A DNA stretch of 64,000 nt. Origin: Taiwanofungus camphoratus. Its lineage: Eukaryota; Basidiomycota; Agaricomycetes; Polyporales; Taiwanofungaceae. Under the pieces are notes generated by a model, which searched no databases, was not told the DNA's origin, and saw only the letters and a program-made list of their open reading frames with translations. Shown here piece by piece: positions 1-64,000 of this stretch (positions within the stretch are counted from its first letter, which is position 1; the number at the start of each line of letters is the position of its first letter). The position numbers were made by a program, and so were the translations under genes. The DNA lies in contig CP021228.1 of NCBI GenBank assembly GCA_003999685.1, positions 1,302,001-1,366,000 on the forward strand. Reading direction: 5' to 3'.

Positions 1-201
1 CCCCCAGGCACTTCTGTCATGACCCTGGGGACAGCGTAAGGAAAGAAAGGTAAGCGGCCCGCATGAGTAACTACAGATGGTGTAAGCGGAGACGGTCAGC
101 CCGTCGGATAGATGTGGGATGAGTAATTGGAAGTGAGCCGCATGTCCGTGATGTACAGTAAGAAAAGTAAACTCATCCGTTGTCCCTACCAGCTGGTAAC
201 A
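1..201 (-). repeat. LTR-B fragment, cut by window edge
   Basis: The reverse complement of this stretch aligns almost base for base with the first 200 bp of the LTR at 31572-32056, starting TGTTACCAGCTGG at position 201 and running leftward out of the window. No polypurine tract lies on the upstream side (202 onward), so it is either a solo LTR or the 5' LTR of an element to the left. It belongs to the LTR-B family of chromovirus-type gypsy elements described at 31572-38448. Confidence 0.85.
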
Positions 202-1309
202 GGCACATGTGAGCAGACAAAAGAGCTGGTCCATGAGGAGCACACCCTGCTTAGAGGTGATGGCAGCAGCAGGGTATGGGTGTGCAAGATCAGCAAAGCA
301 CAAGGACACAAAGAAGGCATCAAGGGTGGTGATGTGTGTGGTGAGGATGCTCTCGACAGATGTGGGCAAGTCAAGGGGAGTGTGAGAACAGAAAGTGGGT
401 CAGACAACAGCAATGCAGCACTGCTCATGGTGAGTGTGCAGGCGTGAGGGAGCTTGTTGCCAGAGGGGTCCAAGAACTTGGATGGCTTGCTGTCAGAGGG
501 AAGAGGTATGTATGGACTTCATTGCCAAACAATGTTTTCAACCATGGGAGGAAATTCTTGGACACACCCAAGCCACCAGGATTGGACTTGAAAGTTCCTG
601 CAATAATGCTCCTCTCTCTCAGTCATAACTCAACACTCACAAACATGAACAGGAATGCAGTGCTCACCCAACAGCATGCACCACAGCAGCGCCAAGGTTC
701 CCATGGTTGATGAGCATGATGTCAACCCACAGGAGAAGGGTAATGGGTGTGTCAAGGACCCCCACATGCTGGATGAGCAGGAGACCAGCCAGTTTGTGAT
801 GGTCAAGCTGATGCTCACAGGACAGCATGGACATTGAGTGCCATGAGAGAGCCACCACCACAGCATCATGGTGGGCCTGTGCCCCAGCATGGGTGTGCTC
901 AGCATGCTGCTCTCACTGTATGACCCTGACATGCATGGCCACAGCAGTGTTGCATCTGCATGCTCATTGCTTGACTGCAATGTGGGCAGCCTCACACCAC
1001 TTAACCCCACACTGTTGCACCAGTCAGGCTTCTTCATGTGCCCCACTGGTGGTGAGGACAAAAGCACAATGAGCACACTCACAAATGCTGATATCACCTA
1101 GAAAACCCTGGTACCTAGGGAGTGCTCTGCAATGGCTAGGACAGTGAGTGGGAGGTGCTATGTAGCTATAGGGGAAGGGAGCAACTGCCTGTATGGTACC
1201 AAGTAGCCTGTATGTCTTGTTGTAATTGATTGAGGAAGTAAGGGGCCAAGGGTCTTGCTCTTCAGGATCTTGCTCCTGCATGCTAAGGGTTCCTAAAAGG
1301 TTCAAAGTC
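202..1309. other. CpG-depleted relic DNA, no recognised gene
   Basis: Several overlapping short ORFs occur on both strands, but none has a recognisable domain and none is clearly favoured by codon use. The tract at about 640-1090 contains almost no CG dinucleotides and many TG and CA, as expected for old methylated transposon DNA. It is probably the remains of an element, but I cannot name the family. Confidence 0.45.
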
Positions 1310-2912
1310 CTTTGAAGACTTGCAAAGTCTCACGAAGTGGTTCAAAGTGCTTCGAGGTTCTGCAATGTGGTGCAAAGTCTTTAGAAGGACTTAGCAGGAA
1401 GATAGAGGTGTAGGGATGAGATAGAAGGTGAGATAGGATGTGTGAGGAAGCGAGATGGAGTACAAAGGATAATGAAGTGGGCAGAAAAGCTTTCTAAGTC
1501 CTTGTGAGCTAGCCAGAGTTTAGCTAAACTTCATAAGACTTCAGATGATTTTAGAACTAGATAGAGAGAATAGGAAGGGAATAGGGAGTATACTGAAGCA
1601 CTTGAGTGTGATATAGGGGAAGTATAGGCTGTCGTAGAAGGCTATGAGGTTATGACAGACAATGAAGGAACTGCTAAACATAATACATGGTTCAAAGGTT
1701 TTAGAAGCATAGCAGGGAGATGGGGATGAAATCAGAGATTGTAGGACAAAAGGTAGGATGCAGTGGGATGTGATCATGACATAATGTGAGCCTTTAGGGT
1801 ATAACTAAGACAGAGGCCCATCAGATAGGGGAGTTAGAGGAATATGTATAGTGTATGAAGTCATGCCAACTTCATAGATTGTAGTGCATAGTTCGAGAGC
1901 GTAGGTGTAGTCATAGAGGTTATCACAGACATAGATGTAGTTAGATGAGCTGAGATGAAGCATAGGTGAGAGACTTAGAGGCTTAGAAGGGTTCCTAAGG
2001 CTCTATCTTCAGTGTGCTATGAGATCGTAGCTGTAGAGGAACTAGTATTCTCAAGAGAGGAGTAGCGTATACCAAGGGGTCTCTCTCATATACTGTACTG
2101 TACATCGAGCTAAATAGAAAGAAATGAGGTCAACTTTCTTACACAAAGTGGAATCGAAAAGTCCGAAATGTATTCTAAAAATCCACAAACTTCGGAGCAA
2201 GCATAAGAGGATAGGAACTGTTTAGGAAGTGAAACAGGGGAACTGCATATGGTAGAAAGGTTTTGAAGTCCAGGCATAGAGTCAGGATGATTATCAGGAG
2301 GTGGGCATATGTAGTGATCAGCTATCATTGCAAGCTAAAGGTGTACAAAGTTTCTACCAGTGGGACTTTGCTAAATCGGGAAAGGAGGTGGCCAAAAAGG
2401 GTAGAGAATCATATGGGCATGTCATAGAAGGCCCTTGTGATATGAGATCAAGACTCAGAGGGTGCACAAGGCTTCCTAAGTCCAGGCTTCAGAACTTCAG
2501 ACCATTTCAGAGACTATCAAAGGTGCATACAGCCATGATAGAGATTGGATGGACTTAGCTAAGATTCCTTAGTTAGGCCTGCAATAGGTGATGTAGAAGG
2601 TGTGGTGTGGATCAACTAGGACAGTATGGAAGGGCCAGAAGTGTCCAATAGTGGATTTAGTGCAGGTTAGAGACTTCATAGCTAGATTTAGAAGCTTTGA
2701 AGCACTTCAGATGACTTCATAGGACTTCATGCACCTTCGTAGACTTCGTGGGTGTTTAGAAGTGTTTAGGATGTGAAGGAGGTGTTAGAAGAGTCTTAGG
2801 AAAGTATCCTATACATCGTGGACCCTAGGAGAGTCATAGGCTGGTCTGTAAGGGGATTTGAAGGCTCCTAAAGTCACAATTCAGAGCCCAGGAGACTACA
2901 GGACTCATCAAC
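1310..2912 (+). repeat. Unclassified dispersed repeat R1, copy 1
   Basis: About 1.6 kb that is collinear with 38449-40034: shared blocks include the CTTCGAGGTTCTGCAATGTGG region, the GGGGTCTCTCTCATA region near 2079 and the closing ACTCATCAACA near 2905. It is purine-rich on the plus strand, with many short CTTAGAAG/CTTCAAAG words and no long ORF. The left limit is uncertain because copy 2 is cut there by an LTR. It could be a long LTR or a non-autonomous element; no terminal inverted repeats or target duplication were found. The strand is arbitrary. Confidence 0.7.
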
Positions 2913-3037
2913 ACACACAGGGGCAGTGATAGAAATGTCCCACTTGTGCACACACAGTCACTCCCCATGCCACCATTGGCCCTGTCCCCACTGCTCCCTG
3001 CACCACTGTCACCCCCATCTCTGCTGCTCCCCCCACT

Positions 3038-3794
3038 GTGTTCATGCTTGGGCTCAGGCTGCCAGGCAGCATGAATGGAAGCTTGCTCAGCCTGAATGTG
3101 CCAGGCCTCACATGGCCATGTGGCTTCAAGAGCCACCTGCTGCTGATGTGCAATGCTGTGGGCATGTTTGGCCTGTTCATCACAAGCATGGGCAACATCA
3201 CTGGCATCACCACATCCACACCCACAATGCTCGCACTGAGCATCAAGTGCCCCAGGTATCATCTCTTGTGGTGCATTGTTCTCTCCTCCTTCTCTCTTCC
3301 CTCCCACTTGCCCACATACTGATACTTACTTTGCTCCTGTCCCCCCTCCCCCTGCACCCAGGTACTTGCTCAAGAGCAATCTCCCACAGAGCAAGGAGGC
3401 AAAGCAGAACTGTGTGTCACTCATGTGCTCACACAGAATGCACTTTGAGAGCCTGTCCCTGTCCCTGTCCACATCTGCAGGTGTGCATGCATGTGCATTG
3501 TTGCTCAGGCTGGGTGTGGAGCTGCCTGCACTCATCACAGAGAAGGATGAGTCACCTGCATCAGCCAAGTTGACAGGTGTGCTGAAGGGCATGTGGTGGG
3601 TGTGTGGGTTTCTGAAGGAGCTGCCCATGCACAAGGATGGGTGGCACAGCCACACAGGGATGCCAAGCATGCCAGGCATACCCGTGACAAGTGATGAGGA
3701 GCAGCTTGCAGAGAAGAAGCATGTGTGGGTGGAGAAGCACAAGGTGAAGAAGCATAAGAAGGCAGAGACAAGGACACAAGCATCAAGTAGTTAA
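3038..3794 (+). CDS. Putative two-exon ORF in CpG-poor DNA, function unknown
   Basis: Two ORFs in different frames join in frame across a candidate GT-AG intron at 3256-3361 (donor GTATCA, acceptor CACCCAG), giving exons 3038-3255 and 3362-3794 and a protein of about 216 aa. The first exon encodes a hydrophobic stretch near residues 25-60. The C-terminus is rich in Lys, His and Glu and ends in a Thr/Ser tail. I recognise no domain. The DNA has almost no CpG, unlike the kinase genes downstream, so this is more likely a transposon-derived or dead gene than a housekeeping gene. More upstream exons are possible. Whether it is expressed cannot be judged from sequence. Confidence 0.33.
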
Positions 3795-4729
3795 TAGTAC
3801 TCACAAGCTTGGTAGTACTTGTGTTACTTTATGTTACATTTTTCATGCATGGCTTAAACTGCTTGTGCACTAGATGTGCCTTTTTATGCTTGTGGTGATA
3901 ATCTCCTTAGTGACATGAATATCATTTACTGTCTTTTATGAGTACTTGAAGTACAGATCTACAAAAATGACTTAATATGCTTTTTCCCCTTCTGCCCTTT
4001 GACTTGCCTTGCACACTTCTTATGTACTGGCAAGCTTTTGGTGCAAGACACTGACAAGAATCATTAAGCATCTCAAGCAAAATTGGTCTCAGACAAATAA
4101 TTGTCTTGTTGTCTTGACTGACTTTTCTACTTTTTCTGCTTGTGACAAGACCAAAAAGACACTAAAAGACAAGAAAAGTAGCTAAAAGTAACTAGTGGGT
4201 TTTGCTGATGAGTACTATATCCCAATATGGAAGGTACTACAGAACTAGCCAATAGGAAGATCTCGTCCCTAGCAACGTCTATAGTAGATATTAATTAAGG
4301 TACATACACAAATGGACTAACTGTCAAATCACAACCTGAACGGCCACAGACATGCCAATATTTGAAAGGTAAAATGTTTTTATGAGGATCAACGGAAACT
4401 TTCAACACATTTATACCTGCAGCTCGATCGTAACTGGTTTATAAGTATGCTCAATGTAATGTAGTGAAGTAGTTCAACGATGGTACAGCTCGGATTCTAT
4501 GTGGTGATCAACTCCATGTTCTGGGATGCTGAGTTGGATAGCCGAGTTGGATACATTATATAACATGGTAAGTGATGTTAGTTGTGTTTGGAAACAAGTC
4601 GAAAAATAATATACTGCATTCTCGCCTAGTCTTTCGGGCAAGATTGCGTTCATGAACGCCCTCTTGTTTCTTCGACTTCCGCGACAACGCCGGCCTTGTT
4701 TTGAGGGTGTGTCTTCATGCGGTCAACCG
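3795..4729. other. AT-richer spacer, no gene seen
   Basis: No ORF of note and no recognised repeat family. Around 4110-4190 there are imperfect inverted words (CTTTTCTAC versus AAAAGTAGC), perhaps the end of an unknown small element. The right end is the 3' flank of the reverse-strand kinase gene that ends at 4730. Confidence 0.5.
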
Positions 4730-7340
4730 TCAAAGATCCGAAGACAGCCTGGGTTTCTTCGACGAGGACGAACGTTTGGATGGTGCGACAGCACTCTCGA
4801 TGGGTTCAACATCCTCCGCCCCAACGTCTTTTCTTCCCCTATTTCCTCCTTCCATGTTCTCTCGTTGCCGCTTGCTCGTCGCCCCTCTCTCGACCCCTTT
4901 GAATGGACCGATTTCGATATTCTCTGCGGACAGGATTCTCGACTTCTTGATAAAATTCATTCCAATCGCTTCGTGAATTCCATCGGCAACTGTATGGTTG
5001 AGTGTAGCCAAATCTTTCTCGGCCTGGCGGTAACAGTCTACGAGCCGCTTCCTCGCATCATCGGGCATGACGCCTATGTCTTTAATAGATGAATGAAGAT
5101 TGCCCACAGCCTTGATGAAATCGCCAACTATAGTCAACGCCTTAACTCTCCCTAAATCACTGTAAAAGAGCCTTCTTGCGTAACGCATCTGCTCTCTTAG
5201 TTTATCGTCATAATCACTTGATGGTGCACTGTTGCCGACACGGACGACACGGTAATTAAAGAGGAAATATACTGCAACCCACCAACAGGATTCAAGGTCA
5301 TGCAGAGGGTTATATTTCACACCAGGTGTCTCCTGTTCGATCTGTGCGTCCGGTTCCCCGTCTTCTACATTGGGAGCAGGGAGTGACGACTCAGCGACTG
5401 CATTGATCGCTTCAGAAAACTCTGTAGGGTCCGGAGGTGACGCTGGAGTGTCATATTGTTCTGACATAAACATATACGTTCGTCCATCAACTTCTATTGC
5501 CATGAAATCAGCAGTGCCCTGGGGATGCAGAGATAAGGTTCAGTAAAAGAAAAATGGTACTAAGTGCGTACCGTCCGTATATTATGTGCGCCGTCTTGAT
5601 CCATCCTCTTCAAGTACTCCAAATCGCCTAACCTGACTTTCGACGCCTTGTCTACGAGGATGTTTCCCGCGCTTATATCACGATGGACCCATTTATTTCG
5701 ATGAAGGAATTTGAGCACTAGTCATATCAATACAAAAGGGTGAATCAATAACAAGATCCATTCGCACATGGACAAAGCTCCTACCATGAATAACTTCGGC
5801 GATTAGCCTTAGAATCGTGGCCAGCGAGGGAACAGTATATATGGGCTTGCACACCTCTTTGAAAACAATTCGATAGTGTGCTTTCGGATGATAGACTCTG
5901 GGAGGATTGAGTAGCTCCCCTGTATACTCTTCCTGACTGTGATGATACCCTGTGGCCAATCTCGACGAGCGGCTTGATTTGGCTCTGGGAAGCCGTGTGA
6001 GATGGACTATAAACTCGGAACAATCATTTGGAATTCCTTGACCCCGTGTCATGAGCGTGCGAGTGTGATCAACTTCTCCGTTGATATAGACATCTCCATC
6101 GCATATAACCGTCAGAAGAAATCTCCTCATCGCGTCTTGAAAATCTGCGGATGCGTCGGAGTCGCGAAGCGCTTTGGAAAGAGTGCCTTCTCTTGTACGA
6201 TCACTGTCGATCCAAGAATCTTTGAGCGCAACGGGTTCTCCACATTCCTCTCCGTTCTCCAATTTCTTGGCTTCCCAAACCCGAGTACCCCTGCCCTGCA
6301 GCGCATCCGCACCAAAGTCGGCTAGAATCTTGATTGTGCGATATACAACATTGGTTCCGTCTGCCGATCGCACAGTAATATCGAACCGGCGTTTACCATC
6401 GCTGTCCAATAGTACCTTGCCTTCGCTATCCGTGACGGGACAAATCGTAGGATCCCATCCGACTTCATGTGATGCAGCGTACATCAACGACAAGAATATA
6501 TGAACAACGGTCTTATGGTCCTGTGTACGGTGTAAGATGACAATTGATAAAAACGTTATATGGCAACCTACCGTCGTAAAGTTGAAAATTTTGGTGACTA
6601 ATGTCTCCGAACGACTAGAAAACCAAAGTCTCGTATCCGTGTCCTCAATTGTAAGGCCTATCATAAACCTTCGACGTGGATCATCGCGCATGCAATGGTG
6701 CATGCCCCACACAATCTTCCGAACGTTCTGTACCAGTCTCAGTTATGAGCCTCTTACATTCATCAGCCTTCGTACTCACATCGTTCCTGTCATCAATAGA
6801 TTTTCTCTTCTTGTATTCAGCACAAAGGGCGATGTCTGTCCAGTGAACACCATCTTGTTTGTCACGCAGTATGAGATATCCGTCGGGGCGAGATGTAGAG
6901 TCTCTGAGTTCCGACTTCGGTGTGTGATTTGGATTATTCTCGAAGTCAAGCAGTCTGCCATTACCGCCCAATCCGCCGGCCATTGCAATCTGCCTGACCA
7001 TGTCCTCGAGAGGCTTGAAGGTAACATTCTCATTAGACCATGACGCAGCGGGGTTGACTGGAAATGATCTCCATCGTCCGCTCTGTAAAATGTCGTTTTG
7101 GTCTTTGAGCGTCTGAATGACTCTATCAAGGTCGAATTCCGGATGAAGTGGGGGGAGGATGTTGTCGAGAAAGAACTGGACAGAGATCTCGAAGATCGAT
7201 TCTCCCAGTTCCCGTATCACTGCTGCTCGACCCTCTCCCAGGTCTCCCTCCAGATATGACACCTCTTGTGTACACTTACGAAAGGCAGGAGTATCAGGTA
7301 ATTGAGTATTGATAGGGCGAGGAGGAGTAGTGGGGGGAGA
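4730..7340 (-). pseudogene. FunK1-type fungal protein kinase-like gene (copy A), 5' end cut by LINE
   Basis: Reverse-strand gene of the fungal FunK1 kinase-like family. Exons read as 7340-6780, 6727-6572, 6520-5785, 5717-5572 and 5518-4730, with introns of 51-67 bp and GT-AG ends. The N-terminal part has the family's SRPDG and LCAEYKK-like segment. The kinase core shows VHRDIS..NIL (catalytic Asp), GDLEY in place of DFG, and GTADFMA as the activation-segment end. The tail is basic and Ser-rich, possibly a nuclear signal. The frame is open throughout, but the copy at 40976-42750 shows about six further residues starting with Met before the SP-TTPP segment. In this copy the poly(T) at 7341-7360 replaces them. 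Translation could still begin at the Met at 7262. FunK1 proteins are kinase-like by homology; the substrate is unknown. Confidence 0.85.
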
Positions 7341-7360
7341 TTTTTTTTTTTTTTTTTTTT
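7341..7360 (-). repeat. LINE poly(A) tail (20 T on plus strand)
   Basis: An uninterrupted run of 20 T on the plus strand lies at the 3' end of the reverse-strand LINE and directly touches the FunK1 coding sequence. This marks the target-primed insertion point. Confidence 0.9.
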
Positions 7361-7655
7361 AATTCCTCAGGTTTATACTCCATACGACGTAGGTACATGT
7401 AGAGTAATAATGATAGTAAGTGGGCATCCGCGCCCGCATGAGCAGCACACCTACAGGTTTCAGTGGCCTCGTTATGTGGCGTGGGCATATAATCCAGTTA
7501 GGCCTGCAAAGAGAAAGATACAGTCATCCATAGGATGCCATACCTAACCCCCGCCCGACCCATTTTTCACGCTCTATGTGTTTACCCGGCCCGGTCATCC
7601 CGTTCCGTCAGTAAATCACCTAGGGAACTGAGTCTAGCCCTACAGGTTTCGGGCC

Positions 7656-8834
7656 TCAGTTATCATTTGGGTAGACAGGGGGGTCATCGCGGATACTGGG
7701 TTCCGCTATCCCCTCGTCTATCCAGTTATGGTACATTTCAAACGCCTTTGCTTCGGCATCGAACCACTCACAGAAATCCTGGTATTTTCCACCCAGGGCG
7801 GTGGTCATGCCAGGATCTAGATGTCGGTCCGCATGGAACCACTGCCAGGCCGCTTGTCTTCCGACAGTATGGCACATGAGACGGGCACGAGTGAATGTTC
7901 TCGTGCGCGCAGCTTCAGCTTCAAGCAGAGATTCTGCTAGAATCTCCGCCCAATCAAAGATGGAGACCATCGGGTTGAGCCGAAGGAACTCCATTATGTC
8001 ATCCGGGGTCCATCCCCTTTGTTCAGGGGGCCCCATCAGAAGCGGATCACGAGGACCCTGTTGGCGCTTTGTCCTGATCCAGAATGGACAGTCGAAGAGC
8101 ACATGTTCCCTGGTTTCCTCTGCTCCGCACAAGCAGAGATGAGGGCCTGGGATATTGAACCTAGAGCGGTATTCACCGCCAGGGAAATGGTTGGTAAGCA
8201 CACGGCATATGCGTGCCACCTCCTTGTTGGACTTGCCAGCTGCCTTCAAGACCCACGTGCCCTTAGCCGTGGTTCCATGCAGCGGTAGGGCGTCCTCGGT
8301 TACTTTCCATAACCATCGACCGCGATAGCTGGGGTTGTTGACTAATGTCCCCCAGCGCTTTTTGACCCTTGCCTTGACGCGAGCAAGGGCCATCGATTGT
8401 GAGATGAATTCCGGTTGGGGATCATCCAATGCCTTCTTCGCAAGTTCGTCGACGAACTCGTTCTGAAAAATGCCTTTATGAGATGGAACCCAAAAGAGGA
8501 CAATGCGTTGGCGTTCATCTGCATCGAGGAACGCTCAGACGTGTTGAGAAGCCATGACCGCCGCCATTTGCGACAGTCCGACCTCCGGCTTGAAAATTCA
8601 GTCAAGTGCCGATTGGTTATCGGAACAGACGATAAGGGTGGTGATGTGGGCAGGGACGTCACGGACCACTTCACGCAGCCCGCGCGCCAATGCCAGCATC
8701 TCCGCATCGAAGCTCTGGACCTTGCCGGCCCCAAACTTCCCATGGGCAACGTGATCTTCCCCGTCAATGACGAGCCACGTGCTACCAGATCTCACTGTGG
8801 GCGCATTTGCATACGACCCATCAGTGAACAACAT
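7656..8834 (-). pseudogene. LINE RNase H and C-terminal Cys/His domain
   Basis: Continues the reverse transcriptase frame after a TGA at 8835. It begins with LFTDGSYA (first RNase H Asp), then SFDAEMLAL (Glu) and SDNQSALD (Asp). A TGA after that Asp and further stops near 8540 interrupt the frame, which continues into VPSHKG, the final RNase H segment. From 8429 the frame is open to the stop at 7656. It contains the CLCG..ET.EH.L.DCP cluster near 8130, a zinc-binding motif typical of the C-terminus of Tad and related fungal LINEs. The stops are TGA where Arg (CGA) fits, so it is a decayed copy. Confidence 0.82.
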
Positions 8835-11296
8835 TCACCCTTCTGGCTGGGCCAACTGGCGCCAGAATTCCAGCCACCAGGTGAACTCCAACCAGTCGGC
8901 GAATTCAGGAGAGCGTTTGTTTGGACCTTTTCCGTCCAACAACACCCGCTCGAAGCAATCAATGTACCGATCCACGACCTGATCACCGGGCCGCGCCTCT
9001 GGGTGGAGGGGTGCAAGGTCTTCTGATGACTGCCGCCCGATGCGATCTATGAACGTCATGGGGGTGACAGCCTGTTTTTTGCCACAGCGCGCATTAAGCG
9101 GCCATGGCGCAGTGATATTGGTGACGTTAGTCGCCCAATAAGGTGGAAGAGCGACCCTCATTGGGTGCCCTTCATGAACTCTCCGTGCTCTAAGCGCAGC
9201 TTTTTCCATGTACCGGTCGACCTGGATGCGGATGGGGACCAACCCACCCAACATCTCCATCGCCCCGATCGGTGTGGTCTTAAAACAGCCGGTGATCCAC
9301 CTAGCTGCTCTCGACTGGGCGGTCTGCAATTCTTTTGCAGCCCATTTGAGGCCCTTCCACTGTGGATTCCACCACAGTTGAGCGCCGTATAGCATCAGTG
9401 AAACAACGTGCGCTATGTAGAGCCGTCGTTTGTTGATGGGATGGAATCCACGTGCCGAGTTGCCGAGCATGCGGAGTGCATTGCACGTGCTGGCCGCCTT
9501 ATTAGCGTAAAACCGCACGTGTGCATGGAAGCTAAGCTTGGGGTCTAAAAAGAACCCAAGGTAGCGCATTGTGTCCTTTGCTCGCAAAGTGACGTTATGT
9601 CCATCGGTTCAGATGGTTAGATCCGGGCCAAGGGGTCAGGAAGTTGAGTACCCCTTCTGGCGCTTCCAGAAGTGCATCAATTCCAGCTTGTCTCCTTCAA
9701 CGCCTAAACCTAACCGGTTCAGGTCGCCTACGAGATTGTGGAAGACCTCCGCCAGAATGGCGTTGTTCTTCAGGACAAGGGCTTGCGGGCTGTCATCAGC
9801 AGCCTTCGGCGAAGCCGCCATGATGAGACCGTCATCCACGTAGAACTGAGTCCCTGTTCGGCCCGGTTGTATCAAATGGACTGGCGCCCACTTGTGTATA
9901 ACCGGTGCAATGTATACCCCAGATAGAATCGGGGATAAACTCGATCCTTGACCGACTCCGACATCAAAGTCGGATGGATCGGTTAAGGTACCATTAAACA
10001 GGAATCGGGTTTTTCTCCCGATCAAGTAGTTTGCCATGAAATTACAGAGCTTGCTATTGAAGCCCTGCTTTCGCATGATTCCTACCAGTGCATCATGATT
10101 GATGGACGGGTAGAACTGTGACACATCTAGCAATAGCACCGATGGGATAAGGTTGCGTGCCCATGCCTCTTTGACATTGTGCACTAATTGAATGCCAGCG
10201 TCAGTGGTGCTATGCTGCATAGCCCCACCAAACTGGCATGGGTGTAGGATTCCCCACTTCTGGGCATCCCACTGCATTCGTTTGGCAATGATTTTCTCGA
10301 ACAATTTGCCAAAGCAATTCAGCAAGCAGATAGGCCTATAAGCCTTCGCTAGCGTATAATCTGGTTTGTTCAGTTTGGGTAGAACCACCATAACAGACCG
10401 CTTGAAGACGCTCGGATACACCTCGAAATCGAGGCAAGCATTATAGTACTCGCACAGCCATTGCCGCACATGTATACCGAGATCGGTCTCGATGCCCTCC
10501 TCAGAGCGCTCGATCTGATCCATCATCCATTTAATCCACATCCAGTTCACGTGATCGGGACCAGGTGCGGACGTATTGCTAGTGGATTTGAGATTCTCAC
10601 GAATCTCAAACTCACTAATGTCTGGTAGAGTCAATTCCTCCCTTTGGGGAATTTCATCCACAAACGACAGATCCACCGGCCGTGGATTGGCAGGCGTGAA
10701 CTGAGCTTGAAAAGCACGACTGAGATCAACCGCACTTTGGACTGGTGCACCATCAGCTTGTCGTAGCTGAATAGTGGCCTCTTGTCGTCTCGGCTTTGTC
10801 CATGCAACAAAGTCCGAGATCAATTGGGGATTGGATTCATCCATGATCCGATCAAAGTGTCACGCTTCACCCGCTTCGTGGCAAGGCGAAGTGTTGCACG
10901 TTGTTTATGCCGTTCGGACCGAAGTTCAGCGGCAACATCATATGCGTCTGCAGTAGCCTGAGCACCAGGCCCCATCTGATGACGTATGTAGCGATACTGC
11001 CCAGACGCCGCACTAAGGCGGTGCTGGGTGTTCGCCAACTTAGTGGCCGCACGGGAGCATGCAGCATCCCACCACGACTTTGAACGTTTGGATGGTCGTT
11101 TTACTGCCGAAAATTCCATCCATAGTTGTTGGAGGTTGCGCTCTAGGCGATCCCCCATTCTTTCAACGCCTTGAGCGCTGCTGAAGTGTGTAGGGTAATC
11201 AACGAACAATTTCGCCGTTGCCGTCACGAATTGTTGGGCCGCATCGCCAGTACGAGGAATACCCCGCACCAGTTCTGGCTCAACTTCAATCGGCAT
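8835..11296 (-). pseudogene. LINE reverse transcriptase region
   Basis: Two overlapping reading frames: 11296-10820, a charged linker after the endonuclease, and 10844-8835, which carries the reverse transcriptase. Motifs seen: KAYRPICLLN (template grip), LLDVSQFYPSIN (motif A Asp), GVGQGSSLSPIL (motif B) and FYVDDG (motif C catalytic Asp pair), followed by the thumb region with YLGFFLD. A single frameshift near 10830-10844 joins the two parts, and two TGA codons sit near 9635 and 9600. The product would copy the element's RNA at the nicked target. It is inactive as written. Confidence 0.85.
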
Positions 11297-11299
11297 TTC

Positions 11300-12265
11300 T
11301 CACCGCAGGACCGCGTGGTCGCTGTTGTGGCGATGTGACATGAGTACATGAAGGTCTTGGCCTTCATAGTACACTGGGTCGATCCACACCAAGTCAATGA
11401 CTCCAGGCGTGAGAGCGATATTGTGGGAACGCCACGTGACTGGATCGTCCTGGGCATTCATCAAGACCAAATCAAGTTCGGCCTGGGCCAACTCGATAAG
11501 GCGATTGGAATCAGCGTAGTGCAGAGGTCGCACCCGAGATCCCGCAGCTCGTGCATCCCACAATGGGTGGCGGAGATTGAAATCCCCGCACATGCACGCA
11601 ATGGGTGGAAGCGCGTGTACACGTGTTTTCAAATATCTGACAGCATCGAAAGTGTTGCTGTCGTTGTACACGTTCAGGACATTGAAGTCACCGGACGGAA
11701 GCTTGAGCGCTACCATAAGGCAATCCTTATGGGAGACACTGTGGGTGACAACTTGCGGAGAAGCCGAAGCCCACCGTTTGTTGACATAAACTGCGACCCG
11801 GGAATCTTTCGATGCCCCGAGGCACTTGAACGAGGCATGAGCAGACGTATTCTCATACGCCTCCCCATCTCGTGACTTAGCTGAGGCCACATTCTTGATA
11901 CGGCCCCAGAATATCTCCTGGACACAGATAATATCGGTGTCCCTATATCTCTCAAGTAGAATGCTCGTATTCTCCGCAGATTTCTGAACATTCGCACTTA
12001 TGCATGTGAGTACCGGCCTCACAGGCTCGTCTCTCAGATTGTCGCCATCAACCGTAGGGCTGGGCGTACTGGAGGGGTCCGCTTCCACCCTCATAGGGGA
12101 ATTGGGCCATTCATTATGTTGTGAAACCGGCGGAGTTCTGGACGGTGGGGCCGAAGCACTGTCGGGAAAATCCGGTTCACCCACTGACTCATTATGCCCA
12201 CATGGGGTTAATGGTACGGAGCCCGAACCGGTGTGCCATGCACTCCCGGCGTGGGCAAAGGGCAT
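11300..12265 (-). pseudogene. LINE apurinic-like endonuclease domain
   Basis: Open from the Met at 12265 to a TGA just before 11297. After a Pro/Ser-rich leader of about 90 aa comes the endonuclease/exonuclease/phosphatase fold: CISANVQKS (Asn), VQEIFWG (catalytic Glu), MCGDFNLRHPLWD (Asp/Asn), DLVWIDP and the closing SDHAVL (catalytic Asp-His). The frame continues directly into the reverse transcriptase linker if the TGA at 11297-11299 is read as a former CGA. Such enzymes nick the target for primed reverse transcription. Confidence 0.83.
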
Positions 12266-12310
12266 GGAGGCAGCAAGGCTGTCTCCAGCACCAGTGTATT
12301 ACTTATATAC

Positions 12311-12810
12311 ACTTAAGAGTACTGGTTGCTGTTTGCACTCTGTCCTGCCAGTAGCCCAGTTTTTTGACCGTCCTGTTCGTTGTCTCTTGGCAACGTGTAT
12401 ATTCCGTCAACCATGACCAAGTCTTTGACCCTCATTGATTCCCATATACATAGCAATGCGCACCGTGACAGTGTCTTCACGTTCAGAATCCTGACCATAG
12501 TACTGCAAATGTAGTATATACTATCGCAGGGATGCTAGAGTTGCTATCCTCGCCGCCCACTTGAAGGTCGACTTTTCGGGGTGCCTCGGAGCTCCACCGG
12601 GATTTTCAGGGGTCGCAGTCATTGATGTAAAAGGCAACTGTTGTGACGGGGCCGTTCCGTGAGATACGAACATGCAACGCGGCTAGAGCGTTTGCTCTGA
12701 CCTGCGGTCCGTTCCTTTGGTCAAGATATCGTTGTGGCACCGCGGCTGTCCGTAGCTTAATATGAAGCGTTCTTTCGATGAGCTAACTGAAACCTCCCCT
12801 GGTTCCGGGT
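12311..12810. other. Spacer upstream of FunK1 copy B
   Basis: Lies between the LINE's 5' end and the start codon of the plus-strand kinase. It should hold the promoter of that gene and, before the LINE landed, probably the promoter of copy A. I see no clear TATA element. The missing first codons of copy A could not be found here by eye, so that part seems lost or too diverged. Confidence 0.5.
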
Positions 12811-15517
12811 ATGTCGTCGACTCCTGACATCAAGCGTCTTCCCCGTCTGATTTGGCAAAACACACCTCCGGGCAAAAACAGGAGTGAGACCATTCAATCT
12901 CAGCGGGCCGAGTATAAGACCCTTGCTCATCAAGTCAATGCTGAACTTCGCGATGAGCTGCAATATTCCGTTTTCTCGAGCACCCCCCACTTTCTGGACA
13001 CATTCTTTCCTGTCTGCACCTCGCTTGTTGAGGAAATCTACAGGAAGGCTTGCTCCATGAACCCTCCGGTGTATAGTCTCGAGGACACCCTCTGGAATGG
13101 GTTTCCTAAAGAGAAGACAATACGTCAGGAGGCTTCACTCTATGAACCATTCGTAAATGTTGCCAATTTCATCACACAGTCTTGCACCACACCTAGCAAA
13201 CTCCCAGTCCGGTGGCTCTCCGACCCTAACCGTTCTCCCGCCCTCGCAGACACAAAGGCTGCGGACTTGAAGCCCGACATAGTCGCTGTCCTGAACTTTC
13301 CTGAGCCAGGACCAGAGGTAGAGTCGAAGAAGTCGCCTCCAAAGGCACCGTGGTCTCGCATTCACGTTCCAATGGAAGTGAAGAAAGCTCAGTCTGATGC
13401 ACCAGCTCTTCTTCAACTCCTGGGATACCAACGACAAATTTTCTATGAATCCCATGATCGACGCTTTGTTTACGGGTTGGTCCTAGCTGCGAGAAATCTT
13501 TATGTCTATTTAGCGGACCGTTCTGGAGTCCTTGGCTCGGAGGTGTTTGATATGCACACGGTAGGTCAATCATATGTATTGTCCATTCCGATACTGACAG
13601 CTTCACCTGCAGGAGCCTCACAAGCTCGTACGTGTCATTGCTGCAATAGCAACCCTTCCAGCATCCCAACTCGGATGGGACACTACCATGCGCGCTATAC
13701 CGAAGCATGCACTCGAGCGTCCATCAGTGTTCTCCGCTTCCGCTTCGAAGCCCTCATACGAACATGAGTACTCGAAGGGGAACCCGGTTGAATGTTATTG
13801 GGTGGTTCAAATGCCAATGCAGAAGGAAGGCAAGCCAGTGGAGATGCAGGCAGACGTCATGGAGACGTTCATTTTGTGGAAATCTATTAGCCTTTCGCGA
13901 GCGGAGGTGATCCGCGGGCGAGCCACCCGTGTTTGGAAAGCTTGGCATGAGAAAGATATGGGCTTGCCTGAAAGTGAACGTGAGGTATGGCCATCTAACT
14001 GTTGATTATCCATGTTCGAACTCACCGTACTTTTACTTGATAGATATATATCGTGAAAGATACTTGGAGGGATGACAGGCGCGATCTCGAGGGCAAACTG
14101 TACGCGGAAATTGGCGACTGTGAAGGTGTTGCGAAACTGCACTCGTATTGTGCAGTCATGGTAGACGGGCAGCTCGATACGACTCGGAACCTAATTCGAC
14201 GCGACTTGGCACCAGAAGGAAATCCTGTCGCCATAGATGCAGTGCAGCAGCAAGTGCCTCAGCATCCCAACCACTCTCCTGGTGAAGAGTGGCAAAGAGT
14301 CACGTATTACATTGACCAGGATTACGTGCCAAGGAGATTGCGGCTCGACGGGAAAAAACTAGAGGATGTACAACCTCGTGGAAAAACACACTCTAGGCTG
14401 GTGATGAAAACATATGGTTGGCCAATCAAGTTTGCAAAGTCACTTCTCGAGATGGTAGGGGCGTTCAAGGATGCTATTGTCGGTGAGTCCCCTCTGGCTA
14501 TACCGATGTCTTGACACAAGCATGCTAGTGATTTCATCTTGCAGGCCACCGTAACTCCTTCCAGAGGAACGTGCTGCATCGAGATATCAGCATAGGGAAT
14601 ATATTGATCGCCTCCAAACCTGAGCCTGGCTATCGAGGAATTTTGATTGACTACGAAAATGCGATTATACTCAAGCCTGGTCGTGAACCGCTCCACGATG
14701 ATCCCGTATCGGTATATCAATCACGACACTGTCAATCATATGTTTAATGACTTTTATTATTATACAGGGCACACGTCCATTCATCTCCCCCGAAGTATTG
14801 GGAAGGAAGCCTCTTTGGGACCACAGCCGAAAACGTCCTAAGACAATGCCACGATTACACCCGAAACACGACTTCATTCATGACCTAGAGAGTTTCTTCT
14901 GGGTTCTGGTCTGGCTTTGCATGTCTCGCAGCGGCCCAGCAAAGCGCCGGGAAGAGCTCATAACCCCAAACTCCGAGGACGATGAGTTTTGCGAAACATT
15001 CAAGCAGCTCTTTGAAGGGACTGACAGTGAGCTGGTTTTGATGAAATGGAAGGTACTCAGACACGGCGAAGAATTTGGTTCGGCGGTCCTAGACCATGTT
15101 ACGGATTGGTGTGACCCCCTAAAATCCCTCTTGGAGAGGTTCTATGATATCTTGACTGCAGCGTACGCCGATGAGAAACGCAATTTCGACATTAAAATCT
15201 ACGAGGCCATCATAAGTGCATTCCAGACGATGGAGGACGAGTTGGAAAAGAGACCTGAGAAAAAGTACGCGAAATTGAGGGAACATGAGGAGGCACGACG
15301 ACATCGGGACTTGCAAGGACATTGGGATCTGTCTTCGCCTAAAACGCGGAAGACGGCTGCTGGGACACAGAAGACGGCCACTGAGACACAGGAGCCACCA
15401 ACCTCCCCACCGACATTGCCCGCCTACCTGAAAGGACCCGAATCACCTACTCCCCAGTCGAAGCGAGCTAAAACTGGGGTGATGCTCGACATCAGGAGTT
15501 CTCCTCTCAATCGTTGA
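12811..15517 (+). CDS. FunK1-type fungal protein kinase-like protein (copy B), intact
   Basis: Five exons read as 12811-13560, 13613-13984, 14044-14482, 14545-14711 and 14768-15517, with GT-AG introns of 52-62 bp. The joined frame is open and gives 825 aa. The N-terminal half has the FunK1 region (LKPDIVAVL, then PMEVKKAQ and a GYQRQIF.S..RRFVYGL stretch). The kinase core has YIVKDTW, LHRDISIGNIL with catalytic Asp at about residue 534, LIDYENA where other kinases have DFG, and GTRPFISPE from about residue 577. The HDLESFFWVLVWLC segment is typical of the family. The tail is Pro/Thr-rich with a basic patch. The substrate is unknown. It is divergent to copy A and only distantly similar to it, so the pair is not a recent tandem duplicate. 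Confidence 0.9.
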
Positions 15518-16121
15518 TCGTATGGGCACACAGCTGGTACGCAGGTGGTGGAAGACTAAGATGAGGCGGCATGGCAGACCATTGAGAGGTGAGGATGTGG
15601 AGAATGAATTGTGATCCTTTGCTTTGTATGCATGATTCCATTATGCACTGCTTTCGTGTTATTTAAATACTCGGTAAACATTTGCTTTGATGTAGTGTTG
15701 CCGCGAGTCGAGTCGAGTTCGCAAACTCGCCACAACTCGGTTTTTCGAGTTTGAGGGATAACTTATATAAGTCTAATCGACGACGAGATGGCCGTGTCCC
15801 GGAGTCCCCGCATTGCCCCGAACAATGCCGTATCCTGCCATTAGCAGCGAGACCTGTGGGTAGAACCTGCAGCGAGACCTGCGTACGGATATCAGTTATC
15901 CCGCAGCGAGACCTGCTGATGCGCACCAATCATCACACAGCGACAAACATTTCACCACAGCGGATGTCCAGATATGGCAAGCTGCAAAGAAAAATACAAA
16001 GAGGGGCACATTCCGATTTTTTCCCCCTCATTTTCTTTCGCACTGCTCGCCAGTCCAATTTGTTTTGGGTTATACACAGACCAATTGATAGAATCAATTG
16101 ATCCATCTCCTGAATCAATCT
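15518..16121. other. Spacer with repeat-like sequence
   Basis: No convincing gene. Near 15690-15755 the sequence is rich in GAGTCGAGTC and ACTCG words with local dyad symmetry, resembling the end of a non-autonomous DNA transposon, but I found no partner end. Three copies of a 13-bp word lie at 15844-15915 and are listed separately. Confidence 0.45.
15844..15915 (+). repeat. Three spaced copies of GCAGCGAGACCTG
   Basis: Exact 13-bp direct repeats at 15844-15856, 15869-15881 and 15903-15915, with start spacings of 25 and 34 bp and unrelated spacers. The function is unknown. They could be protein-binding sites near the end of a transposon or simply a decayed minisatellite. Confidence 0.7.
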
Positions 16122-16492
16122 ATGTCAGACAATGGAGCCAAGCAAGAAACTGTGCCGGCCATCAGTGGGATGGCCCAGACATCTGTCATGGCAACATGCA
16201 TGGATGTCATTGAAGCATTCTCACAAGGACACATCACAAAACTCGCAGCATGCAGAGAAATCATCGAGACCCTTGATGCAGCAGCAATTGAGGGACAAGA
16301 GCAAATCAGAGATGATTTGCTCAACTGATATCTCGAAATGCTCAATGTCAGAGGGAGTGAGAGAATTGAAGAATCTGGAGAGCAGGGGTGTCGAATTCAA
16401 CCAGTTGTTGGTGGGGAACAGCAGTTAGCTGACAAGAAAAGAGAATCCAGCAGACTGGGTGGGTCTGTTATCATGACTAAGCAACACCATGC
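16122..16492 (+). pseudogene. Gag-like N-terminal fragment, transposon-related
   Basis: The ATG at 16122 opens a frame of about 67 codons with a short helical region (VIEAFSQGHITKLAACREI). A TGA at about 16326 is followed in the same frame by YLEMLNVRGSERI and a polar tail. The helical region recalls N-terminal segments of basidiomycete retroelement gag-like proteins, by my memory of the pattern only. The frame is cut at 16493 by the end of the element that follows. No downstream remainder was found beyond 18738, where an LTR begins almost at once. Confidence 0.4.
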
Positions 16493-16766
16493 TTAGTGAT
16501 GTGCCAGGCCCAGCTTTAGGCTGTCAGCTGGGCCTGACCAAGCCTACTTAGGCCAAGCCAAGCTGGGCCTGCATATGCAGAGCTCATGGCCCAGCTCATG
16601 CTCTCTGTGAGCCTGAGCCGAGCCATTGGGCTGGGGCCAGAGACATATCACCAGTATCAACCAAATATAAGTCTCACTTTTCAGCCTCATTAGTACACTC
16701 ATCTGCAGATTGTTGTAGCACACTCAAATTTCACAGGTTTAGGTGAACTTCCAAATAGAAGACCTA

Positions 16767-16976
16767 CAGTGACTCACAAAACTGTTGCAATGTTTGTCAC
16801 TTTCTGACTGTTTGGTCTATATCTCAGTCACCAGATATGTGATAGCTTCAAATGTTGGACCATTAGAAAGCCCTGCATCATGGCTTTCCAATGTGGTATC
16901 AATCATAAAAAATGGACAAGTATATGGGAAGTTATCTATCATTCTTTCAGAAAGTTCATTGCAATGGTTTTGTTGC
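16767..16976 (+). repeat. Left terminal inverted repeat of Tc1-like element
   Basis: Begins CAGTGACTCACAAAACTG directly after the TA target and pairs with 18180-18389. It ends near the shared TTTTGTTGC. Confidence 0.88.
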
Positions 16977-17007
16977 TAGCATAATATAAAATAGAAAATA
17001 CAAATGA

Positions 17008-18050
17008 TTAGTACTTAGTATATCCTCCTTTTGCCTTTATCACAGCCTCTACCCTTCTAGGCATGTTTTCTATCAAATTTTGACACACAGGAGCATCAAT
17101 TGCATCCTATTTCTTCTCCACATGCTCTCAAAGTTCCAAAATCCCACTTGAAGGCTTTTCATACCCTGCAAGCCTTGTTTTCAAGTGTTGCCAAAGGTAA
17201 GATGCTCAATAGGATTGAGGTCAGGAGACTGAGCTGGCCATACCATGACATTAAAATCATGGTCCTGAAACCACCTTTTAGCCTTTTTGCTAGTGTGCTT
17301 GGGGTCATTGTCTTGCTGGAAGATGACATCTTGAGGGATTAGACCATAGTAATCAAGTGATCCTTGAAGTTCATCCTCCAAGATGCTGACATAAAGGTCT
17401 GCATCCATCCTCCCATCAATCTTGCATGCCAATCCAACTCCTTTCCAAGTCATACAGCCCTATACCATGACACTCCCTTCACCAAACTTGACTGTTCCCT
17501 CCATCAGTCTGGCACTAAGACCCTCTCCTGGCTTTTTCCATGCCCATTTTCTTCCATCTGACCCCAGGCAATTAATTTTGGTCTCATCAGACCATATAAC
17601 CTTCTTCCAATCATCCACAGTCCAGTGCTGATGACTCACAGCAAAGTCCAACCTCTCCTTCTGATGATGCTTTGATAGTAGTGGTCATTTCTTCTTCACC
17701 ACAGCCTTTATACCTGTTTTTCTCAGAGAATGATGAATGGTCTGTGGGGATATGGGTGTGTTTTTAATATCCTGAAGTGTTTTAGACACTTGAACAGCAC
17801 TTTCAGCCTTTCCAGTGCTAATTAAGCGAATAGCATGACAAATATCAGTGGAGGAAAGCTTGGCTGGGCGGCCATCAGAGGACTTGAGAAGGGTAGGATG
17901 AAGTCTAGAGCATATCCTGGTGATAGTACTATAATGTACACCAGTAAAGCTGGATATTTGGTGAGCAGATTGACCTAAATCAAGCAGAGAAAGAATTTGA
18001 TTGGTAATATCTGTAGAGAGGGATTTCATGATGATGAAAGTGTGGTTCAA
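17008..18050 (-). pseudogene. Tc1-type transposase, disabled
   Basis: Reads in one reverse frame from Met at 18050 (or Met at 18029). The N-terminus has a helix-turn-helix (LLDLGQSAHQISSFTGV) and a GRPAKLS linker. The catalytic part shows WSDETK (first Asp), QQDNDPKHTSKKA (second Asp) and WPAQSPDLNPIEH (third acidic residue, spacing typical of the DD34E group). Defects: TGA at about 17682, TAG at about 17458 replacing the Trp of VMVWGC, a one-base frameshift just after PIEHL near 17205, and two later stops. The usual C-terminal end, RVEAVIKAKGGYTKY, is recovered after the frameshift, ending at 17008. Confidence 0.9.
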
Positions 18051-18179
18051 TTTGATATTATTGCTTGTTTGTGCTATGTTGAACTTCTCTTAAGGTCACA
18101 TGACTTGCACAAAAAGATTCAAGCCCAGCAAGCATGATGTCCTGTCATTGTCTACCAATATTTGATCTGCAAAATGTCA

Positions 18180-18389
18180 GCAACAAAACTGTTGCAATAA
18201 ATCTTCTGAAAGAATAATGGATAACTTCACATATACTTGTCCATTTTTTATGATAGAAACCACATTGGAAAGCCATGATGCATGGCTTGCTAATGGTCTA
18301 ACATTTGAAGCTATCACCTATCTGGTTGCTGAGATATAGGGAAAACAGTCAGAAAGTGACAAACATTGCAACAGTTTTGTGAGTCACTG
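18180..18389 (-). repeat. Right terminal inverted repeat of Tc1-like element
   Basis: Ends with the complement of CAGTGACTCACAAAACTG directly before TA at 18390. It matches the left repeat with scattered changes. Confidence 0.88.
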
Positions 18390-18743
18390 TAAATAGGCAG
18401 GTAAGCCACACTGCTGTGGCTGAAGAGAGGGCTGGCCAGCCATCACATGCCTGAAGGCAGTGGCTTACTAAGCCCTACTTGCCTTTTTAGATGCTCAATT
18501 CAAATGTCTGCCTACAGCTAGACAATTCAATCACATGATATCAATCTGCAAATGAGTGAAAAGGTGAGTCGCATTCTTCTACATATAATACAGTAAGCCC
18601 TGGCCTGGGCTGAGCCAAGCCTGAGCTGAGCTTGAGCCGTGGTCAAGGGCCTGGCCTGAATGTCTAGCAAGCCTGAGCCATGTCAGGCTGGGCCCAAGCC
18701 TCAGCTATTGGGTCAAGCCAGGCCTGGCACATCACTAACTGCA

Positions 18744-19345
18744 TGTTACAAGGCGACACAGGTGTGGGCGTACATTTCATTTTCTCTTTACTTCATGGAC
18801 TAGCGGATCGTGTACACTTACGATTACCACCACCATTCCAGATGGGCTGTCCGTCCCTGCTTAGTTATGGACCGTCACTCAGAGGGGACCATTCGGGCCT
18901 CTGACTCAGGGACACTTAGTAGGTACTGATACATGTGGGGTGAGGGCCGGCTTGCTCTAAACCCACCGTAGTACTTAAGGGGGCTGGCTCACTGCGGAGT
19001 ACCCCAATCTTGTCCTCCTGTTTATTACCTTCGTTATTAGTTGTCATAGGTTACACTTCGGTAGCCTTAGCCTCACTACATACTTGGACACCGTTGTTGT
19101 CCTTGTACTTTGTATATACCTTCATCTATTCAACGGGTCTTCTCAGACCATCTACTCTCTTGTGACTACACTTGGAGCTAGACGACACGACATAGCCCAC
19201 AACTCTCTCTTGACCGTTGGGCTAGCGGTTGAAGACTTAGGTGTATACTTGTCGTCAGTCAGGCTGACTCCTCGCATACACGCTCGACTACTCAACGACT
19301 CACCATCACTAGTAGTTGTTTACGGGCGTAGACACCCCCATAACA
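18744..19345 (+). repeat. LTR-A, 5' position before pol fragment 1
   Basis: A 602 bp LTR beginning TGTTACAAGGCGA and ending CCCCCATAACA. It aligns along its length with the LTRs at 37862-38448 and, reversed, 35295-35903. The protease-RT frame starts about 115 bp after its end, with no gag and no clear tRNA primer site between. The open frame runs back through the LTR to 19084, probably by chance. A TATATA word is present near 19114. Confidence 0.9.
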
Positions 19346-21122
19346 AGTTGTCTGAACCCTCTGTACGAAATGTAATTACCAGACTTCGCAAACGCAATAC
19401 ACTTTATTTGCCCGGATACATTGTTGTGGGAGAGAAAGCTGTCGCAGTATGCCCCCTATTAGACAGCGGAGCCGATGCCAACCTAATCCACCCAAACTTC
19501 ATGAAGCAATGGGGACTCCCTACCAGGCCGCTACCACGGACAGTGACCTCTACAACCATTGATGGGAGTGAAAACAAGGGGGGGCCCATCACCCATAGGG
19601 TCGAAGGAAGCATTCGACTACAAGGAAACGATGTTCCCACCAACTTCTACGTCTCAGACATTGGGCCACTTGACGTTGTACTTGGCAACCCCTGGCTCGC
19701 ACAAGTCAATCCCCGGATCGACTGGGTGAAGGGGACACTCGATATTGACCAAGCCAGGCTTGCTGAATGGCAGGGGTATTACGCCTGGATTATGTCTCAA
19801 CCAACTTCGAATGGGATCCCCCTCTGCCATGCCTCGGTGCACGAGGATGACGATGAGTTGGAAGAGATAGTATGCGCATACACGCATGGGGAAGGGGTGC
19901 TTGGGGTTTTCCAGCACAAAGAACAGCCACTCACCAATGAAGAAGGGCTGTTGCAACCACCAATCCCGAAGAAAGCAACACTGAACAGGGTCACCCATTT
20001 CCCGAACTCAAAGCTGCTGGTGCTAAATGCTAGGAAAGCTATAGATCTAGAAACACCACCAGAACCACCCCCCTCGCTGGAGGATCTTGTTCCGGAATAC
20101 TTGTGGGACTACAAACAAGTGTTCGAAAAGGCTGCTGCGGACCGCTTCCCCGAATCAAAGCCATGGGACCATGCAGTCAAGCTGAAACCAAACTTCATCC
20201 CAAAGAAATGCAGAGTGATCCCGCTATCCGTAAAAGAACAAGCCAAAATGGACAAGTTCATATCGGAGAACCTGGCAAAGGGGTATCTGCGAGAGTCAAA
20301 CTCCCCTATGGCATCGCCCGCCTTCTTTGTCAAAAAGAAGGATGGGACGCTGTGGCCATGCCAAGACTACCGGTATCTGAATGATGCCACAGTCAAGGAT
20401 GCTTACCCATTGCCTCTGATAGGGGAGCTCATTGATCGACTCTAGAAAGCCACAGTGTTCACCAAGTTGGACCTTCAAAATGGATACAACAACGTCCAGA
20501 TCAGAGAGGGTGACCAGTGGAAAGGCGCGTTTATGGTAAAACATGGCAACAAGGACAAGCTCATTGAGCCCACTGTCATGTTTTTTGGAATGTGCAATGC
20601 CCCCGCTACCTTTCAGTGCATGATGAATGATGGCTTCGAGGACATGCTGGTGGAAGGATGGATAGCAATCTACATGGATGACATCCTTATCTTCTCAGAT
20701 GATGCCACAGTGCACCGGGAGCGAACACAACGGGTCCTGCAACAGTTACAAGAGTTGGATCTGTTCGTAAAACCGGAGAAATGCACTTTCGATGTCGTCG
20801 AAGTGGACTTCCTGGGTATGACGATCTCCCCTGGGCAGGTGCACATGGACAAGGACAAATTGTGTGGAATCACAGACTGGCCCCGCCCCACCAGGGTGAA
20901 AGATGTCGAACGGTTCCTGGGACTCGCCAACTACTATCGACGCTTCATCCACAACTTCTCCTACATCGCACACCCGTTAAATGTGATGAAGAAGAAGCGC
21001 ACCGAGTGGAATTGGACACCTGCTTGCAAAAATGCCTTTGAGGAACTCAAGCGATGTTTCTCCAGCATGCCCATCCTCCACATGCCAGACCTCTCAAAAC
21101 CGTTCACAATTGAAGCAGACGC
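19346..21122 (+). pseudogene. Chromovirus-type gypsy pol fragment 1: protease and reverse transcriptase
   Basis: Protease: PLLDSGADANLIH (DSG active site) at about 19459, followed by DVVLGNPWL. Reverse transcriptase: the [19 protein letters not shown] palm start, a TAG at 20443-20445, then [12 protein letters not shown] (motif A) and IYMDDILIFS (motif C) near 20670, and the connection to RNase H at FTIEADA. The frame is otherwise open. At 21122 it is cut by the 5' LTR of the G3 element. The rest of pol is not found on the other side of G3. It is about 75 percent similar by eye to the pol at 32057-37078. Confidence 0.9.
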
Positions 21123-22102
21123 TGATAGGCGCCAGGCCCTTCTAGGCCCCGTGGAGCGCCCTCACTCGACCCTAGGACCTTAGTCATGACTTCGACGCCA
21201 CTCGACATGTCCGATACAGCCCGAAAAGCCACCGTGGGACTCTCCAATAGCCTTGAATCACGCCACCGCCACTCCGCCAGTTCTGGTCCGATGTTCCGGT
21301 GTACCGGTCCCTCTACACACAATACGCCACATGCAGTTGCCACTCAATGTCCTCACACGTGACCGGTCTCGCCACTCCGATATCGCTCGATTTGCTACGA
21401 TGCGCCACTCGATGTACTCGATAACGCTACGGCCCCAGGTCTTGTCTTAGTATATTTCATGCCACTCCATAATTCGTAGTACGCAAGTAGTTAGGATGCC
21501 ACTCGTACTATGCCACTCCCGATGCACCTTACATTATAGTACAGTAGTATAAATGCGATGTATGGTGTCTTAGAACAACAGAGAAGTTTTCCCCTATCCT
21601 GCAGAGCTCAAGAAGAGCACCTTCGATTTAGTCACCTACTGCGTTCTACTGCGTCCTTCCGTCTTCGATTACGTTCGAAGAGTTGCGTCTACTATCTGCC
21701 TTCTACAGTATCTTGAAGGCTTGCGTCTCGTCTGTCTTCGACATCAGTCGAAGAAGTTGCATTCAGTCTTACGTCTGCCTTCGAGCCACATCGAAGGACT
21801 GCACTAGCATCTCTCTCTAACCCAAGTCCGCCTTCTACAGAAATTCGAAGGGCTGTATATCAGCTAAGTTCTCACGTTTAAGCCTCTCCCTAGTATAGTA
21901 CAGCATAGTAGCGCATCGAAGCTACGTCAAGCAGTCGCGACACATGTAGAGGGTCGTCGAAGACCTTCGTAGACGTCTCTCGACCCATTTGAGATCGGGA
22001 ACCCTTTGCTGCTGACTCTCCCCTCCACACTAACTAGTTCTATAGCCTTCCAGCTTCTCTAGGTCGTACCCAGTTGGGGTTGGAGTGTTATAGTGCGCAT
22101 CA
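21123..22102 (+). repeat. G3 5' LTR, copy 1
   Basis: A 980 bp LTR from TGATAGGCGCC to GCGCATCA. It has dense GCCACTC words in the first half and CTTCGA/TCGAAG words in the second half. The 3' LTR at 30308-31200 is the same sequence with an internal loss of about 90 bp. Confidence 0.93.
21548..21554 (+). promoter_or_regulatory. Probable TATA box of the G3 LTR
   Basis: TATAAAT preceded by TACAGTAG, about 430 bp into the LTR. It is conserved as TATAAA in the 3' LTR, in the G3 copy 2 LTRs and in the solo LTR near 40530. Transcription would start a few tens of bases downstream. Not tested. Confidence 0.55.
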
Positions 22103-22106
22103 TTTC

Positions 22107-22117
22107 TGGAGCCCACC
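22107..22117 (+). other. Candidate tRNA primer-binding site of G3 copy 1
   Basis: TGGAGCCCACC begins four bases after the LTR end. The leading TGG would pair with the 3' CCA of a tRNA. The same site follows the 5' LTR of copy 2 at 52686. The matching tRNA was not identified. Confidence 0.6.
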
Positions 22118-22156
22118 GCGAGGGGATTTCAGGCAAGGAATCCGCCGCTTTCAGAT

Positions 22157-24688
22157 TTGCCGAAGACATCTCCAGTATTCACCCGCTCACAAGTGCGTGA
22201 GGCTGCCAGTCGTAGTGCAAGCGAAAACCTCGACAACAGTTCTACCACCCTTTCCACATCGCATACCGCTATCCCCACTACTACGACTCTACCCTCGTCC
22301 CAGCAGACCGTTACTCCATACATTCTTCCCAGTTCTTCGAATCACCCCACACCAGCCACCGTCAATCCCTCTAAACCTACAATGAATCAGAATGCGGCAC
22401 CTATGCCTTTTATGCCCCCTCGAGGCCATTCGACAGCCCCCATCTTCGACCCGACAGAAGTCCGATCGCTTCGACGTTACTTTCAAGACATCGAAGTCTT
22501 ATTCACCCAGTGCAGAATAGTCGATGATGCAGAAAAGAAGTCATGGGCCATTCGTTACCCCTCGATCGACGTCGCAGACCTATGGGAAACCCTCGAATCC
22601 TTTTCCGATCAGACCAAGACATACGCACAGTGGAAAGCTGACGTCCTAGCACTCTACCCAGGTACTGATGACACCAGGAAATGGTCCCTTGCAGACATGG
22701 ACCAGTTGATTGGGGAGCGCGCACGCATTGGAATCCACAACGCCGCAGACCTCGGAAGCTACTACCGTGACTTCGTATCTATTACGAAGCACCTAATCAC
22801 GCAACGATGACTCTCCGACATCGAACAGAGTCAAGCGTTCCTACGAGGCTTCCAGCCTTCTCTACTCGCGCGACTCGAGGCCCGACTTCACCTGAAACAT
22901 CCTGACCACTATCCCAATGACCTCTATCCACTTTCTGATATTCACGCAGCGGCCACGTTCATTCTTCATGGTACTTCGAGTACGCCAACAGTCGCAGCAC
23001 TGCAGACAACAACTTCAACAACTACCCCGCCTGGCATAATTAAGACCGAAGACATCTCGACGATCATTGAGAGCCTATTGAAGACCATCGCCACCCTTAT
23101 TCAGCCCAGTAGTAACAAATCGAACGTAGCCACTAGGCTCCCGTCAACCCAAGGTAGTACAGAACAAACCTGCCACTTTTGCGGCGACCAGAACCATAGT
23201 ATTCGAAGCTGCCTGCACGTAGAAGCAGACATAGCCGCCGGGAAATGCAAGCGTAACACCGAAGGAAAGGTCGTACTCCCAAATGGTCTATTCATCCCGT
23301 GTAGTATCCCTGGCATTACGATCCGCGACCGCCTCTACGAGTGGATTCGCCGCAACGTGCCAGCGGCACCTGGCCTGCTCTACGGCATCGACAAACAAGC
23401 CGGTGTCCAGACCTTCATGCTCAACACGGAAGGAAGAATCAAAGCCCTCGAAAGAGAGCTCCTACAGCTTCAAAAATGTAGGGAGGTCTTCGACGGCGTT
23501 GAGATTTTACAGCGCAAGAAACCTACTACGACAGCGTCGCAGACCACAGAAGTTTCTGATACGACCCCCATCTCACGCAGTACCAACAATCCAGCACCTG
23601 ACACAGTCAAGTCAGCCGCTCCTACCGAAGTCCCAGTCCCAGCGACCCCAGCTAAACCTTCGACGAGTACCTCTGCACCTTCGACGATCCCCGCAGCTAT
23701 AGTTCTCCCGCTGTCCATACCCTCGACACAGCCTGCTACCGTATCTACTCCATCAGTGCCCCCAGTCCATCCCTTTGCAAATGCTCGAGACGCGACCTAC
23801 GCTCCGCCGAACCTTCGAAACTTCACTACGCCGCCTAAGCCTTCGAACGACAAGGGCAAGGACCCAGCTTACAAGACCATAGTTCTCATCCATCAGCCCA
23901 AGCTAGCCGACGACATCTTTGCACGCTCAATGAGAGCTCCTCTCGTCACGCTGATGCCAGAAGAACTCCTTTCGATCTCGCCCGACGTACGCAATAGGTA
24001 TCGAGAAGCAGTTACACCCAAGCGAGTATCAGCAGAACCCGTCAATGCGGCACACATCGTAGAGATTACCGACAAAGACAAAGCAAAAGAGGTACACCAG
24101 CTATCTTGCTCAGGTGCAGCGCTACAGCCAGGAGCTACTATCGTCCCCGATCCCTACGAAACTTATCTCAAGCACATCCCACATGGCGAACATCCCGCCG
24201 ATCTCACGGTTTCCCGCGACTCGAACGCTATCCGTTCGATCTACGTGCTCGTCAACAATAAAGAACAGATCGAATGCATCGTAGATCCAGGCTCACAAAT
24301 CGTAGCAATGTCGGAGGAAGTCTGTTTAGGCCTGAAGCTTCTCTTCAACCCTATGATACAGTTAAACATGCAGTCCGCCGACGGTGAAGTAGACCGATCT
24401 CTAGGGCTCGTACGCAACGTACCCTTCCAAATTGGTGAGGTAGTGTTATATCTTCAGGCTCACGTCATTCAAAACGCAGAATACGACATTCTTCTCGGAC
24501 GACCCTTCGACGTCCTTATGCAAAGCATCGTAAAGAACTTCACGAATGAAGAACAAACCATCACAATAGTATGTCCCAACTTCGGTGAAACCCTCACAAT
24601 TCCTACGTATCCACGCGGAAAACCACGCTTTCGACCGCAACATCATAGAAGCTGTCCGCATGTGGGTTTTCACGCTTCAAGGATTTGA
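22157..24688 (+). pseudogene. G3 copy 1 gag with zinc knuckle and protease domain
   Basis: One frame interrupted by TGA at 22808-22810 (CGA in copy 2). It starts without ATG: the conserved MPKTSPVFTRSQ-like start is encoded TTG in both copies. Order: Ser/Thr/Pro-rich leader, capsid-like region (RRYFQDIEVLF ... GERARIGI), CCHC zinc knuckle CHFCGDQNHSIRSC at about 23170, a long Pro/Thr-rich linker, then a retropepsin-like domain with IECIVDPGSQIVAM (DPGS instead of D-S/T-G) at about 24280 and ILLGRPFDVL. The frame ends in a TGA that overlaps pol by four bases. Compared with copy 2 the leader lacks about 62 codons, lost in frame. Confidence 0.88.
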
Positions 24689-27600
24689 TACCCCATTGTC
24701 AAGGAGAAGCAGCCCTAGTCATCGACTACGATGGGGCAAAGCCAAGTATTTCTTTCGTTGCTCCGATAAATTCTTCGATCTCCGGTGCAGTCCAGTCTCT
24801 TTATCTCTCTGCTTGTTCTTCAGTCTCCTCACATTTGCAGTCTCTCTATACCGCAGACACAAAAGCATCCAGTATGGCCACATCGAACGCTTCGATGTGG
24901 GCTTCGACACTTTTATTTTCAGCCCCTTTTGCTTCGCTTCCTAATCTGTCCTCTTTGAACTCTTCGAATTGCGCTTCAACCTCTCAGCTTCTTAATTCCA
25001 TTCATCCGACATCTTCTACGTCAACTCACGAAACCTACGCAGCTACTAAGAAGAAGTACAAGCCAGTCACACTCAAGACTCGTCCCGTTCTAGGAGCGGT
25101 CCCCAAGCAGTTTCAAATAATTCGAGATATCAAGGGCGACCCCCTATCCATTATGCCAGTACTTTCAGCTGACCCCCCACCCTTTGAACCTACTGGCCGT
25201 TATACGCGTGAACACTTCAAAATTACGGAGAAGCTTCACGACGGCACCTTCCTGCTCCTCGACGAGCGTCAAGTTCTCCATCACTTCATGTGCTTGCACA
25301 ACGAAGCCTTCGCATGGACCGACGAAGAAAGGGGATGCTTCAAACCAGAGTACTTCCCTCCCATAGATTTCCCCATCATACCACATATGCCCTGGGTGCA
25401 GAAGAATATCCCAATTCCACCCGGGATCTACAATCAAGTCTGCGCAATAATCAAGCGAAAGATTGACGCAGGTGTCTACGAGCCTTCGAACTCGTCGTAC
25501 CGATTGCGTTGGTTCTGCGTAGTAAAGAAGGACGGGAAATCTCTTCGACTCGTACACTCCCTCGAGCCCCTTAACGCAGTTACTATACAGCACTCCGGCG
25601 TACCACCAACGCCAGAATATCTCGCAGAACAGTTTGGAGGAAGACTGTGCAGCGGCATGCTTGACCTCTACGTAGGCTACAACAAACGACTCATCACGGA
25701 GTCTTCGAGAGACCTTACAACGTTCCAAACTCCCTATGGTGCCATGCGACTCGTCACCCTTCTGATGGGTTGGACGAACTCAGTCCCTATATTCCACGAC
25801 GACGTCACGCACATTCTACAACCCGAAATCCCGCACTCTACAGTCCCCTACATTGATGACATTCCAGTCAAAGGCCCCGCATCTGACTACAACGACGAGC
25901 GGCTGCCTTCGAACCATGGGATTCGAAGATTCGTATGGGAACACTTTGAAAACTTGAATCGAATCGTTACTCGAATGCGCTACGCAGGAGGAACCTTCTC
26001 CAGCGTAAAGAGCGTTCTAATCTCGCGTGAAATCATGGTCATAGGGCACCGGTGTACTCCTGAAGGACGGTTGCCCGACGACTCTCGAGTCTCAGCAATA
26101 CACAACTGGGGCCCCTGCGCTACGCTCTCCGATGTTCAAGCGTTTCTAGGAACTATCGGAGTTGTTCGAATCTTCATACGCAACTTCGCCCATCGTGCCG
26201 ATGCCCTCGTACATCTTACAAGGAAGGATGTAGAGTTCAAATTCGGTCCTGAGCAAATTGTAGCACAAGAAGACCTCAAGGACACTCTACTCTCCTCCTC
26301 CACACTACGAGCTATCAACTACAATTCCCCGTCCCCTGTAATCCTCGCAGTCGACACTTCATTCATTGCAGTTGGGTACCACCTTTGTCAGTGCGACGAA
26401 GCCAACACTCGAATCCGCTACTACAACCGCTTTGGCTCTATCACGCTGAACGATCACGAGCGAAGGTTCTCTCAACCTAAACTCGAGATCTACGGTCTAT
26501 TCCGCGCCCTTCGATCCCTTCGACTTTACCTTATCGGTGTTCGAAACCTCATCATAGAAGTCGATGCTCGCTACATCAAAGGCATGCTCAAGAACCCAGA
26601 TATCGCCCCCAGCGCAAGCATCAACCGCTGGATAGTAGCCATCCTCACATTCCACTTCACGATAGTACATGTTCCTGGTACAATGCATGGCCCCGATGGT
26701 CTCTCTCGACGTACACCACAGCCAGGCAACGCTGTCGTAGAAGAAATCGACGAAGACTTCGACGACTGGATTGATCACATGCACTCCTTTGTACATCAGA
26801 TACTACCTCCCCCTCATGCCCCTACGATGTCCGTGCTAACCAACGCAGAAGCCGAGGATGGCTCCAATTTCAAAAAGGAGGAAGATAGCTACGAAATCAT
26901 CCCGCATTCAGAGCAAGCGCAGCTCGCAGATGCAAGACTCGATGAGGTCCTCGAGTTTCATTGAACGCTTTCGAAGCCAGAAGGCATTTCGGACAGCAAA
27001 TACGAAGGGTTTCTCAAGTACTGCGTGCTGTTCTTCTTGGATAACGACACTCTATGGTGAAAAGACAACCATGGCGTGCACAAGTTGGTCGTCAAGCCTG
27101 GCGATCGCCTTCGAATCCTTCGAGAATGTCACGACCGCACCGCTCATCAGGGCATCTACGCAACAAAAGTCTTTGTCAACGAATGATTTTGGTGGCCGTT
27201 CCACTACGCAGATATAGCATGGTTCGTTCGAACGTGCCATCTATGCCAGTCTCGTCAAGTTCAGCAAATCCTTATTCCCCCTACCGTTGCAATGCCTGCC
27301 CCTATCTTCGCAAAGATACATATCGATACAATGCATATGCCCGCATCAGGTGGATACAAGTACCTCGTACAAGGAAGATGCTCTCTCACGACGTACCCAG
27401 AGTTTCAAATGCTTCGAAAAGAAACAGCATCAGCGCTTGCTGACTGGATCTTCGAAGACATCCTCTGTTGATGGGGCGCACTCAGCGAGATCGTTACGGA
27501 CAATGGTGCAGCGTTTATCAAAGCGGCAGACTATCTGTCGAAGAAATACCACATCAACCACATTCGAATCAGCGGCTACAACTCTAGAGTGAACGGACTC

Positions 27601-28302
27601 GTCGAACGACCGCACTTCAGCACGAGACAAGCCTTGTTCAAAACCGCCGACAGAGACGAGAAGAAGTGGTCTCGCGTGGCGTACTTCGTATTCTGGTCCG
27701 AACGCATTACGACTCGACGACGCATGGGTTGCTCACCATACTTTGTGGTAACAGGCACCCACCCCCTCATCCCTCTCGACATCGTAGAAGCCACGTACCT
27801 TCAGCCCCCTCCCACTTCAATTCTTTCTACAACAGATCTCATCACATGTAGAGCAATCGCGCTCCAGAAGCGCGTAAAGCAAGTAGCTGAACTCAGCTCG
27901 AAGGTCTACGAAGCCCGTCGAACAGCAGCACTTCGCTTCGAAAAGGAGCACGAGCACTCGATCAAGGACTTTAATTTCAAACGTGAAGACTTAGTGCTCG
28001 TACGAAACACGAAGATTGAGAAGTCCCTGAATAGCAAGATGCGCCCCCGCTACTTAGGCCCCCTCATCGTTGTCTCACGCAACAAGGGCGGCGCGTACAT
28101 CATCTGCGAACTGGACGGCACAGTCCTCGATTGGCCCATCGCAGCATTTCGAGTCATCCCCTACTTCGCTCGACAATCCATCCCTATCCCGGACAACCTA
28201 GAAGACATCTCAACTGAGCGTCTTCGAGAACTCGAACGATCCAATTCACTCGGCGACGACGACGATGACATCGTCGAAGACGTCGAAGAAAGCGAGCAGT
28301 AG
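24685..28302 (+). pseudogene. G3 copy 1 pol: reverse transcriptase, RNase H, integrase
   Basis: Lies in the -1 frame relative to gag-protease, suggesting a frameshift at the TTGA overlap. Reverse transcriptase: YEPSNSSYRLRWFCVVKKDGK, then VPYIDDIPV (catalytic YIDD) near 25850. RNase H: ILAVDTSFIAVGYHL and VPGTMHGPDGLSRR. A TGA at 26962-26964, shared with copy 2, precedes the integrase zinc-binding region (HDRTAHQG ... CHLCQ). The integrase core has HIDTMHMP, VTDNGAAF and NGLVERPH (D, D, E). It ends with an acidic DDDDIVEDVEE tail, with no chromodomain seen. Further TGA codons near 27058, 27186 and 27469 disable it; copy 2 lacks at least two of these. Confidence 0.9.
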
Positions 28303-28695
28303 AAGCCCCTGTCTCTTTACTTATACTACTACGATGCGTACTTTCAACGGTCTCTTTTCTCTTACTATATGCTTGATTTCACCTCTCTTTCTATTTGATC
28401 TAGCATCATTTTTACCTGTACCATACACGATTCAACTCGACTAAGTCGCGATATCACTTCGACGTTCTACGAACGTTTCGATTTGAACGTTGCGCGGAGG
28501 CTCACATTCTACGAGTCCTCCTAGGCAGTGATGACAAACTAAGTCTACCAACGCCACCATTTTTCTTACCAAGTCCTTTGATATGTTCTTCTTCTTCGAA
28601 CGCTTCTATTTCCTTCTAACACGCATTTCACAATTGGGACAAAGAATGTTTAATTTTCTATAGTACAAAGACCATGACCCACCACAAGACAACAA
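28303..28695. other. G3 spacer between pol and the antisense gene
   Basis: 393 bp with no ORF of note. It is the convergent 3' region of pol (plus) and the antisense gene (minus), so both terminators should lie here. It is conserved in copy 2 at about 59681-60074. Confidence 0.6.
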
Positions 28696-30068
28696 CTACT
28701 CCTCATTGCCCAACTCAGCACCCATGTCGAAGCCGCCACCCGCAATCGCCTCCTGTTCCATGTGAATCAGCTCCAGGTCGAGGTCATGGAGCATGACGTG
28801 GCAAAATGCAATGTTCACGTGCTCCGCCCGAATCATGCGGATGGCAGTGCACGACTGCTCATCGAGGTCGAGCGAGTCCAGGTCGTCCTGCTCGAGGCCC
28901 AGGCGACTATCGCCATCCAGGGGAACCTTGATAGCGGGGCGAGGCGGCTGGGCCACTCGACGGCGCTTCAATCCGCTGGCCTCTCCTGTTGAAGGTCCAG
29001 GCGAAGGAGGGGGGGCTGCAGAAAAAGACAAGTCAGGGACAAATGCAAGAAAGAAGAAGAAGACTCACCCTGCTTCTTCGCACCACCACGAGTCTTCTTC
29101 GTACGACCCAAGACCGAGACCCCACCGAAATGGCAGCCCTGCGCTGCCTGGATGCACCGCTCACACGCAGTGGCACCCTCCACCCAGACACACTCGACGG
29201 TCTGAATGCGGATTCGACATCGATTGCACTATGAAGAAGTATTAGCTCAGGAGAATAGCTGAAGAAACAAATCACATACCTTTTCCCCTGCCTGCTGCTT
29301 CATCCGCGCGACTCGTGCCCAGTCAGTCTCGGGCGCCGTCGAGCCATCGCGGTCGCTCTTTGACGCCTTCTACAAACCGGTCAGTAATTGAATAGGAGGG
29401 CAAGACTCCGTAACGTACCGCCGCAGCGTCACCCTCATCATCCCGAGCCCGTTTCTTTCCCTTCAAAAGGGCAGCGGCCCCTTCGATGTGCTTCCCAGTA
29501 CCCTCCACCATCCTAGACACGTCGGCATCAGCCAACTGCGCGGCCTCCTCCGCCTCTCATTGAAGGGCAGCCTCCTCCTCCTCACGCTCCCGAGCCACAC
29601 GCGCGGCTTCTTCTTGGCGGCATTCTTCTTCGACACAACGAGCCTCAGCCGCAGCAGCACGGAGGCGTGCCTCTTCTTCGCGACGCCTCTCCTCTTCAAC
29701 GTGACGAGCAGTGACGGCGTCGATCGCAGTGGCCAGGGCCAGCCATTCATCGTGGACCCACATGGCCCACGACTTGGTGGCAATCTCAGCGAGCTCACCA
29801 ACCAGCGTCGCCACACGCTCATCCACCTCCGCGTCCTCAACGGGCCCCCACGCCTTGCGATACGTACTCTACGACAGAGGTAGTTAGCAAATAGGAAAGG
29901 ACAAGCTGATAAGAGACGTACCAGCAAATCTGCAACGTCCTGCGCCCAAGCTTCGACCTCCTCAGGGACGGTGTCGGCACAGGGTGTATCGAGCACCACG
30001 ATCAGACAGTCCCGGGTGCGCTGAACGCGCGAAGCGATGACAGCGGGGGTAGCGGAACGAGAAGGCAT
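28696..30068 (-). CDS. Antisense spliced gene inside G3 copy 1, six-cysteine cluster protein
   Basis: Reverse-strand gene between integrase and 3' LTR. Exons read as 30068-29922, 29868-29419, 29369-29280, 29228-29069 and 29015-28696. All four introns (49-53 bp) have GT-AG ends, and phases match, giving 388 codons plus stop if one in-frame TGA in exon 2 (near 29558) is ignored. That TGA is shared with copy 2. Exon 2 encodes a long Glu/Arg/Ala-rich helix, probably coiled coil. Exon 4 encodes a cysteine cluster of pattern C-x2-C-x8-C-x8-C-x2-C-x6-C followed by FGGVS and a basic KKTRGGAKK stretch. Exon 5 has KRRR and an acidic Asp/Leu-rich tail. The cluster resembles fungal Zn2Cys6 DNA-binding domains but with different spacing, so a nuclear zinc protein is an inference. 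With the TGA, only about 149 aa would be made. Confidence 0.72.
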
Positions 30069-30307
30069 TGTAAGGTAGAGGAGGCCGATGTAGAAAAGGG
30101 GGAGCGTGTCGAATATGGAACGACAAGCGAAGAAAAACAGCTAAGTCGCTCCGGCTTAAATCCTCTTCAACGGCACGTGATCGGCACGAGTCACGAGAAG
30201 GTCGAAACCGTGCAGGTCCCCATAAAAGCTTCGATCCAGTCACATCCACCAAGCTTCTAGGCATCACGTGTGGACCGAGGACGGTCCAAATTCCAAAAAG
30301 GAGGAGA
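30069..30307. promoter_or_regulatory. G3 polypurine tract and upstream region of the antisense gene
   Basis: The last bases, AAAAAGGAGGAGA at 30295-30307, form the polypurine tract that primes plus-strand DNA and abut the 3' LTR. The remaining roughly 225 bp lie just upstream of the antisense start codon and should carry its promoter, possibly helped by the LTR. Confidence 0.6.
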
Positions 30308-31200
30308 TGATAGGCGCCAGGCCCTTCTAGGCCCCACGGAGCGCCCTCACTCGACCCTAGGACCTTAGTCATGACTTCGATGCCACTCGACATGTCTGAT
30401 ACAGCCCGAAAAGCCACCGCGGGACTCTCTGATAGCCTCGAATCACGCCACCGCCACTCCGCCAGTTCCGGTCTGATGTTCTGGTGTACCGGTCCCTCTA
30501 CGCACAATACGCCACACGCAGTTGCCACTCAATGTCCTCGCACGTGACCAGTCTTGCCACTCTGATATTGCTCGATCTGCTACGACGCGCCACTCGATGT
30601 ACTCAATAACGCTACGGCCCCAGGTCTTGTCTTAGTATATTTCATGCCACTCCGTAGTTCGTAGTACGCAAGTAGTTAGGATGCCACTCGTACTATGCCA
30701 CTCCCAATGCGCCTTACATTATAGTACAGTAGTATAAATGCGAGGTATGGTGTCTCAGAACAACAGAGAAGTTTTCCCCTTCCTGCTGAGCTCAAGAAGA
30801 GCACCTTCGATTCAGTCACCTACTGTGTTCTACTGCGTCCTTCTGTCTTCGATTACATTCGAAGAGTTGCGTCTACTTTCTGTCTTCTACAGTATCTTGA
30901 AGGGTTGCGTCTTGTCCGTCTTCGACATCCGTCGAAGATATTTTGAAGGGCTGCATATCAGCTAAGTTCTCACGTTTAAGCCTCTCCTTAGTATAGTACA
31001 GCATAGTAGCACATCGAAGCTACGTCGAGCAGTCGTGACACACGTAGAGGGTCGTCGAAGACCTTCGTAGACATCTCTCGACCCATTTGAGATCAGGAAC
31101 CCTTTGCTGCTGACTCTCCCCTCCACACTAACTAGTTCTATAGCCTTCCAGCTTCTCTAGGTCGTACCCAGTTGGGGTTGGAGTGTTATAGTGCGCATCA
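30308..31200 (+). repeat. G3 3' LTR, copy 1
   Basis: An 893 bp LTR, TGATAGGCGCC to GCGCATCA. Relative to the 5' LTR it lacks about 90 bp in the TTCGAAG-rich part (near 30940) and has scattered CG-to-TG or CG-to-CA changes. Confidence 0.92.
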
Positions 31201-31269
31201 ACGTGCTCCGCCCCCACCATTCAAAATGAATGAACTGTTTGTCTCCACCCTGAATGCCGTCAAACGTCA

Positions 31270-31530
31270 ATGTCCACCTGGAACTACTCTTGCCAGTTCT
31301 GTGGGGGTAAGGATCATGCCTCAGCCACATGTCACCAACACCTGGTCCTGGGGACCACAGCCACTGAAGCCGATGCTCATGCACAACACAGCATATGGGC
31401 CACTGACATTGTTGTTCCCTCTCACTGCCTCGACTGCTTCACCGACAATCACGGCACTGACCACTGCCCCATCATGGGGACTGCCTGGTCGGAAATCAAC
31501 GACCCTGCCAAGGATGCCACCATTGTCTAA
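31270..31530 (+). CDS. Gag-like ORF end with two CCHC zinc knuckles, just before LTR-B
   Basis: Open frame of 86 aa with two zinc knuckles of the exact C-x2-C-x4-H-x4-C form: CQFCGGKDHASATC and CLDCFTDNHGTDHC. It stops 41 bp before the LTR, and a polypurine tract (AGGAGGAGATGGGGG, 31554-31568) lies between. This is the 3' end of an LTR-B-type element whose body to the left was replaced by the G3 junction at 31200. The same arrangement is seen at 37020-37861. The nucleic-acid-binding role is by homology to gag knuckles; the start is probably truncated. Confidence 0.7.
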   Translation: MSTWNYSCQFCGGKDHASATCHQHLVLGTTATEADAHAQHSIWATDIVVPSHCLDCFTDNHGTDHCPIMGTAWSEINDPAKDATIV

Positions 31531-31571
31531 TGACAGATGTCGGGACGACATCTAGGAGGAGATGGGGGTAA

Positions 31572-32056
31572 TGTTACCGGCTGGCAGAGACAATGGATGT
31601 ATTCACTTTTCTCTTACCTTACACCATGGACATGTGGCTCACTTCCAGTTACTCATCCACCATCTGTCCGACAGTCCGACTGTCTCTGCTTACGCCATTT
31701 GTAGTTACTCATGCGGGCCACTTACCTTTCTCTCTTTACGCTGTCCCCAGGGTCATGACGATAGTGCCTGGGGGATGGTAGCAGTAGTATATATATGACT
31801 CTCAGATGACAGAGGGTCTTCAGCTTTATCCTCTTTGTTCATACCATAGAGTACTATGCCTTTGTACTCAATATACCTTGCTTTACTCATTACCTCATAT
31901 CGCAAGAAGCCCACAACCCTTCGAGGCCATATAGGGCTTGTGGTTGAAGACACCTACGGGACAAGTGACTCATCGTCACTAAGTGTTCTGCCTCATCACC
32001 CAGCTATGTATAGTCCCACTATTAAGCAGCACGTTAACGGGTATACCCCGGTAACA
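31572..32056 (+). repeat. LTR-B between zinc-knuckle ORF and pol 2
   Basis: A 485 bp LTR, TGTTACCGGCTGG to CCCCGGTAACA. It is preceded by a polypurine tract and followed within 230 bp by a protease. It therefore acts as 3' LTR for the left remnant and 5' LTR for pol 2, as in a tandem array. It is related to LTR-A in the terminal third (GGTTGAAGAC, TCATCGTCA). TATATATAT lies near 31790. Confidence 0.88.
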
Positions 32057-32997
32057 AGACCCAGCTGTATCAATGCCCAGCAGACTACTGGAGTAGTGAG
32101 GAATCCGATGAGTCAATGGAACTAACCACAACAGGAGCCCAACAAGCATACCCAGATGGATCAGAAGCTGGTGGTAATGATGCCATATCAGCAGGACTCA
32201 CACATGTCAGACATCAGAACCATACCACCCTGTATGTCAACAGTTATGTCATTGCTGGTGGTATCGTGGTGGCAGTAAGACCCCTACTTGACAGTGGGGC
32301 CAACGTGAACCTAATCCACCCACACTTCATACAAAAATGGGGGCTCCCCACTAGGCCTCTGCTGAGGAAAGTAATCTCTACCACCATTGATGAAAGTCCA
32401 AACAAAGGAGGACCAATTACCCATAGGGTCGAAGGAAAACTCAGGATCGAAGGGCATGATGTACCCACGAACTTTTATGTGTCACCAATTGAAAACCTGG
32501 ATGTGGTACTCGGCAACCCCTGGTTAAGGCAGGTCAACCCTAGGATCGATTGGAATAAAGGGACGCTGGACTTCGACCCAGAAAGGATCGCTGAATGGCA
32601 AGAATTCTACACCAGGATAATGAGTCTACCCCTGGGTGTAGGCACTGGAAGGGGCCAAATATTGGTGCATGACTGCGATGATGAATTGGAAAACATTGTA
32701 TGCACATATACATGAGGGGAGGGGGTCCTAGGCATCTTCAAAAATGAGTCAGAACCACTGATAAACAGGGAAGGACTGCTACAGCCACCCAAATCCCACC
32801 CGTTGATAAACCGGAATAGCCACATTAATGGCTCAAAACAATTCATAGTGACAGCCAAACAAACCTACACACCCCTGACACCCCCCGACCAGGAACTACA
32901 AATTGAGGACCTGGTGCCTGAATACCTGCTCGACTACAAGGACCAGTTTGAAAAGGCAGCAGCCAAACGGTTTCCCAAACCCCGATCATGGGACCAT
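32057..32997 (+). pseudogene. Gypsy 2 protease region
   Basis: The frame runs directly from the LTR end: a short acidic leader (WSSEESDES), then at about 32284 PLLDSGANVNLIH with the DSG active site, THRVEGKL and DVVLGNPWL. A TGA at 32713-32715 interrupts it. The frame reaches EKAAAKRFPKPRSWDH, where LTR-D is inserted after the duplicated ACCAT at 32993-32997. No gag or zinc knuckle lies upstream. Confidence 0.88.
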
Positions 32998-33542
32998 TGA
33001 TACAATTTCCTTTTATTGCATATCTTATCGGTCAGACCTCGGATCGGTCCTATGACTTTTCGCTTCTAGGACGGGCCTCAAGTAGGCCCAGCTTCTTCAT
33101 GCAGCATCTTGACTCATTGCTGCTTACGGTACGGGCCCCGGTTACTCATGGACACTGACTCATGTCGGGCCCCGCTTACACATTCCGTCTTACGCTTACT
33201 GATTGCTAATACGGCCCGATGACTCATATCGCCTTACTTACGCTTACTCATGCTAATTCTCAGACCACGTGCCATGGTCCGTGCGCAGGGTAGAATACGT
33301 ATATAAGGCCGTGTACTTTGTAGGTCGGACCTTAAGTTCGATCTGGTTACCAAGTAGCTAGTTATCACTAGCAATCTTATACTCGTATCTTGCGACCTCT
33401 CGCTTCGTACTTGAGTACTCGCTTGACTCTATCGACTTTGCCCAGGAAGGACATACGCAGTGTCCATAAAGCCTCACTACTATCTCTTGTAGCCAGGTCC
33501 TCACGTTCGAGGCTTTCCGGTCCTTGATACCAGTTTGTATCA
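32998..33542 (+). repeat. Solo LTR-D with ACCAT target duplication
   Basis: A 545 bp LTR bounded by TGATACAA and TTGTATCA. ACCAT occurs at 32993-32997 and again at 33543-33547, so this is a clean 5-bp duplication. Removing it restores the pol frame. TATATAAGG near 33300 suggests plus orientation. Related copies are at 50496-51022 and 56541-57136. Confidence 0.95.
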
Positions 33543-35294
33543 ACCATGCCATCAAAACCAAACCTGACTTCATGCCAAGAAAGTGTAGTGTCATCCCACT
33601 ATCACAGGCTGAACAAATGGAAATGGACAAGTTCCTAGATGAGAACCTAGCGATGGGGTATCTGCGAGAATCCAAGTCACCCATGGCCTCTCCAGCATTC
33701 TTTGTAAAGAAGAAAGACGGCATGCTCAGACCCTGCCAGGACTACCGGTACCTCAACAACAGCACAGTAAAGGATGCATACCCACTTCCACTCATTGGGG
33801 AGCTGATTGACAAACTGACTAAGGTGACCATCTTCACAAAACTGGACCTCCAAAATGGCTACAACAACGTCCACATCAGGGAAGGTGACCAGTGGAAGGG
33901 CACATTCATGGTTAACCATTATGGAACCAAGAAGTTAGTTGAACCAACAGTGATGTTCTATGGCATGTGCAATGCCCCAGCAATGTTCCAACGGCCCATG
34001 AATGACAGCTTTGAAGACATGCTCATGGAAGGATGGCTCATCATCTACATGGATGACATCCTGGTCTTTTCTGATGATGCCACTGTCCACAGAGAATGGA
34101 CACACCGAGTACTACAATGCCTGCAGGAAATGGACCTCTTTGTCAAGCTGCAAAAGTGTGCATTTGATGTTCAAGAAGTCGAATTCTTAGGAATGACCAT
34201 CACACCAGGTCACATACACATGAACAAAGACAAACTGCAGGGCATCAAGGAATGGCTGACACTGACCAAGGTCAAGGATGTCGAACGGTTCCTGGGTCTA
34301 GTGAACTACTACTGCTGATTCATATGTGGATTTTCCAACATTGCCCACCCCTTGAATGCTCTCAAGAAAAAGGGGGTACAGTGGAACTGGTCTGCAAAGT
34401 GTGACACCACTTTCAGGGAACTCAAGCACTGCTTCTGCAAAGCCCCAGTACTCACTATGATTGACCCAGAGAAACTGTTCATGATTGAAGTCGATGCATC
34501 CTTGGTAGTGACTGGAGTGGTTCTACAGCAAGAAGGCCCCAATGAAAAACTCCACCCAGTGGCATTCCTTTCAAAGTCACTGCAGGAAGCTGAATGAAAT
34601 TATCAGATCTATGATAGGGAGCTACTAGCGATCATATGAGTGCTTGAGGAATGGCACCACCACCTGGAGGGGGCAAAGCACTCAATTACAGTCATCACAG
34701 ACCATAAGAACCTGATGTATTTCAGGGAGGCCCAACGGCTAACACGGCAACAAGCACAATGGCAACTGCTGCTGTCATAGTTCAAATTGCAGTTGGAAAA
34801 CTGAAAAGGCAAGCGACTAGTTGTCGCTGATGCATTATCACGATGACCAGGACACCCTGGTGGCGAGAAGGACAATAAAGACATCATCCTCTTACCGGAA
34901 ACTCTATTTGCAAAGGTGGTTAATGTTGACCTCATTGAGCGTATCTGTGAACACTGCAGCCATGATCAAAAGGTCATTGAGACGATTGACACTTTAAAAC
35001 AGGGGAAGGTACCACCATTCAAGGGCACTGGGTTTGCGCACACAGCACTGGCCGATTGAGATGTACAGGATGGATTAATTTTGTATAAAAATCGAATCTA
35101 CGTACCCCCTAATGATGATCTACGAAGGGAAGTCATCAGCCTATGCCATGACACCCCTGCCATGGCCCATCCAGGAGTACAAGGGATGTTCACCATTGCC
35201 AGGAGAGACTGGTTCTGGGATGGCATGCTCACATTCACTGAAAACTGTGTGAAGGGCTGTGCAAAGTGCCAGGAAAGCAAGGTTAACACGCACC
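33543..35294 (+). pseudogene. Gypsy 2 reverse transcriptase, RNase H and integrase zinc-binding region
   Basis: Reverse transcriptase: [40 protein letters not shown] near 34060. RNase H: FMIEVDASLVVTGVVL, LSKSLQEAE, YDRELLAI, ITDHKNL, VVADALSR. Integrase zinc-binding segment: LCHDTPAMAHPGVQG ... CAKCQESK. Stops at about 34316, 34595, 34778, 34801, 34844 and 35057 disable it. The frame is cut at 35294 by the reversed solo LTR-A and resumes at 35904. Confidence 0.88.
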
Positions 35295-35903
35295 TGTTAC
35301 GGGGGTGTCTATGCCCGTAAGTGACTACTCGTGATGGGGAGTCATTGAGTAGTCAAGCGTATATGCAAAGAGTCAGCCTAGCTGACAACAAGTATACACC
35401 TAAGTCTTCAACCACTAGCCCAATGATCTCGAGAGAGTTGCAGGCTATGTCGTGTTGTCTATGTCCAAGTGTAGTCACAAGGAAATAGATGGTCTAAGAA
35501 GACCCGTTGAATAAACAAAGATATATACAAAGTACAAGGACAACGGCGGTGTCCAAGTATGTAGTGGAACTAAGGCTACTGAAGTGTAACCTATGGTAAT
35601 GGAGTAACAAAGGAACAAGGTAACAAAGGAGGACAAGATTGGAGTACTCCACAGTGAGTCAACCCCCTTAAGTACTACAGTGGGTTTAGGGCAAGCCAGC
35701 CCTCACCCCACAGGTATCAGTACCTACTAAGTGTCCTTATGTCAGAGGCCTGGATGGCCCCCGCTGAGTAATGGTCCATAGCTAAGTGGGTGACGGGCAG
35801 CCCGTCTGGAATAATGGTGGTAATCGTAAGTGTACACAACCCACTAGTCCAATGAGTAAAGAGAAAATGAAATGTATGCCTGCACTAGTACCGCCTTGTA
35901 ACA
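35295..35903 (-). repeat. Solo LTR-A, reversed, with GCACC target duplication
   Basis: A 609 bp LTR in reverse orientation (TGTTACAAGGCGG at 35903 to GTAACA at 35295). GCACC lies at 35290-35294 and at 35904-35908, a clean 5-bp duplication. This copy defines the full LTR-A ends. Confidence 0.96.
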
Positions 35904-37078
35904 GCACCCGACACGACCGCCACTGCAACCGATACCCACAGAACTGAACTCCAGACCATTCTCACACATCTCAGTTGATTTCATCATGGATCTGCCAGAA
36001 TTGAAAGGCTTTGATACACTAATGGTGGTCATTGACCGCGAACTGTCCAAGGGGATCATTCTAATCCCATGCAACAAGACCATTGATGCAGTTGGAACAG
36101 CAGAAGTGCTTCACCAGAATGTCTATCGGTGATATGGACTGCCAGACAGGATGATATTGGACAGAGGCCCTCAGTTCACAGCAGCAGTCTTCTGTGAATG
36201 GTGTAAGCTAACCGGGGTCAAGACCGCTATGTCCACTGCCTACCATCTGCAGTCTGATGGAAGCACTGAGCGCATCAACCAGGAACTTGAAGCAGCATGG
36301 CGGATTCTGTGCACAAACAACCTGTACAACTGGGTGAAGTTCATCCCAGAATTTGAGTTTGTGCACAACCAGGTGCCACATGCAGGGTGAAAGGAGTCAC
36401 CGTTCAAGCTGATCATGGGATATGACCCGAAGGCCATCAGCTCCCCTAAGGCATCAGAAAAGTATCCGTCCATCAAAGACCAACTCACTGTCATCAGTGA
36501 GTCCAGAAGGGAAGCCCTGGCAGCACAGGATCTGGCCACACAGCTCATGGCAGAAAGAACCCAGAAGGCATAAAAATCGTTTGAGAAAGGGACACAGGTT
36601 TGGCTAGAAGCCACGAATCTTCATCTAAAGATTTCAAAGAAGTTTGCCCTGAAACGTGTAGGACCACTCAAGATAGCCAAAGTCCTAGGGCCACTGACAT
36701 ACAGGCTGCAGCTACCAAAGACATGGAAGGTACACCCAGTATTCCATGCATCGCTTATTAACACCATACCAGGAGACTAAGAAACATGGCCCGAACTTTA
36801 CTAGGCCACCCCCAGAGTTAGTCGATGGGGATGAAGAATATGAAGTCGAGGGCATTCGTGGGCATCGTGCCTGACATGGGAACTGGCAGTTCCTGGTCAA
36901 ATGGGTTGGGTGGCTGAACTCCACTAACACATGACAGTCGGAGGCAGACTTAGCAAACTTGTCTGAGATCCTCGAACAGTATAAGAGGGTCAACAAGTTA
37001 CCAGCAAGGCCCCAGATGAATGCCCGGTACACCCACATCTGCAGATATGTATACACCTGTGGCTCACCTGGAGAATGA
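35904..37078 (+). pseudogene. Gypsy 2 integrase core and chromodomain
   Basis: Integrase core: ISVDFIMDLPE (first Asp), ILDRGPQFTA (second Asp region), and HLQSDGSTERINQELE (Glu). A GPLKIAKVLG..TYRLQLP region and HPVFHASLL follow. A chromodomain begins near 36840: YEVEGIRGHR, WQFLVKWVGW, then ILEQYKR. This marks it as a chromovirus; chromodomains steer integration toward marked chromatin. At least seven stops are present. The frame ends at 37078, overlapping the next ORF by 59 bp in another frame. Confidence 0.87.
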
Positions 37079-37826
37079 CACTACGATGTCCACTCATACA
37101 AACCCCCACTCTCAGTCCATGCACTTGAACTACAGTGCAGCAAACGTATGGGCCCTCGCACCCTGGGTGCGGACAAGGCAGACTTGGGTCCATCTATACG
37201 ATGCAGTGCAGGAGACAGTGCCCCCATATGCCGCATTGGATGATCCATACAATCACTGGAGGCTGGCACACCGGATAGCATGGACCTTGGTGGATGTGGA
37301 CCTCTGGCTGGAGGTCGACATGAGGATACTAGCATGGCTGGACCTGTGGATGCTGGTCGACACCTATCAGACACTAGTGGGCATAGCTTGCAACGCTGGT
37401 GGCCTCGCCGCAATAGAGTGTCAGCGGATGGGTCTTGGTGCAAATGGGGACAACCCAATGACATGGGAGCTGGCCCAACTCCACATCAACGTGGGCAGAG
37501 CAGCACGGGACCTGCTCACCTATCTCATGTGATCACTCCTGGTGGAACTCATCAACAATGTGATCCCCTTCAGACACCAGGCCCGGGTGCAGGTGCCTAC
37601 TATTAGCTACGCCCCCGGCTCATCATCAGAAGGGCCCTCGACTGCCGACTCCTCTAACCCCTCAGCAACCAACTCCCCCTTTTGCATATGGTGCCTTCAA
37701 GTTGGGCATCGGATGGAGGAATGCGTACATGATAGTGATGATGACCTGTTGTCTGACCACTCTGACACCATCCAACCTTGCACGGCACTGGAGGAGAACA
37801 CTGATGGCCCTGACGTTGAGGATTAG
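37020..37826 (+). pseudogene. Zinc-knuckle (gag-like) ORF downstream of pol in gypsy 2
   Basis: One frame of about 268 codons, broken only by a TGA at 37530-37532. The start is ATG 37020, or ATG 37086. The N-terminal 170 residues are Trp- and Leu-rich and predicted mostly helical by composition (WRLAHRIAWTLVDVDLWL), as in a capsid-like domain. The C-terminal part is Ser/Pro-rich, then CIWCLQVGHRMEEC, an exact C-x2-C-x4-H-x4-C knuckle, and an acidic tail. It ends 35 bp before LTR-A, with the polypurine tract AGAGGGGGG between. Gag normally lies upstream of pol in gypsy elements, so this position is unusual. No sequence identity to a known gag was tested. Confidence 0.75.
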
Positions 37827-37861
37827 ATTATCAGGGTGACAAATCTTTGAGAGGGGGGTAA

Positions 37862-38448
37862 TGTTACAAGGCGATACTGGTGTGGGCGTACATTTCATTT
37901 TCTCTTTACTCATTGGACTAGCGGGTCATGTACACTTACGATTACCACCATCATTCCAGACAGGCTGTCCATCACCCACTTAGTTATGGACTGTTACTCA
38001 GAGAGGGCCATCCGGGCCTCTGACACAGAGACACTTAGTAGGTACAGATACCTGTGGGGGTGAGGGCCGGCTTGCCCTAGACCCACCGTAGTACTTAAGG
38101 GGCTGACTCACTGTGGAGTACCCCAATCTTGTCCTCGTGTTTGTCACCATAGGTTACACTTCAATAGCCTTAGTTTCACTATGTACTTGGACACTGTCAT
38201 TGTCCTTGTACTTTGTATATACCTTCGTCTATTCAGCGGGTCTTCTCAGACCATCTATTTTCTTGTGACTACACTCGGACTTAGATGACACAACTTAGCC
38301 CACAACTCTCTCGAGACCATTGGGCTAACGGTTGAAGACTTAGGTGCATACTCATCGTCAGCCAGGCTGACTCCTCATATACATGCCCGACTACTCAATG
38401 ACTCACCGTCACTAGTAGTCGCTTACGGGCATAGACACCCCCATAACA
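37862..38448 (+). repeat. LTR-A, 3' end of gypsy 2
   Basis: A 587 bp LTR, TGTTACAAGGCGATACTGG to CCCCATAACA, preceded by the polypurine tract GAGAGGGGGGTAA. It is close to the LTR at 18744-19345. Its right flank lies inside repeat R1, so gypsy 2 landed in R1. Confidence 0.92.
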
Positions 38449-40034
38449 AAGACCTACAAAGTCTTGCGATGTGGTCCAAAGTGCTTCGAAGTTCTGCAAT
38501 GTAGTGCGAAGTCTGTAGAAGAATTTGGAAGGGAGATAGAAGTGTAGGGCTGAGATAGGAGGTGAGGAATAGTGTGTAAGAAAGTGAGGTGGAGCACAAA
38601 GGGTAATGAAATGGACAGAAAGACTTCCTAAAGCCTTACAAGCTAGCCATAATTAGCTAAACTTTGAAGAATTTCGGATAATTGTAGAAGGGAACAGGGG
38701 AAATAGAAGGGAGATAGGGAGTATATAGGAGGGCTGGAAGGTGATATAGGAGGTGTATAGACTGTCGTAGAAGGTTACAAGGTTACGAGTGATGATAAGG
38801 GAGCTGCTAAGCATAGTACATGTTTCAAAGGGTTTAGACTTGTGGTGGAGAGATAGGGATAAGATCAGAGATTATAGGGCAAGGGATAGAATGTAGGGGA
38901 ATGTAGTAATGATGCAACATGAGCCTGTGGGGTATAACTAAGGTGGAGGCACATCGGATAGGGGAGTTGGATGAATATGTGTAGTGTATGAAGTCATGGC
39001 GACTTCACGGATCATAGGATGTAGTTTGAGAGCATAGATGTAGTTGTAGGGGTTTTTGCAAGCATAGTCATAGTTATCTGAGCTGAGGCGAAATGTAGAT
39101 GAGGGACTTAGAGGCTTAGAAGGTTCCTAAGGCTTCTATTCTCAGTGCACTATGAGATTGTAGCTGTAAAGAGACTAGTATTCTCAAGTGGGGGAATAGT
39201 GTGTCCCAAGGGGTCTCTGTTATACATAGTAGGATACATCTGACTAAATAGGAGAAGGTGAGATGAACTATCTTATGCAAAGTGGTATCTACAAGTCCAA
39301 AATGTGTACTAAACGCATGTGAACTCCAAAGTGACTATAAGGGGGATAGGAACTAATTAGGTACTGAAACAGAGGAACTGTGTACAGTAGAAATGTTTCC
39401 AAGATCAAACATGAGGGCAGGATGATTATCAGAAAGCAGGCATGCACAGTGATCAGCTATCATAGTGTGCTAAGGGCATATGAAGTTTCTACCAGTGAGA
39501 CTTGGCCAAATCAGGGTAGGAGGTGTCCTAAATGGATAGGGGATCATATGGGCACATCATAGAAGGACCTTATGGTGTGAAATCGAGACCCAGGGAGTGC
39601 ACAAGGCTTCCTAAGTCCAGACTTCAGAACTTCAGACCACTTCAGAGACTATCAGAGATGTGTACAGCCACCAGAGGGATCAGAGGGACTTAGCTAACAT
39701 TCCTAAGTTAGGAGGCTCTTGAATGATGCAGGATAAGTGGTCTGGGCTATTTGGGACAGTGTAGGAGGTGCAGCAAGGTCTGATAGTGACTATAGCACAG
39801 TTTAGGGATATAGCAGCTGAGACTAGGAGCTTCAGAGATGTTCGCAGTGACTTTGGAGGACTTTGAAGACTTTGGAGGTGTTTAGAGGGTTCAGGATGCA
39901 ATAGGAGGACTCTCCTAGATATCATAGGCTTCGAGAGGGTCATAGGTAGCTCTGTAGGTGATTAAGAAGCTTCTAAAATCACAATTTGGGGCTCAGGAGG
40001 CTTCGGAACTCATCAACATATCATCGGTGGCCAG
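38449..40034 (+). repeat. Unclassified dispersed repeat R1, copy 2
   Basis: Collinear with 1310-2912 over about 1.58 kb, with small indels and many transitions. Its left end is cut by LTR-A. Its right end stops near the G3-type solo LTR. No long ORF. The strand is arbitrary but the same as copy 1. Confidence 0.75.
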
Positions 40035-40970
40035 TAATAAGTGCCAGACCCTTCTAGGCCCTGCACAGTGCTCTAGCTCACCACTGACAGACTCAGTCAC
40101 ACTTTTGATGTCACTTGAGACCACTTGATGCAGTTGTCATGACCAGTACTTCTCTGTGAAATCCTCTGATGTCTTCAACATGTGCTACAGCCACTTCAAT
40201 AGAATGGCCTGAGCTCCTGGCATGCCACTGCCACTCCCCACAAATGACACAACAGCTCTAAGTTACTATTCTCACACATGACCGGTGTCACACCACTCCA
40301 ATACTCTTTGATTGTTTATGACGAGCCACTTGATGACCTTGGCCACACTGTGGCAGGAGTCTTGCCACAAACTAACCCTTGTATGCTTGCATTGTCTTAA
40401 CCTGCTCTATGACATTACTATAGTAGATTTCTGCAATAAGAGCCACTTAGTAGATTATAGTCTCAATGTAGTTAGGATGCCACTCATACTATGCCACTCC
40501 ATACAAGTCTTGCTTTCTTCTAGTGGTAGTATAAACATAGTGCCCTAACTTCAAAAAATGGAAGTTCCTTTCCCCTCAAGAAGAGCACTTTGACTAAGCC
40601 CTCTACTACAATCTACTGTGTTCTATCCATCTTCAATTATGCTCAAAGAGTTGCATTATCTTCTGCCTTCTACAGTTCTTGAAGGGTTGCATTCTTGTTC
40701 ACCTTCGACTCTGTCGAAGGGTTGCATTACAAGCTAAGTTCTCATTCCTAGTCTATCCTACCACAGTACAGTATAGTAGTGCTTTGAAGCTACATTGAGC
40801 AGTCACAACACATGTCGTAGGACATCAAACACCTTAGAAGGCATTTCTCAAGTAGTTTGATCTCAGGAACCCCTGCCACTGACTCCTCCTTGCACTTAAC
40901 ACAGTTTTATAGCCCCTCTAGCTTCTCTAGGTCATACCCAGTAGGGGTTGGAGTGTTATAGTTCATATCA
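40035..40970 (+). repeat. Old G3-type LTR, CpG-decayed
   Basis: A 936 bp LTR alignable to the G3 LTRs from TAATAAGTGCCAG to ...GGTTGGAGTGTTATAG..ATATCA. It differs by very many CG-to-TG and CG-to-CA changes and small losses. No internal region follows, so it is a solo LTR or a deletion product. The flanking bases do not form a matching 5-bp duplication. It truncates the third FunK1 copy. Confidence 0.88.
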
Positions 40971-40975
40971 CTGGC

Positions 40976-42750
40976 CAAAGTGCGAGCATGCCATCTTGAT
41001 CCATTCGCTTCAAGTACTCCAAATCACCTAACCTCACATTCGACGCCTTGTCTACAAGGATGTTTCCCACACTTATATCATGATGGACCCACTTATTTCG
41101 ATGCAGGAATCTCAACCCTAGCCACACCAGTACAAAAGAGTGGATTAATAACAAGATCCATTCGCAAATGAACAAGGCACTTACCACGAATAACTTGGGT
41201 GATTAGCTGGAAAACCGTGGCCAACGAGGAGACTGTGTATATGGGCTTGCACACCTCCTTGAAAACAATTTGATAGTGTGCTTTCGGATGATAGACTCTG
41301 AGAGGATCCGGTAGCTTCCACATGTACTCTTCTGGACTGTGATGATACCCCGTGGTCACTCTCGACGAGTGGCTTAATTTGGCTGCGGGAGGCCATGTGA
41401 GTTGGATTGTAAAGTGGGAACTGTTCTTTGGAATTCCTTGACCCCGCGTCATGAGCGTCCGAGTGTCATCAATTTCTCCATTGATGTAGACATCTCCATC
41501 GCATATAACCGTCATAATGAATGTCTTCATGGCATTCTGAAAATCTGCGGAAGTATCTGAGTCGCGAAGCTCTCCATAAAGAACGCCCTCCCTTGTACGA
41601 TCACTGTCGATCCAAGAATCTTTGAGTGCAACGGGTTCTCCGCACTCCTCTCCGTTCTCCAATTTCCTGGCTTCCCAAACCCGAGTACCCCTGCCCTGAG
41701 GCGCATTCGCGCCAAAGTCGGCTAGAATTTTGATTGTGCGATATACAACATTGGTTCCGTCTGCCGATCGCACGGTAATGTCGAACCGGCGTTTGCCATC
41801 GCTGTCCAATAGTACCTTGCCTTCGCTATCCGTGACAGGACAAATCGTAGGATCCCATCCGACTTCATGTGATGCAGCGTACATCAACGACAAGAAGATA
41901 TGAACAACGGTCTTATGGTCCTGTGTGCAGCGTAAGATGACACTGCGTACCAAAATTGTATGGCAACACACCGTCGTAAAGTTGAAAGGGTCGGTGACTA
42001 ATGTCTCCGAACGGCTACAGAACCAAAGCCTCGTATCCGTATCCTCAATTGTAAGGCCTATCGTAAATCTTCGACGTGGATCATTGCGCATGCAATGGTG
42101 CATGCCCCACACAATCTTCCGAACGTTCTGTACCAATATCAGTTATGAGCCTCTTACATTCATCAGCCTTCGTACTCACATCATTCCTGTCATCAATAGA
42201 CTTTCTCTTCTTGTATTCAGCACAAAGGGCGATGTCTGTCCAGTGGACACCATCTTGTTTGTCACGCAGTATGAGATATCCGTCGGGGCGAGATGTAGAG
42301 TCTGAGTTCCGACTTTGGGGTGTGATTGGGATTATTCTCGAAGTCAAGCAGTCTGCCATTACCGCCCAATCCGCCGGCCATTGCAATCTGCCTGACCATG
42401 TCTTCGAGAGGCTTGAAGGTAACATTCTCATTAGACCATGACGCAGCGGGGTTGACTGAAAATGATCTCCATCGTCCGCTCTGTGAAATGTTGTTTTGGT
42501 CTTTGAGCGTCTGAATGACTCTATTAAGGTCGAATTCCGGACGAAGTGGGGGGAAGATGCTGTCGAGAAAGAACTGGACAGAAACCTCAAAGATAGATTC
42601 TCCAAGTTCCTGTATCACTGCTACTCGACCGCCTTCCAGGTCTCCATCCAGATATGATGGGTCTTGTGTACACTTACGCACGGCAGGAGTATCAGGTAGT
42701 GGAATATTCTTAGTAGGAGGAGTGGTCGGGGAATATTGCTGCTCACCCAT
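40976..42750 (-). pseudogene. FunK1-type kinase copy C, truncated duplicate of copy A
   Basis: Near-identical to 5573-7340 in exons and introns but lacking the last exon (the activation segment and C-terminal 260 residues), lost at the junction with the LTR at 40970. It keeps the true N-terminus, Met at 42750, that copy A lost. Defects: a 2-bp deletion near 42302 shifts the frame in exon 1, and the catalytic loop reads VHHDIS instead of VHRDIS (a CGT to CAT change). It is therefore a dead copy of a segmental duplication. Confidence 0.88.
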
Positions 42751-43735
42751 GATGGATGCTCTACGGAGCTTGACAATAACGTATGCATGTTATATACGCA
42801 ATCACTGCGGTGGCCAGCGGTGGCCAGCTGTGGCTCTACACGCTTTGAGGATGGGATGGTGGCTGGCCGCGGCTAGTTAAATAGGACAATGGGAACAGGT
42901 AAGCACGCAACGGCTGTGGTTTTAATGTTGAGATGCACGACTATCGAGCGTGCTTCTTTTGCTAGTATTGAGTGCACTGCAGAGTCTTGAGAGCTGGCAG
43001 TAAGTTTGAAACTTGCGAGCAGTGATCCATTGACCATTCACCTACACGCGTCGGTCACGTGTACGTGACGCAGGCCAACCAGGCGCCCGGCCAGTGGCAA
43101 CGTCCATTCTGCGTTATCGCTTGAGCATGTGTGGTCAAAAGTCGTGCAGAGCCTCTGTGAGTATGTCTGCCGTCGCCCTATTACGTGCTCATTCTCACAC
43201 ACCTATACATGTTTGGCAAGTGCGCTCTTACTTCCTTGATCGGACTCGACGTTGTTCCAAAACGCGCATTGATAACCCTCCTTGGCCGTACCCAATTGCT
43301 TCCTCCGAGGTTCTTACCCATCTCAAATCCACCTTCCAAGCATATACTTCTCTCTTCTTCTGCAGCCGATTCCAGTGGCAATACTGTCATTGATCTTTGG
43401 TCACTCATCGAATGCGTTTCTCACATTATCGTACACCAGTTCTCCTTGTACAAAGCGTGCTACACACACACATCAGGAAATGCATATATCCAAACAAAGA
43501 TGAAAAAAGCACAACTAATCATCATCAAATCCCTAGGAGACAGTCCGACTGCATCTGAGACATCGATAGATAGTGATGTCGGATTTTTGGGAAATCGCAT
43601 ACGGTTTTGGAAGGGATGATAGTTAGCCATTTCATAGTCCGCAGCACCAGCAGAAGCACGGGCATAAAATGGAGTCGATGATTGAACCTTGAACATATCA
43701 CTGTCTGCACTTCAATCAAACCCATTTCTCTCATG
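42751..43735. other. Spacer upstream of FunK1 copy C, no reliable gene
   Basis: Contains three GTGGCCAG-like direct words at about 42810-42835 and several short ORFs. A reverse ORF at 43460-43696 has varied composition (for example ADYEMANYHPFQNRM) and could be the end of a real exon, but no partner exon or domain was found. Confidence 0.4.
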
Positions 43736-44082
43736 CGGTTCACGCTGACCTCCATCATCTACGCGGCCCTTACTCTTGCAGTTACATCTATGGCCAACCC
43801 CGAACCCAACCCCATGGCCACTGATATGCCTGAAGTTCGTGGTCATGAACGAAGACCCTCACCGCATGCGAGGCTTTACAAATGAGGACCCTTACCGTAT
43901 GCGAGGCTTTACAAATGAGGACCCTTGCCGTGTTAGCGGCTTCACGAACGAGGATCCTTACCGTGTCCGGCGTCCGCGGCTTTACGAACGAGGATCCCTA
44001 CTGCGTTCGTGGCTTCACGAATGAAGATCCTTACCGCATTCGCGCCTTTACGGCGCCACCGGCTGTGGTAATGAGGATTTAA
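43736..44082 (+). pseudogene. Secreted tandem-repeat protein gene, frame broken
   Basis: The ATG at 43736 opens a signal peptide (MRFTLTSIIYAALTLAV, cleavage likely after TSMA) and a short NPEPNPMA leader. Then follow about six 33-bp units, each encoding an 11-residue repeat close to R-G-F-T-N-E-D-P-Y-R-M, and a hydrophobic end before TAA at 44080-44082. The repeats lie in three frames. A 2-bp loss in the first unit (GGT-CATGAACG) and a 7-bp extra GGCGTCC between units 4 and 5 shift the frame. The protein may have been a processed repeat-peptide precursor, which is inference. Without the two indels it would be roughly 115 aa. Confidence 0.6.
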
Positions 44083-45349
44083 GGGGCTTGGGGAGGCTGC
44101 AGACCTAAGAAGTACGTAGGCATTCTTTGCTCTAACATTTTAACTTACCGCGAGTCTCAAACAGATGATTGTAGCTGAATGCTGATGACACATTGTGCTC
44201 TTGTGATTTTTGCTAAGGAGGGTAAAGTCAAAGTGGAGGTGGTACACTTTGATAGAGATGAGGAATGTATGGTGCAATGTTTAAAATAGATCAGAACAAT
44301 GCCTGACATGTTCCGAAGAGCTTCCTGTTCAGAATGCTGTAACAATGCAGTTAGCATCGATGTCTTCTGAAGGCTGTAAGACCTCGCCCGATTTATTCGA
44401 GTGGTGGTTAATCTCTCCTGGAATTGCGTGTCAGTTCCGACATAGAATGATAAGTATAAAAGATTTCTTCCAAATAATCTGGCAATCTCTCGACGGGAGG
44501 CTCACATGGATGCGAAGTTACCCCTTCCAGTCCGTACCGGATAGATCCGAAAAAAAGTCGCAGTGGGTCTACCGTTTCCCAATGTCAGACTGGAATCCGA
44601 ACTTATAGAATGATTACGCTAGAAGGGCGCGAAGCGAAGGCCACAGTCAAAGCCTCACTTCTACACTGTAAGGTCAATTGTCTACTTGAGGATGATCACA
44701 ACGAAGGTGCTCCAAAAGCTTGGCGACATGAGCTTTATGACTGATATGATCAAATCATTGTACGGCACCCGCACTTAGATGTACTTCCTTGAATCCATTT
44801 CTGACATAAAACGTGACGGAGAAACTATGAACGTAAGTGTCAGAGGGCAGACCATCACCTGGACAAAAGAGAACGAACATTAAGAAAAAGCTTTGGGCTC
44901 AGTGGCCACACTCGTCTCGCACGATCAAACATCCAAAGAGATGTTTAGCTTATTTGCAGCAGCCAAAATCCGCAACTCGAACTGCGGCGGAGGATGGTGG
45001 CGTCACGGTGCACGTTGGACCTACCTTCATAAAGGTCCCCGCAGACACCACTTCAGCGAGGCAAGAAGGTTATCGGTCACTTCCGAAACAGGAACCTTAA
45101 TATTGAACAACTCCATCTTGCATTACGACGCAGGTAGAGGACCACAGTATTCCCAGATAGACGCCTAAATGAGTTATGTTGCAAAAATTGACATATGATG
45201 GTATAGCTGACAGAAAGGAGTGGACCATGATGTAGAGACGGAGGAAAATGCACAGCAATCGTTGCAAGGCCGCCGAGAATATAGTACAGAAGATCCACAT
45301 CGAGAAGTTTTAAAAGGAGGCTGAAAATGGAAACGAACCGACCTGCTTC
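44083..45349. other. Spacer, no reliable gene
   Basis: Short ORFs on both strands without recognised domains. A reverse frame near 45030-45117 (MELFNIKVPVSEVTDNLL) looks protein-like but has no clear partner exon. The right edge is the 3' flank of the hydrolase gene. Confidence 0.4.
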
Positions 45350-47238
45350 TCATGTATCATCATTATCAGAGGGCGATTCGCTAAGACTTGCAATGAACTC
45401 AGCAACGCTGGTCCAATACCCTTGCTGCACGCAGGTATCATCTGAAAATGGTCAACAGGGTAGTGAAAAGCAGAAGCCTTACCCACACGACTTACTGTGC
45501 GTTCCGTACTCGAACTCGATATATCGCGAGTAACCACGGCCTACATTCAGTCTGCCGGAATCCAGCGCATCTTCCTGGCCTTTAAGATCTATTGTATGGC
45601 CGCTGATTCTTTTCTGCACAAGCTCCCACATTTGCTGCATATGCTCCTGAGGCACGACCTTGTCGCGCACACCGCTGAGCATCAAGATGGGTGTCTCGCG
45701 CGGGATGAGTGAGACCTTTGACGCAGAATCCCACTTCTGGTGGCAGAGAAAGGCAACGGGTCCCAGAATGGGGAATGCGGACGGCACGAGCCGCGGGAGA
45801 GACAGAAAAGTGTTCTCCAAAATGAGTGCGCGGATCTGCCGCTCGGTCAGCAGATCATCATGGACCAGATGGGGGACGCAAACATACAGCTTGCGGATTG
45901 CGGCTTGCAAGATCGATGGATACTGCGCCGCCTAACGATTGGCCATACAAGATCTGCACGGGGACAACTCATGCGGTGAAGACACATGCGCAACACCATG
46001 GTACTCACAATGGGCGTTCGGGAAAGCACTGGATGGGATGTGAGATAATCAAGCGCGCACTGTGAATCCGTTCGGATGCCTGCAAAGTCGGAGGTATATT
46101 GGTGAACACATATAAATGGAGAAAGAGACCCAAGACCTTTTTCTGATGCGTTGCCTTCTGAACGGCCGTACCTGAGCAAAAGACAGTCAATTATACGTGT
46201 CTACGCGGAGGCTCCCAAGCAAGCTAACCCTCGGTACGACATCATGAAGACGTTGCACCTCATCTTGACGTAGAAAACGTTGGCGAGAGGTATGCGGTGT
46301 CCGAGGTTCCCACCGTTTCCGTGGAACATGACGATAGTGGGACATCTGGAGGCAAACTATGGCAGCGCACAATCTATCAGTTTTGCGACAATCGGACATC
46401 AACGACTCGATCGCAAGTAAATTATTAAAATGCCCAGTGCACCAAAGACATTATGGGTTATCTGCACCATCGCGAGTAACCAGGAAGCTGTCATGCTTCC
46501 GCACTCCCAACTGCAGAAGTGAACGAGCATGGAGAAAAGGAGATTTCTGCTAACAATCTTATCGGGCAAAGATCCCGTTTCGGGTGGAACACACCGTGAG
46601 TCCCGTTGAAAAGGAAAGGCAGAAGTGGCACATGGTTAAGAATAGATTAAGCGCAATGCCCAGGACATGAGGCAGTCCTCGAGACCGACTGGCCGCTTCC
46701 ATGCTGACCAGATGGACCTCGTCTTTTACACGCTCCAGACGCATGAAGTCGTGAACTCACCTCTTCATCCGTTTCTTCCTCTGTGCCCTCGAATGGCTCG
46801 GCTCCAATGTGCAATAAATCCTTCCTCTGAACCAGTAAGTAACAACGCAGTTTCACTTCATCCGGAGTCAGTAACTCGACATCCTGGTATGGGAGGCCAA
46901 AGTCGGTCGGCACGGGAACCACTATGATACAAATGAGCATGAGGACCAAGCTCGAAGCGCTCAGCCGCCATACCACTTCGCGACCCAAGAGGGAAAGCCG
47001 AAGGATATATAAGATAGTTCTGCCCATAGCACAACAGCCCAACACCTGAAGGTTGACAAGAGCAGGTCAGGCGATGGGAACCTGGGGGAACAATACACGC
47101 GGCACGCACCGACACCACCTACTCCAGCAGCTGTAGCGATTACTCCCTTCAAGCTTCAAGTTAAGCCTCAATTTGGACAGTACACAGATGTAACCTTACT
47201 TTCGCAAAACTCTCAATAGATGGTAACAGATTTGACAT
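45350..47238 (-). CDS. BEM46/ABHD13-type alpha/beta hydrolase
   Basis: Ten exons: 47238-47200, 47146-47119, 47045-46974, 46921-46761, 46356-46229, 46171-46137, 46079-46009, 45953-45888, 45835-45496 and 45441-45350. All junctions are GT-AG and in phase, giving 343 aa, a normal length for the family. Seen in order: an N-terminal hydrophobic segment (membrane anchor), YGQNYLIYPS, a PYQDVELLTPDEVKL strand, MFHGNGGNLGHR, SYRGYGRSEG, the nucleophile elbow GQSLGG with Ser about 184, LILENTFLS, PILMLSGVRDKVVP with Asp about 258, and GTHND with His about 313. The serine-hydrolase triad is complete. BEM46 proteins are membrane-associated hydrolases linked to polarity; the natural substrate is not established. 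The fourth intron, 404 bp, is far longer than the others. The gene lies alone between two secreted-protein genes. Confidence 0.9.
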
Positions 47239-47740
47239 TTCGGAATTGCTGGAGAACTGAACAGACCCTTGAGAATAAGTAACGCGAACGGCGGGTGGCG
47301 TAACTAGGAGCGGCTATTTGGCCTTGTTAGGCTGCAGCCTCCACGCTCTGATTTTTTGACATCCAACCATCCATATTAACCTCCATTAATTGAAGGCTCG
47401 CGTTGACACTGTTTTTATTCAGCCTCTTGAGCGACTGATACGTCGACTGCTCAATGTATGAACTCAAGAGGTTGCCAGCCAGTCGGAAGGAAGACATTAT
47501 GCTCTTGTTAGCCATGGGTTAGGAATAAGGTGATGCTGCATCTTCAAATTCCTTCTTGTGCTCGTAGTACACTTATTCTTACTCGACTCATCGAAAGTAT
47601 GTAAGTACAGGGAACAAACAGTCTGGGTCACAGTGAAAATATCGGTGCTGCTACCTCGAAGGCTCGAACGGATACCGCCGACGTCTTCCGTTATTCGCAT
47701 CACAAATTCGGTTTCTACTTGTGCCGATCCGTATTTTTAA

Positions 47741-48109
47741 CTAATTGTGTATCGAAGCTGTCACTGGGTTTCTAACTTTAGTATGTTTAGCGAGGCCGTC
47801 TCTCACGTAGGGCACGTTCCCGTTTGACAAGAAGTTTGACGGGAAAAAGGCAGTCTCTGGTGTCAGAATGCGATTGGCTTTCATGGCCACGGGATGATCA
47901 ATCCCGTAGAACGTTGCCATGGTGCCAGCGTCATCGTAGGGCCGCCGATTCCGCCCTCGTTCGAGAAGTTTTCTGAGAAGCTGCCGCGCCCGCGGCACTC
48001 CCCGGCAGCTGCATCGAGGCGGGGCAGATGTCAATGGACGTGCATCGCTGGTGAGCGCTGACAATCCAAATATCCATGTAAACATCTCTATGTAAAAAAG
48101 CGTAAACAT
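47741..48109 (-). CDS. Hypothetical ORF, doubtful
   Basis: Open reverse frame of 122 codons with a hydrophobic start and a protein-like second half (ATFYGIDHPVAMKANRIL ... SNGNVPYVRDGLAKH). No domain was recognised and no splice partners were found. A smaller reverse ORF at 47327-47515 might belong to the same gene. It could equally be a chance ORF upstream of the hydrolase. Confidence 0.2.
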   Translation of the reverse strand: MFTLFYIEMFTWIFGLSALTSDARPLTSAPPRCSCRGVPRARQLLRKLLERGRNRRPYDDAGTMATFYGIDHPVAMKANRILTPETAFFPSNFLSNGNVPYVRDGLAKHTKVRNPVTASIHN

Positions 48110-48493
48110 ATTTTATTAACAGGCTGGATTGAGAATTGCTACTGCCGTGTCTGCACCCGGCCTTCATCTGTAGTCAGATTTCTCCATCTACGTATCACTC
48201 GGGGCTGCTTTCCTGGCGAGTGACTTTTACCGAATGCACTGAAACAGAAAACCAAATCACCAAAGCTTCTCACCGCTTACGGTAAATTAGCTTCTCTATT
48301 ACGTCGCGCCGATCATAGTCGGCTGCACAGCGCCCCGATCCTTACGTTGTACTCGCACGGTAGTAAGTAAAGGCCAGTCGAGATGGGTATAAAGGCAAGC
48401 TCACACAGCGTTTCCATCCCCCATTGACTCTCACGTCAGTTCTTTCTCGTCTAATTCCAAGCTACTCACCACTATCCCCACATTCCTTTCAAA

Positions 48494-49332
48494 ATGCTCT
48501 CCTTCAGTGCCCTCTCCGTCTTCGCCACCCTTGCGCTCAGTGCTTTCACCTCTGCTGTTCCCTTGAGTCCCACTGGTGTCGTTAATGATATCAGCAGTGT
48601 TGCGCACCTTCCTGCCGTCCCTATACCGTCTGGCCTCGCTGGCGTGATTCCCCGGGATGCTCCCCGCGGTGTCTGTGCCATCTTGCAGGACGTGACCACT
48701 CAGGTGACTCCCTATACTGTGCAACTCCGTAAGTTCCATTATCTTTGGCCGTGTGTCATAGCTTGATATATGACATTTCTAGAGTACCTTAAGCAGTCGA
48801 ACGCGACTATTGATGTTATTACTCCCATTGTCAACAACATCAAAGGCGTTCTCGGCGGTGCCCTCGGTGACGTCAACGGTCTTGTGGGCCAGTCTACGTC
48901 GGTCATCCTTGCTACCGTTGATGGTACGGCACAAGTAACGGTCACTGAGCTCGCTCAGATCATCGCGGGTCTTATGACGGTAAGCGACAGTGCATTGCGA
49001 AATTGCGTCGCATTAATGGTCATCATGTCCAGCTTATCTTTGATGCTGTATCCGTTGTGCTCGATGTTGTCAGCTCTGATTTATCTGACTGCGTAACCTC
49101 GCTCTTGTGCACTGTCGGGTAAGGGAATGTCAGATTTCTTCAAGTTCTGTTTGATGCTAACATGTAGTGCAGAGAACTCCTCGGCTGCCTCGTGTGCGCC
49201 ATTGCTATGCTCGTTGGCAGTTCATTGCATGGTCTTCTGTCTGCGGTTGTGGGCTTGGTTGGTTCGCTTTTCCCGATCATCATCAAGCTCAACGTCAGTG
49301 TCTTCATCAGCCTTTTGGGCATCACGCTCTAA
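48494..49332 (+). CDS. Small secreted hydrophobic protein
   Basis: Exons 48494-48728, 48783-48979, 49033-49118 and 49173-49332, with three GT-AG introns of 53-54 bp in phase, give 225 aa. A signal peptide is clear (MLSFSALSVFATLALSAFTSAVP). The mature part has a Val/Ile/Leu-rich, Asn-dotted middle (NATIDVITPIVNNIKGVLGG), a conserved-looking QVTVTELAQIIAGLM and a very hydrophobic C-terminus with Cys pairs (LLGCLVCAIAMLVGSSL). I recall similar predicted secreted proteins in agaricomycetes, but no function is known. A wall or surface-active role is possible; the cysteine pattern is not that of hydrophobins. ATG at 48494 is the first in frame and follows a short AT-rich leader with a TATAAA near 48390. 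Confidence 0.82.
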
Positions 49333-50495
49333 GGTATATGCCGCTGTTCCTATTGTGGCGGAAAGTATTGACGGCATTGCTATAGTATGTTGCATACTTT
49401 CAGATGGTAGTAGTTGCATACCATAGAACTAATCATAAGGGCTTTGGTAGTTTAGATTGCTTGCGTGATTTACCATAAGTGCATAAGACTGGAGTAAATT
49501 AAGGACTATGGCCGTAGAGGAGTTCTGAGTCTGGAATTCGGGATCAGAAATCAGAGCTCCAGGGTCCGGAACCTGTGCCTTTTGGGCTCTCAGCCTTGAT
49601 CCTGTGCACCTTCTGAGCCTAGTTTGGCAAGTCCCGCTTTTGTTGCTGCCGGCCCTCACTACAGAAGTGGTCATCCTCGGTTGCCTGTTGCATCCACCAG
49701 TGAGCTCGTTGTTTGTAGTGATGTGGTTAACGGTGTGTATATGGGGAGATACCTTTTTGTTATTGTTTAATATATTTCTGCAACTTATTGAATGTAACAA
49801 AGTTTAAAGAATAGACTACTTAAATAACATAGTCTTATTCTGATAAGCCCCATTACTGAAACTTGGCTCTTGGAACAGCCTGGGTATATGTGGAATGAGT
49901 TGGAAAGTCCATTTGGCAAGCAAAAGTATGACAAAGCAGAGCGGGACTGTTGTTTTAAGCACTTCGGGCAAGGCTCAGTCATGCAACTTCTCACTATAAT
50001 TAGAAATCATGTGCTTATTGCATGGGCCAATTGGCCTTTCTCAGGTATTTACCTATTTTTGTCACATGGCCCTCCTGGCCTGAATGTACTTCCTGGTCTT
50101 TCAGCCACTCATGGCTGAGTCAGCCAAGGGCTTTGCAAAATCATTTTCTGCATAATTATAAAAAGTAATGTAAGTGCTAGAATGGATCTATGAACAGGTG
50201 CATCAGCAGTGTTGTGCTTGACCAGGTCATGACTGGGTCAAGTCAAAAGATCAAGAGTCAAGGTGTGACTTGTGCACAGGATTTGATAAGGGCTTAGATG
50301 TGACATTGATATAACCTAGAGAGTCCTGAGGAGTGGTGTGGTACCTAAAAGGGATACCAGAGGGAAGGGTGAGCAAATGGACACAACAGAGAAACCATCT
50401 AGACCACAGTCAGGGTCCTAGAAGTCTGATGTGTGCAAGAGAGTAAGAGGTCAATGAGTCCTGCATGACAGGATCTTGTGCTAAAGTGCAGATAG
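49333..50495. other. Spacer, no gene seen
   Basis: 3' flank of the secreted-protein gene, then sequence with few CpG from about 49850. No domain-bearing ORF. It ends at GATAG (50491-50495), the left target copy of the next LTR. Confidence 0.5.
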
Positions 50496-51022
50496 TGATA
50501 CAAGCTGGTATCAATAACTGTGAAGCCTCAAACATGAGGGCATGACTATATGATAAGGTAGCGAGGACTTAAGGATGATGCATTGTCCATAAAGTCAACA
50601 AACATTGAGCAAGTACTCAGGTGTAAAGTGAAAGGTCGCAAAATACAAGTATTGGATTGCTAGAATCCTAGTAACCAGATTAAACTTAAGGTCTGACCTA
50701 CAAAGTACAGGGCCTTATATACATATTCTACTCTGTGCATGGACCATGGCGTGTGATCTAGGAAGCAGCATGAGTAAGCATAAGTAAGGTGATATGAGTC
50801 ATCAGGTCATATTAACAATATGTATGCATAAGATGGAATGTGTGAGCGGAGCCTGATATGAGTCAGTGTTCATGAGTAAGTGGGGCCTGTACAGTAAGCA
50901 GCCATGAGTCAATGCACTGTGCGAAGAAGCTGGACCTACCCAAGGCCCATCCAGTAAGTGAAAGATCATAAGACTGATCCGAGGTCTGACCAACAAGATA
51001 CAAGAGAAAAGAAATTGTATCA
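50496..51022 (-). repeat. Solo LTR-D, reversed, with GATAG target duplication
   Basis: A 527 bp LTR bounded by TGATACAA and TTGTATCA, complementary in content to 32998-33542 (for example the GGTCTGACCTACAAAGTACAGGGCCTTATATAC block). GATAG at 50491-50495 is repeated at 51023-51027. Confidence 0.93.
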
Positions 51023-51354
51023 GATAGTTTCAGGGAGATGAAAATGTAGTCTTCTAGTCCTATGGCAGTGAGCTGGTAGAATACTGGCCAGGTGCAGAGG
51101 AGTCGAAGAAAACTGAGGATAAACTGATGATAAACCAAAAACTGAAGGATAACCAAAAACTGATATAATCGAAAGAGGGGATGCTGCTAGAAGATGCTGC
51201 TGGGGGATGCTGATATAGAAATAGAGCATAGATCTGGTGTAGGTGATAACTGATTGACTGAACTGGACACAACACATGTCTATTGTTACTAACAGATAGG
51301 ACTAGAGACTTAATTGTTTTTTCTTTTCCTTTGTTCATCACACCATGGACATGC
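51023..51354. other. Spacer between LTR-D and a G3 LTR fragment
   Basis: About 330 bp of CpG-poor sequence with no gene. It is probably part of the same older element that LTR-D entered. Confidence 0.4.
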
Positions 51355-51659
51355 TGATAGATGCCAGGCCCTTCTAGGCCCCATGGAGTGCCCTCACTCA
51401 ACCCTAGGACCTTAGTCATGTCTTTAATGCCACTCGATGTGTCCGATACAACCTGAAAAGACACCACGAGACTCTCTAATAGCTTCGAATCACACCACAG
51501 CCACTCTGCCAGTTCTGGTCTGATGTTCTGGTGTATTGTTCCCTCTACGCACAATACACCACATGCAGTTGCCACTCAAGGTTCTCACACATGACCGGTC
51601 ACACCACTTTGATATCACTCGATCTGCTACGACGCGCCACTCGATGTACTCGATAATGC
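51355..51659 (+). repeat. G3 LTR fragment (first 305 bp)
   Basis: Matches the start of the G3 LTR from TGATAGATGCC to CGATAATGC, and is then replaced by the complete 5' LTR of G3 copy 2. The missing remainder of this LTR is not found on the far side of copy 2. Confidence 0.9.
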
Positions 51660-52681
51660 TGATAGGTGCCAGGCCCTTTTAGACCCCACAGAGTGCCCTC
51701 ACTCGACCCTAGGACCTTAGTCAAGACTTCAATGCCACTTGATGTATCCAATACAGCTCAAAAAGCCACTGTGGGACTCTCTGATAGCTTCGAATTATGC
51801 CACAGCCACTCTGCCAGTTCCGGTCTGACATTCTGATGTACTGTTCCCTCTACGCACAATACACCGCACACAGTTGCCACTCAAGGTCCTCGTATGTGAC
51901 CAGTCATGCCACCCCAATATCGCTTGATCAGCTTCGACGTGCCACCCGATGCGCTCAATAACGCTACAGGTTTCATCTTAGTCTATATACGTTCCTTTAT
52001 CTCAGCCTTTCTAGTGATGTCAGTACAGTAGCCACTCCCTCTATGAGCTACTTCGTAGTACGCAAGTAGTTAGGATGCCACTCGTACTACACCATTCCCG
52101 ATGCACCTTACATTATAGTAAAGTAGTATAAACGTGATATACAATGTCTTGGACCAACAGAGAAGTTTTCCCTCATTCTGCAGAGCTCAAGAAGAGCACC
52201 TTCAATTTAGTCACCTACTGCATTCTACTGCGTCCTTCCATCTTCGATTACGTTCGAAGAGTTGCGTCTACTATCTGCCTTCTACAGTATCTTGAAGGCT
52301 TGCGTCTCGTCCGTCTTTGACATCCGTCGAAGAAGTTGCATTCAGTCTTACGTCCGCCTTCGAGCCACATCGAAGGGTTGCGCTAGCATCTCTATCTAAC
52401 CCAAGTCCGCCTTCTACAGTATTTCAAAGAGCTGCGTATCAGCTAAGTTCTCACGTTTAAGCCTCTCCCTAGTATAGTACAGCATAGTAGCGTATCGAAG
52501 CTACGTCGAGCAGTCGTGACACACGTAGAGGGTCGTCGAAGACCTTCATAGACGTCTCTCGACCCATTTGAGATCGGGAACCCTTTGCTGCTGACTCTCC
52601 CCTCCACACTAACTAGTTCTATAGCCTTCCAGCTTCTCTAGGTCGTACCCAGTTGGGGTTGGAGTGTTATAGTGCGCATCA
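51660..52681 (+). repeat. G3 5' LTR, copy 2
   Basis: A 1022 bp LTR, TGATAGGTGCC to GCGCATCA. It has more CG-to-TG/CA changes than the copy 1 LTRs in its first half, and an extra segment near 51970-52040 shared with the 3' LTR of this copy. Confidence 0.92.
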
Positions 52682-52735
52682 TTTCTGGAGCCCACCACGA
52701 GGGGATTTCAGGCAAGGAATCCGCCGCTTTCAGAT

Positions 52736-55465
52736 TTGCCGAAGACGTCTCCAGTATTCACCCGCTCACAAGCGCGTGAGGCTGCCAGTCGTAGTGCAAG
52801 CGAAAACCTCGACAACAGTTCTACCACCCTTTCTACAACTTCTGACACCTTCGACCACGAGGAAAAAGACCTCATAGATCACGAGCTAGAGTTTTCTTCA
52901 ACCTCTGATGAACGTACTTCGTCTCCCGAGCTTCTAGGGCTATCTACGCCAGAAGTCAACCTCTCATCCCCTGATCCCTACGAACAGTCCGGTTCATCGC
53001 CTGAGCCAGAGGACCCAGTAGAATCAACATCGCATACCGCTATCCCCACTACTACGACTCTACCCTCGTCCCAGCAGACCGTTACTCCGTACATTCTTCC
53101 CAGTTCTTCGAATCACCCCACACCAGCCACCGTCAATCCCTCTACTCCTAAACCTACAATGAATCAGAACGCGGCACCTACGCCATTTATGCCCCCTCGA
53201 GGCCATTCGACAGCCCTCATCTTCGACCCGACAGAAGTCCGATCGCTTCGACGTTACTTTCAGGACATCGAAGTCTTATTCACCCAGTGCAGAATAGTCG
53301 ATGATGCAGAAAAGAAGTCATGGGCCATTCGTTACCCCTCAATTGACGTCGCAGACCTATGGGAAACCCTCGAATCTTTTTTCAATCAGACCAAGACATA
53401 CACACAGTGGAAAGCCGACGTCCTAGCACTTTACCCAGGTACCGATGACACCAGGAAATGGTCCCTTGCAGACATGGACCAGTTGATTGGGGAGCGCACA
53501 CGCATTGGAATCCACAACGCTGCAGACCTCAGAAGCTACTACTGCGACTTTGTATCTATTACGAAGCACCTAATCACGCAACGACGACTCTCCAACATCA
53601 AACAGAGTCGAGTGTTCCTATGAGGGTTCCAGCCTTCTCTACTCGTGCGACTCGAGGCCCGACTTCACCTGAAGCATCCTGACTACTATCCCGATGACCC
53701 CTATCCACTTTCCGATATTCACGCAGCGGCCACGTTCATTCTTCATGGTACTTCGAGTACGCCGACAGTCGCAGCACTGCAGACAACAACTTCAACAACT
53801 ACTCCACCCAACATGATTAAGACCAAAGACATCTCGACAATCATCGAGAGCCTATCGAAGACCATCGCCACCCTTATTCAGCCCAGTAGTAACAAATCGA
53901 ACGTAGCCGCTAGGCTTCTGTCAACCCAAGGTGGTACAGAACAGATCTGCCACTTTTGCAGCGACCAGAACCATAGTATTCGAAGCTGCCCACACGTAGA
54001 AGCAGACATAGCCGCTGGGAAATGCAAGCGTAACACCAAAGGAAAGGTTGTACTCCCAAACGGTCTATTTATCCCGCGTAGTATCCCTGGCATTACGATC
54101 CGCAACCGCCTCTACGAGTGGATTCGCCGCAACGCGCCAGCGGCACCTGGCCTGCTCTACGGCATCGACAAACAAGCCGGTGTCCAGACCTTCATGCTCA
54201 ACACGGAAGGAAGAATCAAAGCCCTCGAAAGAGAGCTCCTACAGCTTCAAAAATGTAGGGAGGTCTTCGACGGCGTTGAGATTTTACAGCGCAAGAAACC
54301 TACTACGACACCACCACAGACCACAGAGGTTTCTGATATGACCCCCATCTCACGCAGTACCAACAATCCAGCACCTGACACAGTCAAGTCAGCCGCTCCT
54401 ACCGCAGTCCCAGTCCCAGCAACCCCAGCTAAACCTTCGACGAGTACCTCTGCACCTTCGACGATCCCTGCAGCTATAGTTCCCCCACTGTCCATACCTT
54501 CGACACAGCCCACTACCGTATCTACTCCATCAGCGCCCCCAGTCCATCCCTTTGCAAATGCTCAAGACACGACCTACGCTCCACCGAACCTTCAAAACTT
54601 CGCTACGCTGCCTAAGCCTTCGAACGACAAGGGCAAGGACCCAGCTTACAAGACCATAGTTCCCATCCATCAGCCCAAGATAGCCGACGACATCTTTGCA
54701 CACTCAATGAGAGCTCCTCTCGTCATGCTGACGCCAGAAGAACTCCTTTCGATCTCGCCCGACGTACGCAATAGGTATCGAGAAGCAGTTACACCCAAGC
54801 GAGTATCAGCGGAACCCGTCAATTCGGCACACATCGTAGAGATTACCGACAAAGACGAAGCAAAAGAGGTACACCAGCTATCTTGCTCAGGTGTCGCACT
54901 ACAGCCAGGAGCTACTATCGTCCCCGACCCCTACGAAATTTATCTCAAGCACGTCCCACATGGCGAACATCCTGCCGATCTCACGATTGCCCGCGACTCA
55001 AACACTATCCATTTGATCTACATGCTTGTCGACAATAAAGAGCAGATCGAATGCATCGTAGATCCAGGCTCACAAATCGTAGCAATGTCAGAGGAAGTCT
55101 GTTTAGGCCTGAAGCTTCTCTTCGATTCTATGATACAGTTAAACATGCAGTCCGCCAACGATGAAGTAGACTGATTTCTAGGGCTCGTACGCAATGTACC
55201 CTTCCAGATTGGTGAGGTAGTATTATATCTTCAGGCCCACGTCATTCGAAACGCAGAATACGACATTCTTCTCGGATGACCCTTCGACGTCCTTACGCAA
55301 AGCATCGTAAAGAACTTTGCGAACAAAGAACAAACTATCACGATAGTATGTCCCAACTCTGGCAAAACCCTCACAATTCCTATGTATCCGTGCGGAAAAC
55401 CACGCTTTCAACCGCAACATCATAGAAGCTGTCCGCATGCGGGTTTTCATGCTTCGAGGATTTGA
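52736..55465 (+). pseudogene. G3 copy 2 gag with zinc knuckle and protease domain
   Basis: Same frame and order as copy 1, with TTG in place of the start codon. The leader is longer: it includes an acidic Ser/Glu-rich stretch of about 62 residues (for example HEEKDLIDHELEFSS) absent from copy 1. Knuckle CHFCSDQNHSIRSC at about 53950; retropepsin motif VDPGSQ at about 55060. Stops at 53621-53623 and 55172-55174 are TGA where copy 1 has CGA. Confidence 0.88.
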
Positions 55466-58400
55466 TACCCCATCGTCAAGGAGAAGCAGCCCTAGTCATC
55501 GACTACGATGGGGCAAAGCCAAGTATTTCTTTTGTCGCTCCGATAAATTCTTTGATCTCCGGCGCAGTCCAGTCTCTTTATCTCTCTGCTTGTTCTTCAG
55601 TCTCCTCACATTTGCAGTCTCTCTATACCGCAGACACAAAAGCATCCAGTATGGCCACATCGAACGCTTCGACGTGGGCTTCGACACTTCTATTTTCAGC
55701 CCCTTTTGCTTCGCTTCCTAATCCGTCCTCTTTGAACTCTTCGAATTGCGCTTCAACCTCTCAGCTTCTTAATTCCATTCATCCGACATCTTCTACGTCA
55801 ACTCACGAAACCTACGCAGCTACTAAGAAGAAGTACAAGCCAGTCACACTCAAGACTCGTCCCGTTCTAGGAGCGGTCCCCAAACAGTTTCGAATAGTTC
55901 GAGACATTAAGGGGGACCCCCTTTCCATTATGCCAGTACTCTCAACTAATCCCCCGCCCTTCGAACCTACTGGCCGCTATATGCGTGAATGATTCGAAAT
56001 TATGGAGAAGCTTCACGATGGCACCTTCCTGCTCCCCGACGAGCGTCGAGTCCTCCACCACTTCATGTGCTTGCACAACGAAGCCTTCGCATGGACTGAC
56101 AAAGAAAGGGGATGCTTCAAATCAAAGTACTTCCCTTCTGTAGATTTCCCCGTTATACCACATACGCCCTGGGTGCAGAAGAATATCCCAATTCCACCCA
56201 GGATCTACAATCAAGTTTGCACCATAATCAAGCAAAAGATCGATGCAGGAGTCTACGAGCCTTCGAACTCATCGTATCGATCACGTTGGTTTTGCGTAGT
56301 AAAGAAGGACGGGAAATCTCTTCGACTCGTACACTCCCTCGAGCCCCTTAACGCAGTTACGATACAGCACTCTGGCATACCACCTACACCAGAATATCTC
56401 GCAGAACAGTTTGGAGGAAGACCGTGCAGCGGCATGCTTGACCTCTATGTAGGCTACGATGAACGACTCATCACAGAGTCTTCGAGAGACCTTACAACGT
56501 TCCAAACTCCCTACGGCGCCATGCGACTTGTCACCCTTCCTGAAACAATTACCCATTTCATTTCTTATCTTATCGTGCTATGACACATAACAGATAACCC
56601 AGAGCGCTCGCACGTGACCACGCACGTGCTCGTCTTATTGTCTGGGCCCTGCTTATTCATGGGCACTTACACATACGCATCACGGGCCCCGCTTATCTTC
56701 AGCCTTATCGGATGGGCCCCGCTTACTCACTGACATTGCCTCATACCGGGCCCCACATCTCACATTCCCGCTTACGCATACCGCTTGCTAATACGGCCCG
56801 GTTACTCATAGTTCATGACATGCCACTGTTAGTCGTACGATTCCCCTTTATTCTGGGACCTGCCCTAGAGTCGTTGTTTGGTTCGCACAAACACTCGTAC
56901 GTGTATATATAGGCATATACTTTCATAGGTCGGACCTTAAGTTCGATCTTCTTACCATCCAATCTATATTGGTTATACTTGTACCTCGAATCCTCTCCTC
57001 GTACTTGAGGGGTACTCGGTCGAGTCTTTGGACTAGCACTCACGGTCACAGATTGACCCTAAGTCCTCGCCATCTTCTATCATGGTCAGGCCCTCTATAC
57101 GAGGCAGCGTATGATCCAAGATACCAGTTTGTATCACTTCTGATGGGTTGGATGAACTCAGTCCCTATATTCCACGACGATGTCACGTACATTCTACAAC
57201 CCGAAATCCCGCACTCTACAGTCCCCTACATCGACGACGTTCCAGTCAAAGGCCCCGCATCTGACTACAACAACAAGCGGCTGCCTTCCAACCATGGGAT
57301 TCGAAGATTCGTATGAGAACACTTCGAAAACTTGAATCAAATCGTTACTCGAATGCGCTACGCAGGAGGAACCTTCTCCGGCGTAAAGAGCATTCTAATC
57401 TCGCGCAAAATCATGGTCATAGGACACCGGTGTACTCCAGAAGGACGGTTGCCTGACGATTCTTGAGTCTCAGCAATACGCAACTGGGGCCCCTGCACTA
57501 CGCTCTCTGATGTTCAAGTGTTCCTAGGAACCATCAGAGTTGTTCAAATATTCATACGCAACTTCGCCCATCGCATTAATGCCCTCGTACACCTTACGAG
57601 GAAGGACGTAGAGTTCAAATTCGGTCCTGAGCAAATTGTAGCACAAGAAGACCTCAAGGACGCTCTACTCTCCTCCCCCGCACTACGAGCTATCAACTAC
57701 GATTCCCCATCTCCTGTAATCCTCGCAGTCAACACTTCATTCATTGCAGTTGGGTACCACCTTTGTCAGTGCAATGAAGCCAACACTCGAATCCGCTACT
57801 ACAACCGCTTTGGCTCTATCACGCTGAACGATCGTGAGCGAAGGTTCTCTCAACCTAAACTCGAGATCTACGGTCTATTCTGTGCCCTTCGATCCCTTCA
57901 ACTTTACCTTATCGGCATTCGAAACCTCATCGTAGAAGTCGATGCTCGCTACATCAAAGGCATGCTCAAGAACCCAGATATCGCCCCCAGCACAAGCATC
58001 AACCACTGGATAATAGCCATCCTCACATTCCACTTCACGATAGTACATGTTCCTGGTACAATGCATGGCCCCAATGGTCTCTCTCGACGTACACCACAGC
58101 CAGGCAATGCTGTCGTAGAAGAAATCGACGAAGACTTCGACGACTGGATTGATCACATGCACTCCTTTGTACATCAGATACTACCTCCCCCTCATGCCCC
58201 TACAATGTCCATTCTAACCAACGCAGAAGCCGAGGACGGCTCCAATTTCAAAAAGGAGGAGGTTAGCTACGAAATCGTCTCACGTTCAGAGCAAGCGCAG
58301 CTCGCAGATGCAAGACTCGACGAGGTCCTCGAGTTTCATTGAATGCTTTCGAAGCCAGAAGGCATTTCGGACGGCGAATATGAAGGGTTTCTCAAGTACT

Positions 58401-59680
58401 GCATGCTGTTCTTCCTGGATAACGACACTCTATGGCGAAAAGACAACCATGGCGCACACAAGTTGGTCATCAAGCCTGGCAATCGACTTCGAATTCTTCG
58501 AGAATGTCACAACCACACCGCTCATCGGGGTGTCTACGCGACAAAAGTCTTTGTCAGCGAACGATTTTGGTGGCCGTTCCACTATGCAGATATAGCATGG
58601 TTCGTTTGAACATGCCATCTATGCCAGTCTCGTCAAGTTCAGCAAATCCTTATTCCCCCTACCGTCACAATGCCCGCCCCTATCTTTGCAAAGATACATA
58701 TCGATACAATGCATATGCCCGCATCAGGTGGATACAAGTACCTCGTACAAGGAAGATGCTCTCTCACGATGTACCCGGAGTTTCAAATGCTTCGAAAAGA
58801 AACAGCGTCAGCGCTCGCCGACTGGATCTTCAAAGACATCCTCTGTCAATGGGGCACGCTCAGCGAGATCGTTACGGACAACGGAGCAGCGTTTATCAAA
58901 GCGGCAGACTATCTGTCAAAGAAATACCACATCAATCACATTCGAATCAGTGGCTACAACTCTAGAGCGAACGGACTCATTGAACGACCACACTTCAGCA
59001 TGAGACAGGCCTTGTTCAAAACCGCCGACGGAGACGAGAAGAAATGGTCTCACACGGCATACTTCGTATTCTGGTCTGAACGCATTACGACTCGACAACG
59101 CATGGGGTGCTCACCATACTTTGCAGTCACGGGCACTCACCCCCTCATCCCTCTTGACATTGTAGAAGCCACGTACCTTCAGCCCCCTCCCACTTCAATT
59201 CTTTTTACGACAGATCTCATCACATGCAGAGCAATTGCGCTCCAGAAGCGTGTAGAGCAAGTAGCTGAACTCAGCTTGAAGGTCTAGGAAGCCCGTCGAA
59301 CAGCAGCACTTCGCTTCGAAAAGGAGCACAAGCACTCGATCAAGGGCTTTAATTTCAAATGTGGAGACTTAGTGCTTGTACGAAACACAAAGATCGAGAA
59401 GTCCCTGAATAGCAAGATGCGCCCCTGCTACCTAGGCCCCCTCATCATTGTCTCGTGCAACAAGGGCGGCGCGTACATCATCTGCGAACTGGACGGCACA
59501 GTGCTCAACCAGCCCATCGCAGCATTTCGAGTCATCCCCTACTTCGCTCGACAATCCATCCCCATCCCGGACAACCTAGAAGACATTTCAACTGAGCGTC
59601 TTCGAGAACTTGAATGATCCAATTCGCTCGGCGATGACGACGATGATATTGTCGAAGACGTCGAAGAAAGCGAGCAGTAG
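55462..59680 (+). pseudogene. G3 copy 2 pol, interrupted by solo LTR-D
   Basis: Reverse transcriptase begins as in copy 1, with a TGA at about 55990. It is split at 56541 by LTR-D in the LVTL-LMGW segment and resumes at 57137 with VPYIDDVPV. RNase H (VILAVNTSFIAVGYHL: the first catalytic Asp is Asn here) and the integrase zinc region (CHNHTAHRG ... CHLCQ) follow. The integrase core from about 58670 is open for 205 residues with HIDTMHMP, VTDNGAAF and NGLIERPH intact. TGA at 58339-58341 is shared with copy 1. Later stops at 59285 and 59615 precede the acidic tail. Confidence 0.88.
56541..57136 (+). repeat. Solo LTR-D in G3 copy 2 pol
   Basis: A 596 bp LTR from TGAAACAATTACCC to TTTGTATCA. It is flanked by CTTCC (56536-56540) and CTTCT (57137-57141). 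The uninterrupted copy 1 reads CTTCTGATGG here, so the target was CTTCT and one base has since changed. It has TATATATA near 56905 and the GGTCGGACCTTAAGTTCGATCT block shared with 33330. Confidence 0.93.
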
Positions 59681-60074
59681 AAGCCCCTGTCTCTTTACTT
59701 ATACTACTACGATGCATACTTTCAACGGTCTCTTTTCTCTTACTATATGCTTGATTTCACCTCTCTTTCTATTTGATCTAGCGTCATTTTTACCTGTACC
59801 ATACACGATTCAACTCGACTAAGTCGCGATATCGCTTCGATGTTCTACGAACGTTTCGATTTGAACGTTGCGCGAAGGCTCACATTCTACGAGTCCTCCT
59901 AGGCAGTGATGACAAACTGAGCCTACCAACGCTACCATTTTTCTTACCAAGTCCTTCGATATGTTCTTCTTCTTCGAACGCTTCTATTTCCTTCTAACAC
60001 GCATTTCACAATTGGGACAAAGAATGTTTAAATTTTCTATAGTACAAAGACCACGACCCACCACAAGACAACGA

Positions 60075-61447
60075 CTACTCCTCATTGCCCGACTCTGCAC
60101 CCACGTCGAAGCCGCCGCCCGCAATCGCCTCTTGTTCCATGTGAATCAGCTCCAGATCGAGGTCATGGAGCATGGCGCAGCGAAATGCAATGTTCGCACG
60201 CTCTGCCCGAATCATGCGGATGGCGGTGCGCGACTGCTCATCGAGGTCGAGCGAGTCCAGGTCGTCCTGCTCGAGGCCCAGGCGACTACCGCCATCCAGG
60301 GGAACCTTGATAGCGGGGCGAGGCGGCTGGGCCACTCGACGGCGCTTCGATCCGCTGACCTCTCCCGTCGAAGGTCCAGACGAAGGAGGGGGGGCTGCAG
60401 AGAAAGACAAGTCAAGGACAAACACAAGAAAGAAGAAGAAGACTCACCCTGCTTCTTCGCACCACCGCGAGTCTTCTTCGTACGACCCAAGACCGAGACC
60501 CCACCGAAATAGCAGCCCTGCGCTGCCTGGATGCATCGCTCACACGCAGTGGCGCCCTCCGCCCAGACACACTCGATGGTCTGAATACGGATTCGACATC
60601 GATCGCACTACGAAGAAGCATTAGCTCAGGAAAGTAGCTGAAGAAACAAATCACATACCTTTTCCCCCGCCTGCTGCTTCATCCGCGCGACTCGTGCCCA
60701 GTCAGTCTCGGGCGCCGTCGAGCCGTCGCGGTCGCTCTTTGACGCCTTCTACAAACCGGTCAGTAATTGAATAGGAGGGCAAGACTCCGTAACGTACCGC
60801 CGCAGTGTCACCCTCATCATCCCGAGCCCGTTTCTTTCCCTTTAAAGGGGCAGCGGCCCCTTCGATGTGCTCCCCAGTACCCTCCACCATCCTAGACACG
60901 TCGGCATCAGCCAACTGCGCGGCCTCCTCCGCCTCTCATTGAAGGGCAGCCTCCTCCTCCTCACGCTCCCGAGCCACACGCGCGGCTTCTTCTTGGCGGC
61001 ATTCTTCTTCGACACAACGAGCCTCAGCCGCAGCAGCACGGAGGCGTGCCTCTTCTTCGCGACGCCTCTCCTCTTCAACGTGACGAGCAGTGACGGCGTC
61101 GATCGCAGTGGCCAGGGCCAGCCATTCATCGTGGACCCACATGGCCCACGACTTGGTGGCAATCTCGGCGAGCTCACCAACCAGCGTCGCCACACGCTCA
61201 TCCACCTCCGCGTCCTCAACAGGCCCCCACGCCTTGCGATACATACTCTACGACAGAGGTAGTTAGCAAATAGGAAAGGACGAGCTAATAAGAGACGTAC
61301 CAGCAAATCCGCAACGTCCTGCGCCCAAGCTTCGACCTCCTCGGAGACGGTGTCGGCACAGGGTGTATCGAGTACCGCGATCAGACGGTCCCGAGTGCGC
61401 TGAACGCGCGAAGCGACGACAGCGGGGGTAGCAGAACGAGAAGGCAT
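60075..61447 (-). CDS. Antisense spliced gene inside G3 copy 2, six-cysteine cluster protein
   Basis: Same gene as at 28696-30068, offset by exactly 31379 bp. Exons: 61447-61301, 61247-60798, 60748-60659, 60607-60448 and 60394-60075. All four GT-AG introns are kept. The cysteine pattern C-x2-C-x8-C-x8-C-x2-C-x6-C is fully kept, while neighbours differ by conservative changes (Asn to Asp, Val to Ile, His to Tyr). The in-frame TGA in exon 2 (near 60937) is shared. The Glu/Arg-rich helix and the final Asp/Leu-rich region (DDLDSLDLDEQS) are conserved. The function is unknown; a zinc-stabilised, possibly DNA-binding, accessory protein of the element is the leading guess. Confidence 0.72.
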
Positions 61448-61686
61448 TGAAAGGAAAAAGAGGAGATGATAGAAGAGGGGGAGCGTGTCGAATGTGGAAC
61501 GACGAGCGAAGAAAAACAGCTAAGTCGCTCCGGCTTAAATCCTCCTCGACGGCACGTGATTGGCACGAGTCACGAGAAGGTCAGAACCACGCAGGTCTCC
61601 ATGAAAGCTTCGATCCAGTCACATCCACCAAGCTTCTAGGCATCACGTGTGGACCGGGGACGGTCCAAATTCCAAAAAGGAGGAGA

Positions 61687-62662
61687 TGATAGGCGCCAGG
61701 CCCTTCTAGGCCCCACGGAGCGCCCTCACTCGACCCTAGGACCTTAGTCATGGCTTCGACGCCACTCGACATGTCCGATACAGCCCGAAAAGCCACCGCG
61801 GGACTCTCCGATAGCCTCGAATCACGCCACCGCCACTCCGCCAGTTCTGGTCCAATGTTCCGGTGTACCGTTCCCTCTACACACAATACACCACACACAG
61901 TGGCCACTCAAGGTCCTCGCACGTGACCGGTCTTGCCACTCCAATATCGCTCGATCTGCTACGACACGCCACTCGATGTACTCGATAACGCTACAGCCCC
62001 AGGTCTTGTCTTAGTATATTTCATGTATGTTCCTTTGTTTCAGCCTTTCTAGTGACGACAAGTAGCCACTCCCTCTACAGGCCACTCCGTAGTTCGTAGT
62101 ACGCAAGTAGTTAGGATGCCACTTGTACTATGCCACTCCCGATGCGCCTTACATTATAGTACAGTAGTATAAATGCGATGTATGGTGTCTCGGAACAACA
62201 GAGAAGTTCACCCCCATCCTGCAGAGCTCAAGAAGAGCACCTTCGATTCAGTCTCCTACTGCATTCTACTGCATCCTTCCATCTTCGATTACGTTCGAAG
62301 AGTTGCGTCTACCATCCACCTTCTACAGTATCTTGAAGGGTTGTGTCTCATCCATCTTCGACATTCATCGAAGGGTTGCGTTCAGTCTTATATCCGCCTT
62401 CGAGCCACATCGAAGGGTTGCATATCAGCTAAGTCCTCACGTCTTGCCTCTCCTTAGTACAGTACAGCATAGTAGCACATCGAAGCTACGTCGAACAGTC
62501 ACAACACACGTCGTAGGTCACTGAAGGTCTTTGTAGACATCTCTCGACCCATTTGAAACTGGGAACCCTTTGCTGCTGACTCTCCCCTCCACACTAGTTC
62601 TATAGCCTTCCAGCTTCTCTAGGTCGTACCCAGTAGGGGTTGGAGTGTTATAGTGCGCATCA
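61687..62662 (+). repeat. G3 3' LTR, copy 2
   Basis: A 976 bp LTR, TGATAGGCGCC to GCGCATCA, preceded by the polypurine tract AAAAAGGAGGAGA. It abuts the KDZ transposase remnant at 62663. Confidence 0.92.
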
Positions 62663-63850
62663 CTGCTTCAGCAGATACTGACCATACTGGCAGTTGATGT
62701 CATAAAGCAGGAGCATTCTGCCAATGTCCTTTGTGTTGTATCCAATGGCATTGAACAGGGAGTAGTCCATGTTCATCTGTCTCTCCCCCTTTTGAAAGTC
62801 CACGACAGAGTGTGGCACAAAGCAGCCATGCTGAGGACAGGCAGTGGCTCCGATCCCGGTGGACTCCAGCTTGTGCTGGTCAGCATTGGCCAGGTCGACG
62901 GCCTTGTGGTTGTGACAGATGCCCAGCTGTGCAATGGGAAAAAAGACACATGAGATCATGGGCATGGGGACCAGTGAGATGGGAATCTACCCCCTTGAGC
63001 TCCTTGGCCACCTGGAGATGGGCCTTGTACCTGCCATCGGCCACAAAGAAGCCAGTGCCGTCAGTGATCTCCACATTGTTCCTGGGCCTCCTCATCTTGA
63101 GATGCTCTGCAGAGAAGTTGCCATCCATCATGAACCCTTGGGTGTACACCAATCTGGACATGGTCAGACCGGGCACAGCCAGACTGGGCTCAGATCACTT
63201 ACTGGTCAGAATGTTCCTTCCAATCTGGGTCCAAATTGACTCCAGGTTGTGGGCAGGCAGCACAGAAAAAGGAAAGGTCACCATCTCCAGGCTGCTGTCT
63301 GGATGGGTATCCAAACCCATGTCACATGAGGTCCTTGAGATGAGACCACTGTCTGGTGACCCTGAGGAATTGCTGATACCGGTCCTTGATGATGGGGTAC
63401 CCCATGAGCATTGGCAACCTCCTGATGGGTGGCCACGGAATCACTCACCAGCACGGCTTGAGAGAGAATGGGATTGGTCACCCTTCTGAGCTGGCTGTAG
63501 AAGTTGAGGGTGGAGGTCTTGCATTTGAGGTTCTCCAGCAGGAAGTCATCAAGGACCTTGAAAGTGAAACAAGTTTTGATGTGCCTGTGGCTGGCAGAGT
63601 AGAGGCCCATGTCCAGCAGCTGGTCTTCATGACTGGGGGCATTCACACACCCACACCAGTGAATGGGAAGTTGGTGAATGCCAGAGGTATTGACCATGAC
63701 CATCATTTGATGGATGCTTCTGGTGTCAAATGCCACAAGGGCATGATGCCTGTCAATACTCTGAAGGCAGTCCCAATGTTGCATGAGGTATGCCCTGTGT
63801 CTCACTGATGGCACTGCTATCTTTACTGGTGGCACCAAGACCATACCGAT
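62663..63850 (-). pseudogene. KDZ (Kyakuja-Dileera-Zisupton) transposase fragment
   Basis: Reverse-strand frame from about 63850 toward the LTR. It shows a Cys/His-containing start (IHWCGC, like the CxC domains linked to KDZ), FTFKVLDDFLLENLKCKTSTLNFY and YSQLRRVTN. After likely introns come RYQQFLRVTRQW and FFCAACPQPGVN, YTQGFMMDGNFSAEHLKMRRP, and the hallmark block GIGATACPQHGCFVPHSVVDF then KGERQMNMDYSL. Likely introns lie near 63450, 63190 and 62940. The frame is cut at 62663 by the G3 LTR, losing the C-terminal half, and the N-terminus runs toward the window end. KDZ enzymes are DDE transposases of large DNA transposons. Confidence 0.85.
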
Positions 63851-63996
63851 GGCACCACACTTATCACTGCCAGCACTGCACCCATAGCCAACAGTGCCAT
63901 GACTATTCCTGTCAGTGCTGCAATCATTGCTGTCAGCACTGCAACCATTGCTGCCAGCACCACAACCATTGCTGCTGGTGCTGTGACTATTCCTGA
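63850..63996. repeat. 21-bp-type tandem repeat at the KDZ N-terminal side
   Basis: Repeated units close to ATTGCTGTCAGCACTGCAACC run to the window end with drift. In the reverse direction they could encode a Ser/Asn/Gly/Cys-rich extension of the KDZ protein. Confidence 0.65.
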
Positions 63997-64000
63997 CAGT

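What the first reader, a model, noticed from the sequence alone, without database searches (positions are those of the whole stretch)
28696..30068. Spliced antisense gene with a six-cysteine cluster carried by a gypsy element
In G3 copy 1 a reverse-strand gene with four short, well-formed GT-AG introns lies between integrase and 3' LTR. Copy 2 (60075-61447) has the same gene, with every splice site and all six cysteines of C-x2-C-x8-C-x8-C-x2-C-x6-C kept while other positions drift. Introns inside a retroelement survive only if the gene is transcribed opposite to the genomic RNA, so the orientation makes sense. The protein (helix-rich Glu/Arg region, Cys cluster, basic patch, acidic tail) could be a regulator or silencing-evasion factor. 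One in-frame TGA shared by both copies in exon 2 argues that these copies are already dead or make a short form.
Basis: partly seen in the sequence, partly recalled or inferred. Interest (0 to 1): 0.78.

Follow-up and report, generated by a model that had tools for sequence, protein, structure and literature searches.

The report
Antisense spliced gene in mushroom retrotransposons
Jumping elements of a wood-rotting medicinal mushroom carry an extra gene, written backwards with its own introns and encoding a six-cysteine protein, that natural selection has kept working; it is probably a regulator the element makes for itself, and its exact job can now be tested.

Summary
The genome is Taiwanofungus camphoratus. 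Genome-wide, 98 of 109 integrase loci of this lineage have the cysteine exon beside them on the opposite strand. Of 17 near full-length family-1 copies, 8 keep the whole frame; the TGA is in only 3, so it is private decay. Against diverged subfamilies exons are 67-73% but introns 48-61% identical, with dN/dS 0.32-0.44. A second, younger gypsy family has a homologous antisense gene with the same cysteine spacing and three shared intron sites: 18 of 20 copies read are open and shared replacement changes are depleted (10 against 29 expected). Relatives abound in Postia placenta. One intact single-copy homologue has no integrase nearby. The cluster is not a recognisable Pfam Zn2Cys6 domain. Antisense additional genes are known in plant elements and fungal Boty, so this is a new variant of a known kind. 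Most likely it is a nuclear regulator of the element's own expression (inferred). A GCCACTC array in the family-1 LTR is a candidate target, unproven, without counterpart in family 2.

The parts
21123..22102 (+). 5' LTR of copy 1 (also eight GCCACTC)
   Evidence: TG..CA ends and sequence repeat with the 3' LTR
27472..28302 (+). C-terminal part of pol (integrase), frame ends at 28302
   Evidence: ORF; 121 matching segments, 109 loci, in the genome
28696..30068 (-). antisense accessory gene of copy 1 (5 exons), in-frame TGA in exon 2
29922..30068 (-). exon 1
29419..29868 (-). exon 2: Glu/Arg helix region; TGA at codon 153 (3 of 17 copies)
29280..29369 (-). exon 3
29069..29228 (-). exon 4: six-cysteine cluster C-x2-C-x8-C-x8-C-x2-C-x6-C and basic patch; intron 3 ends directly before the first Cys
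28696..29015 (-). exon 5: conserved C-terminal part and acidic tail
30069..30307 (-). spacer between the gene and the 3' LTR; TATA-like GATTTAAG 94 nt upstream of the ATG (76-108 nt in 29 of 30 loci); polypurine tract at the LTR edge (by eye)
30308..31200 (+). 3' LTR of copy 1
30382..30703 (+). U3 array: eight GCCACTC, all in one orientation, upstream of the LTR TATA box (30733)
60075..61447 (-). antisense accessory gene of copy 2, same exon structure and same TGA
61687..62662 (+). 3' LTR of copy 2
   Evidence: start- and end-like sites

Best explanation
The feature is an accessory gene that belongs to a lineage of polypore gypsy elements and travels with their pol gene. It is written antisense between integrase and the 3' LTR and is inferred to be transcribed from its own TATA-like promoter in the spacer just inside the 3' LTR. 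Its introns escape removal during retrotransposition because the genomic RNA carries them in the wrong orientation (inferred). SHOWN: gene structure, presence beside most integrases of the lineage, purifying selection between lineages and within the young family, homology across two gypsy families and protein relatives in Postia. INFERRED: the product is a nuclear, zinc-binding protein (six-Cys cluster, basic patches, predicted long helix) that acts in trans on element DNA or chromatin, most likely setting the level of LTR-driven expression. The direction (activation or protection from methylation silencing, versus self-limitation) is open; I lean to activation or anti-silencing because copies decay chiefly by CpG-type changes, as methylated DNA does.
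For: Gene structure. Integrase loci with the Cys exon within 3.5 kb downstream on the other strand: 34 of 39 family-1-like, 60 of 63 family-2-like, 4 of 7 others. Against four intact diverged copies omega is 0.435, or 0.32 without CpG-type transitions, and 0.23 in both the Cys and the C-terminal parts. Exons 67-73%, introns 48-61% identical across 11 diverged copies. Family 2: 18 of 20 copies open; shared variants N 10 against 29.0 expected, z -6.1; exon pi 0.0149, intron pi 0.0332. Families 1 and 2 are homologous (hhalign 99.2%, E 3e-19, 269 columns), with introns 1, 3 and 4 in matching places. Gene and integrase distances correlate over 24 loci, r 0.73, 0 of 999 permutations. TATA-like site in 29 of 30 loci. 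U3 array of 8 GCCACTC in copy 1, reached by 0 of 400 shuffles; 582 pairs of the motif genome-wide against 19 for the reversed control. CpG-type changes make 33 of 49 differences between the LTRs of copy 1.
Against: No RNA, protein or binding data. No match over cut-off to Pfam (Zn_clus not matched at E 10 in the Cys part) or to any solved structure, and both models are poor. The one family-2 U3 tested has no comparable array. Within U3 the motif columns are barely more conserved than other columns of low CpG context (0.957 against 0.940). Within family 1 replacement changes are not depleted: private to one copy 92 against 92.7 expected, shared by three or more 51 against 52.6. Among the 17 family-1 copies the gene-integrase correlation is weak (r 0.40, reached by 58 of 999). 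One open copy (L013) lacks the TATA-like site. 11 of 109 integrase loci have no Cys exon in reach.
Confidence: 0.6

Rival explanations
1. A factor of the replication cycle rather than a regulator: the protein binds cDNA or integrase and helps nuclear import, integration-site choice or particle assembly, as accessory proteins do in some retroviruses.
For: Basic patches, a Cys cluster readable also as C-x2-C-x17-C-x2-C, zinc-ribbon-like (weak zf-FPG_IleRS matches in 4 of 8 members, best E 0.002, below the curated cut-off in the member shown), and company with integrase.
Against: It would be made from a separate antisense transcript, not from gag-pol, and its DNA (introns included) diverges about three times faster than integrase between subfamilies (0.314 against 0.102), unusual for a structural partner.
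Confidence: 0.2
2. A self-limiting factor: the antisense gene restrains its own element (copy-number control), as HTLV-1 HBZ is known (recalled) to restrain sense transcription.
For: Antisense placement next to the 3' LTR, own promoter candidate, trans-acting potential; family 1 is decaying.
Against: Family 2 carries an intact gene and is nonetheless the abundant young family (40 of 40 scored matches full length; 18 of 20 open).
Confidence: 0.15
3. Only the antisense RNA matters (double-stranded RNA or transcriptional interference) and the reading frame is incidental.
For: Antisense transcripts of retroelements can regulate without protein (review PMC7264820, parts 1 and 2 of 3 read).
Against: Codon-level constraint, frame-keeping indels in open copies and conserved splice sites. 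Both may act together.
Confidence: 0.05
4. A captured host gene riding as a passenger without function for the element.
For: A single-copy, intact, 4-exon homologue lies at G000:C3:1164016-1165346 with no integrase in the 1 kb downstream that was read.
Against: Selection within the young family and presence in two gypsy families separated by about 26% integrase divergence.
Confidence: 0.05

Closest known systems
Antisense additional ORFs between pol and 3' LTR (aORF-3R): maize Grande gene23, rice RIRE2, Silene Retand ORF4 (TRP28), Phaseolus PvRetro13
   Same: Same place and orientation, present in most copies; own promoter and nuclear product reported for Grande; regulatory role proposed (PMC7264820, parts 1-2 of 3 read; PMC11963269, passages read).
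   Different: Plants; the domains named there (TRP28, SMC) are not matched here; the word 'intron' does not occur in the main text of PMC11963269; here four or three introns and a six-Cys cluster.
brtn, antisense gene of Boty-like gypsy elements of Botrytis cinerea (Zhao et al. 2011)
   Same: Fungal gypsy element with an additional antisense gene (title in the reference list of PMC8365987; mention in PMC7264820).
   Different: Ascomycete; the paper itself was not read, so homology, introns and cysteines were not compared.
Gal4-type Zn2Cys6 binuclear cluster (Pfam PF00172)
   Same: Six cysteines in C-x2-C ... C-x2-C order; four of the listed Postia relatives show a UniRef name beginning 'Zn(2)-C6 fungal-type' (names are cut in the listing).
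   Different: First loop is 8 (9 in Postia) residues instead of the usual 6 (recalled); no PF00172 match at E 10 in 8 Cys-region members, no PDB match at E 10; PF00172 itself finds 26 other places in this genome (50 candidates scored), none of them an antisense gene.
VANC anti-silencing proteins of Arabidopsis VANDAL transposons
   Same: Element-encoded, part conserved and part fast-evolving protein; motif arrayed in one orientation in element noncoding DNA (PMC5735166 passages), as in the family-1 U3.
   Different: Plant DNA transposons; loss of methylation shown there, nothing shown here; the family-2 U3 tested has no such array.

Membership tests
antisense additional ORF of LTR retrotransposons (aORF-3R) | lies between pol and the 3' LTR, antisense to gag-pol | tested here: met
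   integrase downstream in the opposite direction in 17 of 17 near full-length copies and 18 of 21 other fetched ones
antisense additional ORF of LTR retrotransposons (aORF-3R) | present in most copies of the family and conserved as protein | tested here: met
   98 of 109 integrase loci; selection between subfamilies and within family 2
antisense additional ORF of LTR retrotransposons (aORF-3R) | transcribed from its own promoter | not testable with these tools
   only a conserved TATA-like site (29 of 30 loci)
Zn2Cys6 (PF00172) | significant match to the Pfam model or to solved Zn2Cys6 chains | tested here: not met
Zn2Cys6 (PF00172) | spacing C-x2-C-x6-C-x5-12-C-x2-C-x6-8-C (recalled) | tested here: not met
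   first loop 8 residues here, 9 in Postia; the other spacings fit
Zn2Cys6 (PF00172) | binuclear zinc fold | tested here: inconclusive
   models with mean pLDDT 57.7 (blocks 45-62 over the Cys part) and 41.1
VANC-like anti-silencing system | short motif arrayed in one orientation in the element's own noncoding DNA | tested here: inconclusive
   family 1 yes; family 2, one U3 tested, no
VANC-like anti-silencing system | trans-acting loss of methylation at target copies | not testable with these tools
   no methylation data
brtn of Boty | sequence homology to brtn | not tested
   brtn sequence not at hand; its paper did not appear in the library listing
HBZ-like antisense bZIP regulators | bZIP domain | tested here: not met
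   no bZIP match

The most novel reading that the evidence does not exclude
[quoted passage not shown] In family 1 the protein recognises the eight-copy GCCACTC array of U3 and keeps LTRs unmethylated or active; each element family has diverged its protein and its target together; and one copy has become (or descends from) a single-copy host gene.
Probability: 0.17. Interest if true: 0.85.

Novelty: new variant of a known kind. Interest (0 to 1): 0.6.

Why it matters
What antisense accessory genes of retroelements do is an open question, stated as such in the review I read (PMC7264820). Here is a case with two gypsy families in one genome, many intact young copies, clear selection, a promoter candidate, a candidate target array and a single-copy homologue away from any integrase, in a fungus that can be cultured and crossed (PMC8865532). 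The function can therefore be tested directly.

Tried and rejected
Dead gene: rejected, because the TGA is private to 3 of 17 copies and selection is clear between lineages and in family 2. Simple dN/dS within family 1 (0.51 over 120 pairs of 16 copies, L017 left out) was set aside: CpG transitions drive it, and after control neither private nor shared replacement changes are depleted. Zn2Cys6 membership: tested, not met. Structure prediction was run twice, on a Postia relative and on the exon-4 peptide; both models were too poor, so no fold search was run. An array in family 2: not found; the strongest word in its U3 (TCCTAA, 7 on both strands) is reached by 10 of 400 shuffles, and TCTACG (5) in the rest of its LTR by 5 of 400. 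Stronger conservation of GCCACTC sites than of their surroundings: marginal once CpG context is controlled. Poly(A) signal: AATTAAA about 40-48 nt after the stop in 16 of 30 loci, not used as evidence. L078 is a family-1-like fragment cut by another repeat.

Full report
WHAT IS THERE. The window lies in a 33.2 Mb genome of 15 contigs. A T. camphoratus protein found (P0098, AcW1_001443) is recorded on a contig of 4,278,167 bases, exactly the length of contig C1 here, so the organism is Taiwanofungus camphoratus, most likely a W1-type assembly (PMC8865532, passages read, reports four genomes of this species and a gypsy expansion; its W1 total, 33,373,109, differs slightly). It lies between the end of pol (28302) and the 3' LTR (30308-31200), antisense to the element.

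COPIES. A DNA search of the genome with the gene gave 42 matches (40 of 46 candidates scored): 17 at 92-100% over essentially the whole gene, and diverged or partial ones. I read all 17 (two in the window, 15 fetched) and 21 of the others. In the 17, 66 of 68 introns begin with GT and 68 of 68 end in AG; 8 of 17 have the whole frame open, with length changes in multiples of three; the TGA at codon 153 is in 3 of 17 (copies 1, 2 and L015). All six Cys are in register in 17 of 17. For 11 diverged copies I projected the exons: introns 1, 3 and 4 are GT..AG in 11 of 11; intron 2 ends in AG at the projected place in 3 of 11 and has an in-frame AG three bases on in the other 8. Four of the 11 have the whole frame open; in 9 of 11 the six Cys are in register, the other two being frameshifted before it. 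Exons are 67-73% identical to a family-1 copy, introns 48-61%. Integrase stands downstream in the opposite direction in 17 of 17 and in 18 of the 21 others.

PRESENCE COUNTED FROM THE INTEGRASE. The 17 copies were found by the gene, so their having it proves nothing. The independent count starts from the integrase search (121 segments; 109 loci after merging) and the search with the Cys exon of the C3 gene (108 places): the exon lies within 3.5 kb downstream on the other strand at 34 of 39 family-1-like loci (76% identity or more), 60 of 63 family-2-like loci (71-75%) and 4 of 7 others, 98 of 109 in all; 10 of 108 Cys places have no integrase partner. Both searches score only their best candidates, so these are lower bounds.

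SELECTION. Within family 1 the naive dN/dS is 0.51, but CpG transitions dominate. Counted by mutation class, changes private to one copy fit neutrality (92 replacement against 92.7 expected), as for copies decaying after insertion; variants shared by three or more copies show no overall depletion either (51 against 52.6), the few non-CpG transitions among them being 4 replacement and 9 silent. Between subfamilies the picture is different: four family-1 copies against four intact diverged ones give omega 0.435; without CpG-type transitions 0.32, with 0.23 in the Cys part and 0.23 in the C-terminal part. Other frames of the same exons give 1.38-1.46, except one frame of the opposite strand, 0.52, with a stop in about 12 codons per pair.

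A SECOND FAMILY. The integrase search also showed about 60 younger elements at about 74%, many with long open pol frames. Three copies read are 98% identical over 4.3 kb. Their DNA did not match the family-1 gene, but in the same place and orientation they have a gene for a 406-aa protein with four exons; its introns correspond to introns 1, 3 and 4 of family 1, one of them again directly before the first Cys, and the Cys spacing is identical. A DNA search scored 40 of 74 candidates and all 40 cover the full gene. I could read 20 of these 40: 18 of 20 are open; private variants are near neutral (19 replacement against 22.0 expected), but variants shared by two or more copies are strongly depleted (10 against 29.0, z -6.1), and exons vary less than introns (pi 0.0149 and 0.0332); six Cys in 20 of 20. 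This is the clearest evidence that the protein matters to the elements that spread. Profile comparison of family 1 plus Postia with family 2 plus the C3 gene gives 99.2% probability over 269 columns, from the N-terminal part to just past the Cys cluster.

RELATIVES ELSEWHERE. Protein searches gave 18 hits (17 from Postia/Rhodonia placenta, one from T. camphoratus; only the 7994 best candidates were scored), then 96 hits with the Cys and C-terminal part of a Postia relative, the query included, all named from that species but from more than one assembly, so partly redundant; the family-2 protein found only two T. camphoratus proteins. Postia proteins have C-x2-C-x9-C-x8-C-x2-C-x6-C. Their number suggests that they too are element-borne; I had no Postia DNA, so this is inference. 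Five Postia models that run on upstream (P0002, P0003, P0004, P0005, P0010) read ...GYKQG..., its Tyr 93 nt before the Met, which implies TAY-AAR, a TATA-like stretch at the distance where T. camphoratus has GATTTAAG; this is inference from protein letters.

A GENE AWAY FROM ANY INTEGRASE. At C3:1164016-1165346 (locus L077) lies an intact four-exon gene for 384 aa, 40% identical to the family-2 protein end to end, with the same intron places and Cys spacing. Its DNA matches nowhere else. No integrase was found by tblastn in the 1 kb downstream that I read; a dispersed repeat of about 310 bases lies there. It is a candidate host gene, either source or domesticated descendant; synteny in other species would decide.

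PROMOTER AND LTR. GATTTAAG stands 94-108 nt (76 in one) upstream of the ATG in 29 of 30 loci; the exception, L013, has an open frame. The site is in the spacer inside the 3' LTR, not in the LTR. Both LTRs of copy 1 have eight GCCACTC in one orientation within U3, upstream of the LTR TATA box; no 7-mer reaches eight in 400 shuffles. Upstream of the gene the 17 copies show 6-9 of them in 16 and 2 in one. Pairs of the motif occur 582 times in the genome against 19 for the reversed control; of the roughly 100 places listed all but a handful look like LTR sequence by eye. The sites are kept in diverged subfamilies (11-19 of 20 rows exact per site), but barely better than other U3 columns of low CpG context. 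The family-2 U3 tested has no such array. The link between protein and array is therefore a hypothesis.

WHAT THE PROTEIN IS. Pfam gives nothing above its cut-offs; the Cys part finds no PDB chain at E 10, alone or as a profile; PF00172 finds 26 places in the genome, none of them an antisense gene. Four listed Postia relatives are named Zn(2)-C6 by UniRef. AlphaFold gives a confident long helix (about residues 101-156 of P0007) and a fairly confident C-terminal helix (322-361), but not the Cys part; the exon-4 peptide alone fails. I therefore call it a six-Cys cluster, probably zinc-binding, resembling but not shown to be Zn2Cys6.

MECHANISM. Shown: an element-owned antisense, spliced, selected protein gene that accompanies integrase across lineages (r 0.73 over 24 loci, 0 of 999; within family 1 only r 0.40, 58 of 999) and diverges about three times faster than it. 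Inferred: own promoter; nuclear zinc protein; action on the element's own DNA or chromatin. CpG-type changes are 33 of 49 differences between the two LTRs of copy 1, as expected of methylated DNA, so protection from methylation is a plausible benefit; self-limitation and a role in the replication cycle remain open.

WHAT IS KNOWN. Antisense additional genes between pol and the 3' LTR are a known class in plants, with unknown function and a proposed regulatory role (PMC7264820, parts 1 and 2 of 3 read; PMC11963269, passages), and Boty of Botrytis has antisense brtn (Zhao 2011 itself not read). A survey of LTR elements in fungi has no occurrence of 'antisense' in its main text (PMC3248453). In the listings I saw no report of a spliced antisense six-Cys gene in basidiomycete elements; they cover open-licence papers only. 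VANC proteins (PMC5735166, passages) are the functional analogue behind the novel case. Verdict: new variant of a known kind.

Noticed in passing
L077 (G000:C3:1163000-1165800), gene 1164016-1165346 minus strand: Single-copy, intact four-exon homologue of the antisense gene with no integrase in the 1 kb read downstream: candidate host gene, source or domesticated.
   Followed up: partly
G000:C10:629109-661308: Family-2 integrase copies at 629109, 639577, 650046 and 660514 lie about 10,468 bases apart on one strand, which looks like a head-to-tail array of whole elements.
   Followed up: no
window 21118-21122 and 31201-31205: Copy 1 shows no matching 5-bp target duplication (gacgc, acgtg); by eye its 5' flank looks like reverse transcriptase of another element, so it may be recombinant or in a nest.
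   Followed up: no
window 51355-52681: The 5' end of copy 2 has two LTR starts (51355 and 51660), a partial LTR duplication.
   Followed up: no
window 21123-22102 against 30308-31200: 33 of 49 LTR differences are CpG-type transitions, suggesting cytosine methylation of element copies in this fungus.
   Followed up: partly
L049 (G000:C4:1435700-1441200): A further gypsy family (integrase 68%) carries a broken antisense relative with the same Cys spacing, next to a family-1 LTR that seems to interrupt it.
   Followed up: partly
P0001 (T. camphoratus AcV7_007205): A public gene model of this family lacks the Cys exon, so annotation hides the domain.
   Followed up: no
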